Under the pieces are notes generated by a model that worked only from the letters and a program-made list of their open reading frames with translations, ran no database searches and was not told where the DNA came from. 61,476 nt of DNA from Campylobacterales bacterium. Lineage in GTDB: Bacteria > Campylobacterota > Campylobacteria > Campylobacterales > Sulfurimonadaceae. A program made the translations under genes and the position numbers. Location: positions 1 to 61,476 of the forward strand of contig JAPLGP010000060.1 of assembly GCA_026390075.1 (NCBI GenBank). Direction: 5' to 3'. Of this stretch, positions 1 to 61,476 are shown one piece after another; positions within the stretch are counted from its first letter, which is position 1; each line of letters starts with the position of its first letter.

Positions 1-1
1 A

Positions 2-454
2 GATATGGGAAATACATTTACAATTACAAATGATTCCATAACGATTCATCCCTCAGGAGTAATTAAGCCTGTAAAAATAACAACACAAGAGTACCCTGCA
101 TTTCCAACAGATATGCAAGCCCAATTTTTAGCTCTGGCAACACAGGCAAATGGTGTTTCTATCATAGAAGAGAGACTTTTTGAGAATAGATTTATGCATG
201 TGAGTGAACTTCAAAGAATGGGTGCGGATATTACGCTTCATGGAAATATAGCAACGGTAATCGGTAAAACTCAGCTAAGCGGAACAGATGTTATGGCTAC
301 GGATTTAAGAGCTTCGAGTGCTTTAGTTTTAGCTGCTCTTGTATGCGACGGAGAGACAAATATTCACCGTATTTATCATCTTGACCGTGGATATGATAAT
401 TTAGAAAAGAAGTTAGAACTCGTTGGAGCGAAGATACAAAGACTTAAAGAGTAA
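2..454 (+). CDS. murA: UDP-N-acetylglucosamine 1-carboxyvinyltransferase, C-terminal part
   Basis: This is the last ~150 residues of MurA, the cytosolic enzyme that transfers enolpyruvate from PEP to UDP-GlcNAc in the first committed step of peptidoglycan synthesis. The gene enters from beyond the left edge, so the internal ATG at base 5 is not the start. Typical C-terminal MurA blocks are visible: [25 protein letters not shown]-like text (here [12 protein letters not shown]), the [16 protein letters not shown] block and [14 protein letters not shown]. The catalytic cysteine loop lies upstream and outside the window. The next gene is convergent and ends 4 bases away. Confidence 0.95.
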
Positions 455-458
455 AAGT

Positions 459-842
459 CTATTTCTTCTCTTCAAATATAATCATTTCATAAATACTTTT
501 TTTAGTCACAAGCGCTTTGTCTGAAGAGACAGAGTGGTTACTTTTTGCTTTCATAACTTCTCGTCTTAACTCCATCATATCCTCTTCCATCTCATCAACA
601 TTCACTTTCAGTCTTAAAATAATATCAACACCAGCCAAATTCACGCCAAGCTCACGCGTAAGTCGCAAAATAAGCTTTATTCTGTCAATATCTCTTTGTG
701 AGTAAAGTCTGATACGACCATTTGACCTTGATGGACAAACAAGATTTTCTCTTTCATACTGTCTGAGCGTTTGAGGATGGATATCTAGTATTTTAGCCAC
801 TATGCTGATAAGATAAACTGGCTCATCGTACTGGTGCATCAT
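459..842 (-). CDS. hspR: HspR, MerR-family heat-shock repressor
   Basis: This 127-residue protein has an N-terminal MerR-type winged helix-turn-helix (about residues 10-75, with YLISIVAKILDIHPQTLRQYE and a following arginine-rich recognition segment) and a short C-terminal helical tail, as in HspR of Campylobacterota and actinobacteria. HspR represses chaperone genes and uses DnaK as co-repressor. It starts 4 bases after the cbpA stop, with AAGGA upstream of a double ATG, so the two genes form an operon. A HAIR-like operator lies in front of cbpA, which implies autoregulation. The family call is secure; the regulon is inferred. Confidence 0.9.
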   Translation of the reverse strand: MMHQYDEPVYLISIVAKILDIHPQTLRQYERENLVCPSRSNGRIRLYSQRDIDRIKLILRLTRELGVNLAGVDIILRLKVNVDEMEEDMMELRREVMKAKSNHSVSSDKALVTKKSIYEMIIFEEKK

Positions 843-846
843 GAAG

Positions 847-1722
847 TTATTCCTTTGGTAATTTTTCTTTCATAGCTTCAACTAAAGCTTCATCTAAATC
901 TTCAACTTTTGGTAAAACAATATTTGCTCTTAAGTAAAGGTCACCGCGAACCTTTGTTTTGCGGTTCATCGCACCCATCTCTTTGACACGGAATCTTTGT
1001 CCATTTTTAGTGTTCTGTGGTATTTTTAGTTTTATCTCTTTTTCCAAAGTCTCAACAGCGATTTTTTCTCCAAAAAGTGCAGCATACAAAGGCACATCAA
1101 AGCTTTTAACGATGTCATCCTCTTCTCTTACATACTCGGGATTTGAAGCAACGGTTATCTTTAAAAACAAATCCCCTGCGCGTCCACTTTGCGCATGTCC
1201 TTTCCCTTTAACACGCATTTTTTCACCACTCTTCACACCAGCAGGAATCTTGATGTCAAATCTCTCTCCATTCACAGAAACGGAGTGTGAACCACCAAGA
1301 ATTGAGACGACAAAAGGAACTGTAACACTTGTTTCAATATCAAGATTTGGTTCTTGATGTCCACCGCCACCAAAACCTCCTCCGAAGCCTCCGCCACCAC
1401 CAAAACCTCCGCCTCCACCAGAAAACATACTTCTTAAAATTTCATCTAAGTCCGAGTTGCCACCACGAGAGTGTGAGCGAGAAAAGTCATGAAAATTTTG
1501 TCCACCGAACATATTGTCGCCGACTCTGTCATACTGTGCTTTTTTATCTTTATCACTTAAAATCTCATACGCTGCATTAATCTCTTTAAATTTATCTTCA
1601 GCTTTTGGGTCTTTATTGACATCTGGATGGTACTTTCTTGCTAGTTTTCTATATGCTTTTTTTATTTCTGCTTCATTTGCACTTTCTGTAATTTCAAGTG
1701 TTTCGTATAATGATTTAGCCAT
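847..1722 (-). CDS. cbpA: DnaJ-family co-chaperone CbpA
   Basis: This 291-residue protein has a J domain at residues 1-70 with HPD at 32-34, a Gly/Phe-rich linker at about 95-120 with several GGGGGFGG-type runs, and two C-terminal substrate-binding beta domains. It lacks the four CxxCxGxG zinc motifs of true DnaJ, so it is CbpA-type. It should stimulate the ATPase of DnaK, which lies at 15.1 kb. It is the first gene of the cbpA-hspR operon, with a clear TTGACA / TATAAT promoter 40 to 70 bases upstream of the ATG. Confidence 0.92.
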   Translation of the reverse strand: MAKSLYETLEITESANEAEIKKAYRKLARKYHPDVNKDPKAEDKFKEINAAYEILSDKDKKAQYDRVGDNMFGGQNFHDFSRSHSRGGNSDLDEILRSMFSGGGGGFGGGGGFGGGFGGGGHQEPNLDIETSVTVPFVVSILGGSHSVSVNGERFDIKIPAGVKSGEKMRVKGKGHAQSGRAGDLFLKITVASNPEYVREEDDIVKSFDVPLYAALFGEKIAVETLEKEIKLKIPQNTKNGQRFRVKEMGAMNRKTKVRGDLYLRANIVLPKVEDLDEALVEAMKEKLPKE

Positions 1723-1763
1723 TTGGTTCGTCCTAAAATATATATTTTTATTTATTAAGCGGG

Positions 1764-1798
1764 ATTATATCATAAGGGTTGAGTGGATGTCAATCAAG
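1764..1798 (-). promoter_or_regulatory. cbpA-hspR promoter with overlapping HAIR (HspR) operator
   Basis: Read on the minus strand, TTGACA (1788-1793) and TATAAT (1764-1769) are separated by 18 bases. A HAIR-like inverted repeat lies over the -35: on the plus strand GTTGAGT at 1778-1784, seven bases, then AATCAAG at 1792-1798. The known HAIR consensus is CTTGAGT-N7-ACTCAAG, so each half has one mismatch and the spacing is exact. HspR bound here would block RNA polymerase. The match is seen; binding is inferred. Confidence 0.8.
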
Positions 1799-1811
1799 GT
1801 GTGAGAGAAAA

Positions 1812-2159
1812 TCATAGTCCTAAATGCTGTAATAATTTCGCATTTACCTCTTCTAACTCTTTTTTTGTAAGAGAAGTAACCATGATTTGAAGGTCTATTC
1901 TACTTATATCAAGGGTGCATAACTCATTTATACATATCTCGCTCTCATACACGAGCTTATCTCTTGCATCTATTTTTATTCTCAAATTTCCGCCACTTAT
2001 ATTTGTGGTAAGTGGAATAACTGTTACACCTTTGAACGCAACTTTGTCTATATTTCTGTTTGCTATGTCGTTTTGGATAATAAGTGCTGGTCTGATTTTG
2101 CCAAATTCGCTGTTCTGTTTTTTACCAAAATTTACAAGATATATTGCACCTCGTCTCAT
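1812..2159 (-). CDS. MazF/PemK-family toxin
   Basis: This 115-residue protein is a PemK/MazF-type toxin, a family that usually cuts mRNA at short sequences. The N-terminal RRGAIYLVNFG start, the GKIRPALIIQND segment and the V-I-P-L-T-T block are the family's conserved strands and the basic/acidic active-site region. Its ATG overlaps the stop of the upstream gene in an ATGA, so translation is coupled to the antitoxin. No helper genes lie nearby. The toxin family is clear; activity is untested. Confidence 0.85.
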   Translation of the reverse strand: MRRGAIYLVNFGKKQNSEFGKIRPALIIQNDIANRNIDKVAFKGVTVIPLTTNISGGNLRIKIDARDKLVYESEICINELCTLDISRIDLQIMVTSLTKKELEEVNAKLLQHLGL

Positions 2160-2404
2160 GAATAATCTTCCACTACTTCTTCGATTTCCAAAAATTCTTG
2201 GTATGATTTTTTGCTTAAAGCCTCTGAGTTTTGCAAAAGATAAAGCTCATCTTCGATTTTTACTTTGAGTTTTTCATACAATTCATAAGGTATCACAACA
2301 CTTTTTATAATATGTTTTTTCGCATCTTCTACAAATGTAATATCCATAGGTTGCGTAATATAGGAGGGTTTTTTAATAAAATCGCTTGAGTTTATAGTAA
2401 TCAT
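2156..2404 (-). CDS. Antitoxin partner of the MazF-like toxin
   Basis: This 82-residue acidic protein lies directly upstream of the MazF-like toxin and overlaps it by four bases, the usual antitoxin-first order. The N-terminus (MITINSSDFIKKPSYITQ) is reminiscent of Phd/YefM-type antitoxins, and the C-terminal half is charged and helical, as expected for a toxin-wrapping tail (EEVVEDYS at the end). I assign it mainly by position, so the DNA-binding fold is uncertain. Confidence 0.7.
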   Translation of the reverse strand: MITINSSDFIKKPSYITQPMDITFVEDAKKHIIKSVVIPYELYEKLKVKIEDELYLLQNSEALSKKSYQEFLEIEEVVEDYS

Positions 2405-2431
2405 TTTAGTTCCTATTTTAAAATAATTTTT

Positions 2432-2460
2432 ATTATACTATTATGAAATACTATTGTCAA
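2432..2460 (-). promoter_or_regulatory. Promoter and possible operator of the toxin-antitoxin operon
   Basis: On the minus strand TTGACA (complement of 2455-2460) and TATAAT (complement of 2432-2437) are 17 bases apart, a near-ideal sigma-70 promoter. Between them lies a direct repeat, ATACTAT at 2435-2441 and 2448-2454, spaced 13 bases. This would suit autoregulation by the antitoxin, which is inferred. Confidence 0.6.
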
Positions 2461-2500
2461 ATGAGGGGGAATTAAAATATATTTATATACCAATAAAAAA

Positions 2501-2549
2501 CAGTTAAAAGTTATTGTCGAGATTGCCTCAATAAGTTTTCTACATGCCA
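2501..2549 (+). repeat. Left copy of a degenerate direct repeat bounding an accessory island
   Basis: Bases 2501-2549 align with 6385-6434. The first 22 positions share 18 identities (TTAAAAG, then TTGTCGAGA in both) and both copies end with a C/TACATGCCA version of the iterated motif found through the window. In the right copy this text is the 3' end of an open frame (…EQLKAVVERLNK stop); in the left copy the frame has decayed (KKQLKVIVE…). It looks like a duplication left by insertion of the 2.5-6.4 kb segment. Bases 2550-2733 hold no convincing gene. Confidence 0.5.
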
Positions 2550-2733
2550 AACAAAGGACGGCTATCATCAAATATTAACGATATGCAATCATCTTCACAT
2601 TTAGGAAAAGTGACGAATCTCTTCCATCGCATCAAAAGCACACAAGATGACAACAAAAACATAAACTTTAGCTGGACATGCTTATTGGAATTAGATAAAA
2701 GAAAGAATAGTAATTTTGTTATTTATTTCTTAC

Positions 2734-2997
2734 TCAATCAGTTGTAAATGCGTTTGTACGATTCTTTATAGCTGAAAAAATATCTGCTTTGAGTTTGGCT
2801 GTATCAATATCAATACTGAAAAAATCATTATTAATATTATTAATGATATCTACTAATTCTGTATCAGAAGTTTTAACCGTTATTGTTCTTAATGGTCTAT
2901 CCATCATCGCTCTATTTTTATAAAAATGTGCTCTATGAACAGGGTATGTGTGGGCTAAATATCTTATAAGTTCTGTTATTAAACCAAGTGATGCCAT
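2734..2997 (-). CDS. Small protein of unknown function, second gene of a Panacea/SocA-like pair
   Basis: I do not recognise this 87-residue protein. It starts directly after the stop codon of the upstream Panacea/SocA-like gene (stop at 2998-3000, ATG at 2995-2997), so the two are surely co-transcribed. It has a short hydrophobic N-terminal helix (LGLITELIRYLAHTYP), a basic central part and an acidic C-terminal helix. By position it could be the toxin neutralised by the upstream protein, or a helper. The function is unknown and the pairing is inferred. Confidence 0.5.
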   Translation of the reverse strand: MASLGLITELIRYLAHTYPVHRAHFYKNRAMMDRPLRTITVKTSDTELVDIINNINNDFFSIDIDTAKLKADIFSAIKNRTNAFTTD

Positions 2998-3528
2998 TTA
3001 TTTCTCAAATAAGTGAACATATGAAGAAGCTTGTCGATGTATGTTATAGAAACTTGCTTTTTCTAACCTAAGTTTTTCTCCAGTAAGCTCTTCTCCACTA
3101 ACTATAGTAAGTTCTAGGTCTTCTTTGTTGAAATTTTTAAAATTATAATACTCATCATATGGAACAAGATTATAAATCATCAAAGAATGAACATGCTTTA
3201 TTACTCTTTCAAAATCATCTTTTACATTCCCTGTATGCCATTTATCAAAAATTAAATCTACCTCTTGTTTTATTTCATCACTTAAATCAATGTCACTAAA
3301 ATCAACTCCATCAAGTCTTTGTGCCACATCTACAGAGAATGGTCCAAACTCATAACTTTTAAATTTTACATTAGTTATGTGCGTATCATACTTTTTAAAA
3401 TATTCAAGTTCTAATAAAAAAATATACTTTTGATATAATCTTTCCCATAGTTGATTACCACTATTTTTTTGAGTCATGTACTTTATAATATTGTCAAGTA
3501 CAAGTTTAGACGCTACATTAAGTGACAT
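2998..3528 (-). CDS. Panacea/SocA-like (DUF4065-type) protein, possible antitoxin
   Basis: This 176-residue, helix-rich protein has the general look of the Panacea/SocA family: an N-terminal helix pair leading to LYQKYIFLLELEYF, then the YEFGPFSVDVAQ segment that matches the conserved Y-G-P block, and a C-terminal helical part. Panacea domains act as antitoxins for many unrelated toxins or as proteolysis adaptors. It is the first gene of a two-gene unit on the minus strand and lies next to a restriction-modification system. The family assignment rests on a short motif and is moderate. Confidence 0.5.
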   Translation of the reverse strand: MSLNVASKLVLDNIIKYMTQKNSGNQLWERLYQKYIFLLELEYFKKYDTHITNVKFKSYEFGPFSVDVAQRLDGVDFSDIDLSDEIKQEVDLIFDKWHTGNVKDDFERVIKHVHSLMIYNLVPYDEYYNFKNFNKEDLELTIVSGEELTGEKLRLEKASFYNIHRQASSYVHLFEK

Positions 3529-4101
3529 TTTATACTCCTTATGAGTAACCGTATAAACGATATAATTATCTTCTCTTGTATAGTATCATAAATCATATAG
3601 CATATTCTACAAACTTTGCTGTTTTTTTAACTTCGATATACATTCACAAATTTAAACACAAACAATTTAGCTCTTTTACTTCCCTGATTTTCCATTACAC
3701 TCATAAACAAATAGCTCAGTATTTGTTTGTTTTTGAATAGTTTTCTCTTCTTTGATTATTAAAACTATGCTTGCAATTTGAACATTAGCTACTTCTATAT
3801 TTTTTGATTATTCTTTGAACATAACCATAATTATTTGTTTGTATGCCTATTTGAGTACATTTCAAACGAACTTCAACTTTCGCACCTAATAAAATGCTCT
3901 AATGCCTATGAATAGGTGTTATAAGTGAAGTATGTCATAACACTTGACAGTAAAATTCTAAACTCCATAAAATAGGTACTTAATAAAAGGTATTTGATTT
4001 TGTCAAGATGTATGTAAAATCTCATGAAAAGCCCTATATATAGTGGTATTAGGAAGAATATTTAGGGGCAAAAGGTGGGATAAAGAATTTAAAAAAATAT
4101 T
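3529..4101. other. Gene-poor spacer between the Panacea-like unit and the restriction operon
   Basis: About 570 very AT-rich bases with no open frame I would defend on either strand. It should hold the promoter of the minus-strand pair near 3540-3600. Short dyads are present, for example GTGTTAT at 3916-3922 facing ATAACAC at 3937-3943, and CCTAT/ATAGG around 3905-3916. I see no tRNA, no CRISPR repeats and no transposase remnant. Its length suggests decayed or regulatory island DNA. Confidence 0.5.
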
Positions 4102-4145
4102 TATGTGACTATTGTCCGTTGATTAATAGTCAATAATGATATAAC
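4102..4145 (+). promoter_or_regulatory. C-box operator and promoter of the restriction controller gene
   Basis: The stretch 4102-4134 reads TATGTGACTATTGTCC followed by GTTGATTAATAGTCAAT. It has the layout of C-protein operators, with paired GACT…GTC and GATT…AGTC half-sites around a central GTCCGT. From memory it is very close to the C.Esp1396I operator. A perfect inverted repeat TGACTATT (4106-4113) / AATAGTCA (4125-4132) is embedded. A -10 candidate TATAAC lies at 4140-4145, which would put the transcript start at or next to the ATG at 4155. Confidence 0.8.
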
Positions 4146-4154
4146 ATTGCTTCT

Positions 4155-4373
4155 ATGAATGAAAAAGAACTACAATTATTAAATCAACTCGCAGAAAAAA
4201 TAAAATCAAAAAGACTACAATTAAATTTGTCTCAAGAAGCATTAGCCGATAAATGTGGTTTAGATAGAACATATATAAGCTTAGTTGAGAGAAACAAAAG
4301 AAATCCCAGCTACCTTAGTTTAATTAAATTGTGTAATGGTTTAGAGATTGATATTAAAGAATTATTGGAGTAA
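4155..4373 (+). CDS. Restriction-modification controller (C) protein, HTH_3 family
   Basis: This 72-residue protein is a Cro/C1-type helix-turn-helix (about residues 12-68) with the features of R-M controller proteins: LRLNLSQEALADKCGLDRTYIS-type text (here LQLNLSQEALADKCGLDRTY) followed by ERNKRNPS, and an IKELLE end. C proteins delay endonuclease expression after entry into a new host, then activate it and repress themselves. No Shine-Dalgarno is seen and the -10 sits about 10 bases before ATG, so the mRNA is probably leaderless, as is common for C genes. The nuclease gene begins 2 bases downstream. Confidence 0.85.
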   Translation: MNEKELQLLNQLAEKIKSKRLQLNLSQEALADKCGLDRTYISLVERNKRNPSYLSLIKLCNGLEIDIKELLE

Positions 4374-4375
4374 AT

Positions 4376-5089
4376 ATGACAAATAAAGAAATAGAAACAA
4401 TTTACGAAATTATTATAAAAAATCATAAAGAACATCTATCAAGTTTGGGTATTAAACTACCAAAACTAAAGAACGGAGATTCTTTTACTATGAATAGTCT
4501 TGTTTTAGTTTATTTGGCAAAAGATTATCCTAATACTAAAATAGTTAGTAAAGAAGAATTAACACAATTTATAAAAAATTATTTTCCTGATGTAAATGAT
4601 GTTCAGCAAGGAAGACATTTAGCTAGACAAGGGGGTTGGTATATAGTCTCTGGACAAAGAGGAGATATAACGGATATAAAAATTCCAGCAGGTTCTTATA
4701 AATTAATAAGTCTAAAAAAACCTTATCCAGCATTTACTTCTCATAGAAATATAAATTTTACTGGTAACTTTTGGGAAAATCTAAAACAGACTTACCATAA
4801 TAGATGTGCATCTTGTGGCTCACCTGAAAATGAAGCAAACTATATAAATCCATCAGCAACAACTCAATTACAGCAAGGACATATGAATCCTGAAAAACCT
4901 TTAGAAGAAGGAAATATAATACCTCAATGTCAAGAATGTAATAGAGGAGATAGAAATCGTTGGATTTATGATAAAAGAGGAAGAGTTACAGGATTAACAC
5001 AAGAAGCATTACTTTCAAGAATAAAAAAACTTGATAAAAAAACTGCTTCTATAGTTGTAAAATTTTTACAAGAAAAATTCCATATATAA
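4376..5089 (+). CDS. HNH restriction endonuclease (type II)
   Basis: This 237-residue protein has a C-terminal HNH nuclease domain held by a zinc site: C144/C147 (RCASCGS) and C185/C188 (PQCQECN), with H169 (QGHMNP), N180 and N189 as likely HNH catalytic or metal residues. The N-terminal ~120 residues may carry specificity. It follows the C gene by 2 bases and faces a C5 methyltransferase, so it is the restriction partner. The recognition sequence cannot be read from the protein. Base use is AT-rich like the rest of the island. Confidence 0.85.
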   Translation: MTNKEIETIYEIIIKNHKEHLSSLGIKLPKLKNGDSFTMNSLVLVYLAKDYPNTKIVSKEELTQFIKNYFPDVNDVQQGRHLARQGGWYIVSGQRGDITDIKIPAGSYKLISLKKPYPAFTSHRNINFTGNFWENLKQTYHNRCASCGSPENEANYINPSATTQLQQGHMNPEKPLEEGNIIPQCQECNRGDRNRWIYDKRGRVTGLTQEALLSRIKKLDKKTASIVVKFLQEKFHI

Positions 5090-5098
5090 AGAATAGAA

Positions 5099-5182
5099 AT
5101 GGATATTGTAGATAGAATAAAAGATGTTATAGAAAAACCTTTACAAAATGTCAAAGCATTAGAAAGTTATTTAACTGTCTAA
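5099..5182 (+). CDS. Possible 27-residue peptide or detached tail of the nuclease gene
   Basis: An ATG at 5099 opens a 27-codon frame (MDIVDRIKDVIEKPLQNVKA… ending ESYLTV) that stops at 5180-5182, overlapping the 3' end of the methyltransferase by four bases. The amphipathic helix-like composition looks protein-like. It could be a split C-terminal extension of the nuclease, a micro-ORF, or chance. No clear ribosome binding site is seen. Confidence 0.2.
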   Translation: MDIVDRIKDVIEKPLQNVKALESYLTV

Positions 5183-6303
5183 TTATTCAGATAATCACTA
5201 ACCGCTTCAGCTAAATGTTTGGATAGCAAAGGTGGAACAGCATTACCTATTTGTACTTTTTTGGAAGATGAAGAACCTTTTAGAATATATGAATCTGGAA
5301 ATGATTGTATTCGTAAAGCTTCTCTTGGCGTTAATGGTCGTGCTTGTTTTGGATGAACACATCTCGATGAAGATGGCGTACTGAAATTTCTTGTAATTGT
5401 TGTACAAGGCTTTTCCCACCATAAACGACAATATGTATTTTTAAATCCTGATTTTGGTCTTAATCGTTCTTCAATATCTAAAGGTGTTCCACCATCAGGT
5501 AAAGCATTCATCAACTCAATTAGATTATCATTATTCTTTGGAGAAATATGTTCTGTTATAGTATTAGCATCTCTTAACATTTCTTGATAATAATGTTTTG
5601 CATCATCTATATATTTATTTTTCTGTTCATTATTCCCTAGTTCAGGTAAATCAGAAATAGCATCTTTTAATGTAACATATTTTTTAGTTTTTTCACATCC
5701 ATATTCAGAATGAGTTGGAGATGGGAATGTAAATTTTTTTGAATTTAATGTTCCGACAATAAAAACTCTTTCCCTTGACTGTGGCACACCAAAATCACAA
5801 GCATTTAAAACTTTATATTCAATTTGATAACCCATATCTTTAAAAAGACTAATTATCTCCTGAAATAAAGTTCCTTTATTTATAGATAATAATCCTTTAA
5901 CATTTTCAAATAAAAAAAGTTTAGGTAAGCACTCTTTTACAAGTCTATAAAATTCTTGAAATAATTTGCCCCGAGGGTCATCTAATAATCTTTTCCCAAC
6001 TGTTGAATATGCTTGACAAGGAGGTCCTCCAATAATTACATCAATATCTCTCTTTGTAATTTTTAATTCTTGTTTTAATAACTCTAAATTAAAATTTCTA
6101 ATATCCATATTATATATAGGCACTTCTTTATGATTAGCTTTATATGTTTCAGTCATGTCCTTTTCAATATCATTGGCACATAAAATATTGAAATTTTTAT
6201 TTTTATAAAAACCATAACTTAATCCACCTGCTCCACAAAATATATCAATTACATTAATTTTTTTGTTATTAGCCTCTATAACTACTTTCATTAATTTAAC
6301 CAT
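5179..6303 (-). CDS. DNA (cytosine-5-)-methyltransferase of a type II R-M system
   Basis: This 374-residue protein has all core C5-methyltransferase motifs: DIFCGAGGLSYGF (motif I, residues ~20-32), GGPPCQAYS with catalytic Cys96 (motif IV), FENVKG (motif VI, ~132-137), QSRERVFIVG (motif VIII), a target-recognition region ending near TTITRNFSTPSS, and QIGNAVPP (motif X). It protects host DNA from the convergent HNH nuclease. The target is unknown. The C-box lies in front of the controller gene, far from this gene's start, so the methyltransferase has its own promoter. Confidence 0.93.
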   Translation of the reverse strand: MVKLMKVVIEANNKKINVIDIFCGAGGLSYGFYKNKNFNILCANDIEKDMTETYKANHKEVPIYNMDIRNFNLELLKQELKITKRDIDVIIGGPPCQAYSTVGKRLLDDPRGKLFQEFYRLVKECLPKLFLFENVKGLLSINKGTLFQEIISLFKDMGYQIEYKVLNACDFGVPQSRERVFIVGTLNSKKFTFPSPTHSEYGCEKTKKYVTLKDAISDLPELGNNEQKNKYIDDAKHYYQEMLRDANTITEHISPKNNDNLIELMNALPDGGTPLDIEERLRPKSGFKNTYCRLWWEKPCTTITRNFSTPSSSRCVHPKQARPLTPREALRIQSFPDSYILKGSSSSKKVQIGNAVPPLLSKHLAEAVSDYLNN

Positions 6304-6312
6304 CAGAACTAA

Positions 6313-6420
6313 CCTATTTTGGGATATTGTAGAACATTATATAAAAAATCAATTAACCACAAACTAGAAAATAGCTATAAAGAGCAATTAAAAGCCGTTG
6401 TCGAGAGGTTGAATAAATAA
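6313..6420 (+). pseudogene. 3' remnant of a gene, ending in the right copy of the island repeat
   Basis: A frame open from 6313 to the stop at 6418-6420 reads …LGYCRTLYKKSINHKLENSY then KEQLKAVVERLNK. It has no start and is only ~35 codons long, but the charged helical text looks like a real protein C-terminus. The stop is followed at once by the palindromic motif terminator. Bases 6385-6434 are duplicated in decayed form at 2501-2549. I take it as the tail of a gene cut off by the island insertion. Confidence 0.4.
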
Positions 6421-6422
6421 AG

Positions 6423-6446
6423 TTCCACATGCCATGGCATGTGGAA
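6423..6446. terminator. Perfect 24-base palindrome of the iterated motif
   Basis: TTCCACATGCCA at 6423-6434 is followed directly by its exact complement TGGCATGTGGAA at 6435-6446. It sits between the plus-strand gene remnant and the end of purH on the minus strand, so it can terminate transcription from both sides. It is one of four perfect inverted pairs of the motif in intergenic space. It may double as two uptake-signal copies. Confidence 0.6.
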
Positions 6447-6454
6447 ATAAAATA

Positions 6455-7990
6455 TTAGTGTAAAAAGTGGCGAACTTCTGAAAAATATAAACTCATTCCA
6501 AACTCATTGGCAGCATCTATAATCTCGTCATCTCTTATGCTTCCACCTGGTTCTATTACAGATTTTACACCCGCTGCAGCGGCAGCGTCAATGCTGTCAC
6601 GGAAAGGGAAAAATGCTTCACTTGCTAATGCTGCACCCGTTACATCCAGACCCATCTCTTTTGCTTTTTTAAGAGCGCATTGACTTGCGTCCACACGGCT
6701 TGTCATCCCCATCCCTACAGCCACCATCGCAGAATCTTTTACATAAACCACACAGTTTGATTTTGTGAGACTTGCTACTTTGTAGGCTATTTCCATATCT
6801 TTTAATTCTTGCTCAGTAGCACGGTTTGTAGTCATAAGTTTTGCATTTTTGACCTCATCTTCGCCCACTTTATCGGCATCTTGGAAAACAAAACCGCCAT
6901 CGATATGTTTAAAATCTTTCACATCATTTGCTAAAACTAATTTGTCACTTCCCATCTCAAAAAGTTTAATGCGTTTTTTTGCTGCAAAAACTTCTTGTGC
7001 CTCTTCTGTAATGCGTCCAGCAATGATTACTTCTAAAAATATCTCATTCATTTTTAGTGCTAACTCTTTGTTTACCACACCGTTGACTGCCACAACACCA
7101 CCAAAAGCAGAAACGGGGTCACATTTGAGTGCTTCTTCGTACGCTTCTAAAAGTGTATCTTTGATAGCAAAGCCACATGGATTTCCATGTTTTGTGATAC
7201 AAACAGCATTCTCATTGCCAAAAGCAGAAGCGATTTTTACCGCTCCGCTTAAGTCGTTTAAGTTGTTAAAACTTGCTTCACCTTTGAGTGTTTTAAAGTT
7301 ATCTGAATAGTGTGTATCAAACTCATACAAAGCACCTTTTTGATGAGGATTTTCGCCATAACGCGTGTCCATCACTTTGTTTCCAACGATAAACTGTTTT
7401 TCGCCAAAACCGCCATTAAAGCGAGTGTTCATATAGTTTGCTATCATGCTATCGTATGCCGCTGTGTGTTCGTATGCTTTTATCATAAAACCACGGCGAA
7501 ATTCCACTGTATTTTTTTCATTTTCGATTGCGTCAATTACAGAATCGTAATCTTTAACATCCGTCACGATTATCACGCTGTCAAAGTTTTTTGCAGCACT
7601 TCGCACCATTGCTGGTCCGCCGATGTCGATATTTTCTATAATCTCTTCAAAATCATCTGTTTTTTCTATTGTAGCTTTAAAAGGATAGAGATTTACACAC
7701 ACCAAATCAATCGCTTCAACACCCAACTCTTTCGCTTGGTCTAGGTGTGATTGTTTGTCACGACGGTGCAAAATTCCACCATGTACAAAGGGATTAAGCG
7801 TTTTTACACGCCCCTCAAAACACTCAGGAAATTTTGTAACTTCATCTATTTCAATAGCGTTCAAACCATTTTCTATAAGTATCTTGTAAGTTCCGCCTGT
7901 TGAAATTATTTCGTAACCGTTTTTTACGAGTGATTTACAAAAATCAACCACGCCACTTTTGTCACTTACACTTACCAATGCTCTTTTCAT
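6455..7990 (-). CDS. purH: Bifunctional AICAR transformylase / IMP cyclohydrolase
   Basis: PurH catalyses the last two steps of purine nucleotide synthesis, formylating AICAR and closing the ring to IMP. The 511-residue length is typical. The N-terminal MGS-like cyclohydrolase domain (~1-190) shows [19 protein letters not shown] and EGRVKTLNP; the C-terminal transformylase domain shows the conserved KHGNPCG and the [12 protein letters not shown] block. The gene stands alone, divergent from pfkA, and ends 8 bases from the palindromic terminator. Confidence 0.97.
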
Positions 7991-8076
7991 CTTTTTCCTT
8001 GAAAAATTTATTGGCGAATTTTATCTTATTTGAGATTATATGATGGTAAACTAGTAAAAAAAGTTGGTGGCTGATT

Positions 8077-9027
8077 ATGAAAAATATTGCTATTTTATGT
8101 TCAGGCGGAGATGTTTCTGGGATGAATCCAGCTATAAAACATTTTGTGGAATATTCACTCAAAAGAGGTTTAACTCCTTATTTCGTTTATGATGGATATG
8201 AGGGTTTGATTGACAACAACATCACAAAAGCTTCTTATAAAGATGTCTCAGGAATCATCAACAGAGGTGGAACACAAATCGGTTCGGCGAGAAGTAAAAG
8301 ATTTATGCAGCCAGAGTTCAGAAAAATAGCAAAAGAAAATCTTGATGCACTGAATATCCACATGCTGGTAGTTCTTGGTGGAGATGGCTCATTTAGGGGA
8401 CTTGACATCTTTTATAAGGAGCATGGAGTTCAATTTTGCGGTGTTCCCTCAACTATTGATAACGACATTAACGGAACGCATTATTGTTTAGGAGTGGATA
8501 CCGCACTCAATATCATCAAAACTTCCATCGATGCTATTCGTGACACCGCCTCTTCATTTAAAAGAGCTTTTGTGATTGAGACTATGGGAAGAGATTGTGG
8601 CTACTTAGCACTCATATCTGCCATAACCTCGGGTGCTGAACTTTGTCTTATCCCTGAGATAGCGTATGATTTACAATCGTATGAAGAGAATTTTAAAGAA
8701 CAGATTAAAAATGGCAGAAGATATTTTATAGCCATAGTTTCTGAGGGTATAAAACAAGACTCACAAGAAATAGCCGATTGGTTTGAAGAAAACATTGGCA
8801 TAGAATCACGAGTAAGTGTTTTAGGGCATATTCAAAGAGGCGGAAATCCAACAATTTATGACAGACTTATGGCGTACAAATTTGTTACCTACGCTATAAA
8901 TGGACTTCTTGAAGGCAAAGATGAGAGTGTGATTTGTTACTCAAAAAGTGGATTTGAATATAAAAGTATAGAAGAAGTTACAGCTCATAAATATAAACTT
9001 GATTTGGAATTGGTGAATTTTTTATAA
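8077..9027 (+). CDS. pfkA: ATP-dependent 6-phosphofructokinase
   Basis: This 316-residue enzyme phosphorylates fructose 6-phosphate in glycolysis. Family motifs are clear: ILCSGGDVSGMN near the N-terminus, VVLGGDGSFRG for ATP binding (the GGDGS form is typical of ATP rather than pyrophosphate users), and the catalytic PSTIDNDI with TIDND. The ATG at 8077 fits the family N-terminus. It is a single-gene unit bounded by the divergent purH and a strong terminator at 9036-9087. In an autotroph this enzyme would serve glycogen breakdown, which is inferred. Confidence 0.93.
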   Translation: MKNIAILCSGGDVSGMNPAIKHFVEYSLKRGLTPYFVYDGYEGLIDNNITKASYKDVSGIINRGGTQIGSARSKRFMQPEFRKIAKENLDALNIHMLVVLGGDGSFRGLDIFYKEHGVQFCGVPSTIDNDINGTHYCLGVDTALNIIKTSIDAIRDTASSFKRAFVIETMGRDCGYLALISAITSGAELCLIPEIAYDLQSYEENFKEQIKNGRRYFIAIVSEGIKQDSQEIADWFEENIGIESRVSVLGHIQRGGNPTIYDRLMAYKFVTYAINGLLEGKDESVICYSKSGFEYKSIEEVTAHKYKLDLELVNFL

Positions 9028-9035
9028 ACTATAAA

Positions 9036-9087
9036 AACTTTCCACATGCCATACAACTTTCCATTTTTGCTTGGCATGTGGAAAGTT
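9036..9087 (+). terminator. Rho-independent terminator of pfkA built from two motif copies
   Basis: AACTTTCCACATGCCA at 9036-9051 pairs perfectly over 16 bases with TGGCATGTGGAAAGTT at 9072-9087, with a 20-base loop, and a run of seven T follows at 9091-9097. Each arm contains the iterated motif. This is the same arrangement as uptake-sequence terminators in Neisseria and Haemophilus. Confidence 0.85.
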
Positions 9088-9130
9088 GCTTTTTTTAGTA
9101 AATAAACTTTTTACATAATCTCATAAATAG

Positions 9131-9194
9131 ATTCCGTGTCAAGCAGGGAATGACAGAATAAATGGCTTTCGTCATCCTGAACTTGATTCAGGAT
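9131..9194. repeat. Dispersed palindromic repeat of a widespread type
   Basis: Two adjoining hairpins: ATTCCGTG/CAGGGAAT at 9131-9138 and 9144-9151 (7 of 8 paired), then ATCCTGAA/TTCAGGAT at 9174-9181 and 9187-9194 (perfect, loop CTTGA), followed by T5. From memory, text like GTCATCCTGAACTTGATTC recurs as an intergenic repeat in many unrelated bacteria. It lies between the pfkA terminator and the end of the PAS-SpoIIE gene. It is probably a non-autonomous repeat. Confidence 0.6.
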
Positions 9195-9212
9195 TTTTGG
9201 TTTGCAAGAAGT

Positions 9213-10310
9213 TTAGTAAACATTCTCCAAATAAAGAATAGTTACATCATCTTCAAAATCATACTCTGATATTTTTTTCATAGCATCTCTTAGAGTGGAT
9301 GGCTTATTTATGATTTTTTCTGGCATGTATTCTGTTAAATCATTATTTTCATGTTCTAATATACCATCACTGTACAACAGTATTGATTCCCAATTATCTA
9401 TCTCCATAGTACTACAAATCGGTGTTGGAGAAAAATTCATAAAAGGTGTATTATTTGCTTTTACTCGTATAACTTCATCTTTTTTTCTTATCAAAAATGG
9501 GTACATGCCACCTGAAGAGTATGTGAGAGATTTTCTATCTGGACTTATCATAATCATCGTGTAAGAAAGCTGTTCTATCTCTCCTAAAAATGTTCTTGCT
9601 ATGGGGTAAAGTTTTTCTATCAATTCCTCAATTGCTTTCATACTATAAACAAATTGATTGAGCATTGAAGATATTGCAAAAACTGTTAAAGCAGGAGAAA
9701 TGCCATGACCTTGCCCATCTATAAGATAAACAAAGATGGAACCATCATTCATTTTGTAAAGAGAATAAAAATCTCCACTCAATACATCTGAAGCAAGATG
9801 AAGGACTGTAGCCTCATTTTCACTCATATCATTGATAATTCCTGCTTCAAGCTTCTCTTTTGCTAAATGTTCTTGCTGACTCGTATAAGCGTTCATCTCC
9901 TCAATTTTACGATTTAATTCGGAGATTTGTGTTATGTCATGTCGAATGGATATATATTCCACTATTTCACCATCGTCATCTAAAATAGGAAATATTGAAG
10001 CACTCACGGTATATCTCTTTCCATCTTTTCGTAGATTTGAGATTACGCCCTCCCAAACATTCTTAGATTGTATAGTTTCCCATAATTCTTTAAATAGACT
10101 CGATGGTATCATGGGGTCTCGTACTATATTATGAGCTTTTCCTATGAGTTCTTCTTTAGAGTACCCTGATATTTCAATAAATTTACTGTTTACATAAGTG
10201 ATAATACCTTTCAAATCAGCTTTTGAAACGATATTTGTAGCATCAACTATTTTATTGTACTGACGAAGTATAGAAAGTTCACTTTGAGATATTTCAACTA
10301 TTTTACCCAT
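9213..10310 (-). CDS. PAS-domain SpoIIE-type (PP2C) serine phosphatase
   Basis: This 365-residue protein has a PAS sensor at about residues 18-140 (GIITYVNSKFIEISGYSKEE, then DGEIVEYISIRHDIT), a short coiled linker, and a SpoIIE/RsbU-type phosphatase domain at ~165-365 (SGDFYSLY, LIDGQGHGISPAL, YSSGGMYP and LLYSDGILE). There are no membrane segments, so it is cytosolic. Such proteins dephosphorylate anti-sigma-factor antagonists or similar partners in response to a PAS signal. No partner kinase or STAS protein lies nearby. The PAS resembles energy-taxis (Aer-like) PAS domains. Confidence 0.88.
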   Translation of the reverse strand: MGKIVEISQSELSILRQYNKIVDATNIVSKADLKGIITYVNSKFIEISGYSKEELIGKAHNIVRDPMIPSSLFKELWETIQSKNVWEGVISNLRKDGKRYTVSASIFPILDDDGEIVEYISIRHDITQISELNRKIEEMNAYTSQQEHLAKEKLEAGIINDMSENEATVLHLASDVLSGDFYSLYKMNDGSIFVYLIDGQGHGISPALTVFAISSMLNQFVYSMKAIEELIEKLYPIARTFLGEIEQLSYTMIMISPDRKSLTYSSGGMYPFLIRKKDEVIRVKANNTPFMNFSPTPICSTMEIDNWESILLYSDGILEHENNDLTEYMPEKIINKPSTLRDAMKKISEYDFEDDVTILYLENVY

Positions 10311-10471
10311 TTTTATAATTCCTAATCCGACTTAGAATACTTTTATAAAACAAAAATTCATGGATTATACTATAAAGTTTAGATTTTGCTATCTTTATTA
10401 TGGTTTTATTCGTCATATTAGAAAAACTTTAAAGATAAAGAATAACTTTTATCCATTAAGTTTGGCTATTG

Positions 10472-10477
10472 TATAAT
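10472..10477 (+). promoter_or_regulatory. -10 box of the Fur-family gene, implying a leaderless mRNA
   Basis: TATAAT at 10472-10477 lies only 6 bases before ATG 10484. A transcript starting at the normal distance would begin at or next to the ATG, and no Shine-Dalgarno is visible. The alternative TTG at 10469 overlaps the -10 box, which argues against it as the start. Confidence 0.55.
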
Positions 10478-10483
10478 TTCGTC

Positions 10484-10885
10484 ATGAAAAACTATATAAA
10501 CTCATTAAGAGAACATAATTTAAAAGCTACTCCACAGAGATTGGCGATTGTTGATGCTCTTTATATCAATGGTCATATGAACACAGAAACTTTGTATGGT
10601 CTCATGATACAAAAATTTAGTTCTATCTCTTTAGCAACGATTTACAAAAATATTAACATTATGATAGAGAAAAATTTTATTCAAGAAGTCAAACTTCCAC
10701 ATGCCAAGTCCGTTTATGAACTAACAAAAACTTCTCACTCGCATCTCTTGTGTAAAAAATGCGGTGCTATCGAAGATGTCGAGATAAATTTAGATGTAAT
10801 GATAGAAAATATCTCTAAAACAAACCAGTTTCAAATCGATAAAACTGACTTTGTTCTCTCAGGCAATTGCAAAAACTGTCAATAA
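10484..10885 (+). CDS. Fur-family transcriptional regulator (PerR/Fur-like)
   Basis: This 133-residue metalloregulator has an N-terminal winged helix (LKATPQRLAIVDAL, ISLATIYKNINIMIEKNFI) and a C-terminal dimerisation part with the structural zinc site CKKC and CKNC. The histidine block reads TSHSHLLCKKCG. It could be Fur, PerR or Zur; Campylobacterota PerR is the nearest in style, but I cannot decide. Start at ATG 10484 is preferred to an upstream TTG because of the -10 box. The gene carries one copy of the iterated motif at 10695-10706, encoding LPHAK. Confidence 0.85.
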   Translation: MKNYINSLREHNLKATPQRLAIVDALYINGHMNTETLYGLMIQKFSSISLATIYKNINIMIEKNFIQEVKLPHAKSVYELTKTSHSHLLCKKCGAIEDVEINLDVMIENISKTNQFQIDKTDFVLSGNCKNCQ

Positions 10886-10947
10886 TCCCAAATCATGCAA
10901 TAGGAAATTAAAGGGATAGTTTTAATTACTCCTTAGAACTATTTTTG

Positions 10948-10953
10948 TATAAT
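10948..10953 (+). promoter_or_regulatory. -10 box of prs
   Basis: TATAAT at 10948-10953 in the 99-base gap before prs, followed by a Shine-Dalgarno AAGGAA at 10975-10980, 4 bases before ATG. No good -35 is seen, as is usual for sigma-70 promoters of Campylobacterota. Confidence 0.5.
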
Positions 10954-10984
10954 CCCCCTATTAATTTATCCAAGAAGGAATACC

Positions 10985-11911
10985 ATGCGTGGTTATAAGA
11001 TTTTTGCAGGTTCTGCAAGTATTGATTTTGCAAAAGAAGTTTGTCAGATTTTAGATGTCCCATTGGCTAAGGCTGATATAAAAAGATTTAGTGATGGTGA
11101 AATCTCTGTTCAAATTGCTGAAAGTGTGCGTGGTCGGGATGTATTTATTGTTCAATCCACTGGAGCACCATCCAACGACAACTTGATGGAATTACTTATC
11201 ATGACGGATGCACTTCGCCGTTCATCTGCAAGTAGCATTACAGCCGTTGTTCCGTACTTTGGTTATGCAAGACAAGACCGTAAAGCTGCTCCTCGTGTAC
11301 CAATTACAGCAAGATTAGTTGCAGATATGTATGAAGCGGCTGGAATAAATAGAGTTGTAACAATCGATTTACATGCTGGTCAAATCCAAGGTTTTTTCAA
11401 TATTCCTGTTGATAATCTTTACGGTTCAGTAACATTTGAAAACTACATTAAAAGCAAAAATCTCAAAAATCCTATCATCGCTTCTCCAGATATCGGCGGT
11501 GTTGCAAGAGCAAGATACTTTGCTTCTCGTATGGGTTTAGAGATGGTTATCGTTGATAAACGCCGTGAAAAAGCGAACGAAAGCGAAGTTATGAATATCA
11601 TCGGTGATGTAAAAGGCAAAGATGTTATTATGATTGACGATATGGTGGACACAGCGGGAACAATGATCAAGGCCGCAACTGCACTCAAAAACAAAGGTGC
11701 AACTTCAGTTATGGCATGTGCAACGCACGGTGTTTTAAGTGGAAAGGCCTATGATAACTTAGAAAATGGCGAACTCGATGAACTCATCATCACAAATACA
11801 CTTATTTCCAAAGAGCATCCAAAAGTTATCGTTTTAACAGTTGCACCTCTTTTTGCTGAAGTTATCCGTCGTGTTTACCACAACGAGAGTGTAAACTCTT
11901 TATTTTCTTAA
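10985..11911 (+). CDS. prs: Ribose-phosphate pyrophosphokinase
   Basis: Prs makes PRPP from ribose 5-phosphate and ATP, for purine, pyrimidine, histidine and tryptophan synthesis. The 308-residue protein has the N-terminal flexible loop VVPYFGYARQDRKAAPR, the DLHAGQIQGFF block and the PRPP-binding VIMIDDMVDTAGTM. Length and start are standard. lepA follows after 15 bases with its own ribosome binding site, so the two are probably co-transcribed. Confidence 0.97.
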   Translation: MRGYKIFAGSASIDFAKEVCQILDVPLAKADIKRFSDGEISVQIAESVRGRDVFIVQSTGAPSNDNLMELLIMTDALRRSSASSITAVVPYFGYARQDRKAAPRVPITARLVADMYEAAGINRVVTIDLHAGQIQGFFNIPVDNLYGSVTFENYIKSKNLKNPIIASPDIGGVARARYFASRMGLEMVIVDKRREKANESEVMNIIGDVKGKDVIMIDDMVDTAGTMIKAATALKNKGATSVMACATHGVLSGKAYDNLENGELDELIITNTLISKEHPKVIVLTVAPLFAEVIRRVYHNESVNSLFS

Positions 11912-11926
11912 TTAAGGAAACATTTA

Positions 11927-13717
11927 TTGAAAAACATTAGAAATTTTTCTATTATCGCACATATCGACCATGGTAAAAGTACCTTGGCAGACCGTATTAT
12001 TCAAGAGTGTGGTGCGGTCAGCGATAGAGAACTTACAAAGCAGATGATGGATACTATGGACATCGAACAAGAACGAGGCATTACCATTAAAGCACAAAGC
12101 GTGCGACTTGATTATGTCAAAGATGGACAGCATTATATTTTAAATCTTATTGATACTCCAGGGCATGTGGATTTCTCTTATGAAGTAAGTAAATCACTTG
12201 CTTCAAGTGATGGGGCACTCCTCATTGTGGACGCGGCTCAGGGCGTTGAAGCACAAACGATTGCAAATGTTTATTTGGCAATGGAAAATAATCTTGAACT
12301 TATACCTGTTATAAATAAAATCGATTTACCAGCTGCAGACCCTGTAAAAGTTGCAGAAGAGATTGAAACAAGTATCGGCATAGATGCTACGGATGCTTGT
12401 TTAGTGTCGGCAAAAACTGGCGTTGGCATACGCGCGCTTATTGACGCGATTGTAGATAGAATCCCAGCTCCTATTGGAAACCCTGATGCAACCACAAAAG
12501 CAATTATCTATGACTCTTGGTTTGACCAGTATCTTGGTGCTCTTGCACTTGTTCGTGTTTTTGATGGCAATATTAAAAAAGGTCAAAATATTAGACTTAT
12601 GAGCAATCTGGAAGAACACCATATTCTTGATTTAATGTATCCTCATCCACTGAAACGCATCAAAACCGACTCAATTGAGTGTGGCGAAATTGGTATAGTT
12701 GTTCTTGGGCTCAAAGAAGTGAGCGTCATCAATGTTGGCGATACAATTACGGATGCTAAAAATCCTACTGCCGAGCCTGTTGGAAGATATGAACCAGCGA
12801 AACCTTTTGTATTTGCAGGTATCTATCCAATAGACACAGATGATTTTGAAAATTTACGCGATGCACTCAATAAACTAAGACTCAACGATAGTTCTCTTTC
12901 CTATGAACCTGAAACTTCACTCGCTCTTGGTTTTGGTTTTCGTGTTGGATTTTTAGGAATGCTTCATATGGAAGTCATTAAAGAGAGACTTGAGCGTGAA
13001 TTTGACCTTGATTTAATCGCTTCTGCACCCTCTGTAATCTATCAAGTTTATCTTAATAATGGTGAAAAAATCAATGTTCACAATCCTTCGGAGCTTCCAG
13101 AAGTAAACAAAATTGACAGAATTGAAGAGCCTTATGTAAGAGCTACCGTAATTACTCCAAGTGAATATCTTGGAAATATTATAACACTTTTGATAAACAA
13201 ACGCGGTACGCAAAGTAAGATGACTTATCTTAACGAAAACAGAGTGATGCTTGAGTATGAAGTTCCAATGAATGAGATAGTTGTTGACTTTTACGATACC
13301 TTAAAGTCAATCTCTAAAGGTTATGCTTCATTTGATTACGAACCTATAGATTTTAGAGTAGGCGACCTTGTAAAACTTGACATCAAAGTAGCTGGAGAAG
13401 CCGTTGACGCGCTTAGTATTGTTGTTCCTCGTAATCAAGCCCTCTCTCGTGGTCGTATTTTAGTTAAAAATATGAAAGAAATAATTCCTCGTCAACTTTT
13501 TGAAGTTGCTGTGCAAGCTTCTTTAGGTTCACAGGTTATTGCCCGTGAGACTGTGAAGTCGATGGGCAAAAATGTTACCGCGAAATGTTACGGTGGAGAC
13601 ATCACCCGTAAACGCAAGCTTTTGGAAAAACAAAAAGCAGGTAAAAAGAGAATGAAGTCCATAGGAAAAGTGCAACTTCCAAGCGAAGCGTTTTTGTCCG
13701 TTTTGAAAATGGATTAA
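11927..13717 (+). CDS. lepA: Elongation factor 4 (LepA), ribosome-associated GTPase
   Basis: LepA acts on stalled or mis-translocated ribosomes. The 596-residue protein has the GTPase motifs [18 protein letters not shown] and NKIDLPAAD, the EF-G-like domains, and the LepA-specific C-terminal domain ending with [16 protein letters not shown]. Translation starts at TTG 11927, preceded by AAGGA, with the family N-terminus [15 protein letters not shown]. The G3 motif PGHVD is encoded across one copy of the iterated 9-mer at 12162-12170. Confidence 0.97.
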
Positions 13718-13728
13718 AAAAATCCGCC

Positions 13729-14304
13729 ATGAAATGCTTGTTGTGCGAAAGTTTATCTTTTGCACACATTTGTTCCACATGCCGAGATACATATCTTACT
13801 CCTTCCATTTATAAACGAAAAATCCTCAACAACATCGAAGTAATCTCTTTTTATAAATATAGTGAAATCAAAGAACTTTTGCATACAAAACATACGGATT
13901 TAGGTTTTTATATCTACTCCATTTTAGCAAAAAAGAGTTTTAAAAAATTTGCTCACGAGTTTGAATTTCCACATGCCATACACTCTATTGCGATAGACGA
14001 TAATGCAAAAAGTGGATACTCACACACAGCTCTATTAAACAAAGAGTTAAAAAGCAAGTTTATCACTCCACTTTTTAATAAATTAAGAGCAACTAACAGC
14101 ACTTCTTACTCTGGAAAAAGTAAAGAATTCAGACTTTTACACCCTCGAAACTTTGAGTTCAAAGAGTTTCAAGAAAGAAGTATTATTTTGGTTGATGATA
14201 TTATTACAACTGGTTTTACTTTAACACAAGCCATTCAAACGATGCAAAAAGCGAATAAAGAGGTGCTTTTTTGCATCACTCTAGCGGATGCTGGTCTAAA
14301 ATAA
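13729..14304 (+). CDS. comF: ComF-family amidophosphoribosyltransferase-like protein
   Basis: This 191-residue protein has an N-terminal zinc ribbon (CLLC…CSTC, residues 3-20) and a C-terminal type I phosphoribosyltransferase fold with the PRPP motif SIILVDDIITTGFTLT. ComF proteins are needed for natural transformation in several bacteria, probably in handling incoming single-stranded DNA. The gene starts 11 bases after lepA. It carries two copies of the iterated motif (13773-13783 and 13967-13978), in two different reading frames. The family call is good; the competence role is inferred. Confidence 0.85.
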   Translation: MKCLLCESLSFAHICSTCRDTYLTPSIYKRKILNNIEVISFYKYSEIKELLHTKHTDLGFYIYSILAKKSFKKFAHEFEFPHAIHSIAIDDNAKSGYSHTALLNKELKSKFITPLFNKLRATNSTSYSGKSKEFRLLHPRNFEFKEFQERSIILVDDIITTGFTLTQAIQTMQKANKEVLFCITLADAGLK

Positions 14305-14378
14305 TCATAGATATTTAGACACGGCAATACTTGATATACATAGACTAAACTAACTTAACAAATAATACTAAATAAGTA

Positions 14379-14408
14379 CTTGACATTGTTACACTCAATA
14401 TGTATAAT
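14379..14408 (+). promoter_or_regulatory. grpE-dnaK promoter overlapped by a HAIR-like operator
   Basis: TTGACA at 14380-14385 and TATAAT at 14403-14408 are spaced 17 bases. CTTGACA (14379-14385), seven bases, then ACTCAAT (14393-14399) resembles HAIR (CTTGAGT-N7-ACTCAAG) with two and one mismatches. HspR could therefore repress grpE-dnaK as well as its own operon. No hrcA gene lies upstream and I see no CIRCE element (TTAGCACTC-N9-GAGTGCTAA). Confidence 0.65.
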
Positions 14409-14447
14409 AACGCCATCTTTTATAAAAGAAGGAGTACAAAAACAATT

Positions 14448-15008
14448 ATGCCACAACATCCAAATGAAGAATTACAAAAAGAACCCCTCGCAGAAGAGGT
14501 TATAAAAGATATACATGCTGCTGAGGCTGAAGCTGAAGCAGTAGCGGTTGAAAATGAGTTTGACCTTTTACAAGATGAACTTTTAGCTTTAAAAGATAAG
14601 TATGCGCGAGTTCATGCTGATTTTGATAATATCAAAAAAAGATTAGAGAGAGAAAAATATACAGCCGTAGAATACTCAAACGAAAAGTTTGCAAAAGATA
14701 TGATTCCAGTAATGGATTCACTTCAAATGGCGATAGTTTCAGCATCAGCAGATGCACCAGCCACTGAGCTTTTAGCAAAACTAAAAGAAGGAATGGAGTT
14801 AACACTTAAACAGTTAACTACTTCGTTAGAAAAACATGGTGTTACAATGGTTTCTTATGATGAGGCATTTGATCCAAATATTCACAATGCTATCCAAAGT
14901 GTAGATAGCGACACGGTGGAAAGTGGACAAATAGTTCAGACATTTCAGACTGGTTATAAATATAAAGAAAGACCTTTGCGTGAAGCAATGGTTGTAGTCG
15001 CGAATTAA
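14448..15008 (+). CDS. grpE: Nucleotide exchange factor GrpE
   Basis: GrpE releases ADP from DnaK. I choose ATG 14448 (186 residues) with AAGGAG at 14429-14434; an in-frame ATG at 14400 overlaps the promoter and is unlikely. The protein has a long N-terminal coiled coil rich in Glu/Ala, ARVHADFDNIKKRLERE, and the C-terminal beta domain with HGVTMVSYDEAFDPNIHNAIQ and KYKERPLREAMVVVA. dnaK follows 45 bases downstream in the same operon. Confidence 0.95.
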   Translation: MPQHPNEELQKEPLAEEVIKDIHAAEAEAEAVAVENEFDLLQDELLALKDKYARVHADFDNIKKRLEREKYTAVEYSNEKFAKDMIPVMDSLQMAIVSASADAPATELLAKLKEGMELTLKQLTTSLEKHGVTMVSYDEAFDPNIHNAIQSVDSDTVESGQIVQTFQTGYKYKERPLREAMVVVAN

Positions 15009-15053
15009 TTCGCAAACAAAAAAAAATTAAATAAATAAAATTAAGGAATAAAT

Positions 15054-16940
15054 ATGTCAAAAGTAATAGGTATAGATTTAGGAACAACAAATTCATGTGT
15101 AGCAGTGTATGAGGGTGGTGAAGCGAAAATCATCCCAAATAAAGAGGGTAAAAACACAACTCCTTCAGTTGTAGCGTTTACAGATAAAGGTGAAGTTTTA
15201 GTTGGTGACCCAGCAAAACGACAAGCAATAACAAACCCAAATAAAACAATCTCTTCAATTAAGAGAATTATGGGTCTCATGATGAGTGAAGAAAATGCAA
15301 AAGCAGCACACGATAAAGTAACTTATAACATCGTTGATAAAGATGGAATGGCTGCAGTAGATGTAGCTGGTAAAATTTATACTCCACAAGAAATTTCAGC
15401 AAAAATTTTGTCAAAACTCAAAGAAGATGCTGAGAGTTATTTAGGTTCAACAGTAACGGATGCAGTTATTACCGTTCCAGCGTATTTCAATGATGCACAA
15501 AGAAAAGCGACTAAAGATGCTGGTACTATCGCAGGACTCAATGTTCTTCGTATCATTAACGAGCCAACTGCTTCTGCTCTTGCGTATGGATTAGAGAGTA
15601 AATCAGAAGAAAATGTACTTGTTTATGACCTTGGTGGTGGAACATTTGATGTTACTGTTTTAGAGATTAGTGATGGTACTTTTGAAGTTCTTTCAACAGA
15701 TGGAAATGCATTTTTAGGTGGAGATGACTTTGATAATAAAATCGTTGATTATCTCAATAGCGAATTCAAAAATACACACGGAATTGACCTTAAAAATGAC
15801 AAAATGGCACTTCAAAGATTAAAAGATGCTGCTGAAAATGCAAAAAAAGAGCTTTCAAGTTCAACTGAAACAGAGATTAACTTGCCGTTTATCACTATGA
15901 CAGAAGCAGGACCACAACACCTTGTTATCAAACTTACTCGTGCGAAGTTTGAAGGTATGATTGAGTCGTTAATCAAAGAAACAATCGACCATATTAAAAC
16001 AGCTATGAAAGAGTCTGGTTTAGAAAACAACCAAATTAAAGAGATTATTATGGTTGGTGGATCTATCCGTGTTCCAAAAGCCCAAGAGATGGTTTCTGCT
16101 TACTTTGGTGGCAAAATACTTAACAAAAGTGTAAACCCTGATGAAGTTGTTGCCGCTGGTGCTGCTATTCAAGGTGGAGTTTTAAGAGGAGATGTAAAAG
16201 ATGTTCTTCTTTTAGATGTTACTCCATTATCACTTGGAATCGAGACTTTAGGTGGTGTTGCTACGAAAATCATTGAAAAAGGCACAACGATTCCAGTAAA
16301 AAAATCTCAAGTTTTCTCAACTGCAGAGGACAATCAGCCAGCTGTTAGTATCTCGGTTGTTCAAGGTGAGAGAGAGTTCGCAAAAGACAATAAATCTTTA
16401 GGTTTATTTGAACTAGGAAACATCGCAGCAGCTCCAAGAGGTGTTCCGCAAATCGAAGTTACTTTTGACATCGATGCAAACGGTATTTTAACTGTAAGCT
16501 CAACAGACAAAGGTACAGGTAAATCTCAATCAATCACAATCTCTGGAAGTTCAGGGCTAAGTGAAGAAGAGATTAACAAAATGGTTCAAGATGCAGAAGC
16601 ACACAAAGCTGAAGATTCAAAAAGAAGAGCATTAGTTGACCTTAAAAATCAAGCGGATGCACTCATAGCGCAGACTGAAAAATCTTTAGGAGAAATCGGT
16701 GAAAAAATTTCTGCAGAAGAAAAAGCGAAAATTGAAGCTGCAATAGTGGATTTAAAAGATACTCTCAAAGATGAAAATGCAACGAAAGAGCAAATCGAAG
16801 CGAAAGTAAAAACTTTAACAGATGCAAGTCATAAAATGGCGGAGCAAATGTACAAAAAAGAAGAAGGTGGCGAAGCTGGACATGCAGACACTAAAAAGAA
16901 AAAAAATGACGAAGATGTTATCGACGCTGAAATAGAGTAA
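15054..16940 (+). CDS. dnaK: Chaperone protein DnaK (Hsp70)
   Basis: This 628-residue Hsp70 has the N-terminal ATPase ([52 protein letters not shown]), the linker [13 protein letters not shown] and the substrate-binding domain with C-terminal lid, ending in a lysine-rich then acidic tail ([10 protein letters not shown]). It works with the GrpE encoded just upstream and CbpA at 0.8-1.7 kb, and in this phylum is also the co-repressor of HspR. The operon ends at the 24-base palindrome at 16954-16977. Confidence 0.98.
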
Positions 16941-16953
16941 GTTTACTCTATCT

Positions 16954-16977
16954 TTCCACATGCCATGGCATGTGGAA
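16954..16977. terminator. Second perfect 24-base palindrome of the iterated motif
   Basis: TTCCACATGCCA (16954-16965) directly followed by TGGCATGTGGAA (16966-16977), identical to the one at 6423-6446. It fills the gap between the convergent dnaK and nosL-like genes and touches the nosL stop codon. It is probably a bidirectional terminator and a double copy of the genome-wide motif. Confidence 0.65.
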
Positions 16978-17481
16978 TTAGTTTTTGTAGTGTTTAAAAT
17001 CCTCTTTAGCTTTTTCTCTAGCTTTATTAAAATCCATTATTTCGCCACCAAATTCAGCTTGAAACTTTTTAGCATCCGCTTCATTTAAAAAAGCGTATTT
17101 ACTCACTTTAGTCATTGTTCCTCTTTTGCTACTACCAACGACATAATAGGCTTTGTTTACATCAATAAATTTCAAAGAAGCTACATCCACAACTTTTGGA
17201 TTTTTAAGCTCTATACCCTCACCTAAATGCTCTTCAAGGCAGTGAATTGAGCAGTATTGATAATTTTTGCCATCAAATGTTGCGGCATGACTTGTTTTAT
17301 AAAACTTTACCAAATCCATCCCACATCGAGCACAGTATCCTTTTTTTTCGCCCTCTTGAACTAAAGTAGCATCTTCTTTGTTGACTGACTGAAACATTGC
17401 ATTTGAAACATTCATACTATTTTGAGATGAACAACCTAAAATAAATAAACCAACAATTATCACACTTACTATTTTAAACAT
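16978..17481 (-). CDS. nosL: NosL-family copper-binding lipoprotein
   Basis: This 167-residue protein has a lipoprotein signal (FILGC, Cys17) and the NosL motif CARCGM (Cys50, Cys53, Met55), followed by the HAATFDGKNYQYCS region. NosL is an outer or periplasmic lipoprotein that delivers Cu(I) to nitrous oxide reductase; related proteins serve other copper enzymes. No nosZ lies in the window, so it may be a stand-alone paralogue. A short divergent gap separates it from a thiol-disulfide oxidoreductase. Confidence 0.75.
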   Translation of the reverse strand: MFKIVSVIIVGLFILGCSSQNSMNVSNAMFQSVNKEDATLVQEGEKKGYCARCGMDLVKFYKTSHAATFDGKNYQYCSIHCLEEHLGEGIELKNPKVVDVASLKFIDVNKAYYVVGSSKRGTMTKVSKYAFLNEADAKKFQAEFGGEIMDFNKAREKAKEDFKHYKN

Positions 17482-17580
17482 ATTTTTCCTTCGTATTATT
17501 TTTATAAATAGTACCGATAAATAATTACATAAGAATTAAATTGACTATAATTCTATAAAAATTAGGAAGTTGTACAAATA

Positions 17581-18078
17581 ATGAAAGCAAAAATTACGCA
17601 TTATATTAAAGAGATTCTACTGTTTTTTATAATCACAACACTCTTAGCCAATGGAATCAGTTTTTACAAAAGTATGGAGTTAAACAAACAGCCGCTAAGT
17701 ATAAAAGAGATAACTCTCTTAGATAATGAAAAATACACATTTCCACATGCCAAGCCTGTTCTTATACATTTCTGGGCTTCATGGTGTCCTACTTGTAAGA
17801 TGGAAGCTTCAAATATCGATAGCATAGCTAAAAATTATGAGGTTGTAACAATAGCAGTCAAATCTGGGAGCGATGAGGAAATAAAAAAGTTTTTAAATGA
17901 TAATCATTTAGATGTTAAAGTTTTCAATGATAACTCAGGCTTTTATACAAATAAATTTAATATTGCAGCATTTCCGACAACACTTATATATGATAAAGAT
18001 AAGAACTTACTCTTTAGTGAAGTTGGTTATACAAGTACTTGGGGTTTATATTTAAGAATGTGGTGGGCAAGTTTATAA
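17581..18078 (+). CDS. Membrane-anchored thioredoxin-like protein (TlpA/ScsD type)
   Basis: This 165-residue protein has one N-terminal membrane helix (residues ~8-27) and a periplasmic thioredoxin fold with the active site WCPTC (Cys69, Cys72) and the cis-proline segment AAFPTTLIY. It resembles ScsD/TlpA proteins that reduce or isomerise periplasmic disulfides, for instance in copper or cytochrome handling. Its neighbour NosL-like supports a copper link, which is an inference. One copy of the iterated motif at 17741-17752 encodes FPHA. Confidence 0.85.
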   Translation: MKAKITHYIKEILLFFIITTLLANGISFYKSMELNKQPLSIKEITLLDNEKYTFPHAKPVLIHFWASWCPTCKMEASNIDSIAKNYEVVTIAVKSGSDEEIKKFLNDNHLDVKVFNDNSGFYTNKFNIAAFPTTLIYDKDKNLLFSEVGYTSTWGLYLRMWWASL

Positions 18079-18083
18079 AAAGC

Positions 18084-18109
18084 TTGGCATGTGGAAATCC
18101 ACATGCCAA
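18084..18109. terminator. Inverted motif pair between convergent genes
   Basis: TTGGCATGTGGA at 18084-18095, loop AA, and TCCACATGCCAA at 18098-18109 form a perfect 12-base stem. The two motif copies point the opposite way from those in the 24-base palindromes. It lies between the thioredoxin gene and the end of the large molybdoenzyme gene and probably terminates both. Confidence 0.65.
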
Positions 18110-18120
18110 AGATAAAGAAA

Positions 18121-21100
18121 CTATTTTTTAATATTTACAGCATACGCCTTATCTGAAAGTCCAACCCACGGTCGTTTTATATGTCTTGGACGACGAATTT
18201 TAGAATTTTCATCTAATCCTCTTGTAAGTTGATCTCTCCAACCTTGGTAAATTTTGAAATTATTTTCATAATTTACATAAATATCACCTATCTTGTCACC
18301 TTTTTGTGAAGGCTCTAAGATAACTTTTTGGTGCCAACAGTGCATACCAGAAATTGGGTCTGGATGCGGTGCCGCCACAGCATTTTGCCATGAACCGCTA
18401 AGCCCATCCCACCAAATATTTCCACTATCTCTGTTATAGTTAGCAAATCGCTCTGCTTTGAATGGCTTGATACCCTCAACATATTTAAGTTTACCCTCTT
18501 TTCCATCCATCTGAACTTCAGCTGTTGGAACACCAAAGCTATTGATACCAGCAGTTCCACTATAATCTTCTATCTTAATTTGTGAACCCTCTTTACCAAC
18601 ATTTTCAAATGCGAGTGCAACAAACTTAGGGTCATTTATATTTCTAGCCATTGGCTGTGGATCAACTTTACCATCTGTAACACCATTAGGAATTGTTACA
18701 TGATTTGTTAGTTTCCATCTTCCACCGTGGTGAGAACAAGCGAGTGTTCCAGGGAGCACAGCTTCTGTTGGAACTGCCATTGCAACAAAATATCCTGATT
18801 CTAAACCAGTAACACTATCTACAATTCTTACACGAATAGCATCGCCACGCTTAAAGCCTTGACGCGCTGCATCTGGAGTTGAAATCCAAATCGGGTCATG
18901 GTTTTGAGATATTTCCATCAAGTGTTTGCTATTTGCAGAACGCGTGTGGATGTTATACGGCAAACGGAAAACTGTATTAAGCGCATACGAATTTTTCTCT
19001 GTCATATAAGAGTGATTTACATGAGAAACGATGTGCGCCATCTCTTTTTTCTCTTTATCATTTCTTGGATAAAATGGAATTGCATACTCAGGCCATTTCC
19101 AATCATCCGCTAACCATTCACAAAAAAAGTCTAGTTTTTTGTCAAGCGTTGCAAAACCTTCCATTTTCACACCATCAGTCTCAATACCGATAGGAGTCTT
19201 TTTACCATCATGCTCTGCTGTCATTACACCTGTTCTTTTATTGATAGTAACATGTGCTTTTTCAAATTTATGACCATGAGAAATATAATTTTCGCCATCA
19301 TCTTTTATCACTCTTTCTTGAGGAGAATATATTTTATTTTCCTCAAGCCAAGCACCATGATCTCTCATGTATGAGTAAACAGGGAACTCTTCATTTTTAT
19401 ATCTTGAATCTGCCAAAGCAGCTGCTTTTAGATTTGGCAAGTTATCACCAAACGCAGCGTCATACCATTCTGAAATAGTAACTGGTTTGCCTGGAGTTTT
19501 TTTAGATTCCCACATTTTTTTGATTCCAAGCTTACCTGTTGGGTCAATATAATTGACACATAATTCAAACCAAAACTCATTCTCTTCCCAAACTTCACCA
19601 AGACCTGCTTTAATATGTGCTTCAAGTGTAGCCCGTGCAGGATTTTTAGGTTTCCATCCCATTTTCTCCAATGCAACACGAAGAACTGGCTGACGGAAAG
19701 ATGTCCAACGCGCTGGCATTGTAGGTTCTGAGTGTTGATCATGTCGCTCACCCGCTAAACCTACTGGCAAGATATAATCCATATACCAGTTTGTCTCACT
19801 CCATACAGGAGAAAGATTCATAGTAAGTTCCATCTTCTTTTCGTTTTTAAGAGTTTCTATCCATCTAAATCCATCTGGATTAATCCAAACAGGATTATAC
19901 ATACGAGGAATATAAACAGAAAGCTTTTGAGGAACTGTTAAGCCTTTTGCTATCCATTTATTTTGCCACTCAGTATCACTCAATAAGTGTGGTAGAAGGT
20001 AAGACATTTCATATGATGAAAGAGGCCATTCTGGAGGATAAGTAAGTTCATTATAAACATCCACTTTGGCAACATTTGCACCACGCATACCTTGACCGAC
20101 AGTTGCACTCCCACCTAAACCAGAAACAGAAATAATATGCCAATGGTGAAAGAATGTACCACCTTCAGGTCCAATTGCACCACGAAGAGCGATTGGAAGG
20201 TAACCAGTTCTGCCACCCATCCATCCTCCACGATTTCCAGCAGCAGATGCTCTCCAAAAATAAGAAGATATAGAAGTTCCAGCCCAAATAAATATATCAT
20301 AAAGCTCTTCAAGTTTATGCGCAGGAACATGTGTTTCTTTTACTGCATAATCAAGTGTATAAGGCGAATAAAGCTCTTTAAGCATCTCTATAAAATCTTC
20401 AAACTTATTGCCGACAGGTATTTTAGATATATAACCTTTTGTTAGCATAAATTCTAAATACGCTTTATTATCAAGCATTACTTCCCAGTTTAACCACTTC
20501 TTAACAAATGCTTTATCTACTTTATTTTCATTTAAAATTCTTTGTGTTAAATAAAGATAAATTGCAGGTTCAGTTCCAGGCCATGCTGCTATCCATAAGT
20601 CTGCCATACCGGCAGAATTAGAAAGACGAGGATCCATAACTACAAGCTTTGCACCTTTTTTTCTCGCGTCTGCTATAAATGCAGCTGATTGAGCAAAATA
20701 GTGACCAGCATCTGCGGCATGTGAAGAGTTAAGAAAAACTAACTTAGCATTTGCCCAATCTGGTGATGTTCTATCATCATTTGACCATTGAATTGTTGCT
20801 GTACGACCATTTGCTGAACAAATATTTGTATGAGAATTATATGAATCAAGCCCTAGAGATTGCCAAATAGCAGGAACAAATCCATTCTCATTTGGACGAC
20901 CGACATGATACATTACAGATTTTTTAGAAAGTTCATCACCTTTTTCAATGGTATCTGCCATTTTTTTACCGATAGTAGTCATCGCTTCGTCCCAAGTTGT
21001 ACGAACCCATTTTCCCTCACCACGAGCAGAACCAGCAGCGCGTTTGAGTGGGAATGCTATACGGTCTGGATCATACATTTGACTTTGAACAGCATACCCT

Positions 21101-21513
21101 TTTGCACAATTACGACCGCGAGAACCTGGGTGCATAGGATTACCCATATACTTTTTGACTGTAAATGATTTTTTATCAATCCAAGCAGTAATTCCACATG
21201 ATGCTTCACAGTTGGAACAAGCCGTCGGAACAATCATATAATCATTCACTTCAATACCATGAGGGTTAGATTCACTTCTAACACCTTTACGGTCAATTCC
21301 ACCTCTTTTCCAATCATTTCCATCTAACTCTTTAAAATCAGCCCACTCTTCCATTGGTGGGTAAAATGACAATGTGTCTGGTGTATTAGTAAACTTGCTT
21401 TGTGTAACTGACTCAGCCAAAGCATCCGTTGTAAATACACCCTTCGCTATAGTAGCACCAGCAACACTAAACGCAGCGCCTTTTAAAAATGTTCTTCTAC
21501 TTAGTAAATACAT
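18121..21513 (-). CDS. Tat-exported molybdopterin oxidoreductase, catalytic subunit (PsrA/SoeA/TtrA-like)
   Basis: This 1130-residue protein starts with a Tat signal (SRRTFLKGA, residues 5-13) and carries a [4Fe-4S] motif C99-x2-C102-x3-C106 with C136. NSHTNICSANGR places Cys232 as a candidate molybdenum ligand, as in polysulfide/thiosulfate-type enzymes. It is longer than most PsrA or SoeA proteins (usually 750-1000). It would work in the periplasm with the two genes upstream. The substrate may be polysulfide, tetrathionate, sulfite or another oxyanion and cannot be fixed from sequence alone. Gene order is B-C-A. Confidence 0.8.
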   Translation of the reverse strand: MYLLSRRTFLKGAAFSVAGATIAKGVFTTDALAESVTQSKFTNTPDTLSFYPPMEEWADFKELDGNDWKRGGIDRKGVRSESNPHGIEVNDYMIVPTACSNCEASCGITAWIDKKSFTVKKYMGNPMHPGSRGRNCAKGYAVQSQMYDPDRIAFPLKRAAGSARGEGKWVRTTWDEAMTTIGKKMADTIEKGDELSKKSVMYHVGRPNENGFVPAIWQSLGLDSYNSHTNICSANGRTATIQWSNDDRTSPDWANAKLVFLNSSHAADAGHYFAQSAAFIADARKKGAKLVVMDPRLSNSAGMADLWIAAWPGTEPAIYLYLTQRILNENKVDKAFVKKWLNWEVMLDNKAYLEFMLTKGYISKIPVGNKFEDFIEMLKELYSPYTLDYAVKETHVPAHKLEELYDIFIWAGTSISSYFWRASAAGNRGGWMGGRTGYLPIALRGAIGPEGGTFFHHWHIISVSGLGGSATVGQGMRGANVAKVDVYNELTYPPEWPLSSYEMSYLLPHLLSDTEWQNKWIAKGLTVPQKLSVYIPRMYNPVWINPDGFRWIETLKNEKKMELTMNLSPVWSETNWYMDYILPVGLAGERHDQHSEPTMPARWTSFRQPVLRVALEKMGWKPKNPARATLEAHIKAGLGEVWEENEFWFELCVNYIDPTGKLGIKKMWESKKTPGKPVTISEWYDAAFGDNLPNLKAAALADSRYKNEEFPVYSYMRDHGAWLEENKIYSPQERVIKDDGENYISHGHKFEKAHVTINKRTGVMTAEHDGKKTPIGIETDGVKMEGFATLDKKLDFFCEWLADDWKWPEYAIPFYPRNDKEKKEMAHIVSHVNHSYMTEKNSYALNTVFRLPYNIHTRSANSKHLMEISQNHDPIWISTPDAARQGFKRGDAIRVRIVDSVTGLESGYFVAMAVPTEAVLPGTLACSHHGGRWKLTNHVTIPNGVTDGKVDPQPMARNINDPKFVALAFENVGKEGSQIKIEDYSGTAGINSFGVPTAEVQMDGKEGKLKYVEGIKPFKAERFANYNRDSGNIWWDGLSGSWQNAVAAPHPDPISGMHCWHQKVILEPSQKGDKIGDIYVNYENNFKIYQGWRDQLTRGLDENSKIRRPRHIKRPWVGLSDKAYAVNIKK

Positions 21514-21525
21514 ATATATTTCTCC

Positions 21526-22428
21526 CTAACTCATTGGTAATAATTGTGGAATTATCAACCAAACATGTTTAACTAACCACAGACCTGCTAATGCTAAAAT
21601 AGCCGCAAGTTTCAAAATATTTTCACTTTTACTAGCACGACTGAGCACTATCAGCAACATTGGTAAAAGATAAGTCATCCATTGACCTAACCAAAACATT
21701 ACAGTGTATGGCCCATCACCTTTGATGTACTCCAATACTGCAGCAACTTCTTCGGCTTTCATTGGACCAAATATATACTCCGACATGTACAAGATAAATG
21801 ACATAAATGCACTCAAACCAAGAACTACACCTAAAGTTTTTTTAGCCTCATAGTTCAATTTTGAACCTGAAAGTAAAATCATAAACGATGAACCAGCAAC
21901 AAGAGCTGCAAGAATCATTTGCGCTGATTCTGTTGGCATTTGCCATAATTCACGCGCTGTACACTGAGACATAAGCCCCGCTGTATAAAGCGTAACTGGA
22001 ATAGCAAGTAAAACAACCCATGTAAGAGTTTTGTCAAATGCTACATTGTTTTTTTTGATAAAGCTTTGGAAAGCTAATAAGAAAAGAAGACCAACAAAGG
22101 CAGTTGCCATCCATGCACCAACAGTAATTGCAGATGTTACATGTGGAAAAAAGAATATATGCCACATTCTAAATGGTTGATGTAAATCCGCCAATGTAAA
22201 TAGTAAAAATATATGAATGAATATAATTGAAACTACAGTAGTTGGAAATCTTAAACTTCCAACTTGTTCTGGATGCTTCTTCAAGAGTAAAAAGAGCATA
22301 AAAATAACGCCCGTTCCAATACTTTTTGCCCACATATTAACTGTAACCAACCAAGGCCAAACTATACCTGGCAAAGCTACATCGAGAGTTACTACAGCAT
22401 TTGTTGCCGCTATTGTTTCATGTACCAT
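21526..22428 (-). CDS. NrfD/PsrC-family membrane quinone-interacting subunit
   Basis: This 300-residue integral membrane protein has about eight hydrophobic segments and the NrfD-type N-terminus (VWPWLVTVNMWAKSIGTGV). It should pass electrons between the quinone pool and the iron-sulfur subunit. Its ATG overlaps the stop of the ferredoxin gene by one base, and the catalytic gene starts 12 bases downstream, so the three form one operon. No haem ligands are evident. Confidence 0.85.
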   Translation of the reverse strand: MVHETIAATNAVVTLDVALPGIVWPWLVTVNMWAKSIGTGVIFMLFLLLKKHPEQVGSLRFPTTVVSIIFIHIFLLFTLADLHQPFRMWHIFFFPHVTSAITVGAWMATAFVGLLFLLAFQSFIKKNNVAFDKTLTWVVLLAIPVTLYTAGLMSQCTARELWQMPTESAQMILAALVAGSSFMILLSGSKLNYEAKKTLGVVLGLSAFMSFILYMSEYIFGPMKAEEVAAVLEYIKGDGPYTVMFWLGQWMTYLLPMLLIVLSRASKSENILKLAAILALAGLWLVKHVWLIIPQLLPMS

Positions 22429-23066
22429 TAGTGGTGTCCTCCTATCGGAAGTGTTGTGATTTTGTTAAACAGCTGATGTCCATTAATTCTATGAGAAGCA
22501 AGTGGATTTAAAGTAACATTTCCACCATTTACATAAAAGTGATGAGGGTTAGTTCCCTTTTCAGGTTTACGAACTTGAACATTTCCTTGATTTTTTTGAA
22601 TATATTTAGAAATATTTGAAGTTGGATTATCTAAATCACCAAAAATATTAGCTTGAACAGGACACGCAACAACACAAGCTGGCATCATAGAAGAAGCAAC
22701 ACGGTGTGCACAATAAGTACATTTATCAGCTGTTTGTGTTTGAGGGTCAATATAAATAGCACCGTACGGACATGCCATAACACAACCAGCACAACCGATA
22801 CATCTCTCTTTATCTATATTTACAATACCATTTTCAAGATAATGAAGTGCGCTTACAGGACAAATTCTTTCACAAGGAGCATTCTCACAGTGATTACATC
22901 TGAGTGGTGTAAATGTTCTTCTTGTCTCTGGGAAACTCCCCACATCTACATATTTAACACGGAGTCTCCATGTACTGAGTGGAACTTCATTCTCCACTTT
23001 ACATGCGATCTCACACCCTTTACATCCCATACACAGATGCAAATCAACTAGGAAACCTAATTGCAT
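22428..23066 (-). CDS. Four-cluster [4Fe-4S] ferredoxin-like subunit (PsrB/NrfC type)
   Basis: This 212-residue electron-transfer subunit has four cysteine clusters: CMGCKGCEIAC near residue 12, CNHCENAPCERIC, CIGCAGCVMACP, and CTYCAHR…CVVACP. It lacks its own signal peptide, so export would depend on the Tat signal of the catalytic subunit. It is the first gene of the B-C-A operon, with the promoter presumably in the 349-base gap upstream. Confidence 0.9.
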   Translation of the reverse strand: MQLGFLVDLHLCMGCKGCEIACKVENEVPLSTWRLRVKYVDVGSFPETRRTFTPLRCNHCENAPCERICPVSALHYLENGIVNIDKERCIGCAGCVMACPYGAIYIDPQTQTADKCTYCAHRVASSMMPACVVACPVQANIFGDLDNPTSNISKYIQKNQGNVQVRKPEKGTNPHHFYVNGGNVTLNPLASHRINGHQLFNKITTLPIGGHH

Positions 23067-23240
23067 ATATTCTCCTTTAGCTTTTTCATAGCAAATTTAA
23101 GATTTATAACTATCATTAATCTAATTAAAAAGAAACCCTTATATCTGACAATCTTAGGCTTTTTTCATTGTGAAGATACTATCTAAGAAATCTTAAAATT
23201 GTAATAAAAATGTGACTATTATTTTGTAATTATTTTGTAA

Positions 23241-23351
23241 TTGAGTAGATTCGAAAATATTTCTTTAAGTACAACTTTAAGGCGGCATGTGGAAGATAAA
23301 ATTGAAAGTTATTTATATAGAGAAGTTGATGATTTTATTGAATACATTTGA
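23241..23351 (+). CDS. Possible small ORF or gene remnant in the intergenic region
   Basis: A frame from TTG 23241 to TGA 23349-23351 reads LSRFENISLSTTLRRHVEDK then IESYLYREVDDFIEYI. The composition is protein-like, but there is no clear ribosome binding site and no family match comes to mind. It contains one motif copy at 23284-23294 (encoding RHVE), and an inverted copy lies just beyond it at 23366-23377. The rest of the 23067-23415 gap holds only AT-rich promoter-like DNA. Confidence 0.25.
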   Translation: MSRFENISLSTTLRRHVEDKIESYLYREVDDFIEYI

Positions 23352-23415
23352 GAAGTTTACGACAAATCCACATGCCATAGATTCAAGATTCACTTAAATC
23401 TATGAATTAAAAATA

Positions 23416-23754
23416 TTAACTACAAGAAGGAACATCCCCATCTGAAGCATACTGCCAACAAAAATCATATAAATCTTGAACTTCTTGTTTTTTCATTTTA
23501 GTAAATAAATCTACATTGCTTGGACATATCTCTTTCCATTGATCAACAATTTTACCATTTTGATTCATCTCAGACCAAGTATCACGATCATTTCGAGCTG
23601 CAAAAACACCACCATTCTTAATGCCATTTTTTTCACATACTTTTAATTTTTTTGAGTAGTATTTCTGACCTGCTTTAGCATCTGCCATTGCATCAGCAAT
23701 CAAGAGTGAACTTGCAATCAGCGCAACAAAAAATAATGAAATTTTTTTGTTCAT
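23416..23754 (-). CDS. Exported small protein of unknown function
   Basis: This 112-residue protein has a clear Sec signal peptide (MNKKISLFFVALIASSLLIA, cleaved near ADA-MADA) and a mature part with four cysteines (KVCEKNG, EICPS, DFCWQ, PSC). It has no CxxCH, so it is not a c-type cytochrome, though the text AGQKYYSKKLK resembles the start of small periplasmic cytochrome-like proteins. The cysteines could form two disulfides. It stands alone between the molybdoenzyme operon and serB. Confidence 0.7.
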   Translation of the reverse strand: MNKKISLFFVALIASSLLIADAMADAKAGQKYYSKKLKVCEKNGIKNGGVFAARNDRDTWSEMNQNGKIVDQWKEICPSNVDLFTKMKKQEVQDLYDFCWQYASDGDVPSCS

Positions 23755-23841
23755 TTTATTTTATTTCCTTTAAATCGTATATATTCGGCATTCTACACAC
23801 TCTATTATAAATTTTTGTTGAACATGACTTCGCGTTGAAAT

Positions 23842-24171
23842 TTATTCAAACTCTTTCGTTTGAGCAAAATCTATTTCTCTAAAATTTTGTTTTACTTTAT
23901 CTTGTTTTAGTTTTTTATAGAGCTTGTATTTAGCTTGTTTAAGTGTATCAGCATCAATCAAAAAAGCGTTACACATCTCTTCATCACTCATTTTCGCACT
24001 ATCCATTGCAAAAAGTTTTAGCTCTTTTTTTGTAAGTTTTGATTTGAGCATTGCATACAAAGCTTTATCATCACTTATAATATCTTGCGAATTTATATGA
24101 GTAAACTCACTCAATTTTTCTCTAAAACTGTTCTCACTATTGTATTGTCTCCAAACTGAACTCTCTAACAT
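23842..24171 (-). CDS. Conserved-type small helical protein downstream of serB
   Basis: I do not recognise this 109-residue, charged, all-helical protein. The middle (LTKKELKLFAMDSAKMSDEE then MCNAFLIDADTLKQAKYKLY) looks somewhat like a sigma-70 region 4 or other helix-turn-helix, so a DNA-binding role is possible. Its start overlaps the stop of serB by one base, so the two are co-translated. Confidence 0.6.
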   Translation of the reverse strand: MLESSVWRQYNSENSFREKLSEFTHINSQDIISDDKALYAMLKSKLTKKELKLFAMDSAKMSDEEMCNAFLIDADTLKQAKYKLYKKLKQDKVKQNFREIDFAQTKEFE

Positions 24172-24794
24172 TATAATTTCTCCAATATTTGTCTTAAATC
24201 TTTAGTCTCAATGACTATATTTGCTTCTTTTTTCAAAATTTCTCTTGCACAAAAAGCGACTCTACTTCCAGCATGTGCAAACATTGATAAATCATTTGCA
24301 CCATCTCCACATACTAAGGTTTCCTCTTCTTTTACACCCAAAATATTTTGCAATCTTACTAACATGTCACCTTTTGAATAGTTGAACATCATATCACCAC
24401 CAACAAGTCCAGTTAACTTACCATTCTTTGCATGAAGCACATTTGAAAAGTCTGCATCATAGCCCAAAATATCTTTTGCATAACTCGTAGCACTTCTAAA
24501 ACCGCCACTAAAACAGATAACTTTTATGCCTCTGCTTTTTAATTCTGCTATTGTTTCTTTGGCACCATTCATATAAGGTAAATTATGACTAATCTTTTCA
24601 ACGATAGAATAATCAAGCCCTTTTAAAAGCCCTACTCTCTGCTGAAGCGATTCAAAAAAATCAAGTCGTCCGCTCATTGCTTCTTCAGTTATGCGACTTA
24701 CCTCTTCACCGATACCTAATTCTTCGGCAAAAAAATCGATTGTTTCACCGTCCATCAGTGTTGAATCAAAATCAAAAACTGCTAATTTCAACAT
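24171..24794 (-). CDS. serB: Phosphoserine phosphatase
   Basis: This 207-residue HAD hydrolase removes phosphate from phosphoserine in serine synthesis. The DxDxT nucleophile motif is FDFDSTLMDGE near residue 8, motif II is CFSGGF, and motif III/IV is VCGDGANDLSM. The cap region with ITEEAMSGRLDFFESLQQRV is typical of SerB. It is the first gene of a two-gene unit and is divergent from the MTHFR-family gene. Confidence 0.92.
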   Translation of the reverse strand: MLKLAVFDFDSTLMDGETIDFFAEELGIGEEVSRITEEAMSGRLDFFESLQQRVGLLKGLDYSIVEKISHNLPYMNGAKETIAELKSRGIKVICFSGGFRSATSYAKDILGYDADFSNVLHAKNGKLTGLVGGDMMFNYSKGDMLVRLQNILGVKEEETLVCGDGANDLSMFAHAGSRVAFCAREILKKEANIVIETKDLRQILEKL

Positions 24795-24848
24795 ATATTT
24801 TTTCTCTCTTTGTTATAATGTCGCAATTATAGCGAATTAGGATTTTTT

Positions 24849-25760
24849 TTGTTTGATAAACTCATTGATAAATTAAAAAACGGTACTTACATTACATTAG
24901 AAACAACACCGGGGCATTCGCCAGTTTTTACGCCAACTATTGATAAAATTGCAGAACTTGGTTTAGATAAACTTGTAGATGGTTTTTCAACCACAGACAA
25001 TCCTCTTGCAAAACTCAAATACAATGCACTTTTTGCTGCAAAACTGCTTCAAGATAGATTTAACAAACCTGTAATTGCAACTATGAGTATGAGAGACAGA
25101 AATAAAATTGCACTCCAATCCGACCTTCTTGGTGCAAATGAAGTCGATATTCGGGCTATTTTGGCTCTCACGGGCGACCCTGCAACTATTTCCGACCAGC
25201 CTCACACTAAGGGTGTTTTTGAATCAGACAGTTCACTCTTGCTAGATATGATTTCTTGTTTTAACAGTGGCATAAACTATGCAGGAAAACCTCTCGCTCA
25301 AAAACCAAAAGAAATTTACCCTTTTGCAGTTGTAAATGCATATGCAAAAAACCCTAAAACACTTCAAAAAAAGATGCAAAAGAAGATTAAACATGGGGCA
25401 TGTGGAATTATTACGCAACCTGTTTATGACTTAGAAAATGCAAAAATATTACTAGAGTTACTTGAAGTTGCAAACAAAGAGTGTTGCGGTGAGAATAAAA
25501 ATGCCGAACTTATTTTAGGTATTTTTCCTATCACAAAGCTTCGCACCGCTCAATTTTTAGCAGCACATGTTCCTGGGATAAATGTTCCAAACTCTTGGAT
25601 AGAGGCACTCAGAGTTGCAAGTGAAAAAGGTGTTGAAGAGGAGTATAAAGTTGGATTTGAACTCAGTAAAAATCTCTTTGATGAATTAAAAGCACTCCAT
25701 CCAAAAATCCACCTTATGACTGCAAATCAGTTTCAAATAGCGAAAGATATTCTCGTATAA
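24849..25760 (+). CDS. metF: Methylenetetrahydrofolate reductase family protein
   Basis: This 303-residue protein has the MTHFR TIM-barrel fold: the N-terminal Glu segment ITLETTPGHSP, the flavin-binding ILALTGDP block, the central HGACGIITQPVYD and ILGIFPITKLRTAQF. It would reduce methylene-THF to methyl-THF for methionine synthesis. Translation appears to start at TTG 24849. The HGACGI block spans one motif copy at 25397-25407. It is somewhat divergent from E. coli MetF, so a paralogue role is possible. Confidence 0.8.
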   Translation: MFDKLIDKLKNGTYITLETTPGHSPVFTPTIDKIAELGLDKLVDGFSTTDNPLAKLKYNALFAAKLLQDRFNKPVIATMSMRDRNKIALQSDLLGANEVDIRAILALTGDPATISDQPHTKGVFESDSSLLLDMISCFNSGINYAGKPLAQKPKEIYPFAVVNAYAKNPKTLQKKMQKKIKHGACGIITQPVYDLENAKILLELLEVANKECCGENKNAELILGIFPITKLRTAQFLAAHVPGINVPNSWIEALRVASEKGVEEEYKVGFELSKNLFDELKALHPKIHLMTANQFQIAKDILV

Positions 25761-25763
25761 ATT

Positions 25764-25796
25764 TTCCACATGCGTAAAGATCCTCGGCATGTGGAA
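25764..25796. terminator. Inverted motif pair (one arm altered) after the MTHFR gene
   Basis: TTCCACATGC at 25764-25773 pairs with GCATGTGGAA at 25787-25796 across a 13-base loop; the left copy ends in G rather than C, so only the right copy is an exact 9-mer. A T-rich run follows. It lies between convergent genes and fits a terminator. Confidence 0.65.
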
Positions 25797-25831
25797 GTTT
25801 TTAAAAATATAACCAAACCATGTAAATCGAT

Positions 25832-26482
25832 TTAGTTTTTCTTTTTTGATTTAGAAAAGTACCCTATAAGTGATTCACTAGCAATAAGCTCATTTCCTAT
25901 ACTAATGTTTAATCTAAAATTTTGCGGAAGATAAAGAGTTGTTAAACCATTTACCATAAGACCATATCTTGAAGATTGTAAAATATTTTGACCTTCTGCA
26001 ACACCTATTGTAATGCCATCAAAACTTTGTTTTGCCATATGGATAATTTTTACTTTATTTTTGTGATTATCTTCAAAAAGAAGTGCAACATTTTCATTTA
26101 TTTTTTTTGCTAAATCATCAAATTTAGGTAATCTTGCACCACTTTTTTTATCGATAGATTTTAAAGAAGCATTGAGTGGTGCTCTTAAAAAAGAGACATT
26201 CAAATAACTTCCTTCTATTTCTATTTTATAAGCATACTCTTTATCATCAATCTCTTCTATGGAAATTACAACCCCATCCACTGGACTTGCTACGCTATTT
26301 TCCAGAAAGTTAGGTGCTAATCTTTCTGGATTTCTATACACAAATATAAAAAATAGCAGTGCTAAAAAAGAGATGAATTCTAAAATGCCAAAATTAAAGA
26401 GTGCAAAAAAGATAAAAGATAAAGCAGCATATCCAATATACTTTCGACCCTCTTGAGCTACTGGAAACAGATTATTTTTCAT
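25832..26482 (-). CDS. Phosphatidylserine decarboxylase-like protein, active-site residues missing
   Basis: About 216 residues with two N-terminal membrane helices and a short (archaeal-type) Psd domain, recognised by ASPVDGVV and the final RYGLMVNGLTTLYLP. In active members the last segment carries F-G-S, where Ser becomes the pyruvoyl group. Here it reads V-N-G-L, so self-cleavage should not occur. The conserved V-H-x-N-R-A-P histidine also seems replaced (NVSFLRAP). I choose ATG 26482; an in-frame ATG at 26494 gives 4 more residues. It overlaps the ftsH stop, so it is co-translated. Confidence 0.75.
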   Translation of the reverse strand: MKNNLFPVAQEGRKYIGYAALSFIFFALFNFGILEFISFLALLFFIFVYRNPERLAPNFLENSVASPVDGVVISIEEIDDKEYAYKIEIEGSYLNVSFLRAPLNASLKSIDKKSGARLPKFDDLAKKINENVALLFEDNHKNKVKIIHMAKQSFDGITIGVAEGQNILQSSRYGLMVNGLTTLYLPQNFRLNISIGNELIASESLIGYFSKSKKKN

Positions 26483-28454
26483 CACTCTTCTCACTATTGT
26501 TTTTATGGCTATCTTCTTTAGACATTTTAGCGTCTTGTTTTAACTCTTCTTCTATCTCATTTGTAACATTCGAAACTTTTGATTTTATATCATTTTCTTT
26601 TTCAAAATGTATGATGATATCTCTCACTTCTTCGCCAGTTATATTCTCTTTATCATAAAGAAGTGCAACAATTTTTTCGATAGCACCTTTGTACTCTTTA
26701 AGTCTTATGAGAACAGCTTCATAACGCTCAGCTAAAGATGATTTAATATAATCATCCATACTCTCAGCCATCTTTTCACTATATTCACGACTTGATTGTT
26801 GTCCACCACCCAAAAAGGAGTGTCTCTGTTTTTCCAAAACCATAAGTCCAGCAACATCACTCATACCATACACTTGAACCATTGATTTTATAATCTCTGT
26901 CGCTCTTTCTAAATCATTTCCTGCACCAGTAGAAATTTCACCGATAAACACCTCTTCAGCAGCGCGTCCACCGAGTAAAACATCTACTTCTGCCCAAAGT
27001 TCATGACGCTGCATCATAAATTTATCTTCTTCTGGTTTGTTAAGAGTATAGCCAAGTGCCGCTAATCCACGAGGAACAATAGAAACTTTAGATACTTTCT
27101 TAGCGCCATCCGTTGTTTCAGCTAAAAGAGCATGTCCACTCTCATGATACGCTACAATTTTTTTCTCTTTAGGATTAATACGGCGAGACTTTTTAGCAAG
27201 TCCAGCGATTGCTCGCTCCACTGCTTCATACAAATCTTTTTGTTTTACAGTTTTTTGGCTTTTTCTACCCGCTAAAAGTGCTGCTTCATTTACAATATTT
27301 GCTAAATCTGCACCAGCAAGTCCAGCTGTGAGACGAGCAACCTCTTCAAGCTCAACATCAGAGTCCATTTTTACACTCTTAACATGCACTTTGAGTATTT
27401 TTATACGACCTTGGAAGTCTGGCTTGTCAACTAAAACTTGTCTATCAAAACGCCCTGGACGAAGAAGTGCTTGGTCAAGAACTTCTGGTCTATTTGTAGC
27501 CGCTAAAACAATAACTGGAACATCTGTTCCAAAACCATCCATTTCAGCTAAAAGTTGATTAAGTGTTTGTTCTCTTTCATCATTTCCACCCATCATGCCA
27601 CCAGCAGCACGACTTTTACCAATCGCATCTATCTCATCTATAAATATTATACTTGGAGCATCTTTTTTTGCTTGTTCAAACAAATCACGAACACGCGCCG
27701 CACCAACGCCCACAAACATCTCTATAAAACTAGAACCGCTTACAGAAAAAAATGGAACATCTGCTTCACCTGCGACTGCTTTTGCCAAAAGTGTTTTTCC
27801 CGTTCCAGGGCTTCCAACCAAAAGTACGCCTTTAGGAATTTTTGCACCAATTTCGACATATCTTGCAGGATATTTTAAAAAATCAACAATCTCTTGAACT
27901 TCCTCTTTTGCCTCTTCAACACCAGCCACATCATCAAACTTCGTTTTTGGTTTTTCTGAGTTAACCATCTTTTTAGAATTACCCATTCCCAAAAGACCAC
28001 TTCCCATACTTTTTTGCATTCTCCCTGCAAAAAACATCCAAATTCCAATAATCATCAAAAATGGAAAGAGCCATCCAAACATTTCAGTAAACCAATTTGT
28101 TTCACTAAAACCTTGGTACTGAATCCCTTGTTTATCTAATTCTTCTACAAATGTAGGGTCATCTTTTATGATTCTAGTCGTATAAACTTTTCCATCAGCA
28201 GATGTAGCTTTGATATAGCTCTGACCGATATCTACTTTACTAACACTTTTTGATGCTACTAAAGATTTCAGTTCTGAATAACTTACTTGTTTAACTCTTG
28301 TCCCACCTGCAGCAATGTTCTCTTCAACTCCAGCGCCCTCACCTATTACTACTTTAAAAAGTAAAATAACCACAATAGAAAAAATAGCGAATGTTATGAG
28401 CGGATTTTTGTTGAAAAAGTTATTATCATCTTTGTTTGAATTATTATTTGCCAT
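26472..28454 (-). CDS. ftsH: ATP-dependent membrane zinc protease FtsH
   Basis: This 660-residue protein has two N-terminal membrane helices flanking a periplasmic domain, an AAA+ module (Walker [15 protein letters not shown], Walker [12 protein letters not shown], second region of homology with [18 protein letters not shown]) and a peptidase domain with zinc motif HESGH. It degrades misfolded membrane proteins and short-lived regulators. prmA lies 19 bases upstream and the Psd-like gene overlaps downstream, forming a cheY-prmA-ftsH-psd-like run. Confidence 0.97.
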
Positions 28455-28473
28455 GCTCTTTTTTATTTCCTAT

Positions 28474-29298
28474 TTACTTTTTTAAAATAAGTGTTACCCA
28501 TTCATCCTGCGCAATTCTTTGAACTATTTCACAATCTTTATAAAAATTTAACACTTTTGTTTCATATTTATCTAATATTCCTGATAAAACTAGAATACCA
28601 TTTTCTTTAAGAGCATTTTTTAAATCTTTTGCTATAAAAGTTAGAACATCTGCTACTATGTTTGCTACGACTATATCATATTTTTTTGTACTAACAGAAC
28701 AAGAACCTTCCCATATATCTGAAAATGTCAAAGAGTTGATTTTTGCGTTTTCTATGCTATTTTCTACAGAAATAATATCTGTGTCACAAGCATCAACAAT
28801 AGCTCCAAGCTTCATTGCTCCAATTGCTAAAATCCCACTTCCACATCCTACATCAATAAGGGTGTCTCCACTTTTTACATAGTGTGAAATAGCTTTAAGG
28901 GAGGATGCAGTTGTTGGATGGTGTCCTGTTCCAAAAGCTAAAGCGGGATCAATAGCAATATTTATAAGCTCACTGTGAGGTGCATCCCAAGTAGGATGAA
29001 TATAAAATTTATCTATAACAAGTGGCTCTATGCTTTGTTGATAACTTTTTACCCAATCACTATTTTTGAGTTTTGTTAGTTTACATTCCAAGTCTATTGG
29101 CTCTTGTAAAGCTTTTTGAAGAGCTTCTGCAAATTGTTCTAATCCCCAAGCAATTGTGTCAAGTTCATCTTCACTTCGTATGATAAACCCATCCTCACTC
29201 TCTTCAAAACCAACTGGTAAAGTATCTGATAAGAAATCTAAAAAGAGTGAGTGATGTGACGAAACTTTAACTACTAATTCAAAGTAGTGTTCTTGCAT
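28474..29298 (-). CDS. prmA: Ribosomal protein L11 methyltransferase
   Basis: PrmA trimethylates ribosomal protein L11 using S-adenosylmethionine. The 274-residue protein has the N-terminal substrate domain and a Rossmann methyltransferase domain with DPALAFGTGHHPTTASSL and LIDVGCGSGILAIGA, then VVANIVADVL. It overlaps the cheY stop by one base and precedes ftsH by 19 bases, an order I recall from other Campylobacterota. Confidence 0.93.
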   Translation of the reverse strand: MQEHYFELVVKVSSHHSLFLDFLSDTLPVGFEESEDGFIIRSEDELDTIAWGLEQFAEALQKALQEPIDLECKLTKLKNSDWVKSYQQSIEPLVIDKFYIHPTWDAPHSELINIAIDPALAFGTGHHPTTASSLKAISHYVKSGDTLIDVGCGSGILAIGAMKLGAIVDACDTDIISVENSIENAKINSLTFSDIWEGSCSVSTKKYDIVVANIVADVLTFIAKDLKNALKENGILVLSGILDKYETKVLNFYKDCEIVQRIAQDEWVTLILKK

Positions 29299-29672
29299 TA
29301 TTCCGCAACACCCATTACAGCACCAAGTTTTTCTTTGAGAACTTGAGGTGTAAATGGTTTTACGATGTAGTTATTTACACCAGCTTTAAGTGCAGTAATA
29401 ACCTCTGCCTTTCCACCTTCCGTTGTTACCATGATGATTGGCAAGTCTTTAAAACGCGCATCTGCACGAACTTTTTTAACAAGTTCAAGACCATTCATCT
29501 CTGGCATATTCCAGTCTGTAATCAACATATCAATATCAGGATTTGCGTCCATCGCAGCCCAACCCTCAAGACCATCACCACCCTCTAAAATGTCTTTATA
29601 CCCAAGACGAGCTAAAGTGTTTTTAATAATACGACGCATTGTAGAGCTATCATCAACAACTAATAATTTCAA
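29298..29672 (-). CDS. cheY: Chemotaxis response regulator CheY
   Basis: This 124-residue single-domain receiver has all CheY residues: the acidic pair in LLVVDDSSTMRR, the phospho-acceptor Asp in LITDWNMPEMNG, the Thr in VTTEGG and the Lys in YIVKPFTP. It transmits chemoreceptor signals to the flagellar switch, so the organism is motile. It heads the cheY-prmA-ftsH run, an arrangement also known in Campylobacter and Helicobacter. Confidence 0.93.
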   Translation of the reverse strand: MKLLVVDDSSTMRRIIKNTLARLGYKDILEGGDGLEGWAAMDANPDIDMLITDWNMPEMNGLELVKKVRADARFKDLPIIMVTTEGGKAEVITALKAGVNNYIVKPFTPQVLKEKLGAVMGVAE

Positions 29673-29745
29673 TTAAAATCCTTTTTTTATAATATTGTCA
29701 GCAATTTTTGTGCCAAATAGTACCTAAATTTTGTTTGTTTTTCTA

Positions 29746-30456
29746 TTAATTTAAGAGTTTGAACATTTTTGCTAGGTCGAGTGTTCCCTCATAGTAAGCT
29801 TTTCCTATGATAACTCCATCCACCTCATTCGTCGCGATAAGAGCTTCTATATCACTTGCATCTTTGACCCCGCCACTGGCAATTGTACTGATTCCAGAGG
29901 CTCTTGCTATGTCAAGCGTGAACTCTACATTTACACCACTTAAAGTACCATCTTTACCTACATCTGTACAGATAATTGCTTGAACTCCGGCATGTGCAAA
30001 CTCTTTTGCCAAATCCGTTGCCCTCATACTGCTTACTTCACCCCAGCCTTCAACCGCTACAAAACCATCAATTGCATCAATTCCAACAGCTATTGGATAT
30101 TTTGAAGCCATTTCTCTCACAAACTGCGGATTTTTAACAGCGATTGAACCTAAAATGATTCTATCAATTCCGATTTCAAGCATCTTCTTAATCGTCTCTT
30201 CATCGCGAATGCCACCGCCGAGTTCTAACTTCACATTACAGTTTTCTCTTATTTTTATTATCTGTTCTAAGTTTTTTGGTTCACCTGCGAACGCACCGTT
30301 TAAATCCACTAAATGAACCCACTCTGCACCCATTTCTTCAAACTTTTTCACAAGTTCCCATGGCTCGTTCGAATAAATTTTTGCACTCTCCATAAGCCCT
30401 TTTGTGAGGCGAACTGCTTTTCCGTCTTTTAAATCTATCGCTGGGTATAAAGTCAT
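29746..30456 (-). CDS. hisA: Phosphoribosylformimino-AICAR-phosphate isomerase
   Basis: HisA isomerises ProFAR in histidine synthesis. The 236-residue TIM barrel starts with [15 protein letters not shown] (catalytic Asp) and has [26 protein letters not shown] and [13 protein letters not shown] with the second catalytic Asp. hisH ends 3 bases upstream, so the two are translated together. A near-match of the iterated motif (GGCATGTGCAA) lies in it near 29990. Confidence 0.95.
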
Positions 30457-30459
30457 TGA

Positions 30460-31071
30460 TTATAATCCTATAAAATTTTCTAAAATTGCCAAACCATTTT
30501 TATGGCTTTTTTCTGGGTGAGGCTGAATGCCTAAAATATTTCCACATGCCACAGCAGAGGTAAACTCATAGCCATACGCAGTAGTTCCGATAATATCTTC
30601 TTTGTTCGCACAATTTACATGATAAGTATGCACAAAATACAAATAATGTTCTTCATCTAAATTTTTAAAAAGTGGATGATTTTTTGTAAACATTTTATTC
30701 CAGCCCATGTGTGGAACTTTAAGCGGTTCATCAAATTTTGAACTATCAAAAGCTTTTACATCCCCTTTTATAAGTCCTAAACCCACATGCCGACCAAATT
30801 CTTCACTGCTCTCAAAAAGGAGTTGCATTCCAAGGCATATTCCAAACATATACTTTCCGCTTTGTGCAAATTCTTTAAGAGCTTCTACCATATTTCTCTC
30901 TCTTAAATGCTCCATCGCATCGCCAAAAGCACCAACCCCTGGGAGTATCAGTTTGTCGTAATTTTTAAACATTTGGGGGTCACTCTCAACAACCGTATCT
31001 TTACCTAGTTTGGCAAACGCATTTTGTACACTTGCCAAATTTCCCATGTTGTAATCTACTATCGCAATCAT
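30460..31071 (-). CDS. hisH: Imidazole glycerol phosphate synthase, glutaminase subunit
   Basis: HisH releases ammonia from glutamine for HisF. The 203-residue class I amidotransferase has the nucleophile elbow GICLGMQLLFESSEE (Cys) and the His/Glu pair in GIQPHPEKSHKNG. Its ATG overlaps the stop of the upstream membrane sensor gene. It carries two motif copies: 30540-30551 (encoding VACGN) and 30783-30791 (encoding RHVG). hisF is not in the window. Confidence 0.95.
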   Translation of the reverse strand: MIAIVDYNMGNLASVQNAFAKLGKDTVVESDPQMFKNYDKLILPGVGAFGDAMEHLRERNMVEALKEFAQSGKYMFGICLGMQLLFESSEEFGRHVGLGLIKGDVKAFDSSKFDEPLKVPHMGWNKMFTKNHPLFKNLDEEHYLYFVHTYHVNCANKEDIIGTTAYGYEFTSAVACGNILGIQPHPEKSHKNGLAILENFIGL

Positions 31072-31973
31072 TCTTGAATTTTCTCTTTTGTATTTTTTAT
31101 ATAAATCGCCAAACTTATCAATAACATTGCAACTCCTGTAATTATAAACAAAGCATAAAGAAGCTTTTGAGGATCAGTAATTGCAAATTTAAAAACCAGC
31201 ATCAAGGCTTCGATGGACAAGGCAATGATGATTGAACCCAAAAACCGAACCATGGTTTTATGAACTCCAAATATATTTTGTTCTTTTGTCCTACCCATTA
31301 TCTCCTCTTCTATAAGAGTTTTTGCCAAATCAAAAATTGCTAAGGCTAAAGTAATTAGAATCGTTGCTTCAAATACATCTTTTATATTGAAATTTGCAAC
31401 TGAAATTTCATACAAAAAGAAGCTCTGCATTCCTTTAAAAAAGAGCAACATTGATACAGCAATAAGAGCGAGTGAAAACATAGCATAGGTGTATTTAAAA
31501 AATTTAGCAAAAAAAGAATCAAAAGTACTTAAATGTGCTATTTTTAGAACTTCTGCAAATGGCATATCTAAACAAGCTACATATTTTAAAGCTCCAGCTT
31601 CATCATAAATTGGTTGTGAAGCTGTAACTGTCAAATCCCTTGTAATAAGTGATGGATAAGGGTCTGTAATAGTACATCTTCCCTCTCTAACAGCTCTATA
31701 ATAGTACGCTCGGTCTGCACGAATTTTTCCAGCGTCTTCATCTATTTGCTTGTGATTAAGATAAGTTGGACTTACTTGAACACCGCGATGATCTAAAAGA
31801 TAAACACCCTCACAGCTTTCTAAATCTGCTTTGATTTTTAAAAGGCGTGGAACAATCATCTCCACTGAAATTGATGGTAATCTATTTGGAATATTTTTCG
31901 AAAAAAGATAACAAAAGTAGGCTCTAGCTTTTGTTCTACTGGTTGAGAAGTCTTGTATATCGGATGGAGTCAT
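31068..31973 (-). CDS. Membrane protein with an N-terminal PDC/Cache-like sensor domain
   Basis: About 301 residues from ATG 31973, supported by AGGAGAAGG upstream; a longer frame exists but would run into the divergent waaC promoter. Residues ~50-165 look like a Cache/PDC ligand sensor (GVYLLDHRGVQVSPTYL, DRAYYYRAVREGRCTITDPY, VTASQPIYDEAGAL). Four hydrophobic segments follow. There is no kinase, GGDEF or methyl-accepting domain, so it may signal through a partner or act as a sensor-like membrane protein. It is translationally coupled to hisH, which is probably chance. Confidence 0.7.
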   Translation of the reverse strand: MTPSDIQDFSTSRTKARAYFCYLFSKNIPNRLPSISVEMIVPRLLKIKADLESCEGVYLLDHRGVQVSPTYLNHKQIDEDAGKIRADRAYYYRAVREGRCTITDPYPSLITRDLTVTASQPIYDEAGALKYVACLDMPFAEVLKIAHLSTFDSFFAKFFKYTYAMFSLALIAVSMLLFFKGMQSFFLYEISVANFNIKDVFEATILITLALAIFDLAKTLIEEEIMGRTKEQNIFGVHKTMVRFLGSIIIALSIEALMLVFKFAITDPQKLLYALFIITGVAMLLISLAIYIKNTKEKIQE

Positions 31974-32030
31974 GGGAACTTTCCTTCTCCTAAATTTGGC
32001 GTGATTATACCAAACTAAAACTTCCTTTGC

Positions 32031-32036
32031 TATAAT
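32031..32036 (+). promoter_or_regulatory. -10 box of waaC, implying a leaderless mRNA
   Basis: TATAAT at 32031-32036 lies 7 bases before ATG 32044. No Shine-Dalgarno is seen. An ATG at 32035 is inside the -10 box, so 32044 is the likely start. Confidence 0.5.
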
Positions 32037-32043
32037 GACAACC

Positions 32044-33078
32044 ATGAAAAAAGAGATAAAATGCATAGCTATAGTCAGACTTTCGGCACTTGGAGACATT
32101 GTAAACACGGCTGTTACTCTGCAGTTTATACGAGAAAAATTTCCACATGCCACAATTACTTGGATTACAGAAGAAGTTTTTGCACCTCTTTTACAAAATC
32201 ATCCACTTATTTCTAGTGTTCAAACAATCAATCTTAAAAAAATAAAACAAGAAAAAAGCTTCACACTTTTAAAAAACACCATTTTAAAACTTCGTTCTTT
32301 GGGTGAGTTTGATATTATTATCGACATTCAAGGGCTTTTAAAATCTGCTATTGTCGCAAGACTCATCGGAAAAAATACGCATGGTTTTGATAGCACATCT
32401 GCGAGAGAAAGTTTGGCTTCGCTTTTTTATAAAACCACTTCTCACATAAACTACGATGAAAATATAGTGAAAAGAAACTGTTTTTTGATTGCGGATGCCT
32501 TAGGATTTGAGATAAGTGATGCGATGCTTTTAAATAAAAGAGCTGTATTTCCTGCTACAAAAATTGAAGTTCCTCATGTGCCCGAGCGAAGCGACAAATG
32601 CCCTTGGGGTATCGATATTAGTAAAAAAAACATAGCAATTATAATCGGTGCATCATGGGAATCAAAAAAATACCCAAAAGAAAAAGTTGCTCAGCTTTGT
32701 GACGCATTAAAAGAAAACTGCCTCATCATTTGGGGAAGTGAAGCTGAGAAAAAAGATGGCATGTGGATTTGTGAACACTCCTCTTTTGCTACTCTTGCAC
32801 CCAAACTCTCACTACGCGAATTAATCTCTTTCATTTCAAATGTTGATTTACTCATAGGCAACGACACAGGACCAACACACATGGCATGGGCGCAAAATAT
32901 TCCATCCATCACACTCTTTGGACCAACAACCACTCGAATGATTTACGAAACACCAAAAAATATCGGCATAAAATCGCCATCTATCGTAAATATAGATAAA
33001 ATAAATAAAAATGATTTTTCCATTCAAGAAATAGAAGTAGATGAAATCGTGACTAAAGCAAAGGAACTATTAAACTGA
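32044..33078 (+). CDS. waaC: Lipopolysaccharide heptosyltransferase I
   Basis: WaaC adds the first heptose to Kdo in the LPS inner core. The 344-residue GT9 protein shows IAIVRLSALGDIVNT at the N-terminus, DIIIDIQGLLKSAIVARL, and the donor-site block LLIGNDTGPTHMAWA with SITLFGPTTTRM. The next gene overlaps by one base and encodes a lipid A acyltransferase, so this is an LPS operon. Two motif copies lie inside: 32141-32152 (FPHA) and 32758-32767 (GMWI). Confidence 0.92.
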   Translation: MKKEIKCIAIVRLSALGDIVNTAVTLQFIREKFPHATITWITEEVFAPLLQNHPLISSVQTINLKKIKQEKSFTLLKNTILKLRSLGEFDIIIDIQGLLKSAIVARLIGKNTHGFDSTSARESLASLFYKTTSHINYDENIVKRNCFLIADALGFEISDAMLLNKRAVFPATKIEVPHVPERSDKCPWGIDISKKNIAIIIGASWESKKYPKEKVAQLCDALKENCLIIWGSEAEKKDGMWICEHSSFATLAPKLSLRELISFISNVDLLIGNDTGPTHMAWAQNIPSITLFGPTTTRMIYETPKNIGIKSPSIVNIDKINKNDFSIQEIEVDEIVTKAKELLN

Positions 33079-33959
33079 TGGGTTTCAAACTCTTTTTACT
33101 TCTGGAAAATTTTTTAATGCTTTTACCCGCATTATGGAGAAAAACTTTTTTTTCACACCTTGCAACTTTGAGCTACTACGCGTCTAAAAGATACAGAGAT
33201 GTTTCCTATCAAAATCTTGAGTTTGCTTTTGATAATAAACTCAGCGAAGAAGAAAAAAAAGAGATTACAAAATACGCTTTTAAAAATCTTCTTTTTAACT
33301 TTTTACACGCCATGGAACTCCGCCATATGAGTAAAGATGCACTTGCAAAAAAAATAACTATACAAAATATCGAAGCTGTGCAAAAAGTCCATGCCGAGGG
33401 TCGTGCGGTTATTTATGTAACAACGCATTACAGCTCTTGGGAGCTTGGAGGGGCTAGTATCGGTGCTTTCATAGAACCTCTCATAGCTGTTTACAAAAAA
33501 ATGAAAAATCAAGTTTATCAAGATTGGCTGCTAGAAGCAAGAGGTTCTTTTGGAAATATCTCGATGGAAAAAACAAATGTCGTCAAGCCACTTGTAAGAA
33601 ACTTAAAAAGTGGTTTGGCATGTGGATTACTCATAGATACAAACATAAACCCCAAAGAGGGCGTGATGGTCAAGTTTATGGGCAAAAGTATAAGACAAAC
33701 CTCAACACCAGCTTATTTGGCAAGAAAATTTAATGCTGCAATTATTCCTGTTACTATGAGAACAGACGATGAAGAGAATTATACACTTATGATTTTTGAT
33801 GAAATTCCAGTTGAGAGAACGGAGGATGAAGCAAGTAACATCCAAAGGGCAACACAACTTCAAGCGGATTGGCTCACAAAACTAATAACAGATGAGCCAA
33901 AATTTTGGTTTTGGCTCCATAGAAGATGGAAAAATGACCATCCAGAGATTTATAACTAG
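33078..33959 (+). CDS. Lipid A biosynthesis acyltransferase (LpxL/HtrB family)
   Basis: This 293-residue inner-membrane protein has an N-terminal membrane helix and the HX4(D/E) motif as HYSSWE in VIYVTTHYSSWELGG, followed by the LLIDTNINPKEGVMVKFMGK block that matches the family's Q/N-binding loop. It adds a secondary acyl chain to Kdo-lipid A. It follows waaC with a one-base overlap. One motif copy at 33617-33626 encodes LACGL. It ends overlapping the convergent DUF1566 gene by 4 bases. Confidence 0.9.
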   Translation: MGFKLFLLLENFLMLLPALWRKTFFSHLATLSYYASKRYRDVSYQNLEFAFDNKLSEEEKKEITKYAFKNLLFNFLHAMELRHMSKDALAKKITIQNIEAVQKVHAEGRAVIYVTTHYSSWELGGASIGAFIEPLIAVYKKMKNQVYQDWLLEARGSFGNISMEKTNVVKPLVRNLKSGLACGLLIDTNINPKEGVMVKFMGKSIRQTSTPAYLARKFNAAIIPVTMRTDDEENYTLMIFDEIPVERTEDEASNIQRATQLQADWLTKLITDEPKFWFWLHRRWKNDHPEIYN

Positions 33960-34429
33960 AGTTTTAAAACACACAAAGTACGATATTTATTATCTCTTTT
34001 GCTTGTGCTATATCTTCCTAAATCAAAATCGCTAAACCAAGCTTCATTAAATCTATCTTCCGTTGAAGTCCAGTAAATCGCTTTTTGAACATTTTTAAAA
34101 GCATGTTTTACAGTTATTTGTTTACGAGAAAGTTCAAGAAGTGAAACTGATTCCTCTTTTGTTGGAACTCTCCACTCTTTATAACCAAGGTAATTACTAT
34201 TTTTACAAAATGCTTGTGCTTCATCAAAAGTCATTTGTGCAGAGGGTGTAGAGTCATAATAAATCTTTGCCTCTTTTTTGTCTAAGACTATCTCAGTTTT
34301 ATCATCTCTTTCAAAATTTTTATCTATGTTGTTGGAATCTCCGCCACCACCAAACGAAAAAGTTGGCATAAAAAATCCAAATACTACACTACTCAACATT
34401 ACGAACACAAAACTTAATTTTATCATCAC
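33956..34429 (-). CDS. Exported DUF1566 (Lcl C-terminal type) protein
   Basis: This 157-residue protein has a signal peptide (LSFVFVMLSSVVFGF) and a short glycine run, then a DUF1566 domain recognised by DEAQAFCKNSNYLGYKEWRV, PTKEESVSLL, IYWTSTEDRFNEAWFSDF and a final RTLCVLKL. Such proteins are secreted or surface-located; the function is poorly known and may involve binding. It has 12 bases to the upstream AI-2E gene, so it may be the last gene of the panB-ruvB-AI-2E-DUF1566 run. Confidence 0.8.
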   Translation of the reverse strand: MMIKLSFVFVMLSSVVFGFFMPTFSFGGGGDSNNIDKNFERDDKTEIVLDKKEAKIYYDSTPSAQMTFDEAQAFCKNSNYLGYKEWRVPTKEESVSLLELSRKQITVKHAFKNVQKAIYWTSTEDRFNEAWFSDFDLGRYSTSKRDNKYRTLCVLKL

Positions 34430-34441
34430 ACAACCCCTTTT

Positions 34442-35482
34442 TTAATTTTTACACTCTTTACTTCTAGCCTCAAAAAGCTTTAAGATAGTTAAGAAAAACG
34501 CTGTAATCGCAGGCCCTAATATCATTCCCCAAAAGCCAAAAGTTGACAACCCTGCTATGATAGCAAAAAAGATTACCAACTCATTCATTCTAGCATCATC
34601 TTCTTTTAAAAGTCTTTTATTTATCTCTTTAATTACTAAGGGTTTCATAAATGTGTCTGCGATGATAGAAATAATTATGATTGAATACAGAGCAATAAAA
34701 ATTGCATTTGAGCTATTTCCAGTTGAGAATTCATAAGTCATAAATGGAAGCCACATAAGCGCTCCGCCCACAACAGGAATCAAAGATGCAAAGCCATACA
34801 TAATTCCAAAAAGAAGTCCATTGTAACCCATAAGAGAAATTGCCACGCCAAAGAGTACTCCTTGAAACATTGCATTCACTATGATAGAATAAAACACAAC
34901 GCTCATAACTGAAGAGAGTTCATTTGAAAGAAGTGTGCTATCATCGACTGACATTTGGACAACGCGTTTGAGAAAAGCAACAATATGCGTGCCATTATAC
35001 TGAGCAAAAAAGTAAAAAATAATGACTAAAAAAGCATTCTTTAAAAATCCAGCACTGAATGCACCTATTTTTCCTGTTACAAAAAGTGCATTAGAAGTAA
35101 GAGAGTTTATATTTATATCTTTCATGCTATCGGCGATATAAGGCTTTACAAAGGCTAAATACTCAGGTGGGTTTGTTATGATATTTTTTATATAAACTTC
35201 TAAATTTGTAAAAGCTTCTGCGTCAAGAGAGTTAAGTTTTATCGTTAATGTAGTTAAGAAGTAGCCAAGTGGAGCAAAAAACAGAATTGCCAATAAAAAA
35301 CTAGAACCTAAAGTTGCCAATAATTTATGCTTAAAAAGCTTTTCAAAATAACATTGAACATCAGAAGTTGAAATAGCTAAAAGTGCAGCAATAGTTATAA
35401 CCAATAAAAATGGAGCATACAAAAGGTACATCCAATAAAGAGAAGTTGCAAATAGTATGGCGATAAAATATTGTGATTTCAT
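34442..35482 (-). CDS. AI-2E family (PerM/YdiK-like) membrane transporter
   Basis: This 346-residue protein has about eight membrane helices and the AI-2E exporter signature with a hydrophilic region after the second helix pair, and [21 protein letters not shown] and [17 protein letters not shown] near the end. Members export diverse small molecules; the autoinducer-2 role is true only of some. Its ATG overlaps the ruvB stop (ATGA), so it is co-translated. Confidence 0.85.
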
Positions 35483-36495
35483 GAAAACACTCCTTCTTTT
35501 TCTTCTGGAAATGCTATATTTAAAACATCATAAGTCATTTTTGTAGCCTTTCTTCCTTTGGCAGTTCGCTCTAAATACCCGTTTGCAATCAAGTAAGGTT
35601 CTAAAACATCTTCAACCGTACCTTCATCTTCACTCAGTGATGCGGCTATTGTACTCAGACCCATTGCTTTTCCATTTGCAGAAACTAAAAGATTTAAAAG
35701 CCTTATATCCATCTCATCAAATCCATGAGAATTGATGCCTAACTCATTCAAAGCATATTTTGTTCTCGAGTGCTGAATATCGCCCTCATTTGCCACATCA
35801 GCAAAATCCCGAACACGACGAAGAAGACGAAGAGCAATTCTAGGAGTTCCACGACTTCTTTTGGCAATCTCAATTGAAGCTTCATGAAGTATCTCTTTAT
35901 CAAGTTTGAGTGAAGCTTGTATGATAATCTTTGATAACTCTTCAGGTGTGTAAAACTGCATTCTAAAACTCATACCAAACCTATCGCGAAGAGGGTTTGA
36001 AAGCATTCCAGCCCTTGTTGTCGCACCGATGAGAGTAAAACGGGGTAAATCTATTTTAACTGTTTGAGCGGCTGGTCCACTTCCGATGATAATATCAATA
36101 CGAAAATCTTCCATAGATGAGTAAAGTATCTCTTCAACCGCGGGTGAGAGGCGATGAATTTCATCTATAAAAAGTATATCGCCCTCTTCTAAGTTTGTAA
36201 GAAGTGCAGCTAAATCTCCACTTTTTTCTATCATCGGAGCAGCTGTGACTTTGATATTTGCACCCATTTCATTTGCTATGATAAGTGCTAGAGTTGTTTT
36301 TCCAAGTCCTGGAGGTCCAAAAAAAAGAACATGGTCGAGCGCTTCGTCTCTTTTTTTACTCGCTTCTATAAAGACACCAAGATTTTTTTTAATTTGCTCT
36401 TGCCCTATGTATTCACTCCAAACATCAGGACGAAGTGATTTTTCTGAACTCTCTTCTTCTGCACTAAACTTTTCTATTTCTACTAATCTTTCCAT
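35479..36495 (-). CDS. ruvB: Holliday junction branch-migration ATPase RuvB
   Basis: This 338-residue AAA+ motor has [19 protein letters not shown] (Walker A), [12 protein letters not shown] (Walker B), the sensor segment [20 protein letters not shown], and a C-terminal winged helix ([16 protein letters not shown]). It drives branch migration with RuvA in recombination and repair. panB ends 12 bases upstream. Confidence 0.97.
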
Positions 36496-36507
36496 ATTTC
36501 GGCCAAT

Positions 36508-37299
36508 CTAATAAGTGTGAATTTCTTGAGGAAACTCTCTTGATATTACTTCATCTGCATAATTTTTAATAGCTTCTTTTACTAAAGCAGAACCATCAAG
36601 ATATTTTTTTACAAATTTTGGTGTAAACTCTTCAAAAAGTCCAAGCATATCGGAAAAAACAAGTACCTGTCCATCGACCCCAGAACCCGCTCCTATTCCT
36701 ATCACGGGAATATTTACACATGCCGTCACTTCCGATGCTACTTCAGCTTTTACACCCTCTATAACCATACAAAACGCTCCAGCTGCTTCCACTGCCTGTG
36801 CGTCTTTTATCAGCTGAATGCGTTCTTCTTCCGTTTTACCTTTGACCTTGTAACCGCCTTCACTTCGAACGGATTGAGGAAGCAAACCTATGTGACCACA
36901 AACCGCAATACCATTGCTGACGAGATGAGCGATAATCTCAGCTTTATCTACACCGCCTTCAATCTTTACACAATCCGCAGAAGTTTCTTGAAAAACTCTT
37001 ATACAATTTTTTAGAGCTTCCTCTTTTGAAGTGTATGTTCCAAAAGGCATATCACAAATAACAAAACTATTTTTTGCCCCATTACAAACTGCGTTCGTGT
37101 GGTATAACATTTGCTCTAAAGTAGCACTCAAGGTGTCGTTTTTACCTGCAAAACTCATGTTCAGACTATCGCCTACTAAAATCATGTCGGAGTTTGGTTC
37201 TAAAAGTCTAGCGAAGAGTGCATCATAAGCAGTAATCATCACAAGAGGTCGAACACCCTTTGCTTTTTTGATAGAAGAAATAGTTATTTTTTTAGTCAT
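36508..37299 (-). CDS. panB: 3-methyl-2-oxobutanoate hydroxymethyltransferase
   Basis: PanB makes ketopantoate for pantothenate and CoA synthesis. The 263-residue TIM barrel shows MITAYDALFARLLE, MILVGDSLNMSFAG (metal-binding Asp), CDMPFGTYTS, VKIEGG and IPVIGIGAGSGVDGQVLVFSD, as in the family. It is the first gene of the panB-ruvB run. A near-match of the iterated motif (ACACATGCC) lies at about 36716-36724. Confidence 0.96.
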   Translation of the reverse strand: MTKKITISSIKKAKGVRPLVMITAYDALFARLLEPNSDMILVGDSLNMSFAGKNDTLSATLEQMLYHTNAVCNGAKNSFVICDMPFGTYTSKEEALKNCIRVFQETSADCVKIEGGVDKAEIIAHLVSNGIAVCGHIGLLPQSVRSEGGYKVKGKTEEERIQLIKDAQAVEAAGAFCMVIEGVKAEVASEVTACVNIPVIGIGAGSGVDGQVLVFSDMLGLFEEFTPKFVKKYLDGSALVKEAIKNYADEVISREFPQEIHTY

Positions 37300-37389
37300 T
37301 ATGAAACTCTTTTTTACTTTTAATAAAGTTTAGTAAAAGAATTTTAACTAAAAATTGCTATAATCTTGACTATATGGGAGAATTATTTT

Positions 37390-37791
37390 ATGGGCATACG
37401 AAGTGACTTAGATGCTAACTTTGATTTTGAGATAGTAGATGAGTTTTTAGACCACTACTCGATGATGGTTGAGAGCATGGAAATCATGATTTTAGATTTA
37501 TCAAACGCGGAGATGTACAGAAGAAGTGTAGATGAGCTTTTTCGTGTTTTTCACAACATCAAATCGGCTTCTGGATATTTAAAAATAATACCTATGCAAA
37601 GATTATCAACACTTGTAGAAGATGAGTTAGAGAAACTAAGAAGTATGGAACCGCCAGTTTCTCAAGAAACAATAACTTGGTTACTCAATATTAGTGACAT
37701 GTTTGCAAAATGGCATGATGACTTTAAACTTGACAACAATCTCAGCAAAATACAATATTCTCTACTTAAAATACCTGATTTGGAACAATAA
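37390..37791 (+). CDS. Hpt (histidine phosphotransfer) domain protein
   Basis: This 133-residue helical protein carries an Hpt site in ELFRVFHNIKSASGYLKI, where the His can be phosphorylated in a multistep phosphorelay or chemotaxis-like pathway. I choose ATG 37390 with GGGAG at 37376-37380; an in-frame TTG at 37366 is less likely. The trpA start TTG follows the stop codon directly. No response regulator or kinase is adjacent, so the partner is unknown. Confidence 0.75.
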   Translation: MGIRSDLDANFDFEIVDEFLDHYSMMVESMEIMILDLSNAEMYRRSVDELFRVFHNIKSASGYLKIIPMQRLSTLVEDELEKLRSMEPPVSQETITWLLNISDMFAKWHDDFKLDNNLSKIQYSLLKIPDLEQ

Positions 37792-38532
37792 TTGAAAAAA
37801 CTAGTAGCATATATAACTTCTGGATATCCAGAAAAATCTTTTAGTGTGGATTTAGCATTGGCTTTGGGCGAGGATGGAGTTGATACTTTGGAGCTTGGAG
37901 TTCCATTTTCTGACCCTGTGGCAGATGGACCTTTAATAGAAAAAGCTAACCATAAGGCTCTTGAACTTGGTTTCAAGTTTAGCCATCTTTTGGAAATTTC
38001 AAAAGAAATAGCACCAAAAGTGGACACACTTTGGATGGGATACTTCAATAGTTTTTATCAACAAAATATGGATAAACTCATTCCACATGCCAAAGAGTTA
38101 GGCATAAATGGTTTAATTATCCCTGATTTACCGCATGAAGAAGCTCTTGCATACAAAAATTTGTTTCATTCCAATGCTATTGCAAATATTAGTTTTGTTG
38201 CACCAACAGATAGTGAAGAAAGAATTAAAGAAATCATAAGTGATTCTCAAAAATTTATCTATATGGTTGCCTATACGGGAATAACTGGTTCTGGAGTGAG
38301 TGAAGATTTACAACCATTTTTGAGCTCTATAAGAAAATATACCGACACTCCTGTTTATGTTGGCTTTGGCGTAAATCAAAAAACTGCAAAAGAAAAAATC
38401 AAAGGTGCAGATGGTGTTATAGTTGGAAGTGCTTTTGTTGAAATACTTTTAAACGATGGACTGAACTATAAACAAAAAATCGATGCATGCAGCGCTTTGG
38501 CAAAAATATTAAAAAATGAGATAAACAACTAA
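37792..38532 (+). CDS. trpA: Tryptophan synthase alpha chain
   Basis: TrpA cleaves indole-3-glycerol phosphate. The 246-residue TIM barrel begins KKLVAYITSGYPEKSFS and has the catalytic block TLELGVPFSDPVADGPLI, GLIIPDLPHEE and VGFGVNQKTAKE. It starts at TTG 37792 right after the Hpt stop codon (TAATTG). trpB is not in the window. One motif copy at 38081-38092 encodes IPHAK. Confidence 0.95.
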   Translation: MKKLVAYITSGYPEKSFSVDLALALGEDGVDTLELGVPFSDPVADGPLIEKANHKALELGFKFSHLLEISKEIAPKVDTLWMGYFNSFYQQNMDKLIPHAKELGINGLIIPDLPHEEALAYKNLFHSNAIANISFVAPTDSEERIKEIISDSQKFIYMVAYTGITGSGVSEDLQPFLSSIRKYTDTPVYVGFGVNQKTAKEKIKGADGVIVGSAFVEILLNDGLNYKQKIDACSALAKILKNEINN

Positions 38533-38545
38533 ATCTTGCCGTTAT

Positions 38546-38556
38546 GGCATGTGGAA
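38546..38556 (-). repeat. Single intergenic copy of the iterated motif
   Basis: GGCATGTGGAA lies 13 bases after trpA without an inverted partner, unlike most intergenic copies. This shows the motif exists outside hairpins too. Confidence 0.7.
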
Positions 38557-38601
38557 ATTTTATGAAACCTTTACACAACACACAACAGATGATTTCGTTC
38601 A

Positions 38602-38681
38602 AGTTCGAGGCAAAACTAAAGTTAAATTGAGGAGTTTACTATAGTAAATGACGAGATTTCATTTTAGTTTTAACGAAGAAA
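38602..38681. repeat. Nested dyad-symmetric element (possible REP/MITE-like repeat)
   Basis: A perfect 14-base palindrome TTTACTATAGTAAA at 38635-38648 is nested within AAAACTAAA (38612-38620) facing TTTAGTTTT (38663-38671), and both share the same centre at 38641.5. The intervening arms match partly. The whole looks like a non-coding palindromic repeat, and similar GAGTTTACTATAGTAAATGA text recurs, as I recall, in related genomes. It could also be a double terminator after trpA. Confidence 0.5.
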
Positions 38682-38706
38682 TTGGGCAAAAGCATCGTTG
38701 TGAGGA

Positions 38707-41064
38707 CTAAGGAACTAACTTGTCCTCTGGCTTACCTATGTAATACCCTTGAATATAATCTGCACCCATCTCTTTTAAAAGTTCTAAACTTTCTTTATTT
38801 TCAACAAATTCAGCAATTGTTTTTAGATTTAAGTCTTTTGCAAAATTGATTATAGTTTGAGTGATTTTTCTTGAGTTTTCATCTGTTGTGACATACTTGA
38901 CTAAAGAAGCATCAATTTTTAAATAGTCAATATTGAGTTCTAAAATATGTGCAAAGTTTGAATAACCACTTCCAAAATCATCTATTGCTATCTTACAGCC
39001 ATACACTTTTACTTTTTGTATAAACTCTTTTAACTCACTGTATCTATCTATTTTTTCACTCTCAAGTATTTCAAACACGACTCTCTCAGGGTGCTTAAAT
39101 TTCTTTAAATTATCTATAATAAACTCTACCGTTACTTTATTTAGAACATCTTCCATTGAAAAGTTTATTGAGAACTCATACTCTTTATCTTTGAAGAATT
39201 CAAATGATTTTGTTAAAATATTTCTTGTTATATTTGGATACAGTTTTGACTTGATGGCTATATCTAAGAAATAAAATGGAGCTATCACGCTTCCATCTTT
39301 TGTAAGAATTCTTGCTAAACACTCATACTTCTCTATTTTTTTGGCTTCAACATTATAGATTGGCTGAAAATATGGAACAATAGAATCATGCTCAATTGCA
39401 TCCTTTAAAAGCCTTACGCCTTCAATATTTTTTATAATATTTTTTTCTATATCTAAAGAATCATCATAAACTACAATATTTTCTTTTTTCTCTTTCGCTA
39501 TTTGCAAAGCCATGTCTGCTTTGACTATCAAAGAAGAGGTATTTGATGCTACTCCACAACTAAATGATATAAAAATATTGTACTCATCTACTTCAAGTTT
39601 TTTCTCCATAATATTTTTAATCACAGCGGATATTCGCTTTACAAATTCCTCAGAACTCATTTCTAAAGTAGTAAGGAGCGCATACTCATCACTCGGTAAT
39701 TTATAAAAAATACTCTCAGCATGATTACATGACTCCATCAGCGTAGTAGCTATTTTCTTTAAAACTTCGTCCGCCACTTTATGCCCGTAAAAATCATTAA
39801 TATCTTTAAATCTATCTATATTTAAAAGTGCCAAATGCAAAGATTTTGACCCTGCATGCACTTTAATATCATCAATTAATTTTTGTCTATTTGGAAGGGA
39901 AGTTAAACTATCTGTTAAAAACGCTTCCTCAAGCTTTTCTTTGTTATAGATTAATTCTGTTAAATCAATCCTAGGTGCAATATATTCTGTAATATTATTA
40001 TGTTCATCAAGAACAGGAATTATGGAAACTTTATTTATAAAAAGAGTTTTATCTTTTCGTAAACCTTTAATAACCCCTTCCCATGTTTTTTTATTTGTAA
40101 TAGTATTCCACATGCCATGAATCATTTCATCACTTGTATCTGGATGTTTAATAATATTGTGACTTTTTCCAATAACTTCTTCTCTTTTATAACCTGTAGA
40201 AGCAAGAAACTTATCATTCACATAGGTTATTTTTCCATCAATATCTGCTTTTGTTAAGGCGGAGCTATTATCAAGTGCTTGGATATAACTATTTAAAAAC
40301 ATATTTTTAGAGCGCAATTCAAGTGTTTTTTGTGTCACTTCTTCTTCTAATAACTTATTAATTTTATTTGATTTTCTAACAAGATAATAAATAAACATAA
40401 ACAAAACTAGTAAAAGCAAAACATCATAAAAAACAGATTTTATAAAACTCTCTATAAAATATTCTCGTACACTTTTTTTAGGAAGTTTAATGCTTACAAT
40501 TCCTCGTACTTCATCAATTTTATAATCATAAGCCATCTCATATTTTTTACTTATAAACTCTGGTGCATCCTCTTTTTTACCATGGCAAAGCAAACATTTT
40601 TGTTCAATTCGCAGAGCATGACCATATTGATAAAAGTCAGAATCACTATCACTAAAGTACTCTTTTTCTTTAGCATTTTCTATAAAATAATTTATTGCTT
40701 TTAATTCTAATGGATCTGCATTGTTTACAATATTTCTAGCACGATCAGAAACAGTTTTTATCGTAATATTTAAAGAATTATTTTTAGAAAATAGAGTTGA
40801 AATTGGCAGTGAACTAAATGCAGGTAGCGCATGAAGCGTTTTTTCATTTAAAGGGATAGTTTTATCTATAAAAAGATTTTGGTAGTAGTTTCTATGCACC
40901 ATGGCATAGCTATTTAGTACTTCAGCTTCTTTTTGGGCAAACTTATATTCTTTATCTTTTGTATCATAATATACGGAAATAATTCTAAAAATTATAACTG
41001 CAATAAAGATAACTGTAACAAAATATAAAGTATTATTATTAAAGAATTTATTTTGTTTACTCAT
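38707..41064 (-). CDS. Haem-c sensor (DUF3365/Tll0287-like) - PAS - GGDEF - EAL signalling protein
   Basis: This 785-residue membrane protein has an N-terminal helix (~11-32), a periplasmic Tll0287/DUF3365-like domain with haem motif CLLCH at 157-161, a second helix near 210-228, a PAS domain (~265-375) like the energy-taxis PAS, a GGDEF domain whose signature reads PSDEY, and an EAL domain with ECLAR and IDDFGSGYS. The GGDEF site is degenerate, so it is likely regulatory; the EAL Glu and Asp residues are kept, so c-di-GMP hydrolysis is plausible. Redox control through haem is inferred. Confidence 0.85.
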   Translation of the reverse strand: MSKQNKFFNNNTLYFVTVIFIAVIIFRIISVYYDTKDKEYKFAQKEAEVLNSYAMVHRNYYQNLFIDKTIPLNEKTLHALPAFSSLPISTLFSKNNSLNITIKTVSDRARNIVNNADPLELKAINYFIENAKEKEYFSDSDSDFYQYGHALRIEQKCLLCHGKKEDAPEFISKKYEMAYDYKIDEVRGIVSIKLPKKSVREYFIESFIKSVFYDVLLLLVLFMFIYYLVRKSNKINKLLEEEVTQKTLELRSKNMFLNSYIQALDNSSALTKADIDGKITYVNDKFLASTGYKREEVIGKSHNIIKHPDTSDEMIHGMWNTITNKKTWEGVIKGLRKDKTLFINKVSIIPVLDEHNNITEYIAPRIDLTELIYNKEKLEEAFLTDSLTSLPNRQKLIDDIKVHAGSKSLHLALLNIDRFKDINDFYGHKVADEVLKKIATTLMESCNHAESIFYKLPSDEYALLTTLEMSSEEFVKRISAVIKNIMEKKLEVDEYNIFISFSCGVASNTSSLIVKADMALQIAKEKKENIVVYDDSLDIEKNIIKNIEGVRLLKDAIEHDSIVPYFQPIYNVEAKKIEKYECLARILTKDGSVIAPFYFLDIAIKSKLYPNITRNILTKSFEFFKDKEYEFSINFSMEDVLNKVTVEFIIDNLKKFKHPERVVFEILESEKIDRYSELKEFIQKVKVYGCKIAIDDFGSGYSNFAHILELNIDYLKIDASLVKYVTTDENSRKITQTIINFAKDLNLKTIAEFVENKESLELLKEMGADYIQGYYIGKPEDKLVP

Positions 41065-41144
41065 GTTGTTTGTTAAAATCCATTATTTAGATTAAGAACA
41101 ATGATACCACAATGAAGTTAAATTATTACAATGATTAAAAAAAA

Positions 41145-41285
41145 TTACTCTTTTTTCAACTGAGAATGAGCTTCTTTGGATACTTTATTTGCTCTCTCAT
41201 AATAAGCATTGTCACAATTTTTTTGAGCGCAACCAACAAAACTGAATAAAACTATTACACCTAAAATTATATAAAATGTACGCAT
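41145..41285 (-). CDS. Small lipoprotein, 46 residues
   Basis: Start ATG 41285 with AAGG upstream; stop at 41145. The sequence MRTFYIILGVIVLFSFVGCA has a lipobox (F-V-G-C, Cys19), then a short charged tail (…DNAYYERANKVSKEAHS…KKE) that could form a helix against peptidoglycan or membrane. It is too small to be noticed in most annotations. The function is unknown; small lipoproteins of this type are common near the cell envelope. Confidence 0.6.
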   Translation of the reverse strand: MRTFYIILGVIVLFSFVGCAQKNCDNAYYERANKVSKEAHSQLKKE

Positions 41286-41316
41286 TTAATACCTTATTTA
41301 TTTGTTTATAAAGATA

Positions 41317-41703
41317 TTAACAAGCGTGTAAATATCTTATATGCGCATAGCGACTTGTGATGTTATCCATTCTTGATGAAACTAAAATAGCGACAACAAA
41401 TGTAGATACAAAAGCATAGGCATAGTCAACATTTAAAATGTATGTAACTAAACCAAAAGCGAAAAGTGGAATGGCCACAAAAAAGAGACCCAGAACCATT
41501 TTTAATTTAATCTTAATATTTTTCTCAAAATTTGAACTTTTTCCTAACATACAAATAAGAGGATTAAATTCTAAATGTTGAAGTTCTTCAAAAAGGTTAA
41601 TTTCCAAACCTCTGTGCTTATAAGCGCTCTCTGTTTTTTCAAAAATGCTCTTTACATTCTTACACAAAAAATCATCCGTTTTTCTTAAAAAAAATCTTAT
41701 CAT
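41317..41703 (-). CDS. Small two-helix membrane protein of unknown function
   Basis: This 128-residue protein has a charged N-terminal half (RKTDDFLCKNVKSIFEKTES) and two membrane helices (~70-90 and ~95-112), ending SRYAHIRYLHAC. I know no family. It lies just upstream of the small lipoprotein in the same direction, 31 bases apart, and the two may form a unit. Bases 41704-41861 hold no gene. Confidence 0.6.
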   Translation of the reverse strand: MIRFFLRKTDDFLCKNVKSIFEKTESAYKHRGLEINLFEELQHLEFNPLICMLGKSSNFEKNIKIKLKMVLGLFFVAIPLFAFGLVTYILNVDYAYAFVSTFVVAILVSSRMDNITSRYAHIRYLHAC

Positions 41704-41861
41704 AATAATACTCCTTACTTATGCGATTTATAACATACACAGCTATATAAAATTCTTAATATATTAAATTAATATTGATTATTTGAATTAAACCAAGAGG
41801 AGTTAAACTACAAAAAGTTATTTAGAGAAAAAGAAAAAAGAAAGGGGTGAAACTTAGAAGA

Positions 41862-42221
41862 TTATTTTCTTCTAAGTTCTTTAATACGAGCTTTTTTACC
41901 AGCAAGTTCACGAAGGTAAAATAGTTTAGCGCGACGAACACGACCACGACGAACTACTGTAATTTCACTAATAGAATCAGTATAAATTGGGAATATTCTT
42001 TCAATACCAATACCATTTGCACCAATTTTACGAACTGTTATAGTTTTACCAGTACCTTGACCTCTTTTTGCAATACAAACACCCTCGTAATTTTGCACAC
42101 GAGTTTTGTCGCCTTCTTTAATAGTTACTGCTAAACGAACAGTATCACCAGCACGAAAGTCTGGAAGTGTTTTCTCAGCAATTTGTGCTTTTTCAAAGTT
42201 TTCTATGTACTTATTTCTCAT
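41862..42221 (-). CDS. rplS: 50S ribosomal protein L19
   Basis: This 119-residue ribosomal protein shows [50 protein letters not shown] and [20 protein letters not shown]. It overlaps the end of trmD by 11 bases and closes the rpsP-khpA-rimM-trmD-rplS operon, which is conserved in most bacteria. Confidence 0.98.
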
Positions 42222-42915
42222 AAGATTTCCTTGTTCTGTGCTTTAAAAGCTGCTCTGGCCTGAAGAACTTAGTCTTACATTCGGACAGGGCTAATTTTAG
42301 TGAGCGAATTTTACTATGGTTTCCCTTTAAGTATTCTGATGGAACACTTTTTTGCTCATAGTTTTGTGGCTTAGAAAAAGAGGGCGCTTCTAAAAGTGGA
42401 GTCTCAAAACTCTCAACACTTAAAGAATCACTATTACCAAGTACACCTTCTACATTTCTACTTATTGCGTCACACATAACTAAAGAGGCTAATTCGCCTC
42501 CTGTTAAAATATAATCACCAATACTAAAAACTTCATCGGCAAACTCTTCAATCACTCTTTCATCAATACCCTCATATCTTCCACTCACGAAAGCAATATG
42601 AGATTTTTTAGCTAATCTTTTTGCATCATTTTGTCTAAAAGGTTTTGCTACTGGTGTTAAAAAAACTATATGAATACTTTTATCACTCGATTTCAAATCA
42701 TTCAAGGCTTCATAAAGAGGCTGAGGGTTCATAACCATTCCAGCTCCGCCACCAACGGCAGTATCATCGACTTTACTATGTTTTGAATCACTGTAATCTC
42801 TAGGATTTAGATACCTTAAAGAAATTAAACCTTTCTCAACTGCTCTCTTTAAAATAGAGTCTTGAAAATAACCCTCTATAAGATTAGAAAAAAGTGTGAC
42901 AAAAGTAAAAGTCAT
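42211..42915 (-). CDS. trmD: tRNA (guanine37-N1)-methyltransferase
   Basis: TrmD makes m1G37 next to the anticodon and prevents frameshifting. The 234-residue SPOUT methyltransferase starts [16 protein letters not shown] and has [32 protein letters not shown] and [14 protein letters not shown], the trefoil-knot SAM site. It overlaps rimM by one base. Confidence 0.97.
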
Positions 42916-43460
42916 TATGAAGCTTCTAAAATATCCATAGCACCACGAACTGTGATGATTTTTTTATCAATATCTGCGTTTAAAATAAATAGTTCATGAT
43001 AAGGAATTAAAAAACTTTTTGCTCTTCCAGCTTCTACTAAAACAGTACTAGTTTTAATATTCAAATAATCACTTACACTTATTCTCTCAACCTCGTCAAC
43101 TATGCCTAAAAGTTTACCATCTTCAAAAACTTCACAACCCTCAATATCAAACCAAAAAAACTGACCTTTTTCTAAATGACAATTCTTTTTAGTATCTTCA
43201 TGCGTTGTGTATAACTTTACATTTGTAAATCTTTTAGCATCTTCGACGCTGTTTATTCCAGAAATTTTTATAATACCTCTATCATGATTCACTTCACTTA
43301 GAGTAATAGTATCTTTCTTGTTTATTAAGAATGTAGAGCCATTTTTAAATTGTTCTGGAAAATCACATTTAATATGAAACTTCATATCACCTTTTATACC
43401 AACGGTTTTACCAATAGTAGCGATATGAATAAGGTTGTTCTCTTTAGACTGGTTCAACAT
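42915..43460 (-). CDS. rimM: Ribosome maturation factor RimM
   Basis: RimM helps assemble the head of the 30S subunit and binds S19. The 181-residue protein has the N-terminal RimM domain ([18 protein letters not shown]) and a C-terminal PRC-barrel ([40 protein letters not shown]). Its ATG overlaps the end of khpA by 17 bases, so it is translated with it. Confidence 0.93.
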
Positions 43461-43680
43461 TGATACGGTAACTCACACCATCTTTAGCTTTACAGCCTGA
43501 AATGACTGTTTTTATAGCACCAATCATCTTACCCTCTTTGCCAATCAACTTACCAATGTCAGTTTGATTAGCATAAAGAACTATCTCTGTTATTTCATCG
43601 CCCTCTTTCACTTCAACTCTTATATCCTCAGGATGTGAGGCTATAAGTCTTGCAAATTGTGCGACAAAATCAGCTATCAT
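43444..43680 (-). CDS. khpA: KH-domain RNA-binding protein KhpA
   Basis: This 78-residue protein is a single KH domain with the GxxG loop in IGKLIGKEGKMIGAIKTVIS. It sits between rpsP and rimM, its standard place. KhpA, often with KhpB/Jag, binds RNAs and affects cell division and envelope in Gram-positives; its role in Campylobacterota is less known. Confidence 0.93.
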   Translation of the reverse strand: MIADFVAQFARLIASHPEDIRVEVKEGDEITEIVLYANQTDIGKLIGKEGKMIGAIKTVISGCKAKDGVSYRINVEPV

Positions 43681-43681
43681 A

Positions 43682-43912
43682 TTAACGACCTGTTATCTTT
43701 TTAACGCGATCACTCATTTTAGCGCCAACGCTCAACCAGTAATCTAATCTCTCAGAATCAACTACCATAGTTTTTTCTGCTACCATTGGATTGTAATGAC
43801 CAATTAGTTCTATCCAACCGCCATCTCTACGCTTACGACTATCTGTTACCGCGATACGGTAAAAAGGTTGCTTTTTTCTTCCCATTCTAGTGAGGCGAAT
43901 TACTGTTGCCAT
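43682..43912 (-). CDS. rpsP: 30S ribosomal protein S16
   Basis: S16 is required for 30S assembly. I choose ATG 43912 (76 residues; [20 protein letters not shown]) with AAGGA just upstream, rather than the in-frame ATG at 43933 that adds seven unusual residues. The [14 protein letters not shown] block is conserved. It is the first gene of its operon, preceded by a strongly structured leader. Confidence 0.97.
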
Positions 43913-43929
43913 TTTTGGTCCTTCTCTGC

Positions 43930-44010
43930 GCAAGTCTTATTTCAACTTGCTGTATATGTTAAATTTGCATTTTGAATGCAAAGTTATAAACTCTAAGAGT
44001 TCATAACTTT
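43930..44010 (-). promoter_or_regulatory. Structured leader with three hairpins upstream of rpsP
   Basis: Three dyads lie in the 138-base gap between ffh and rpsP: GCAAGT (43930-43935)/ACTTGC (43945-43950); TTTGCAT/ATGCAAA around 43962-43982; and AAAGTTAT-A-AACTC (43980-43993)/GAGTT-C-ATAACTTT (43997-44010), loop TAA. The third could end ffh transcription; the one nearest rpsP lies just before its ribosome binding site. It may be a terminator, an attenuator or an autoregulatory site for the ribosomal operon. Confidence 0.5.
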
Positions 44011-44050
44011 ACTTTCCACCCTCAACCAAGGAGGACTTACGCATGCCGAA

Positions 44051-45397
44051 CTATCTTCTTAAAGCTCCAGCGCCACCCATCTGACCCATCATAGCTTGAA
44101 GGTCTTTCATACCTTTTGGACCTGAGAATTTCTTTGCCATTTTACCTGCATTTTTAAACTGTTTTATCATTCTATTTATTTCAACTTGTGTAAGGCCACA
44201 ACCAGCAGCTATTCTTAACTTACGAGAATTGTTTAAAAGTTCTGGGTTCTCTCTCTCTTTAAGAGTCATAGAAGAAACCATAGCCTTAATATTTTTAAGT
44301 TCATTAGAATTTTCAAAATCAAAATCTTTTATAGCTTTTGACATATTCCCCATACCTGGTATCATTCCCATGATAGAGCTCATGCTACCCATTTTTTTCA
44401 TACTTTCCATCTGTTCTAAAAAGTCATTGTAGTTAAACTGACCTTTTTGAATTTTTTTCGTAAGTTTTTTCGCTTGTTTTTCATCGATAAGTGATGCAGT
44501 TTTTTCTGCAAGTCCTTCAATATCTCCAAAGCCTATAAGACGATTTACAACTCGCTCAGGTAGGAAAATCTCTAAATCTTCCATCTTTTCACCCGCACCA
44601 ATAAAACGAAGAGGAACTTGAACTTGTGATGATAAACCAAGAGCAACACCGCCTCTTGAATCACCATCGTATTTACTTAAAATAATACCATCGATACCGA
44701 TTTTTTCTTTAAAAGTTGTAGCAGTTTTTACGGCATCTTGACCTGTCATAGAGTCAGCTACATAAAAAATCTCACTCGGATTTGCAACTTTTTTAACTGC
44801 TTGAAGTTCATCCATTAGTGCATCGTCTATTGCTAAACGACCTGCTGTATCTATAAGTACGACATCATAAATGCCATTTCTTGCTTTTTTAAGTGCTGCA
44901 CTTACAACATCAACTGGATTAGTTAAGGTTGCATCTTCAAAAAGTTCAACTTCTATTTTTGCTGAAATTTGGCGAAGTTGTTCCACTGCTGCTAAACGCT
45001 GTAAATCGGCTGCAACAAGTAAAACTTTTTTTTGCTTATTTTTAAGATAGAGTGCTAATTTTCCAGTTGTAGTTGTTTTTCCAGAACCTTGAAGTCCTGT
45101 CATTAAGATAACAGTTGGAGGATTCGGTGCAAAAATAAAGCCTCTGCTTCCACCAATTTCTAAAAGCTCATAAAGCGTTTTTCTTAGAGCATCCAAAAAC
45201 TGGTCTTTACCAATTCCATTTGCTTTCGTCTCTAGTTGCACTTTATCGATTAAATCTTTTACAACTTTATGGTTTACATCTGCTTTTAAAAGATTTTTCT
45301 TTAGCTCATTAAGGGCTTTAGTGAGAGCTTTGTCATCATCATGAAAACGAATTTTTTTAATTGCGCTTGTAAATGATTCAGTTAAAGTATTAAACAT
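44051..45397 (-). CDS. ffh: Signal recognition particle protein Ffh
   Basis: Ffh (SRP54) targets membrane proteins to FtsY and SecYEG with the SRP RNA. The 448-residue protein has the N domain, the G domain with GLQGSGKTTTTGKLA, VLIDTAGRLAIDD and LSKYDGDSRGG, and a methionine-rich M domain (MGSMSSIMGMIPGMGNMSKA) ending with a short tail. Start ATG 45397 fits the family (MFNTLTESFTSAIKKIR). Confidence 0.97.
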   Translation of the reverse strand: MFNTLTESFTSAIKKIRFHDDDKALTKALNELKKNLLKADVNHKVVKDLIDKVQLETKANGIGKDQFLDALRKTLYELLEIGGSRGFIFAPNPPTVILMTGLQGSGKTTTTGKLALYLKNKQKKVLLVAADLQRLAAVEQLRQISAKIEVELFEDATLTNPVDVVSAALKKARNGIYDVVLIDTAGRLAIDDALMDELQAVKKVANPSEIFYVADSMTGQDAVKTATTFKEKIGIDGIILSKYDGDSRGGVALGLSSQVQVPLRFIGAGEKMEDLEIFLPERVVNRLIGFGDIEGLAEKTASLIDEKQAKKLTKKIQKGQFNYNDFLEQMESMKKMGSMSSIMGMIPGMGNMSKAIKDFDFENSNELKNIKAMVSSMTLKERENPELLNNSRKLRIAAGCGLTQVEINRMIKQFKNAGKMAKKFSGPKGMKDLQAMMGQMGGAGALRR

Positions 45398-45485
45398 TGT
45401 CTCTCCTAATTATAAAATCTCAAAATGTTTTAGATGTAAAAAGTTGCGAATTGTATCTAAAAGTTACTTTTATTTTTCTTTGAGC

Positions 45486-46220
45486 CTATTCGAAATTAAC
45501 AAACTCTTTAGGCTCAGGTGCAACAAATTCCATCCCTAAAAGTCTCACTTTATGCGCATGAAGCATGACTCTTTTTGCGCGTCTTCCACCGTACTGCTCA
45601 TCTCCAACAATCGGATGGTCAATGTAGCGAAGGTGTGTTCGTATCTGATGCGTTCTTCCGTTATGAATAATACATTTTATCTTTGTTTTTTTTGCACTTA
45701 CTATGTCAGGAAAAACTTCTGTTCTCGCTGGTTTTCCTTTTCCTGAAACATTTGAAAACGCTTTATTATTTTTCTTTTGCGTCACAATTGGTTTGTCGAT
45801 TTCAATTGGTTCAGAGATGATACCCTCAACCCAAGCGATATACTCTTTGTAAACCCTATCTTTTCTAAACTCTTCGATAGCTTTTTCACGAAATTCTTCA
45901 TTTTTAACAAGCATCAAAACACCACTTGTTTCACGGTCAAGTCTATGTAAAAGTTGTGCACCTTTAAACTGTCGCTCAATTTCATCAGAATTTATAAATG
46001 CTGGTTTATTTACAACTATCAAATCATTGTTTTCAAATATTGGTTTTATTTTTTCTATTTTTTGAACAATAAATATAGTTTTTTCATCAAGCTCTCCGCG
46101 GGCTATCATAACTTTACTATTTCCAACATAGACCAAACCTCTGTCTATCATAGACTTTGCTTGAGAGTTTGAGACATTCTCTTGGAGCGATACAAGCTTA
46201 TACGCTTTATCTTTTGCCAT
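45486..46220 (-). CDS. RluA-family RNA pseudouridine synthase
   Basis: This 244-residue enzyme has an N-terminal S4-like RNA-binding segment (SNSQAKSMIDRGLVYVGNSK), the catalytic block QLLHRLDRETSGVLMLVKN (Asp) and C-terminal GRTHQIRTHLRYIDHPIVGD. It isomerises uridine in rRNA or tRNA; the exact target cannot be read. waaA lies 39 bases upstream on the same strand. Confidence 0.9.
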   Translation of the reverse strand: MAKDKAYKLVSLQENVSNSQAKSMIDRGLVYVGNSKVMIARGELDEKTIFIVQKIEKIKPIFENNDLIVVNKPAFINSDEIERQFKGAQLLHRLDRETSGVLMLVKNEEFREKAIEEFRKDRVYKEYIAWVEGIISEPIEIDKPIVTQKKNNKAFSNVSGKGKPARTEVFPDIVSAKKTKIKCIIHNGRTHQIRTHLRYIDHPIVGDEQYGGRRAKRVMLHAHKVRLLGMEFVAPEPKEFVNFE

Positions 46221-46259
46221 CTTTAATCCTTAATTTTTTATATCACACTGGCGTGATTG

Positions 46260-47420
46260 TTATTTTTCTACTATTTTTTTTATTACTGGTTCTAGGTTTA
46301 TTTTCTCTTCAACCATTGAGTTTGGTAAACTTCCACATGCCAACAATGCTTTATAAATTTCAAATGGCTCAACATACTGTACATGATGCACATATTTGAA
46401 AAGCTCTTTTTGATGAAAGAAATGCTTTCCTGTTATGATTTTACATCCAAAAAAAGCAGGTTCGAGTGGGTTGTGTCCACCGACATCCTCTTTAAAAGCT
46501 CCACCTAAAATTGCTATATCACTTACGGCATAAATATTATTTAACTCACCCATAACATCGACTAAAACCATAGCAGTGTCAAGTTCACAACTACGAGAAA
46601 ATCTTGAAAGTGTTAAAGAGTTTTTATCTGCAAAGGCTTGCATCAACTCATAAACGCTGTCAAATCGCTCAGGATGCCTTGGCACAATTATTAGCTTTGC
46701 ATTATGCTGTTTTTTGTACGCAACAAACGCTTTTATAATTGCTTTTTCTTCACCTTCATGTGTACTTCCAGCAACTATACACTCTTCTTTGGGCTTTTTA
46801 TACTCTTTTGTTTTGAATATAGAACCCGCTAATTTTATATTGCCAATAACTTCAATATTTTTAGCTCCCAGTGCTAAAAAGCGATTTTTATCCGCTTCAC
46901 TTTGAGCATAAATTATTTCCACATGCCGTAGCATTTTTTCATAAAACCAAGCAAACTGCAAATACCTTTTTGCACTTCTCTCAGAGATACGAGCATTCAA
47001 AAGTATAACTCTACTTCCTTTGAAAACTGCAGTTACTATAAGCATATACCAAAGTTCCGCTTCTAAGATTACAAGCACTTTGGGCTTTTTTATCCAAAAT
47101 GGCAAAAACATCTCATAAGGTAAGTACCTAACATCCGCCCTGTATTTAGATGCTTCTGCAAAACCTGTATGCGTTATAGTTGTTATTTGAATCTCTTTTT
47201 CACCCAGTAATTCAATAATTGGTTTAAGTGCTCTTGCTTCACCTAGGGAACATACATGAAACCAAATTCCGTTTTCTTCTTTAAATTTTGGATTGTTAAA
47301 AACAAAAAAACGAGATGGAATAGATTGCTTATATTTTTGCTTAAAAGAGAGAGATACTAAAAGTGGAAGTGCCACAACATAAAGCACAACACTTAAAGTA
47401 TAATAGAGTATCGTGAACAT
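46260..47420 (-). CDS. waaA: 3-deoxy-D-manno-octulosonic acid transferase
   Basis: WaaA transfers Kdo to lipid A precursor at the inner membrane. The 386-residue GT30 protein has an N-terminal membrane helix, WFHVCSLGEARALKPII, the VLILEAELWYMLI-like block (VLVILEAELWYMLI), ILLNARISERSAKRY, and GGAFKEDVGGHNPLEPAF. It carries two motif copies: 46331-46342 (LACGS) and 46917-46927 (RHVE). Its neighbours match the H. pylori HP0957-HP0959 order. Confidence 0.95.
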   Translation of the reverse strand: MFTILYYTLSVVLYVVALPLLVSLSFKQKYKQSIPSRFFVFNNPKFKEENGIWFHVCSLGEARALKPIIELLGEKEIQITTITHTGFAEASKYRADVRYLPYEMFLPFWIKKPKVLVILEAELWYMLIVTAVFKGSRVILLNARISERSAKRYLQFAWFYEKMLRHVEIIYAQSEADKNRFLALGAKNIEVIGNIKLAGSIFKTKEYKKPKEECIVAGSTHEGEEKAIIKAFVAYKKQHNAKLIIVPRHPERFDSVYELMQAFADKNSLTLSRFSRSCELDTAMVLVDVMGELNNIYAVSDIAILGGAFKEDVGGHNPLEPAFFGCKIITGKHFFHQKELFKYVHHVQYVEPFEIYKALLACGSLPNSMVEEKINLEPVIKKIVEK

Positions 47421-47431
47421 GGCTTTACGCC

Positions 47432-48145
47432 CTATTCTTCAGAAACTTCCACATGTATAATACGGCCACAATGTGGGCATGTGACAATTTCGTCTGCTTT
47501 AATAACATCTGCATAAATCTTATCACTTAATCGCATGTGGCAACCCATACAAGCTTGGTCTTCAACTGGCACTACAGTGCTATTTTTAGCCCAGCGACGA
47601 ATTTTTTGATAAAAAGCCAAACCTTTTTGGTTAACAGTTCCAAGAAGTTTCTCTTTAGCAACAAACACTTCTTGTCTTGCGATATTGATAACTTTTAACT
47701 TTTTATCAACATCAGCTTTAACAGACTCTAAGTTAGAATGCAGTTCAACCAAAGTCACTTTTGCAACTTCTACTTGCTCTTTTTTAGCTTCAATGATTTT
47801 TTCAAGTCTTGCAATCTCTTCATTTGCAAAAGTTACTTGTTCTTTAGCTATTTCTTCTTCTAGTTGTAAAGATTTCATCTCTCTTTCAGTTTTCACTTCA
47901 GAGCTTTTTTTTGAATTATCTTCTAATTTTTTTGAAAGGTCTGCTAAATGCAAATTATTTTTTTGCTTTTTAACTTCTTCATCTTTAATTTCATGAGTCA
48001 AATTCTCAATATCTGATTCAATACTCTTTGTTTTTGCAAGAGCTGCTTCATAATTGTAGTTTGCTTCTTCTATTTGAGGTTCAAATGCATCGATCTCTTT
48101 GTCTATTTTTGCAAGGTCGATTAACTGCTTAAGATGCTGGTTCAT
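47432..48145 (-). CDS. flgZ: C4-type zinc ribbon, coiled-coil protein (FlgZ/HP0958-like)
   Basis: This 237-residue protein has a long N-terminal coiled coil (residues ~10-175) and a C-terminal zinc ribbon with CMGCHMRLS and VTCPHCGRIIHV. It matches the HP0958 type of H. pylori, which stabilises RpoN and acts post-transcriptionally on flagellin. The position between waaA and a Nif3-like gene is the same as HP0957-HP0959. The flagellar role is inferred from that homologue. Confidence 0.75.
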   Translation of the reverse strand: MNQHLKQLIDLAKIDKEIDAFEPQIEEANYNYEAALAKTKSIESDIENLTHEIKDEEVKKQKNNLHLADLSKKLEDNSKKSSEVKTEREMKSLQLEEEIAKEQVTFANEEIARLEKIIEAKKEQVEVAKVTLVELHSNLESVKADVDKKLKVINIARQEVFVAKEKLLGTVNQKGLAFYQKIRRWAKNSTVVPVEDQACMGCHMRLSDKIYADVIKADEIVTCPHCGRIIHVEVSEE

Positions 48146-48194
48146 TGGTCTCCTTTGAGGTGTTTCGTATATGCCATATCTTCTATAAATATTG

Positions 48195-48917
48195 CTAAAT
48201 ATATGTAAATGGATTTTCTGATGATGAAATTATAACTGCTAAACCTAAATTTTTCAAATGCTTTTGTAAAATTTCTGCAAAAAAGTGTTCACTTTCGTAA
48301 TGTCCTATATCAATTAGAGATAATTTAATACTTTTTGCTTGCATCGCATCATGATATTTTACATCTCCTGTCAAAAAACAATCGGCTTCAATTGAGTGCA
48401 TAAGTGAACATCCAGAACCAGTTGTTAGAGCAACTTTTTTGATTTTATCACTACATTTTACACTCTTGGCATGTGGAAGTTTAAAAACTGATGCAACTTT
48501 TTTTGCAAAGTCATCAAAGTTTTCATTTACATCAAAATAAGCAACAAAACCCTCTTTCTTTACAATCTCTACACCCAAAATCTCTTTTGCAACATACTCA
48601 TTCAAATGTGTCCGGTCAAAATTGGTGTGCATTGCGATATTTGAAATATTTTTACGAATCATTTTTTGGATTAAATTTGCGGGATATTTACTAAACTCTA
48701 ACTGTTTTAATCCTCCAAATATAATTGGGTGGTGTGTGATTAAAAGAGTATTTTCTTCTAAAGAATCTATCAATTTTTCATCAACATCTATGCTCAAAAC
48801 TACTGTTGCAATTTCCTCTTCAAAATCTCCTATCAAAAGTCCCGAATTATCCCACGATTCTTGAAGTTCAAAAGGAGAGAGTTCATTTAAAAACTTGTAA
48901 ATTTCTAAAAGTTTCAT
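48195..48917 (-). CDS. Nif3-like (DUF34) dinuclear metal protein
   Basis: About 240 residues from ATG 48917; a longer frame would overlap the TPR gene and is unlikely. Nif3/YbgI features: LSPFELQESWDNSGLLIGD, LLITHHPIIFGGLKQL (metal His pair), NIAMHTNFD and LTGDVKYHDAMQAKSIKLSL with GHYESEHF. The family binds two metals and may act as a hydrolase; some members act on damaged nucleotides or cofactors. One motif copy at 48468-48478 encodes LPHAK. Confidence 0.9.
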   Translation of the reverse strand: MKLLEIYKFLNELSPFELQESWDNSGLLIGDFEEEIATVVLSIDVDEKLIDSLEENTLLITHHPIIFGGLKQLEFSKYPANLIQKMIRKNISNIAMHTNFDRTHLNEYVAKEILGVEIVKKEGFVAYFDVNENFDDFAKKVASVFKLPHAKSVKCSDKIKKVALTTGSGCSLMHSIEADCFLTGDVKYHDAMQAKSIKLSLIDIGHYESEHFFAEILQKHLKNLGLAVIISSSENPFTYI

Positions 48918-48921
48918 GCTG

Positions 48922-49524
48922 TTAGTTCTCTTGTAACTTTTGTAACTCTTGTTTGGCTTCACTAAACTCTGGATTTAACTCAACTGCTTTTTTATACATT
49001 GCACTCGCTTCATCTTTTTTTTGCATATCTACTAAAAGATTTCCATAGTTATAGTAAGTAATAGGATTTTCATTATTTATCTCTAACGAAGTAATCAAGT
49101 GCATTTTAGCAGATACGAATTCACCATTTTTTCTATAAATGGAAGCAAGAGAGTTATGAATATACTCATTTTCATTGTCCAATTCCAATGCTTCTTTATA
49201 CTGTTTCATAGCTTCTTCATCATTGCCTGTTTGCTGCAACATATATCCTAACTTAAATATTATGTCTGGGTTATTTGACTCTTTGGCATTTGCTTCAGTT
49301 AGGAGTGCAACAGCCCTGTCAAAATCTTTTTCTTCATACGCAATATCTGCTTTTTGCACTAATGCTTCAGGGGAAAATGGCGAAAATGCTTGTGCACTTC
49401 TCGGCTCATTTTCTTGATTATCATTTACATTTTGCTCTAAATCCTTGAGTGTTTGAATATGCTCATAAATTTTAAATGCGAAAAAAGCCGAAGCTCCTAA
49501 CATTAACAGCTGAAAAAGTGTCAT
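48922..49524 (-). CDS. Membrane-anchored TPR-repeat protein
   Basis: This 200-residue protein has one N-terminal membrane helix (FQLLMLGASAFFAFKIY) and three to four TPR units (FSPEALVQKADIAYEEKDFD, IIFKLGYMLQQTGNDEEAMK, IHNSLASIYRKNGEFVSAKM, TYYNYGNLLVDMQKKDEASA). TPRs mediate protein contacts, perhaps with the M23 peptidase encoded just upstream, with which it overlaps by 4 bases. Confidence 0.85.
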   Translation of the reverse strand: MTLFQLLMLGASAFFAFKIYEHIQTLKDLEQNVNDNQENEPRSAQAFSPFSPEALVQKADIAYEEKDFDRAVALLTEANAKESNNPDIIFKLGYMLQQTGNDEEAMKQYKEALELDNENEYIHNSLASIYRKNGEFVSAKMHLITSLEINNENPITYYNYGNLLVDMQKKDEASAMYKKAVELNPEFSEAKQELQKLQEN

Positions 49525-50387
49525 TTTGTACCTTTAAATAAATTTTTGTTTAGAAGGGAGATTAATTGTAAAGGGTCAACTTGCACTCCGCCAACACGCG
49601 TTGCAAAGTGTAAGTGAGGACCACTCACCCTACCACTTTCTCCAGAAAAACCGATAAGTGCAGATTTTTCTATTTTTTGACCACAAGCAACATCAAACTT
49701 ACTCATGTGAAAGTAGCATGTATATATGCCTTGTCCATGGTCTATGATAACCGTTCCACCTGAGTAAAATCTCTCTTTTGCTAACACTACAACTCCATCA
49801 TTACTTGCATAAATTGGAGTTCCAACTTTTGCGCGAAAATCTGTTCCCCCGTGATAGCCTTGGAGAGAATCATTATAGACTCTTGCCTTACCAAAATCGC
49901 TTGTTATTATACTATCTATAGGAAATATAAATTCAGATTTTATATAACTTTGAGCAGTTGTACTGTTGTATATTTTCATAGCCTCTTGATACTCTTGCTC
50001 AGCTATTTTTGCATCTTCTTTATTTGGATTTACTTTTGATTTAGTAACCTCAATTTTTTCTTTTTCATACTTTCCATCTTCTATATTTATGAGCATACTT
50101 TTAGTCAAATAAGAATTTTTCTCTTTATAATAAACTTCTATTTTCTTACTACTTGGCTTTTCATAGTAACTCACAGGAACTAAAGCGTACATTTTTTCAG
50201 CATCCACTGGATTGTTAAAAACTTTATAACTCTCTTTGTCCATAGTAATTTTCTCATACACAACATCTTTTTCTTTTTTAAACTCTATAAATACCGTTTT
50301 TCCATTTGAAACATTCGAGTCACGAAATAGAGCATTATATGCAGACAAAGATGAGATAAAAAAAAGTATCAGGAGAATAATTTTCAT
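49521..50387 (-). CDS. Periplasmic M23-family metallopeptidase (LytM)
   Basis: This 288-residue protein has a signal peptide, an N-terminal domain of beta type, and a C-terminal LytM domain with [18 protein letters not shown] (zinc His/Asp) and [13 protein letters not shown] (HxH). It should cut peptidoglycan crosslinks and may help cell shape, as Csd/Pgp peptidases do in this phylum. It overlaps smpB by 4 bases upstream and the TPR gene by 4 downstream. Confidence 0.9.
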
Positions 50388-50839
50388 GAATTATCTTTAA
50401 AAGCTCTATCGATGTCTCGTTTCATATCTTTTTCTTTTAAATCAGCTCTTTTGTCGTGAAGCTGTTTTCCTTTGGCGATTGCGATTTGTATTTTGACTAT
50501 ATTTCTGTCATTAAAATAGAGTTGCAGTGGCACAACCGTGTATCCATCTCTTGTAATGGCTTTTATCATTTTTAAAATCTGCTTTTTATGGAGTAAAAGT
50601 TTTCTGCTTCCTCTCTCTTCATGTCCATAAAAATAGTGTGTCGTTTCAAGCCTTCCGATATGCGTATTAAATAAAAAAGCTTCTTCGCCTACAAAACGGA
50701 TAAAACTATCTTTTAAGTTCACTCTTTTAGCTCGAATGCCTTTTACCTCACTCCCACTCAAAACAAGCCCTGCTTCAAACTTCTCTTCCAAAGAGTAATC
50801 AAAAAAGGCTTTTTTATTTTTTGCTATTGTCTCGCCCAT
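50384..50839 (-). CDS. smpB: tmRNA-binding protein SmpB
   Basis: SmpB delivers tmRNA to stalled ribosomes. The 151-residue protein has [40 protein letters not shown], the LLLHKKQI segment and the lysine/arginine-rich C-terminal tail ([19 protein letters not shown]). In related genomes it directly follows ispE; here a three-gene cassette separates them. Confidence 0.97.
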
Positions 50840-50884
50840 TGTTCTCTCTTAATTTTTTTTTGTCTCGCCTGCAAATATTTATCA

Positions 50885-51262
50885 TCAATCCACTAAATAT
50901 TTAAATGACTGAGGAGCAGTAAAATCATTATTATTGAGATAAGGGCATATTGGAAACTTGTATTCATTAATCGATTTAATTTGGATAGCATAAGCTTTTT
51001 CTCTACCTTCAAAATATTCATCATAATAATCTTGTGTAATCCCAGAATATTTTTTAGTTTTTTCCCATATCTTAGAAGGATGTTCTACTAATATTTTATC
51101 AATTTCGAACTCACCTACTATTTTACCGACAGGCATCGTAGCATATATAACTATAGTCTTTATATCTTTATTCTTAAAGATTGCTTTTCTATATTCAAAT
51201 TTCTTATTTCCATTGAATATTTCTGTTACAAACTGAGGTTTAATTGATAATAAAACTTTCAT
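50885..51262 (-). CDS. ASCH/PUA-like RNA-binding domain protein
   Basis: This 125-residue protein starts MKVLLSIKPQFVTEIFNGNK, followed by KFEYRKAIF and IVIYATMPVGKIVGEFEI, which fits a small ASCH-type (PUA superfamily) domain. ASCH proteins bind RNA or modified bases. It overlaps the upstream PIN-GNAT gene by one base (TAATG) and is the last gene of a three-gene cassette. It could act as an antitoxin or specificity factor for the PIN nuclease; this is inferred from coupling. Confidence 0.7.
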   Translation of the reverse strand: MKVLLSIKPQFVTEIFNGNKKFEYRKAIFKNKDIKTIVIYATMPVGKIVGEFEIDKILVEHPSKIWEKTKKYSGITQDYYDEYFEGREKAYAIQIKSINEYKFPICPYLNNNDFTAPQSFKYLVD

Positions 51263-52764
51263 TAGTCCACCTCCTTCTCAATGCAGTATCTTACCTTACC
51301 TTTATCTAATATCTTATAAAAGTAATCATCCTCCACTTTACATATTGACTGACAGTTCTTATAAATATTATTCTCTCTCATCCAATCTTTCGTAATAAAT
51401 GGACTATCAAAATGTTCAATTAACCTAAACAAAATAATATTTGTCTCTTTTTTTGCCAATTCTCGTATTTCATCGTATGAGTACACAGTTCTCTTCGCGA
51501 CTTCTTCCAATATCTGTTCAAAGTCAGCAGATTTAAAAGTTTTTTCCACAATACCTAAGGTAGTAATTGCCATTTTGTCTTGTGAACGATAAAAAAACAA
51601 TAAATCGCCACTTTTCATTTGATTCGTATTAGCATGAGACAAATAAGCTTTCTTAATTGTATTTCCTACAGATGGATGTGTATAAAATAATCGTTTGTCA
51701 TCTTCTATCTCAGGAAAAAGTATATTATGGTATTCTGGTTTCACGGGCACTATAAATTTATTTATATTTGTTCTACACTTTATAGATGGAGAGTACATCT
51801 TATGAAAATCGATAGCATTTAAATGTGTGTTATTCACACCATTAATTGATATCTGTTTAACAAAGACTTCGTCTCTATCTTTATCACATCTTCCAAAATA
51901 TCGAAATCCAAAATCTTCAATTAAACTGACAAGATACTCTTGTTTATCTTGTCGCGTAGTTAAATATATATACTCATACTTATTTTTATTTGCATACGCG
52001 AATACTGTTTTTATAAATAATTCGCCTAATTTCCAACCTTGCATATGCTCTGATATCTTAAAAGTCGAAATTTTTAATACTTTACCTCTTAAAGCTTTAT
52101 CATCATTGGTAACGATTGGATTATTTTCATCTTTATAAATTAATATACCACCTATTTTAGTATCCCCGTTATACCCATGAATCCAACACTTTCGATGTTC
52201 TTGTGAAATTTTCGAAAACCAATTGTCAAATTCTGGGTAATCTTCCCTCAGTGACTCAAAAATATTATCAGTTTTATTTAACTCATAAAGGTATTTATTC
52301 ATCATATTTGGATAATAAATTTCATGTTGTAGATGCAGTTTATTGAATGAATGCAATGCTTGCTGAACAAACATTACTCTATGGTCAATTCCTATTTTTC
52401 TTGCTTTTTTTATAATCCCTATATCCTGAGTTAACAATAAATTTGCACTATCTCTATAAAGAGCATACAAAATAATATTGTCTATCTTATCATGACTATT
52501 GTTTTCTGCAAAACCCAAACTTTCTATATCCCTTTCTGATGGAAATTTTGGATTCTCCAATACAGAATATTTTTGAATTTTAGATAATGAGACTTTTCTT
52601 CTATCTAAATTTTTATCATTATTTATGTCATCAATAGATGATGGATGAATAAAAAAATTATGATTAAATTTTGAACATAAATTGTAAAGCTTTGTAAAAC
52701 TTTCATCAATCACTTTATAATCTTCAAAATAAATAAATATATTCGTGTCTATTAAAATATTCAT
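51262..52764 (-). CDS. PIN nuclease - GNAT acetyltransferase - EVE/ASCH-like fusion protein
   Basis: This 500-residue protein combines three parts. Residues ~1-130 form a PIN domain (NILIDTNIFIYFED, then NSHDKIDNIILYA and LLLTQDIGIIKKA, with the spaced Asp residues of PIN nucleases). Residues ~180-310 form a GNAT fold with an acetyl-CoA loop (ISEHMQGWKLGELFIKTVFA). The C-terminal ~340-490 resembles an EVE/ASCH-type PUA fold (MKSGDLLFFYRSQDK, TTLGIVEKTF). An RNase or modification role on RNA is plausible. Its ATG overlaps the stop of the upstream membrane gene by four bases. Confidence 0.75.
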   Translation of the reverse strand: MNILIDTNIFIYFEDYKVIDESFTKLYNLCSKFNHNFFIHPSSIDDINNDKNLDRRKVSLSKIQKYSVLENPKFPSERDIESLGFAENNSHDKIDNIILYALYRDSANLLLTQDIGIIKKARKIGIDHRVMFVQQALHSFNKLHLQHEIYYPNMMNKYLYELNKTDNIFESLREDYPEFDNWFSKISQEHRKCWIHGYNGDTKIGGILIYKDENNPIVTNDDKALRGKVLKISTFKISEHMQGWKLGELFIKTVFAYANKNKYEYIYLTTRQDKQEYLVSLIEDFGFRYFGRCDKDRDEVFVKQISINGVNNTHLNAIDFHKMYSPSIKCRTNINKFIVPVKPEYHNILFPEIEDDKRLFYTHPSVGNTIKKAYLSHANTNQMKSGDLLFFYRSQDKMAITTLGIVEKTFKSADFEQILEEVAKRTVYSYDEIRELAKKETNIILFRLIEHFDSPFITKDWMRENNIYKNCQSICKVEDDYFYKILDKGKVRYCIEKEVD

Positions 52765-53807
52765 GACTTATATACTTTATTCTTAATAAATGGGAAATAT
52801 GGATACATGAAAAACATTATCATTCCACCAAAGATAGCTGAGATTATAAATATAGCAGTAGTATTTATTGTGGACAGTAAACTTCCCGTAAATCCTATAA
52901 AGAAAATAACGAAAAATGCTATCCATGGAGATTTAACTTTTTCGTGATTAAACTTATTAAAGATAGTAAAATTTTGAAAATATTTTACTATCTCTTTATC
53001 ATCTTCTAACTTTTCTTTTTTCGCTTGTTTAGTATATTGGTATGCTAATATATTTGTGTCTTTCTGATTTTCTAATCTACTATTATATTCCATCCACTCT
53101 TTAGTTTCCAAAAGTCGGCTTTCGACCTCTTCAATACTAGAAAACATATATTCCATTTTAATATCTGTCATAACGAACATATCAATTCTATTTATATCAA
53201 CAAATAAATCTTTGGCATGTTGGTTAACATCACTTGGCAATTTTCTATATTCATTGACATTTATTTCAAAATGAACAAGGGTGTTTGATACACCACTAAG
53301 ATATGATACAGCCCTCTCTTTATAAACAACAATCGTGTTTTCTTTTATCTCTTTAATTCTAAATCTTATATATTTAGGTTTAGAATTCAAATGAGCATCA
53401 AAATTAAATTCTAATAAACTACCATGTTCTAAATTGGTCTTGTTGATTTCTTTTAATAAATTGTATCTTATTGTATAAAATTCTTTATCTACACCCTTTA
53501 TTTTTACATTGTGAATTTGGCTGGGAGTTTTTGTAACTTCAACATCTCTATTAAAAACTAAATTGGCAAGTTTTGGCTTTTCAACTAATAATTCTGTAAG
53601 AAGTTCAATATTTCCACTTTCTATCTCAAATGGTATAAAAAAATAAAATTTACTAATAGAAGTTGGATTATTAATCATAAACCCAAAATCTATAATATCA
53701 TCTTTTTTGTGTTCATCAATCCATAAATTAATATGTAAATCAATATAAGGTTTTTGTTCTACATGTTCTACTCTTGGCTCATGCCATATAGCGAATGAAG
53801 AATTCAT
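52761..53807 (-). CDS. Membrane protein of unknown function with a large N-terminal domain
   Basis: This 348-residue protein has a beta-rich, soluble N-terminal region (~1-290) and two C-terminal membrane helices (WIAFFVIFFIGFTGSLLST, then AIFIISAIFGGMIMFFMYPY), so the N-terminal domain is probably cytosolic. I know no family. It is the first gene of the cassette and starts right after the ispE stop codon (TAA then ATG), so it is transcribed with the housekeeping operon. It could be a sensor or a membrane effector for the PIN-GNAT protein. Confidence 0.65.
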   Translation of the reverse strand: MNSSFAIWHEPRVEHVEQKPYIDLHINLWIDEHKKDDIIDFGFMINNPTSISKFYFFIPFEIESGNIELLTELLVEKPKLANLVFNRDVEVTKTPSQIHNVKIKGVDKEFYTIRYNLLKEINKTNLEHGSLLEFNFDAHLNSKPKYIRFRIKEIKENTIVVYKERAVSYLSGVSNTLVHFEINVNEYRKLPSDVNQHAKDLFVDINRIDMFVMTDIKMEYMFSSIEEVESRLLETKEWMEYNSRLENQKDTNILAYQYTKQAKKEKLEDDKEIVKYFQNFTIFNKFNHEKVKSPWIAFFVIFFIGFTGSLLSTINTTAIFIISAIFGGMIMFFMYPYFPFIKNKVYKS

Positions 53808-54578
53808 TTAATTTATAATCCTAAAAAAACTACTGCCACTGCCACTAAAATGCCATCCATCTTTCACATACTTTTTTAACTCCGCGTACTCGTGTAAAGC
53901 TGGTTCAAAAAGGTCATTTGCTTCTTTTGCACTCATATTCTCTAAAATCTCTAATGAAGTTATTTTTTTTAATCTTTGAGCCTCAATTTCACTTATTGGA
54001 TTATAAAAATTATCTCTATAAATCTGATACACCTTAGGCGTACTTATCTCTAATTTTGGAGTGAAGATTTCAAAATTTAAAATTTCTTCTTTAAATTCTT
54101 CTACAATCTCCCCTACTCCACTCACATTTGCACTCTCATATCCATAAATAAAAAAAGCAACATCTGCACCAACTCTTGCACCTATTTGTGCGAGTTCATC
54201 CAAAGTAAGCCCTAACTCCAAGACATCGTTACACATCTTTAAGTAAGTTGCTGCGTCGCTGCTTCCACCACCTAAACCTGCAAATGCTGGAATTTGTTTT
54301 TTGACATTCACGGCATGTGTAACCATAAAATTTTTCAAAGCTTCTGAGCCAGTTGTAGCTTCAAGTGCGACATATGCTTTATAAATTGTATTTTGTTCTG
54401 TTGTACAGGAAAAATCGCCAATAATTGTAAACTCTTCTTCTGTTTTTGGAATAAATGAGAGTTCATCATATAAAGAGTTCACTTTCATAAATCGAGACAC
54501 TAGCTCATGATAATTTTCTCGTTTTCCTGTTATTTTAAGAAATATATTGACTTTCGCATACGCCTTATAAACTTTCAT
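53808..54578 (-). CDS. ispE: 4-diphosphocytidyl-2-C-methyl-D-erythritol kinase
   Basis: IspE is the GHMP kinase of the MEP isoprenoid pathway. The 256-residue protein shows AYAKVNIFLKITGKRENYHE, the ATP loop IPAFAGLGGGSSDAATYLKM, GARVGADVAFFIYG and a final SGSGSSFF. csrA lies 8 bases upstream. A near-match of the iterated motif lies near 54312. Confidence 0.95.
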   Translation of the reverse strand: MKVYKAYAKVNIFLKITGKRENYHELVSRFMKVNSLYDELSFIPKTEEEFTIIGDFSCTTEQNTIYKAYVALEATTGSEALKNFMVTHAVNVKKQIPAFAGLGGGSSDAATYLKMCNDVLELGLTLDELAQIGARVGADVAFFIYGYESANVSGVGEIVEEFKEEILNFEIFTPKLEISTPKVYQIYRDNFYNPISEIEAQRLKKITSLEILENMSAKEANDLFEPALHEYAELKKYVKDGWHFSGSGSSFFRIIN

Positions 54579-54586
54579 AATTTATT

Positions 54587-54817
54587 TTATCTTCCAAGCA
54601 ACTTACGAAGCAGACTTATCGTGTCTGGTTTAACTACTTTACAAGCCGCTATGTTTAGCTCTTTTACATTCTCAAGAAGCTCATTTCTAACGATAGATAC
54701 ATGTTTTGGTGCATCTATGCCAAGTTTCACAACACCTTTGTCAATGGATATAACTTTGATTATTATATCATCCCCGATAACTATAGACTCATCCGCTTTT
54801 CTAGCTAAAACTAACAT
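54587..54817 (-). CDS. csrA: Carbon storage / flagellar regulator CsrA
   Basis: CsrA is an RNA-binding post-transcriptional regulator; in Campylobacterota it is controlled by FliW and acts on flagellin mRNA. The 76-residue protein starts MLVLARKADESIVIGDDIII and has VVKLGIDAPKHVSIVRNEL, the conserved strands of the dimer. It overlaps the end of truB by 7 bases. Confidence 0.97.
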   Translation of the reverse strand: MLVLARKADESIVIGDDIIIKVISIDKGVVKLGIDAPKHVSIVRNELLENVKELNIAACKVVKPDTISLLRKLLGR

Positions 54818-55635
54818 GTGTGTATCCTACCGAGTTCATATTTTACTTGTTCATTTTCTATATTTATAATTGAAATAGTATCATTATTGTCCAACCAATA
54901 ATATCCATCTTCTTTGTTTTGTAAATCCTCTAAAGCAAGAACTCTTCCAAATTTAAGATTATCGCTCTCACCTAAATAGTGATTTTGAGGTATATTTAAA
55001 GAGTTTTTAATGTCTAAAATTTCTTCATTGTTATATCTAAAAATTCCCTCAGACAATCTCTCTAACGCACTTAAACTTCCACATGCCACGCCAAGCTTTT
55101 TTGCGATGATAAGACCTAAAGAGCGAATGTAAGTACCCTCAGAAACAGTCGCTTCAAAAGTAACAAATGGATGTGAATAATTTATCAGTTTACTCTCATA
55201 AATAGTTGAATTTATTTTATTTAAAACAACTTCTTTACCTGCACGAGCCAAATCATACGCCCTCTCACCGTTTATTCTTTTTGCACTAAATATAGGCGGG
55301 TCGTAGGTAAGCTCACCTTCGAGTGATTTTACAGCCTCTTCAATCATGGCATGTGGAAACTCTTTGAGTATTTCCACATGCCGTATTGTTTCAGTATCTA
55401 AGCTATCACTCACAGCACCTAACCATAAAGTTGCTCTATAGGTTTTAGGAGTCTTATTTAAAAAACGAAAAAGCTTTGTGTGACTTCCAAACCCTACGAG
55501 TAAAACTCCCTTCGCAAAAGGGTCAAGCGTCCCTGAAAAACCCGCTTTTTTATTGTTATATTTTCTCTTTAGCTTCGATAAAAAAAGATTTGAGCCAATT
55601 CCTGCTGGTTTATATGCTACAAAGAGCCTGTTCAT
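54811..55635 (-). CDS. truB: tRNA pseudouridine-55 synthase TruB
   Basis: TruB makes pseudouridine 55 in tRNA T-loops. The 274-residue protein shows GFSGTLDPFAKGVLLVGFG (catalytic Asp), TYRATLWLGAVSDSLDTE and GTYIRSLGLIIAKKLG. It holds three exact motif copies: 55077-55088 (VACGS) and a pair in opposite orientation at 55348-55358 (FPHA) and 55372-55382 (RHVE) that could form a hairpin within the mRNA. It overlaps uvrD by 4 bases. Confidence 0.95.
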   Translation of the reverse strand: MNRLFVAYKPAGIGSNLFLSKLKRKYNNKKAGFSGTLDPFAKGVLLVGFGSHTKLFRFLNKTPKTYRATLWLGAVSDSLDTETIRHVEILKEFPHAMIEEAVKSLEGELTYDPPIFSAKRINGERAYDLARAGKEVVLNKINSTIYESKLINYSHPFVTFEATVSEGTYIRSLGLIIAKKLGVACGSLSALERLSEGIFRYNNEEILDIKNSLNIPQNHYLGESDNLKFGRVLALEDLQNKEDGYYWLDNNDTISIINIENEQVKYELGRIHTC

Positions 55636-57689
55636 AATCTCTCTACAAACGATGCTAATATATCTCTTTTAGTTCCAGCAAAATTAATATTTAATTTAAA
55701 TTCTCTACCTGATTTACTCACACCAACTACGCGTCCCGTGCCAAAAATTTTATGACGCACTAAATCGCCTTTTTTAAAAACTGTATTTTTTTCAACGATA
55801 AGCGAACCTTCACAAAGTCCAGCTTCATTAAAAAACCTACTTTTTTGTAAGTCACTTCTTCGACCTTTATAAAATCTACTTCCAGTATGCGAAAGAGTTA
55901 AACTCTCTTTTGCTCTTGTAAAAGAGACATAACCAAGTCGTCTCTCCTCTTCTAAATCACTTCCGTCTCCTGTCAGAGGTAAAAAGCCCTCTTCCAATCC
56001 TATGATAAAAACATGGTCAAATTCTAAGCCTTTTGAAGCGTGAATACTCATCATATAAATACTCTCGCCCTCTACTTGATCTTGTTCACTTTGAAGCGTT
56101 AACTCATTTAAAAATTCATCCAAACTTGCATCAGGTGACTTTTTCACAAAATCACGAAAGAGACCATAAAATTCATCCATATTTAAAATGCGTTCAGCTT
56201 CATCAGGCATACCTGAATAAATACTTTTTAAACTAAAATTTTCTTCAAGCAAATCAATAAAATCATAAGTCGATTCTTTTGCAACTTGCGCTATATTTTC
56301 TATATCTTTTATAAACTTGATTAAAGTTTGTGCATTTTTCTTTTTAACAACGGCTTCTAACTCTTCAAAAGTAGCATTTTTTACATACTCAAAAATGGAT
56401 GTTTCATTTTTATGCGCTGCGAGTTCTATCTTGTCTATACTCGCTTTTCCAAATCCTCGTTTTGGTTTATTAATGATGCGCTTAAATGAAAAATCATCAT
56501 GAAAGTTTGTTATAACTCGGATATAACTTATCAAATCTTTAATCTCTGCTCTATCATAAAAGCGAAGACCACCTACAAGTTTATAGGCAATCCCTGAGCG
56601 ATTAAGCCCCTCTTCGATAGAACGACTCAAAACATTTACTCTATAAAGTATCGCAATATCAACTCCGCGAACACCAGAATCTAATAACTTACCGATTTTT
56701 TGTGCTATTTTTCTAGCTTCTTCATTTTCATCATTTGAGTTCAGAATAGTTACATCATCACCACTTCCACGCGTACCTACAAGTTTTTTACCAAGTCTTG
56801 AGCGATTATGTTCTATCAAGGCATTTGCAACTTTTAAAATAGGCTCACGAGAACGGTAATTTTCTTCAAGTTTAAAAACATGCGTACCTAAAAAATCTTC
56901 ATGAAACTCCATAATATTTCTAATATGCGCACCACGCCAACCGTAAATACTCTGGTCATCATCGCCAACAACACATATATTTGTGTGTGCCGTACATAAC
57001 TTTTGTAAAAGCTTAAGTTGCAGCTCATTCGTATCTTGGTACTCATCAATCATAATGTACTGATATTTCTCTGATGTTTTTTGTGCTAACTCTGGATTTT
57101 GATCTAAAAGTTTATATGTCAGAGCTATTAAATCATCAAAGTCAACAAGATTATTTTCTCTTAGATACTCTTCATACTCTTCATACACTTTTGCAATTTG
57201 CTGATAATTAAAAAGTTCTGCTTGTTTATACGCATCATCAGGGCTCATAAGAGAGTTCTTGTATCTAGAAATCTCACTTGCTATCAGAGGAGTTGGTATT
57301 TCAGAGTTTATTGTTTTTATAATTCTTTTTTTATCATCCGTATCAATAACAACAAAATTATTTTGTCTATTTAAAAGATGGATATTAAATTTTAAGAACA
57401 ACAAACCAAACTTATGAAATGTACATAAAAGTGGAGGATATGCAGCTTCGCTTATCATATCAAGAGAGCGTTCTCGCATCTCTTTAGCAGCTTTATTTGT
57501 AAAAGTAAGCGTGAGCGTGTTTGAAGCAGGTATTCCAACCTCTTCAATCAAATAAGCAAGACGAGAAACTATAGTTGTAGTTTTACCACTTCCAGCACCC
57601 GCTAAAATCAAAACGGGACCCTCGATTTGTCTTACGGCACAAGATTGTTGCTCATTTAATTTATTAAATATTTTTTCCATTTTTTCCAC
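55632..57689 (-). CDS. uvrD: UvrD/Rep/PcrA-family DNA helicase
   Basis: This 685-residue superfamily 1A helicase has LNEQQSCAVRQIEGPVLILA, Walker A AGAGSGKTTTIV, motif II MIDEYQDTNELQ, motif III VVGDDDQSIYGWRGA, motif IV VYKLE-type text (VFKLEENYRS), and SIHASKGLEFDHVFIIGLEE (motif V), plus the C-terminal tudor-like tail (GDLVRHKIFGTGRVVGVS) of PcrA/UvrD. It acts in mismatch and excision repair and clears proteins from DNA. Whether it is UvrD or Rep-like in role is open. Confidence 0.93.
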   Translation of the reverse strand: MEKMEKIFNKLNEQQSCAVRQIEGPVLILAGAGSGKTTTIVSRLAYLIEEVGIPASNTLTLTFTNKAAKEMRERSLDMISEAAYPPLLCTFHKFGLLFLKFNIHLLNRQNNFVVIDTDDKKRIIKTINSEIPTPLIASEISRYKNSLMSPDDAYKQAELFNYQQIAKVYEEYEEYLRENNLVDFDDLIALTYKLLDQNPELAQKTSEKYQYIMIDEYQDTNELQLKLLQKLCTAHTNICVVGDDDQSIYGWRGAHIRNIMEFHEDFLGTHVFKLEENYRSREPILKVANALIEHNRSRLGKKLVGTRGSGDDVTILNSNDENEEARKIAQKIGKLLDSGVRGVDIAILYRVNVLSRSIEEGLNRSGIAYKLVGGLRFYDRAEIKDLISYIRVITNFHDDFSFKRIINKPKRGFGKASIDKIELAAHKNETSIFEYVKNATFEELEAVVKKKNAQTLIKFIKDIENIAQVAKESTYDFIDLLEENFSLKSIYSGMPDEAERILNMDEFYGLFRDFVKKSPDASLDEFLNELTLQSEQDQVEGESIYMMSIHASKGLEFDHVFIIGLEEGFLPLTGDGSDLEEERRLGYVSFTRAKESLTLSHTGSRFYKGRRSDLQKSRFFNEAGLCEGSLIVEKNTVFKKGDLVRHKIFGTGRVVGVSKSGREFKLNINFAGTKRDILASFVERL

Positions 57690-57816
57690 TATTTTTACAT
57701 TTGAGTTTGTTAATTGTTTATATTATAACTAAAAAATGTAAATTATTACAGAACTATTGCAATAATTATAATTATGAGTTATAATTTTATTATCAATATT
57801 ACTTATAGGAATTATT

Positions 57817-58719
57817 ATGTTAAAAGATTTTGCGAAATTACAAACATTTTTGATGGTTATAAAAGAGAAAAGTTTTTCTAAAGCATCAGCGAAGTTAGGT
57901 ATCTCTCAACCTGCAGTTACACAACAAATTAAATTTATAGAAGATTATCTTGACACAAAAATAGTAGATAGAAAGAAAAATGGAATCATACTCACAAAAG
58001 AGGGTGAAGATCTATTTAGAATTGCCCAAAGACTTGATAAAGCTATCTCAAACAGTGAAAAAGAACTTTTAAAAATAATCAATAAAGAGTTTACTTTTGT
58101 TATGGGCGCATCCAATGCTATTGGGAATTATGTACTTCCTAATTACCTTGGTGAAATAAAAAAAAGAATTGGAAATGAAGTTTATATGTCCGTTTCCTCT
58201 TCTACAGAAATCATTGACCAGCTTGAAGATAAAAAGATAGATATTGCTCTTATAGAATCTCCTGTTTTTCGAGAGGGAATTATATATAGAGAATGGGTTG
58301 AGGATGAACTTGTTATTTTTTCAAACCAGCAAATTCCTAAACATTTAAAAGTTGAAGACTTAATGAGTTTCGATTGGATTTGCCGTGATGAGAGTTCACA
58401 TACAAGAAAGCTCACTTCTGAAATTTTTGAAGAAATGGGTGTGCAATGTGGAAGCTTTAGTGTTCTTGCGGTTCTCTCAAGTCCAACATCTATAAAAGAA
58501 TCTATTCTTCATGCTGATAAAAATTCTGAGAGACCATTGGTTTCTGTAATGTCAAGACATGTTATTCAAAATGAGATAGCAAACGGAACTCTTTTTGAAG
58601 CAAGACTCAAAAACTACAAAATAGAAAGAAAATTTTATATAGCCTACTCAAAAGAGAAAAAACACGACGCATTTGTTGATAATGTTGTCAACTTCTTACT
58701 TTCATTAAATAAAATATAA
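57817..58719 (+). CDS. LysR-family transcriptional regulator
   Basis: This 300-residue protein has an N-terminal winged helix (KLQTFLMVIKEKSFSKASAK, LGISQPAVTQQIKFIEDYL) and a C-terminal periplasmic-binding-like effector domain (FVMGASNAIGNYVLPNYLGE…, DIALIESPVF). It is divergent from uvrD with AT-rich DNA between. The target and effector are unknown. Campylobacterota have few LysR regulators, and one like this may control sulfur or carbon metabolism; that is only a guess. Confidence 0.9.
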   Translation: MLKDFAKLQTFLMVIKEKSFSKASAKLGISQPAVTQQIKFIEDYLDTKIVDRKKNGIILTKEGEDLFRIAQRLDKAISNSEKELLKIINKEFTFVMGASNAIGNYVLPNYLGEIKKRIGNEVYMSVSSSTEIIDQLEDKKIDIALIESPVFREGIIYREWVEDELVIFSNQQIPKHLKVEDLMSFDWICRDESSHTRKLTSEIFEEMGVQCGSFSVLAVLSSPTSIKESILHADKNSERPLVSVMSRHVIQNEIANGTLFEARLKNYKIERKFYIAYSKEKKHDAFVDNVVNFLLSLNKI

Positions 58720-58735
58720 TCTAAGGGCTTTGCCC

Positions 58736-59194
58736 TTATTTTTTTAAAAACTTCGAATTTTCTGGGTTTGACAAAAATGAAGCCATAGAATTTTTAACTC
58801 CATTCTCATCTATCTCTTTTTGAACTGAATTATTTTCTTCATAAGAAGCTAAATTTATTAAAACTGGTGTCTCATCTATAATAATTTGCATAATACTCAA
58901 AAGGGGAACTGTTACAAAGCTACCAATATTATCTGTTCCAAATCCAGCTTCAAAAATTAAAAAATCTCCTTCTATTGTTGCTGTATCAAAAGTATAACCA
59001 GCCAAGAAAAAAAGAGTTAAAGGACGAAATTCTGTATTTATACTTTTTGGCAATTCAGGGTCAAAAGTAATCTCTTCTATCTTACATAAAATTCCAAAAT
59101 TTTGTTCTTTTTCAAAAAAATAAACTATCATATCCCGAATATTTTTTTGCATCAAAACAGCAAACTGTCTATCTTCTATTACATTTTCTAACAA
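58736..59194 (-). CDS. Conserved-type protein of unknown function
   Basis: I do not recognise this 152-residue acidic protein with a mixed alpha/beta pattern. The middle has SFVTVPLLSIMQIIIDETPV followed by LINLASYEE, which is faintly like the SspB proteolysis adaptor (a beta-rich body with an extended tail). The C-terminus is a flexible charged tail. It lies convergent to the LysR gene and 49 bases downstream of the aminotransferase gene. Confidence 0.6.
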   Translation of the reverse strand: MLENVIEDRQFAVLMQKNIRDMIVYFFEKEQNFGILCKIEEITFDPELPKSINTEFRPLTLFFLAGYTFDTATIEGDFLIFEAGFGTDNIGSFVTVPLLSIMQIIIDETPVLINLASYEENNSVQKEIDENGVKNSMASFLSNPENSKFLKK

Positions 59195-59243
59195 AGAATG
59201 CTCCTTATACCGAATTTATTTGGTATTGTATTTATTGGCATGA

Positions 59244-59858
59244 TTATACCAAAAACTCACATCTATCGAGTATATCAAAGTCTATCATGGCATTGAGAAG
59301 TGCTACTTTTGAAAAAGTTCTAAGCTCACTTACTTTAATATCTGCTTCAATTATTTTGCCTGCATCCAAAAGTCTCGCTCTTGTTGTGCCTTTTAAAAGG
59401 GGCTGCTTGGGAGTAATCCACACCCCAAGAGTACTTCCTCGTTCCTCACCGCGTATCCCGTTCTTATAAAAAGCAATATTTGCTATGCTTGTGTCTGTTA
59501 CAAGTAAATTTTTTATGATAAGTACATCATCAGACTCATCTCTTTTTGCATAAAGTGCATCAAGCTCCTCTCTAGAAGTTGATTTTGTTGCATACTCAAT
59601 ATCGTTATTAAAGATAAGTTTTAAAGAACTTATTTCTCTTTTTTTATACGCATGGTAAGTTACAGATATGGCATGTGGAGTATAAACGAGACGGCATTTG
59701 TAAAGACCTATTTCTGGAGCTTTTATGTAATCTTCAAGATTTTCAAACTCTTTTATTCCAAGAGAAGTTAAAACACTTTCATATCTTTTTTGATGATACG
59801 GCATGTGCAAAGGTTTTGAATCAATAATTTTAATCGTTTCAAAATAGCTTTTATTCAT
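59244..59858 (-). CDS. pabC: Class IV aminotransferase (PabC-like aminodeoxychorismate lyase)
   Basis: This 204-residue PLP enzyme is short for PabC but shows the class IV text EYATKSTSREELDALYAKRD with the lysine region, VTDTSIANIAFYKNGI, GVWITPKQPLLKGTTRARLL and a final SELRTFSKVALLNAM. It would release 4-aminobenzoate for folate synthesis. One motif copy at 59670-59679 encodes TPHA, and a near-match at 59810-59820 encodes LHMP. Confidence 0.8.
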   Translation of the reverse strand: MNKSYFETIKIIDSKPLHMPYHQKRYESVLTSLGIKEFENLEDYIKAPEIGLYKCRLVYTPHAISVTYHAYKKREISSLKLIFNNDIEYATKSTSREELDALYAKRDESDDVLIIKNLLVTDTSIANIAFYKNGIRGEERGSTLGVWITPKQPLLKGTTRARLLDAGKIIEADIKVSELRTFSKVALLNAMIDFDILDRCEFLV

Positions 59859-59929
59859 AAAAATTCCTAAATTTTAAATCTGTTATAAAGTTTGTATTAT
59901 TAAAATAAAGATTTGAGAAAATGTTTTTG

Positions 59930-60043
59930 AAGGATTTTAAAAAATGGTGCGACCGGGGCTACTATACATCTCTGCGAATCCCCATGACAACGATGTTTTA
60001 ACCATTTTTTAAATCCTTGATAAAGTTTCCCATAAGTTTCCCA
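59930..60043. repeat. Large inverted repeat with internal GC-rich hairpin and tandem 10-mers
   Basis: Bases 59930-59948 (AAGGATTTTAAAAAATGGT) pair with 60001-60018 (ACCATTTTTTAAATCCTT), one base shorter. The 52-base loop holds GGGG (59955-59958) facing CCCC (59980-59983) and is GC-richer than its surroundings. Two direct copies of AAGTTTCCCA follow at 60023-60032 and 60034-60043. No open frame is convincing. It could be a mobile-element end, an attachment-site relic or a structured RNA. Nothing else was seen in the 59859-60184 gap. Confidence 0.5.
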
Positions 60044-60184
60044 CATATTTATTAAGAAGTATATAGCGATTTTTTTTAAATACAACTGGAATAGCAGTGA
60101 AATAAGATGATGATTTTTATATAAACAGAAGATTAAACGAAATTATTTCGTTTTCACAAAATGAAAGTAAGTGAGACAGAACTT

Positions 60185-60673
60185 TTATTTTAATTTAATA
60201 ACAAGCCAATATTTATTTAAAACATTGAAACCCATCTCTTTATAATGAAAAATCAGTGTATCGGATTGAGCATCAGGATAGAGTGCTAAATATTTTACAC
60301 CTATTGTCTGTTTTATATTTTCAGATACATTTACAGCGAAAAGTAGCAGGTATTTAGAAACGGTGTTTTTTATATCTTCAATAATAATTTTTCTGTATCT
60401 AAAATCTACAAATAAATAATCAACTTGAACCACTGGGATATCATCAACACTTGAAGCGGACAAAGCAATCAATCCTAAAATTTCAGTATTATTTTTGAGT
60501 AAATAAAGGATAGTTTTGTTTTTTTGAGTAAGCTTTATTATCTCTTCTAATAAGCCTCGTTCTCTCGTTGCTCTGTTCATATCGGGGTGAAATGTTAGTG
60601 ATTGAAGAAGTTTGACTTTGTAAGAAAAGATATTTTTATCGTCAATTTTAAGAAGTGTAATATTGCTATCCAT
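60185..60673 (-). CDS. GNAT-like acetyltransferase, possible toxin
   Basis: This 162-residue protein has a GNAT-like pattern: ATRERGLLEEIIKLTQ, the central ILGLIALSASSVDDIPVVQV, DYLFVDFRYRKIII and a final YPDAQSDTLIFHYKEMGFNV with KYWLVIKLK. GNAT toxins of the TacT/AtaT type have this size and fold and acetylate aminoacyl-tRNA. Its ATG overlaps the stop of a 52-residue gene by 8 bases, the layout of such toxin-antitoxin pairs. The toxin role is inferred. Confidence 0.6.
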   Translation of the reverse strand: MDSNITLLKIDDKNIFSYKVKLLQSLTFHPDMNRATRERGLLEEIIKLTQKNKTILYLLKNNTEILGLIALSASSVDDIPVVQVDYLFVDFRYRKIIIEDIKNTVSKYLLLFAVNVSENIKQTIGVKYLALYPDAQSDTLIFHYKEMGFNVLNKYWLVIKLK

Positions 60674-60824
60674 ATACTACATTAAACTTTGTATTTACAG
60701 CCTCATGAACTAATGCTTCATTTACTTTCATTTTTTCTAAAATTTTTTTCTCATCGTTAGTAAGCGTTTTTGGTGGTGTCACAATTTGGACTTTACCATT
60801 TGTATCTACATGCAATGCCATCAT
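60666..60824 (-). CDS. Small protein (52 residues), possible antitoxin of the GNAT protein
   Basis: ATG 60824 (or 60821) with AAGGGG upstream; stop TAG at 60666-60668 overlapping the GNAT start (ATGGATAG). The sequence MMALHVDTNGKVQIVTPPKT then LTNDEKKILEKMKVNEALVH continues to a TAG after VVYG. The first half could be a small beta strand pair and the second a helix. It resembles short antitoxins of GNAT toxins in size and position only. A TATAAT lies ~30 bases upstream. Confidence 0.55.
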   Translation of the reverse strand: MMALHVDTNGKVQIVTPPKTLTNDEKKILEKMKVNEALVHEAVNTKFNVVYG

Positions 60825-61110
60825 GAACCCCTTTTTGTTTATTTTATCTCTGAATTATATCAAAATACTTGTCATAAAGACAACGAATGAAATTCGTTTT
60901 AATAGGTACATGCTATTTTAACCTCATTTATCTATTTCAACTCAAAACAACATTTGTGTTTTTGTATAAATTTGTGTATTCGTATCACTTTTATGTAAAT
61001 ATGTTCATTTTTACTTGGCATTAATCAAATATTAAGAGGGGGGAGGTATTATGCAATAATTTAAAGTTTCAGCTCACGAAGAGTATCTTTAAGTAAAAAA
61101 GGGAGAAAAA
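60825..61110. other. Intergenic region without a gene
   Basis: The 286 AT-rich bases should hold the divergent promoters of the GNAT pair (TATAAT on the minus strand near 60855) and the zinc-ribbon gene. A GGGGGGAGG run lies near 61038-61047. I see no RNA gene. Confidence 0.5.
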
Positions 61111-61371
61111 ATGAATGAAGAAAGGATGAAAATGGTTGAATGTCCATATTGTAAAGAAGATATAAAAGAAGGGGCAATAAAATGTAAGCATTGTAATAGT
61201 ATGCTTAACAAAATATTTGACGCAAAGGAAGTAATTCATAAAGAGGTAGAATCAATCAAAGAAAAAGTGTTTTGGACAGATGAAACTGATCAAATTAAGG
61301 TTACAAGTAATAGGTTCATGGTCGGTTCTACTTCATATGTCAAACGAACTGCTAAACTAGGCAGTCAATAA
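61111..61371 (+). CDS. Zinc-ribbon protein with a short DUF6232-like tail
   Basis: This 86-residue protein has an N-terminal zinc ribbon (MVECPYCKEDIKEGAIKCKH followed by CNSM), a short helical linker, and a tail DQIKVTSNRFMVGSTSYVKR that looks like the start of a DUF6232-type domain, which normally continues with a membrane part. It may therefore be truncated. GGGAG lies at 61101-61105. The function is unknown. Confidence 0.6.
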   Translation: MNEERMKMVECPYCKEDIKEGAIKCKHCNSMLNKIFDAKEVIHKEVESIKEKVFWTDETDQIKVTSNRFMVGSTSYVKRTAKLGSQ

Positions 61372-61461
61372 ATCACAAAAAGCTATATTTTGATTGTTGA
61401 ACCTTAAACTAATAAATTAGTTTTGCTAAACTTTAATTTCATTTTTGGAATAGGAGGTTTG

Positions 61462-61476
61462 GTGTTAAAAAGGAGA
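61462..61476 (+). CDS. Possible start of a gene running off the right edge
   Basis: AGGAGG at 61452-61457 precedes GTG 61462 (or TTG 61459), giving M-L-K-R-R before the window ends. The strong ribosome binding site suggests a real gene, but only five codons are visible. Confidence 0.3.

Follow-up and report, generated by a model that had tools for sequence, protein, structure and literature searches.

What does a membrane protein that combines a CxxCH-bearing sensor domain with a PAS, a GGDEF and an EAL domain respond to, and does it make or degrade c-di-GMP? This question is raised by a single open reading frame of 785 codons on the minus strand (38707-41064) in the open reading frame listing of the window, i.e., the whole stretch of 61,476 nucleotides analyzed here, a single contig among the 61 that make up the 2.40 Mb genome of a Campylobacterales bacterium (Sulfurimonadaceae). 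The initial annotation had described a Tll0287-like domain with CLLCH, followed by a PAS domain, a GGDEF domain with the signature P-S-D-E-Y and an EAL domain. Pfam confirmed this architecture, with each of the four domain matches above its cut-off. Together with hydropathy, the order along the 785 amino acids is membrane helix, predicted haem-c Cache domain (Tll0287-like), membrane helix, PAS, degenerate GGDEF and EAL. Two hydrophobic stretches, starting at approx. residues 10 and 206, flank the haem domain. The first helix covers approx. residues 10-33 (40966-41037, minus strand as for all features below; Kyte-Doolittle 19-residue mean up to 2.66, helix at residues 10-54 in the model), the second approx. 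residues 206-231 (40372-40449; hydropathy up to 2.47). The domain between them is therefore expected on the periplasmic side, and given this topology and the chemistry of haem c it should face the periplasm.

The sensor domain (residues 41-195, 40480-40944) matches PF11845 (Tll0287-like, sCache_heme) with 96.1 bits at a cut-off of 24.1 (e-value 3.4e-27). A profile was built from the sensor domains of 27 relatives and compared with solved structures; only Tll0287 (5b82) matched convincingly (e-value 4.9e-17). The same structure was the sole Foldseek match at E ≤ 0.001 for a model of the domain (mean pLDDT 67, from two sequences); since the sensor part is of low confidence in both structure models, these were used for no claim about the haem pocket. 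The CLLCH motif (residues 157-161, 40582-40596) does not occur by chance, because the columns of Cys157, Cys160 and His161 are invariant in all 27 sensor-bearing rows of the alignment. Sequence support thus exists for the haem c proposed in the initial annotation, and a covalently bound haem c is predicted. Among the genes of the host is one for a cytochrome c assembly protein (PF01578; frame of 1045 aa).

Within residues 27-201 of the window protein, Cys157 and Cys160 are the sole cysteines, and an axial Cys is absent from this range. Outside CxxCH, none of the His, Met or Cys columns is conserved in half of the 27 sensor rows; the best remaining candidates are position 55, where 13 of the 27 rows share Met55, and position 57, where 12 share His57. 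Regarding the exact order of sensor, PAS, GGDEF and EAL, only one publication of direct relevance was found, a 2026 preprint (PMC12889525). There, the family is named sCache_heme, is enriched in Campylobacterota among other groups, and occurs in fusions to GGDEF/EAL and other outputs. Stand-alone members with Cys/His ligation look redox-active there, while one signaling-type member without axial Cys, from P. azotoformans, binds NO tightly (koff 6.25e-4 per s). The window protein shares with this family (also DUF3365 or Tll0287-like; PDB 5b82) a CxxCH-bearing domain, predicted to be of the Cache type, that is joined to a signaling output, although the two proteins tested in the available part of the preprint were one stand-alone and one TM-HAMP protein, whereas the window protein is a GGDEF-EAL fusion. 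The window protein is, therefore, a fairly ordinary member of an already described family and appears to fit its signaling type without axial Cys. What we add is a family-wide dead GGDEF domain with a retained nucleotide shell, a decaying flavin-type PAS domain and an association with NO metabolism.

Redox state or NO/O2 had been suggested as input, and this choice can be narrowed by analogy to the proteins of PMC12889525. NO appears to be the best-supported ligand, because the window protein resembles the NO-binding relative in lacking the axial Cys and no other ligand column is conserved; redox state would be the main rival and O2 is unlikely. Counting against NO, His57 or Met55 could serve as sixth ligands in the window protein. 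They are also candidate ligands for a periplasmic redox sensor, in which a six-coordinate haem would exchange electrons with periplasmic cytochromes, the Fe(II)/Fe(III) state would set phosphodiesterase activity and NO would bind incidentally. Redox chemistry is natural to haem c, the apparent redox activity of the stand-alone members points in the same direction, and some relatives occur in genomes without NirS or NorB. However, the window protein lacks the axial Cys found in redox-type members, and both His57 and Met55 are poorly conserved for a structural ligand. We consider a redox sensor possible, but rather unlikely.

A second candidate input is the PAS domain (residues 273-370, 39955-40248; Pfam e-value 1.7e-14). 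Its relationship to the flavin type of Aer, NifL and MmoS, and the damage to its site, were overlooked in the initial annotation. By sequence, the nearest solved PAS domains are those of MmoS, NifL and Aer, all of which bind FAD. For Aer, PMC9668731 gives H53, R57, M69, W70, N85 and R115 as flavin contacts. Four of these six are kept as H302, M318, W319 and R365 (corresponding to H53, M69, W70 and R115), and R57 is conservatively replaced by Lys306. N85, which bonds the flavin ring in Aer, is Gly334 in the window protein, and hence the full Aer-type contact set is not present. In the 16 PAS-bearing rows, this column holds Asn in seven, Gly in seven and Trp in two cases. Flavin binding by this PAS domain is, consequently, doubtful. 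If FAD in the cytoplasmic PAS domain were the main input, the protein would follow the state of electron transport as Aer does, and the haem domain would be secondary. The matches to FAD-binding domains and the four kept contacts speak for such a flavin-driven PAS, but it is weakened by the missing Asn and by the change of R57 to Lys, and a sister group of 13 rows has no PAS domain at all. We regard it as improbable.

The GGDEF domain (residues 384-529, 39478-39915; Pfam e-value 1e-21) had been called degenerate on account of its signature, a judgment borne out by the alignment. Instead of the GG[DE]EF of active diguanylate cyclases, the window protein reads P457-S-D-E-Y461 (39682-39696). The first Gly is absent from all 30 aligned rows, the window protein included (Pro in 19, His in seven, Ser in three, Gln in one), and the second position, S458 here, is Gly in only four; D459 and E460 are invariant. 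Two further features had escaped the initial annotation, namely the loss of a metal-binding Asp and the retention of guanine-contact residues. The D-[IL]-D of active cyclases is replaced by N415-I-D (39814-39822), with Asn in place of the first Asp in 29 of 30 rows; in PA0861, MorA and PA0575, the first D of DLD stands at the position of N415. This first Asp is, in our own reading, equivalent to Asp327 of PleD. In PleD, Asp327 and a Glu hold the metals (PMC7696173).

N423 and D432, taken to be the guanine-contact positions, do not vary among the 30 rows. The RxxD inhibitory site, which is dispensable for cyclase activity, is absent from the window protein, where H448-A-E-S451 stands at its position. 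Since the signature Gly and the metal Asp are gone while N423 and D432 are kept, cyclase activity has very probably been lost across the family, whereas the nucleotide-binding shell may remain. An active cyclase was rejected for the window protein on the basis of both losses. The degenerate domain is probably a GTP-responsive regulator, assuming that the kept shell binds GTP. FimX offers a parallel; it has GDSIF where the window protein has PSDEY, and it is not known to carry a membrane haem domain. What both have in common is a degenerate GGDEF ahead of EAL, through which GTP raises the phosphodiesterase activity of FimX, as reported in a review (PMC8846402).

The output is expected from the EAL domain (residues 553-779, 38728-39408; PF00563, e-value 1.6e-63), for which likely active residues had been noted. 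The catalytic-site set that we checked comprises ExLxR, N, E..E, DD, K, E and Q. All of these positions are present in the window protein and invariant in the 30 aligned rows except E755 (29 of 30), in line with the earlier suggestion. The modeled domain matches EAL enzymes with Z of approx. 30, and EAL entries take up the list of fold matches for the full model. Thus, the site looks intact and the domain is a predicted c-di-GMP phosphodiesterase. By sequence, PA0861/RbdA and MorA, both presumably active phosphodiesterases, are among the closest solved relatives, and DosP is also similar over GGDEF-EAL. RbdA (PA0861) of Pseudomonas aeruginosa, a phosphodiesterase with the same PAS-GGDEF-EAL order, is the best sequence match in PDB. 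Its structures (5xgb, 5xgd, 5xge) match the model over 512-517 residues, at a high rmsd that would stem from domain arrangement. RbdA keeps the GGDEF letters in the alignment in contrast to PSDEY of the window protein, and we know of no haem-c sensor in RbdA.

A degenerate GGDEF domain in a membrane-bound protein, with LapD and FimX among the fold matches of the model, might also indicate a LapD/FimX-type c-di-GMP receptor that is catalytically idle and signals by binding, without hydrolysis. However, the conservation of the examined catalytic positions and the presence of presumably active enzymes among the closest solved relatives render this quite improbable. An oxygen sensor controlling the phosphodiesterase, DosP-like with haem c outside the membrane, would suit a host that meets oxygen, as its cbb3 oxidase indicates, and the resemblance of the GGDEF-EAL part to DosP, but it is very unlikely and was disfavored, as neither sCache_heme protein tested in PMC12889525 gave a stable oxy complex.

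With moderate confidence we favor a membrane-bound one-component receptor in which periplasmic haem c binds NO, the dead GGDEF domain regulates and the EAL domain hydrolyzes c-di-GMP. Haem c would sit on the periplasmic Cache domain with no firm sixth ligand from the protein, and NO would take the open site. From there, the signal could travel via the second membrane helix and a linker helix to the PAS domain and on to the GGDEF-EAL pair, altering phosphodiesterase activity. The GGDEF domain would make no c-di-GMP itself, with GTP bound to it as a possible second control, and the EAL domain would hydrolyze the messenger. In a denitrifier that makes periplasmic NO, the gas (and secondarily redox state) would thereby cause c-di-GMP breakdown and, presumably, motility or release from biofilms. 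Activation of the phosphodiesterase by NO is the likelier direction by analogy, because NO-induced dispersal is impaired when rbdA, which encodes the same cytoplasmic domain order, is deleted (PMC7148300).

Such proteins are common among relatives, a point that the initial annotation had missed. In a GGDEF-EAL tree of 31 rows with a paralog from the same genome as outgroup, 14 rows have both the haem domain and PAS (the window protein, L010, L011, L013-L017 and L019-L024), and a group of 13 rows has the haem domain without PAS (L025, L026, L028-L038). The 14 rows with two inputs sit outside the 13-row group or are unresolved at its base. One further row (L012:1342-3255) encodes PAS-GGDEF-EAL, but only a short loop lies between its two membrane helices where the haem domain is expected. 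The tree also holds L018, which is cut by a contig end, and the truncated gene L027. In the latter (genome G146, contig C126), the homolog is split into a 160-aa frame that ends ahead of the CxxCH position and a subsequent 422-aa frame, and it is probably a decaying gene. The presence of both inputs is probably ancestral, with PAS lost and the haem domain lost at least once, in a tree that does not resolve how the window protein joins its neighbors and in which L024 forms a long branch.

In the host genome, contig C59 carries a cluster with NirS-like and NorB-like proteins, named after PDB matches as NCBIfam gave no name for them at E ≤ 1e-20, and with NorC-like and NirJ-like neighbors read by eye. 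NO genes were not found among the open reading frames that neighbor the gene, which counts against an NO receptor. The sensor subfamily was detected in 49 of 151 genomes of the family at E ≤ 1e-30, NirS in 72 and NorB in 65. At E ≤ 1e-60 for the sensor, NirS is present in 33 of 38 sensor-bearing vs. 39 of 113 sensor-less genomes; within the genus, the respective numbers are 26 of 27 and 17 of 31. Five sensor-bearing genomes have no NirS (G004, G012, G020, G033 and G140), two of which are less than 85% complete, and in G140 both NirS and NorB are missing.

The traits NirS and NorB were tested against the sensor on an ffh tree of 61 rows, i.e., 58 genomes of the genus and three outgroup genomes taken from the other 93; G146 was left out due to its truncated sensor. 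The independent-pairs test for NirS gave approx. 3.4 pairs in the same direction and 1.0 in the opposite one (median p 0.625), which is not significant with so few pairs. The likelihood ratios for correlated evolution were 14.95 for NirS and 18.67 for NorB, each above all 80 simulated null sets, in a fit that used the ffh tree alone and had one rate (sensor loss without NirS or NorB) at its bound. As one of the two tree-based tests supports it, the link between the sensor and NO metabolism has moderate support.

A tentative reading, to which we give less credence than to the receptor function itself, is a denitrification-linked NO receptor in which evolution is sorting two inputs, periplasmic haem c and a flavin-type PAS in decay, that feed one dead-GGDEF/live-EAL output. 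The PAS domain of the window protein would be present minus its flavin Asn, the sisters would have dropped PAS or, once, the haem domain, and periplasmic NO made by NirS would trigger c-di-GMP breakdown. If true, NO from denitrification is coupled directly to second-messenger breakdown in the compartment of its production, in widespread sulfur-oxidizing bacteria and bypassing the cytoplasmic H-NOX or NosP route. The relatives without PAS or without the haem domain then provide a natural comparison for which input matters.

The host genome contains further proteins of this kind. The Tll0287-like profile has eight matches, six of them above the cut-off, and EAL has 24. Among the further haem-c proteins are a stand-alone domain (L002), a histidine kinase (L003) and, read by eye, two chemoreceptor-like proteins and one HD-GYP-like protein. 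A second GGDEF-EAL protein (L007) has a sensor match below the cut-off. On contig C38, a Tll0287-like domain is joined to a GGDEF domain with intact VGGEEF (L005); this predicted haem-c diguanylate cyclase is the apparent opposite of the window protein, and with a cyclase and a phosphodiesterase of the haem-c type in the same cell, the two could work against each other.

Some observations concern the surroundings of the gene. Between trpA and the gene lies an imperfect palindrome (38581-38702; RNA fold -40.6 kcal/mol, z -6.5). Of 60 genomes in the genus, 17 (its own included) carry similar copies, with up to 88% identity and up to four per genome, and a right-hand flank with CCAGATACCTGCGG is common to four of ten aligned copies. 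No Rfam match was detected in 37000-42500; the palindrome appears to be a dispersed element, mobile or structured. Directly before trpA, a small protein with an Hpt domain is encoded (37366-37791). Beyond ffh, synteny was compared for seven relatives; in five the contig stops shortly past rplS, and in the remaining two other genes follow. In many relatives (L158-L162 and several other loci), the contig breaks off right behind rplS, approx. 2-3 kb past ffh; this points to a repeat at that site, whereas the window contig continues. Finally, between the gene and rplS, a 128-aa open reading frame that contains a hydrophobic segment and is not matched by Pfam is located at 41317-41703.
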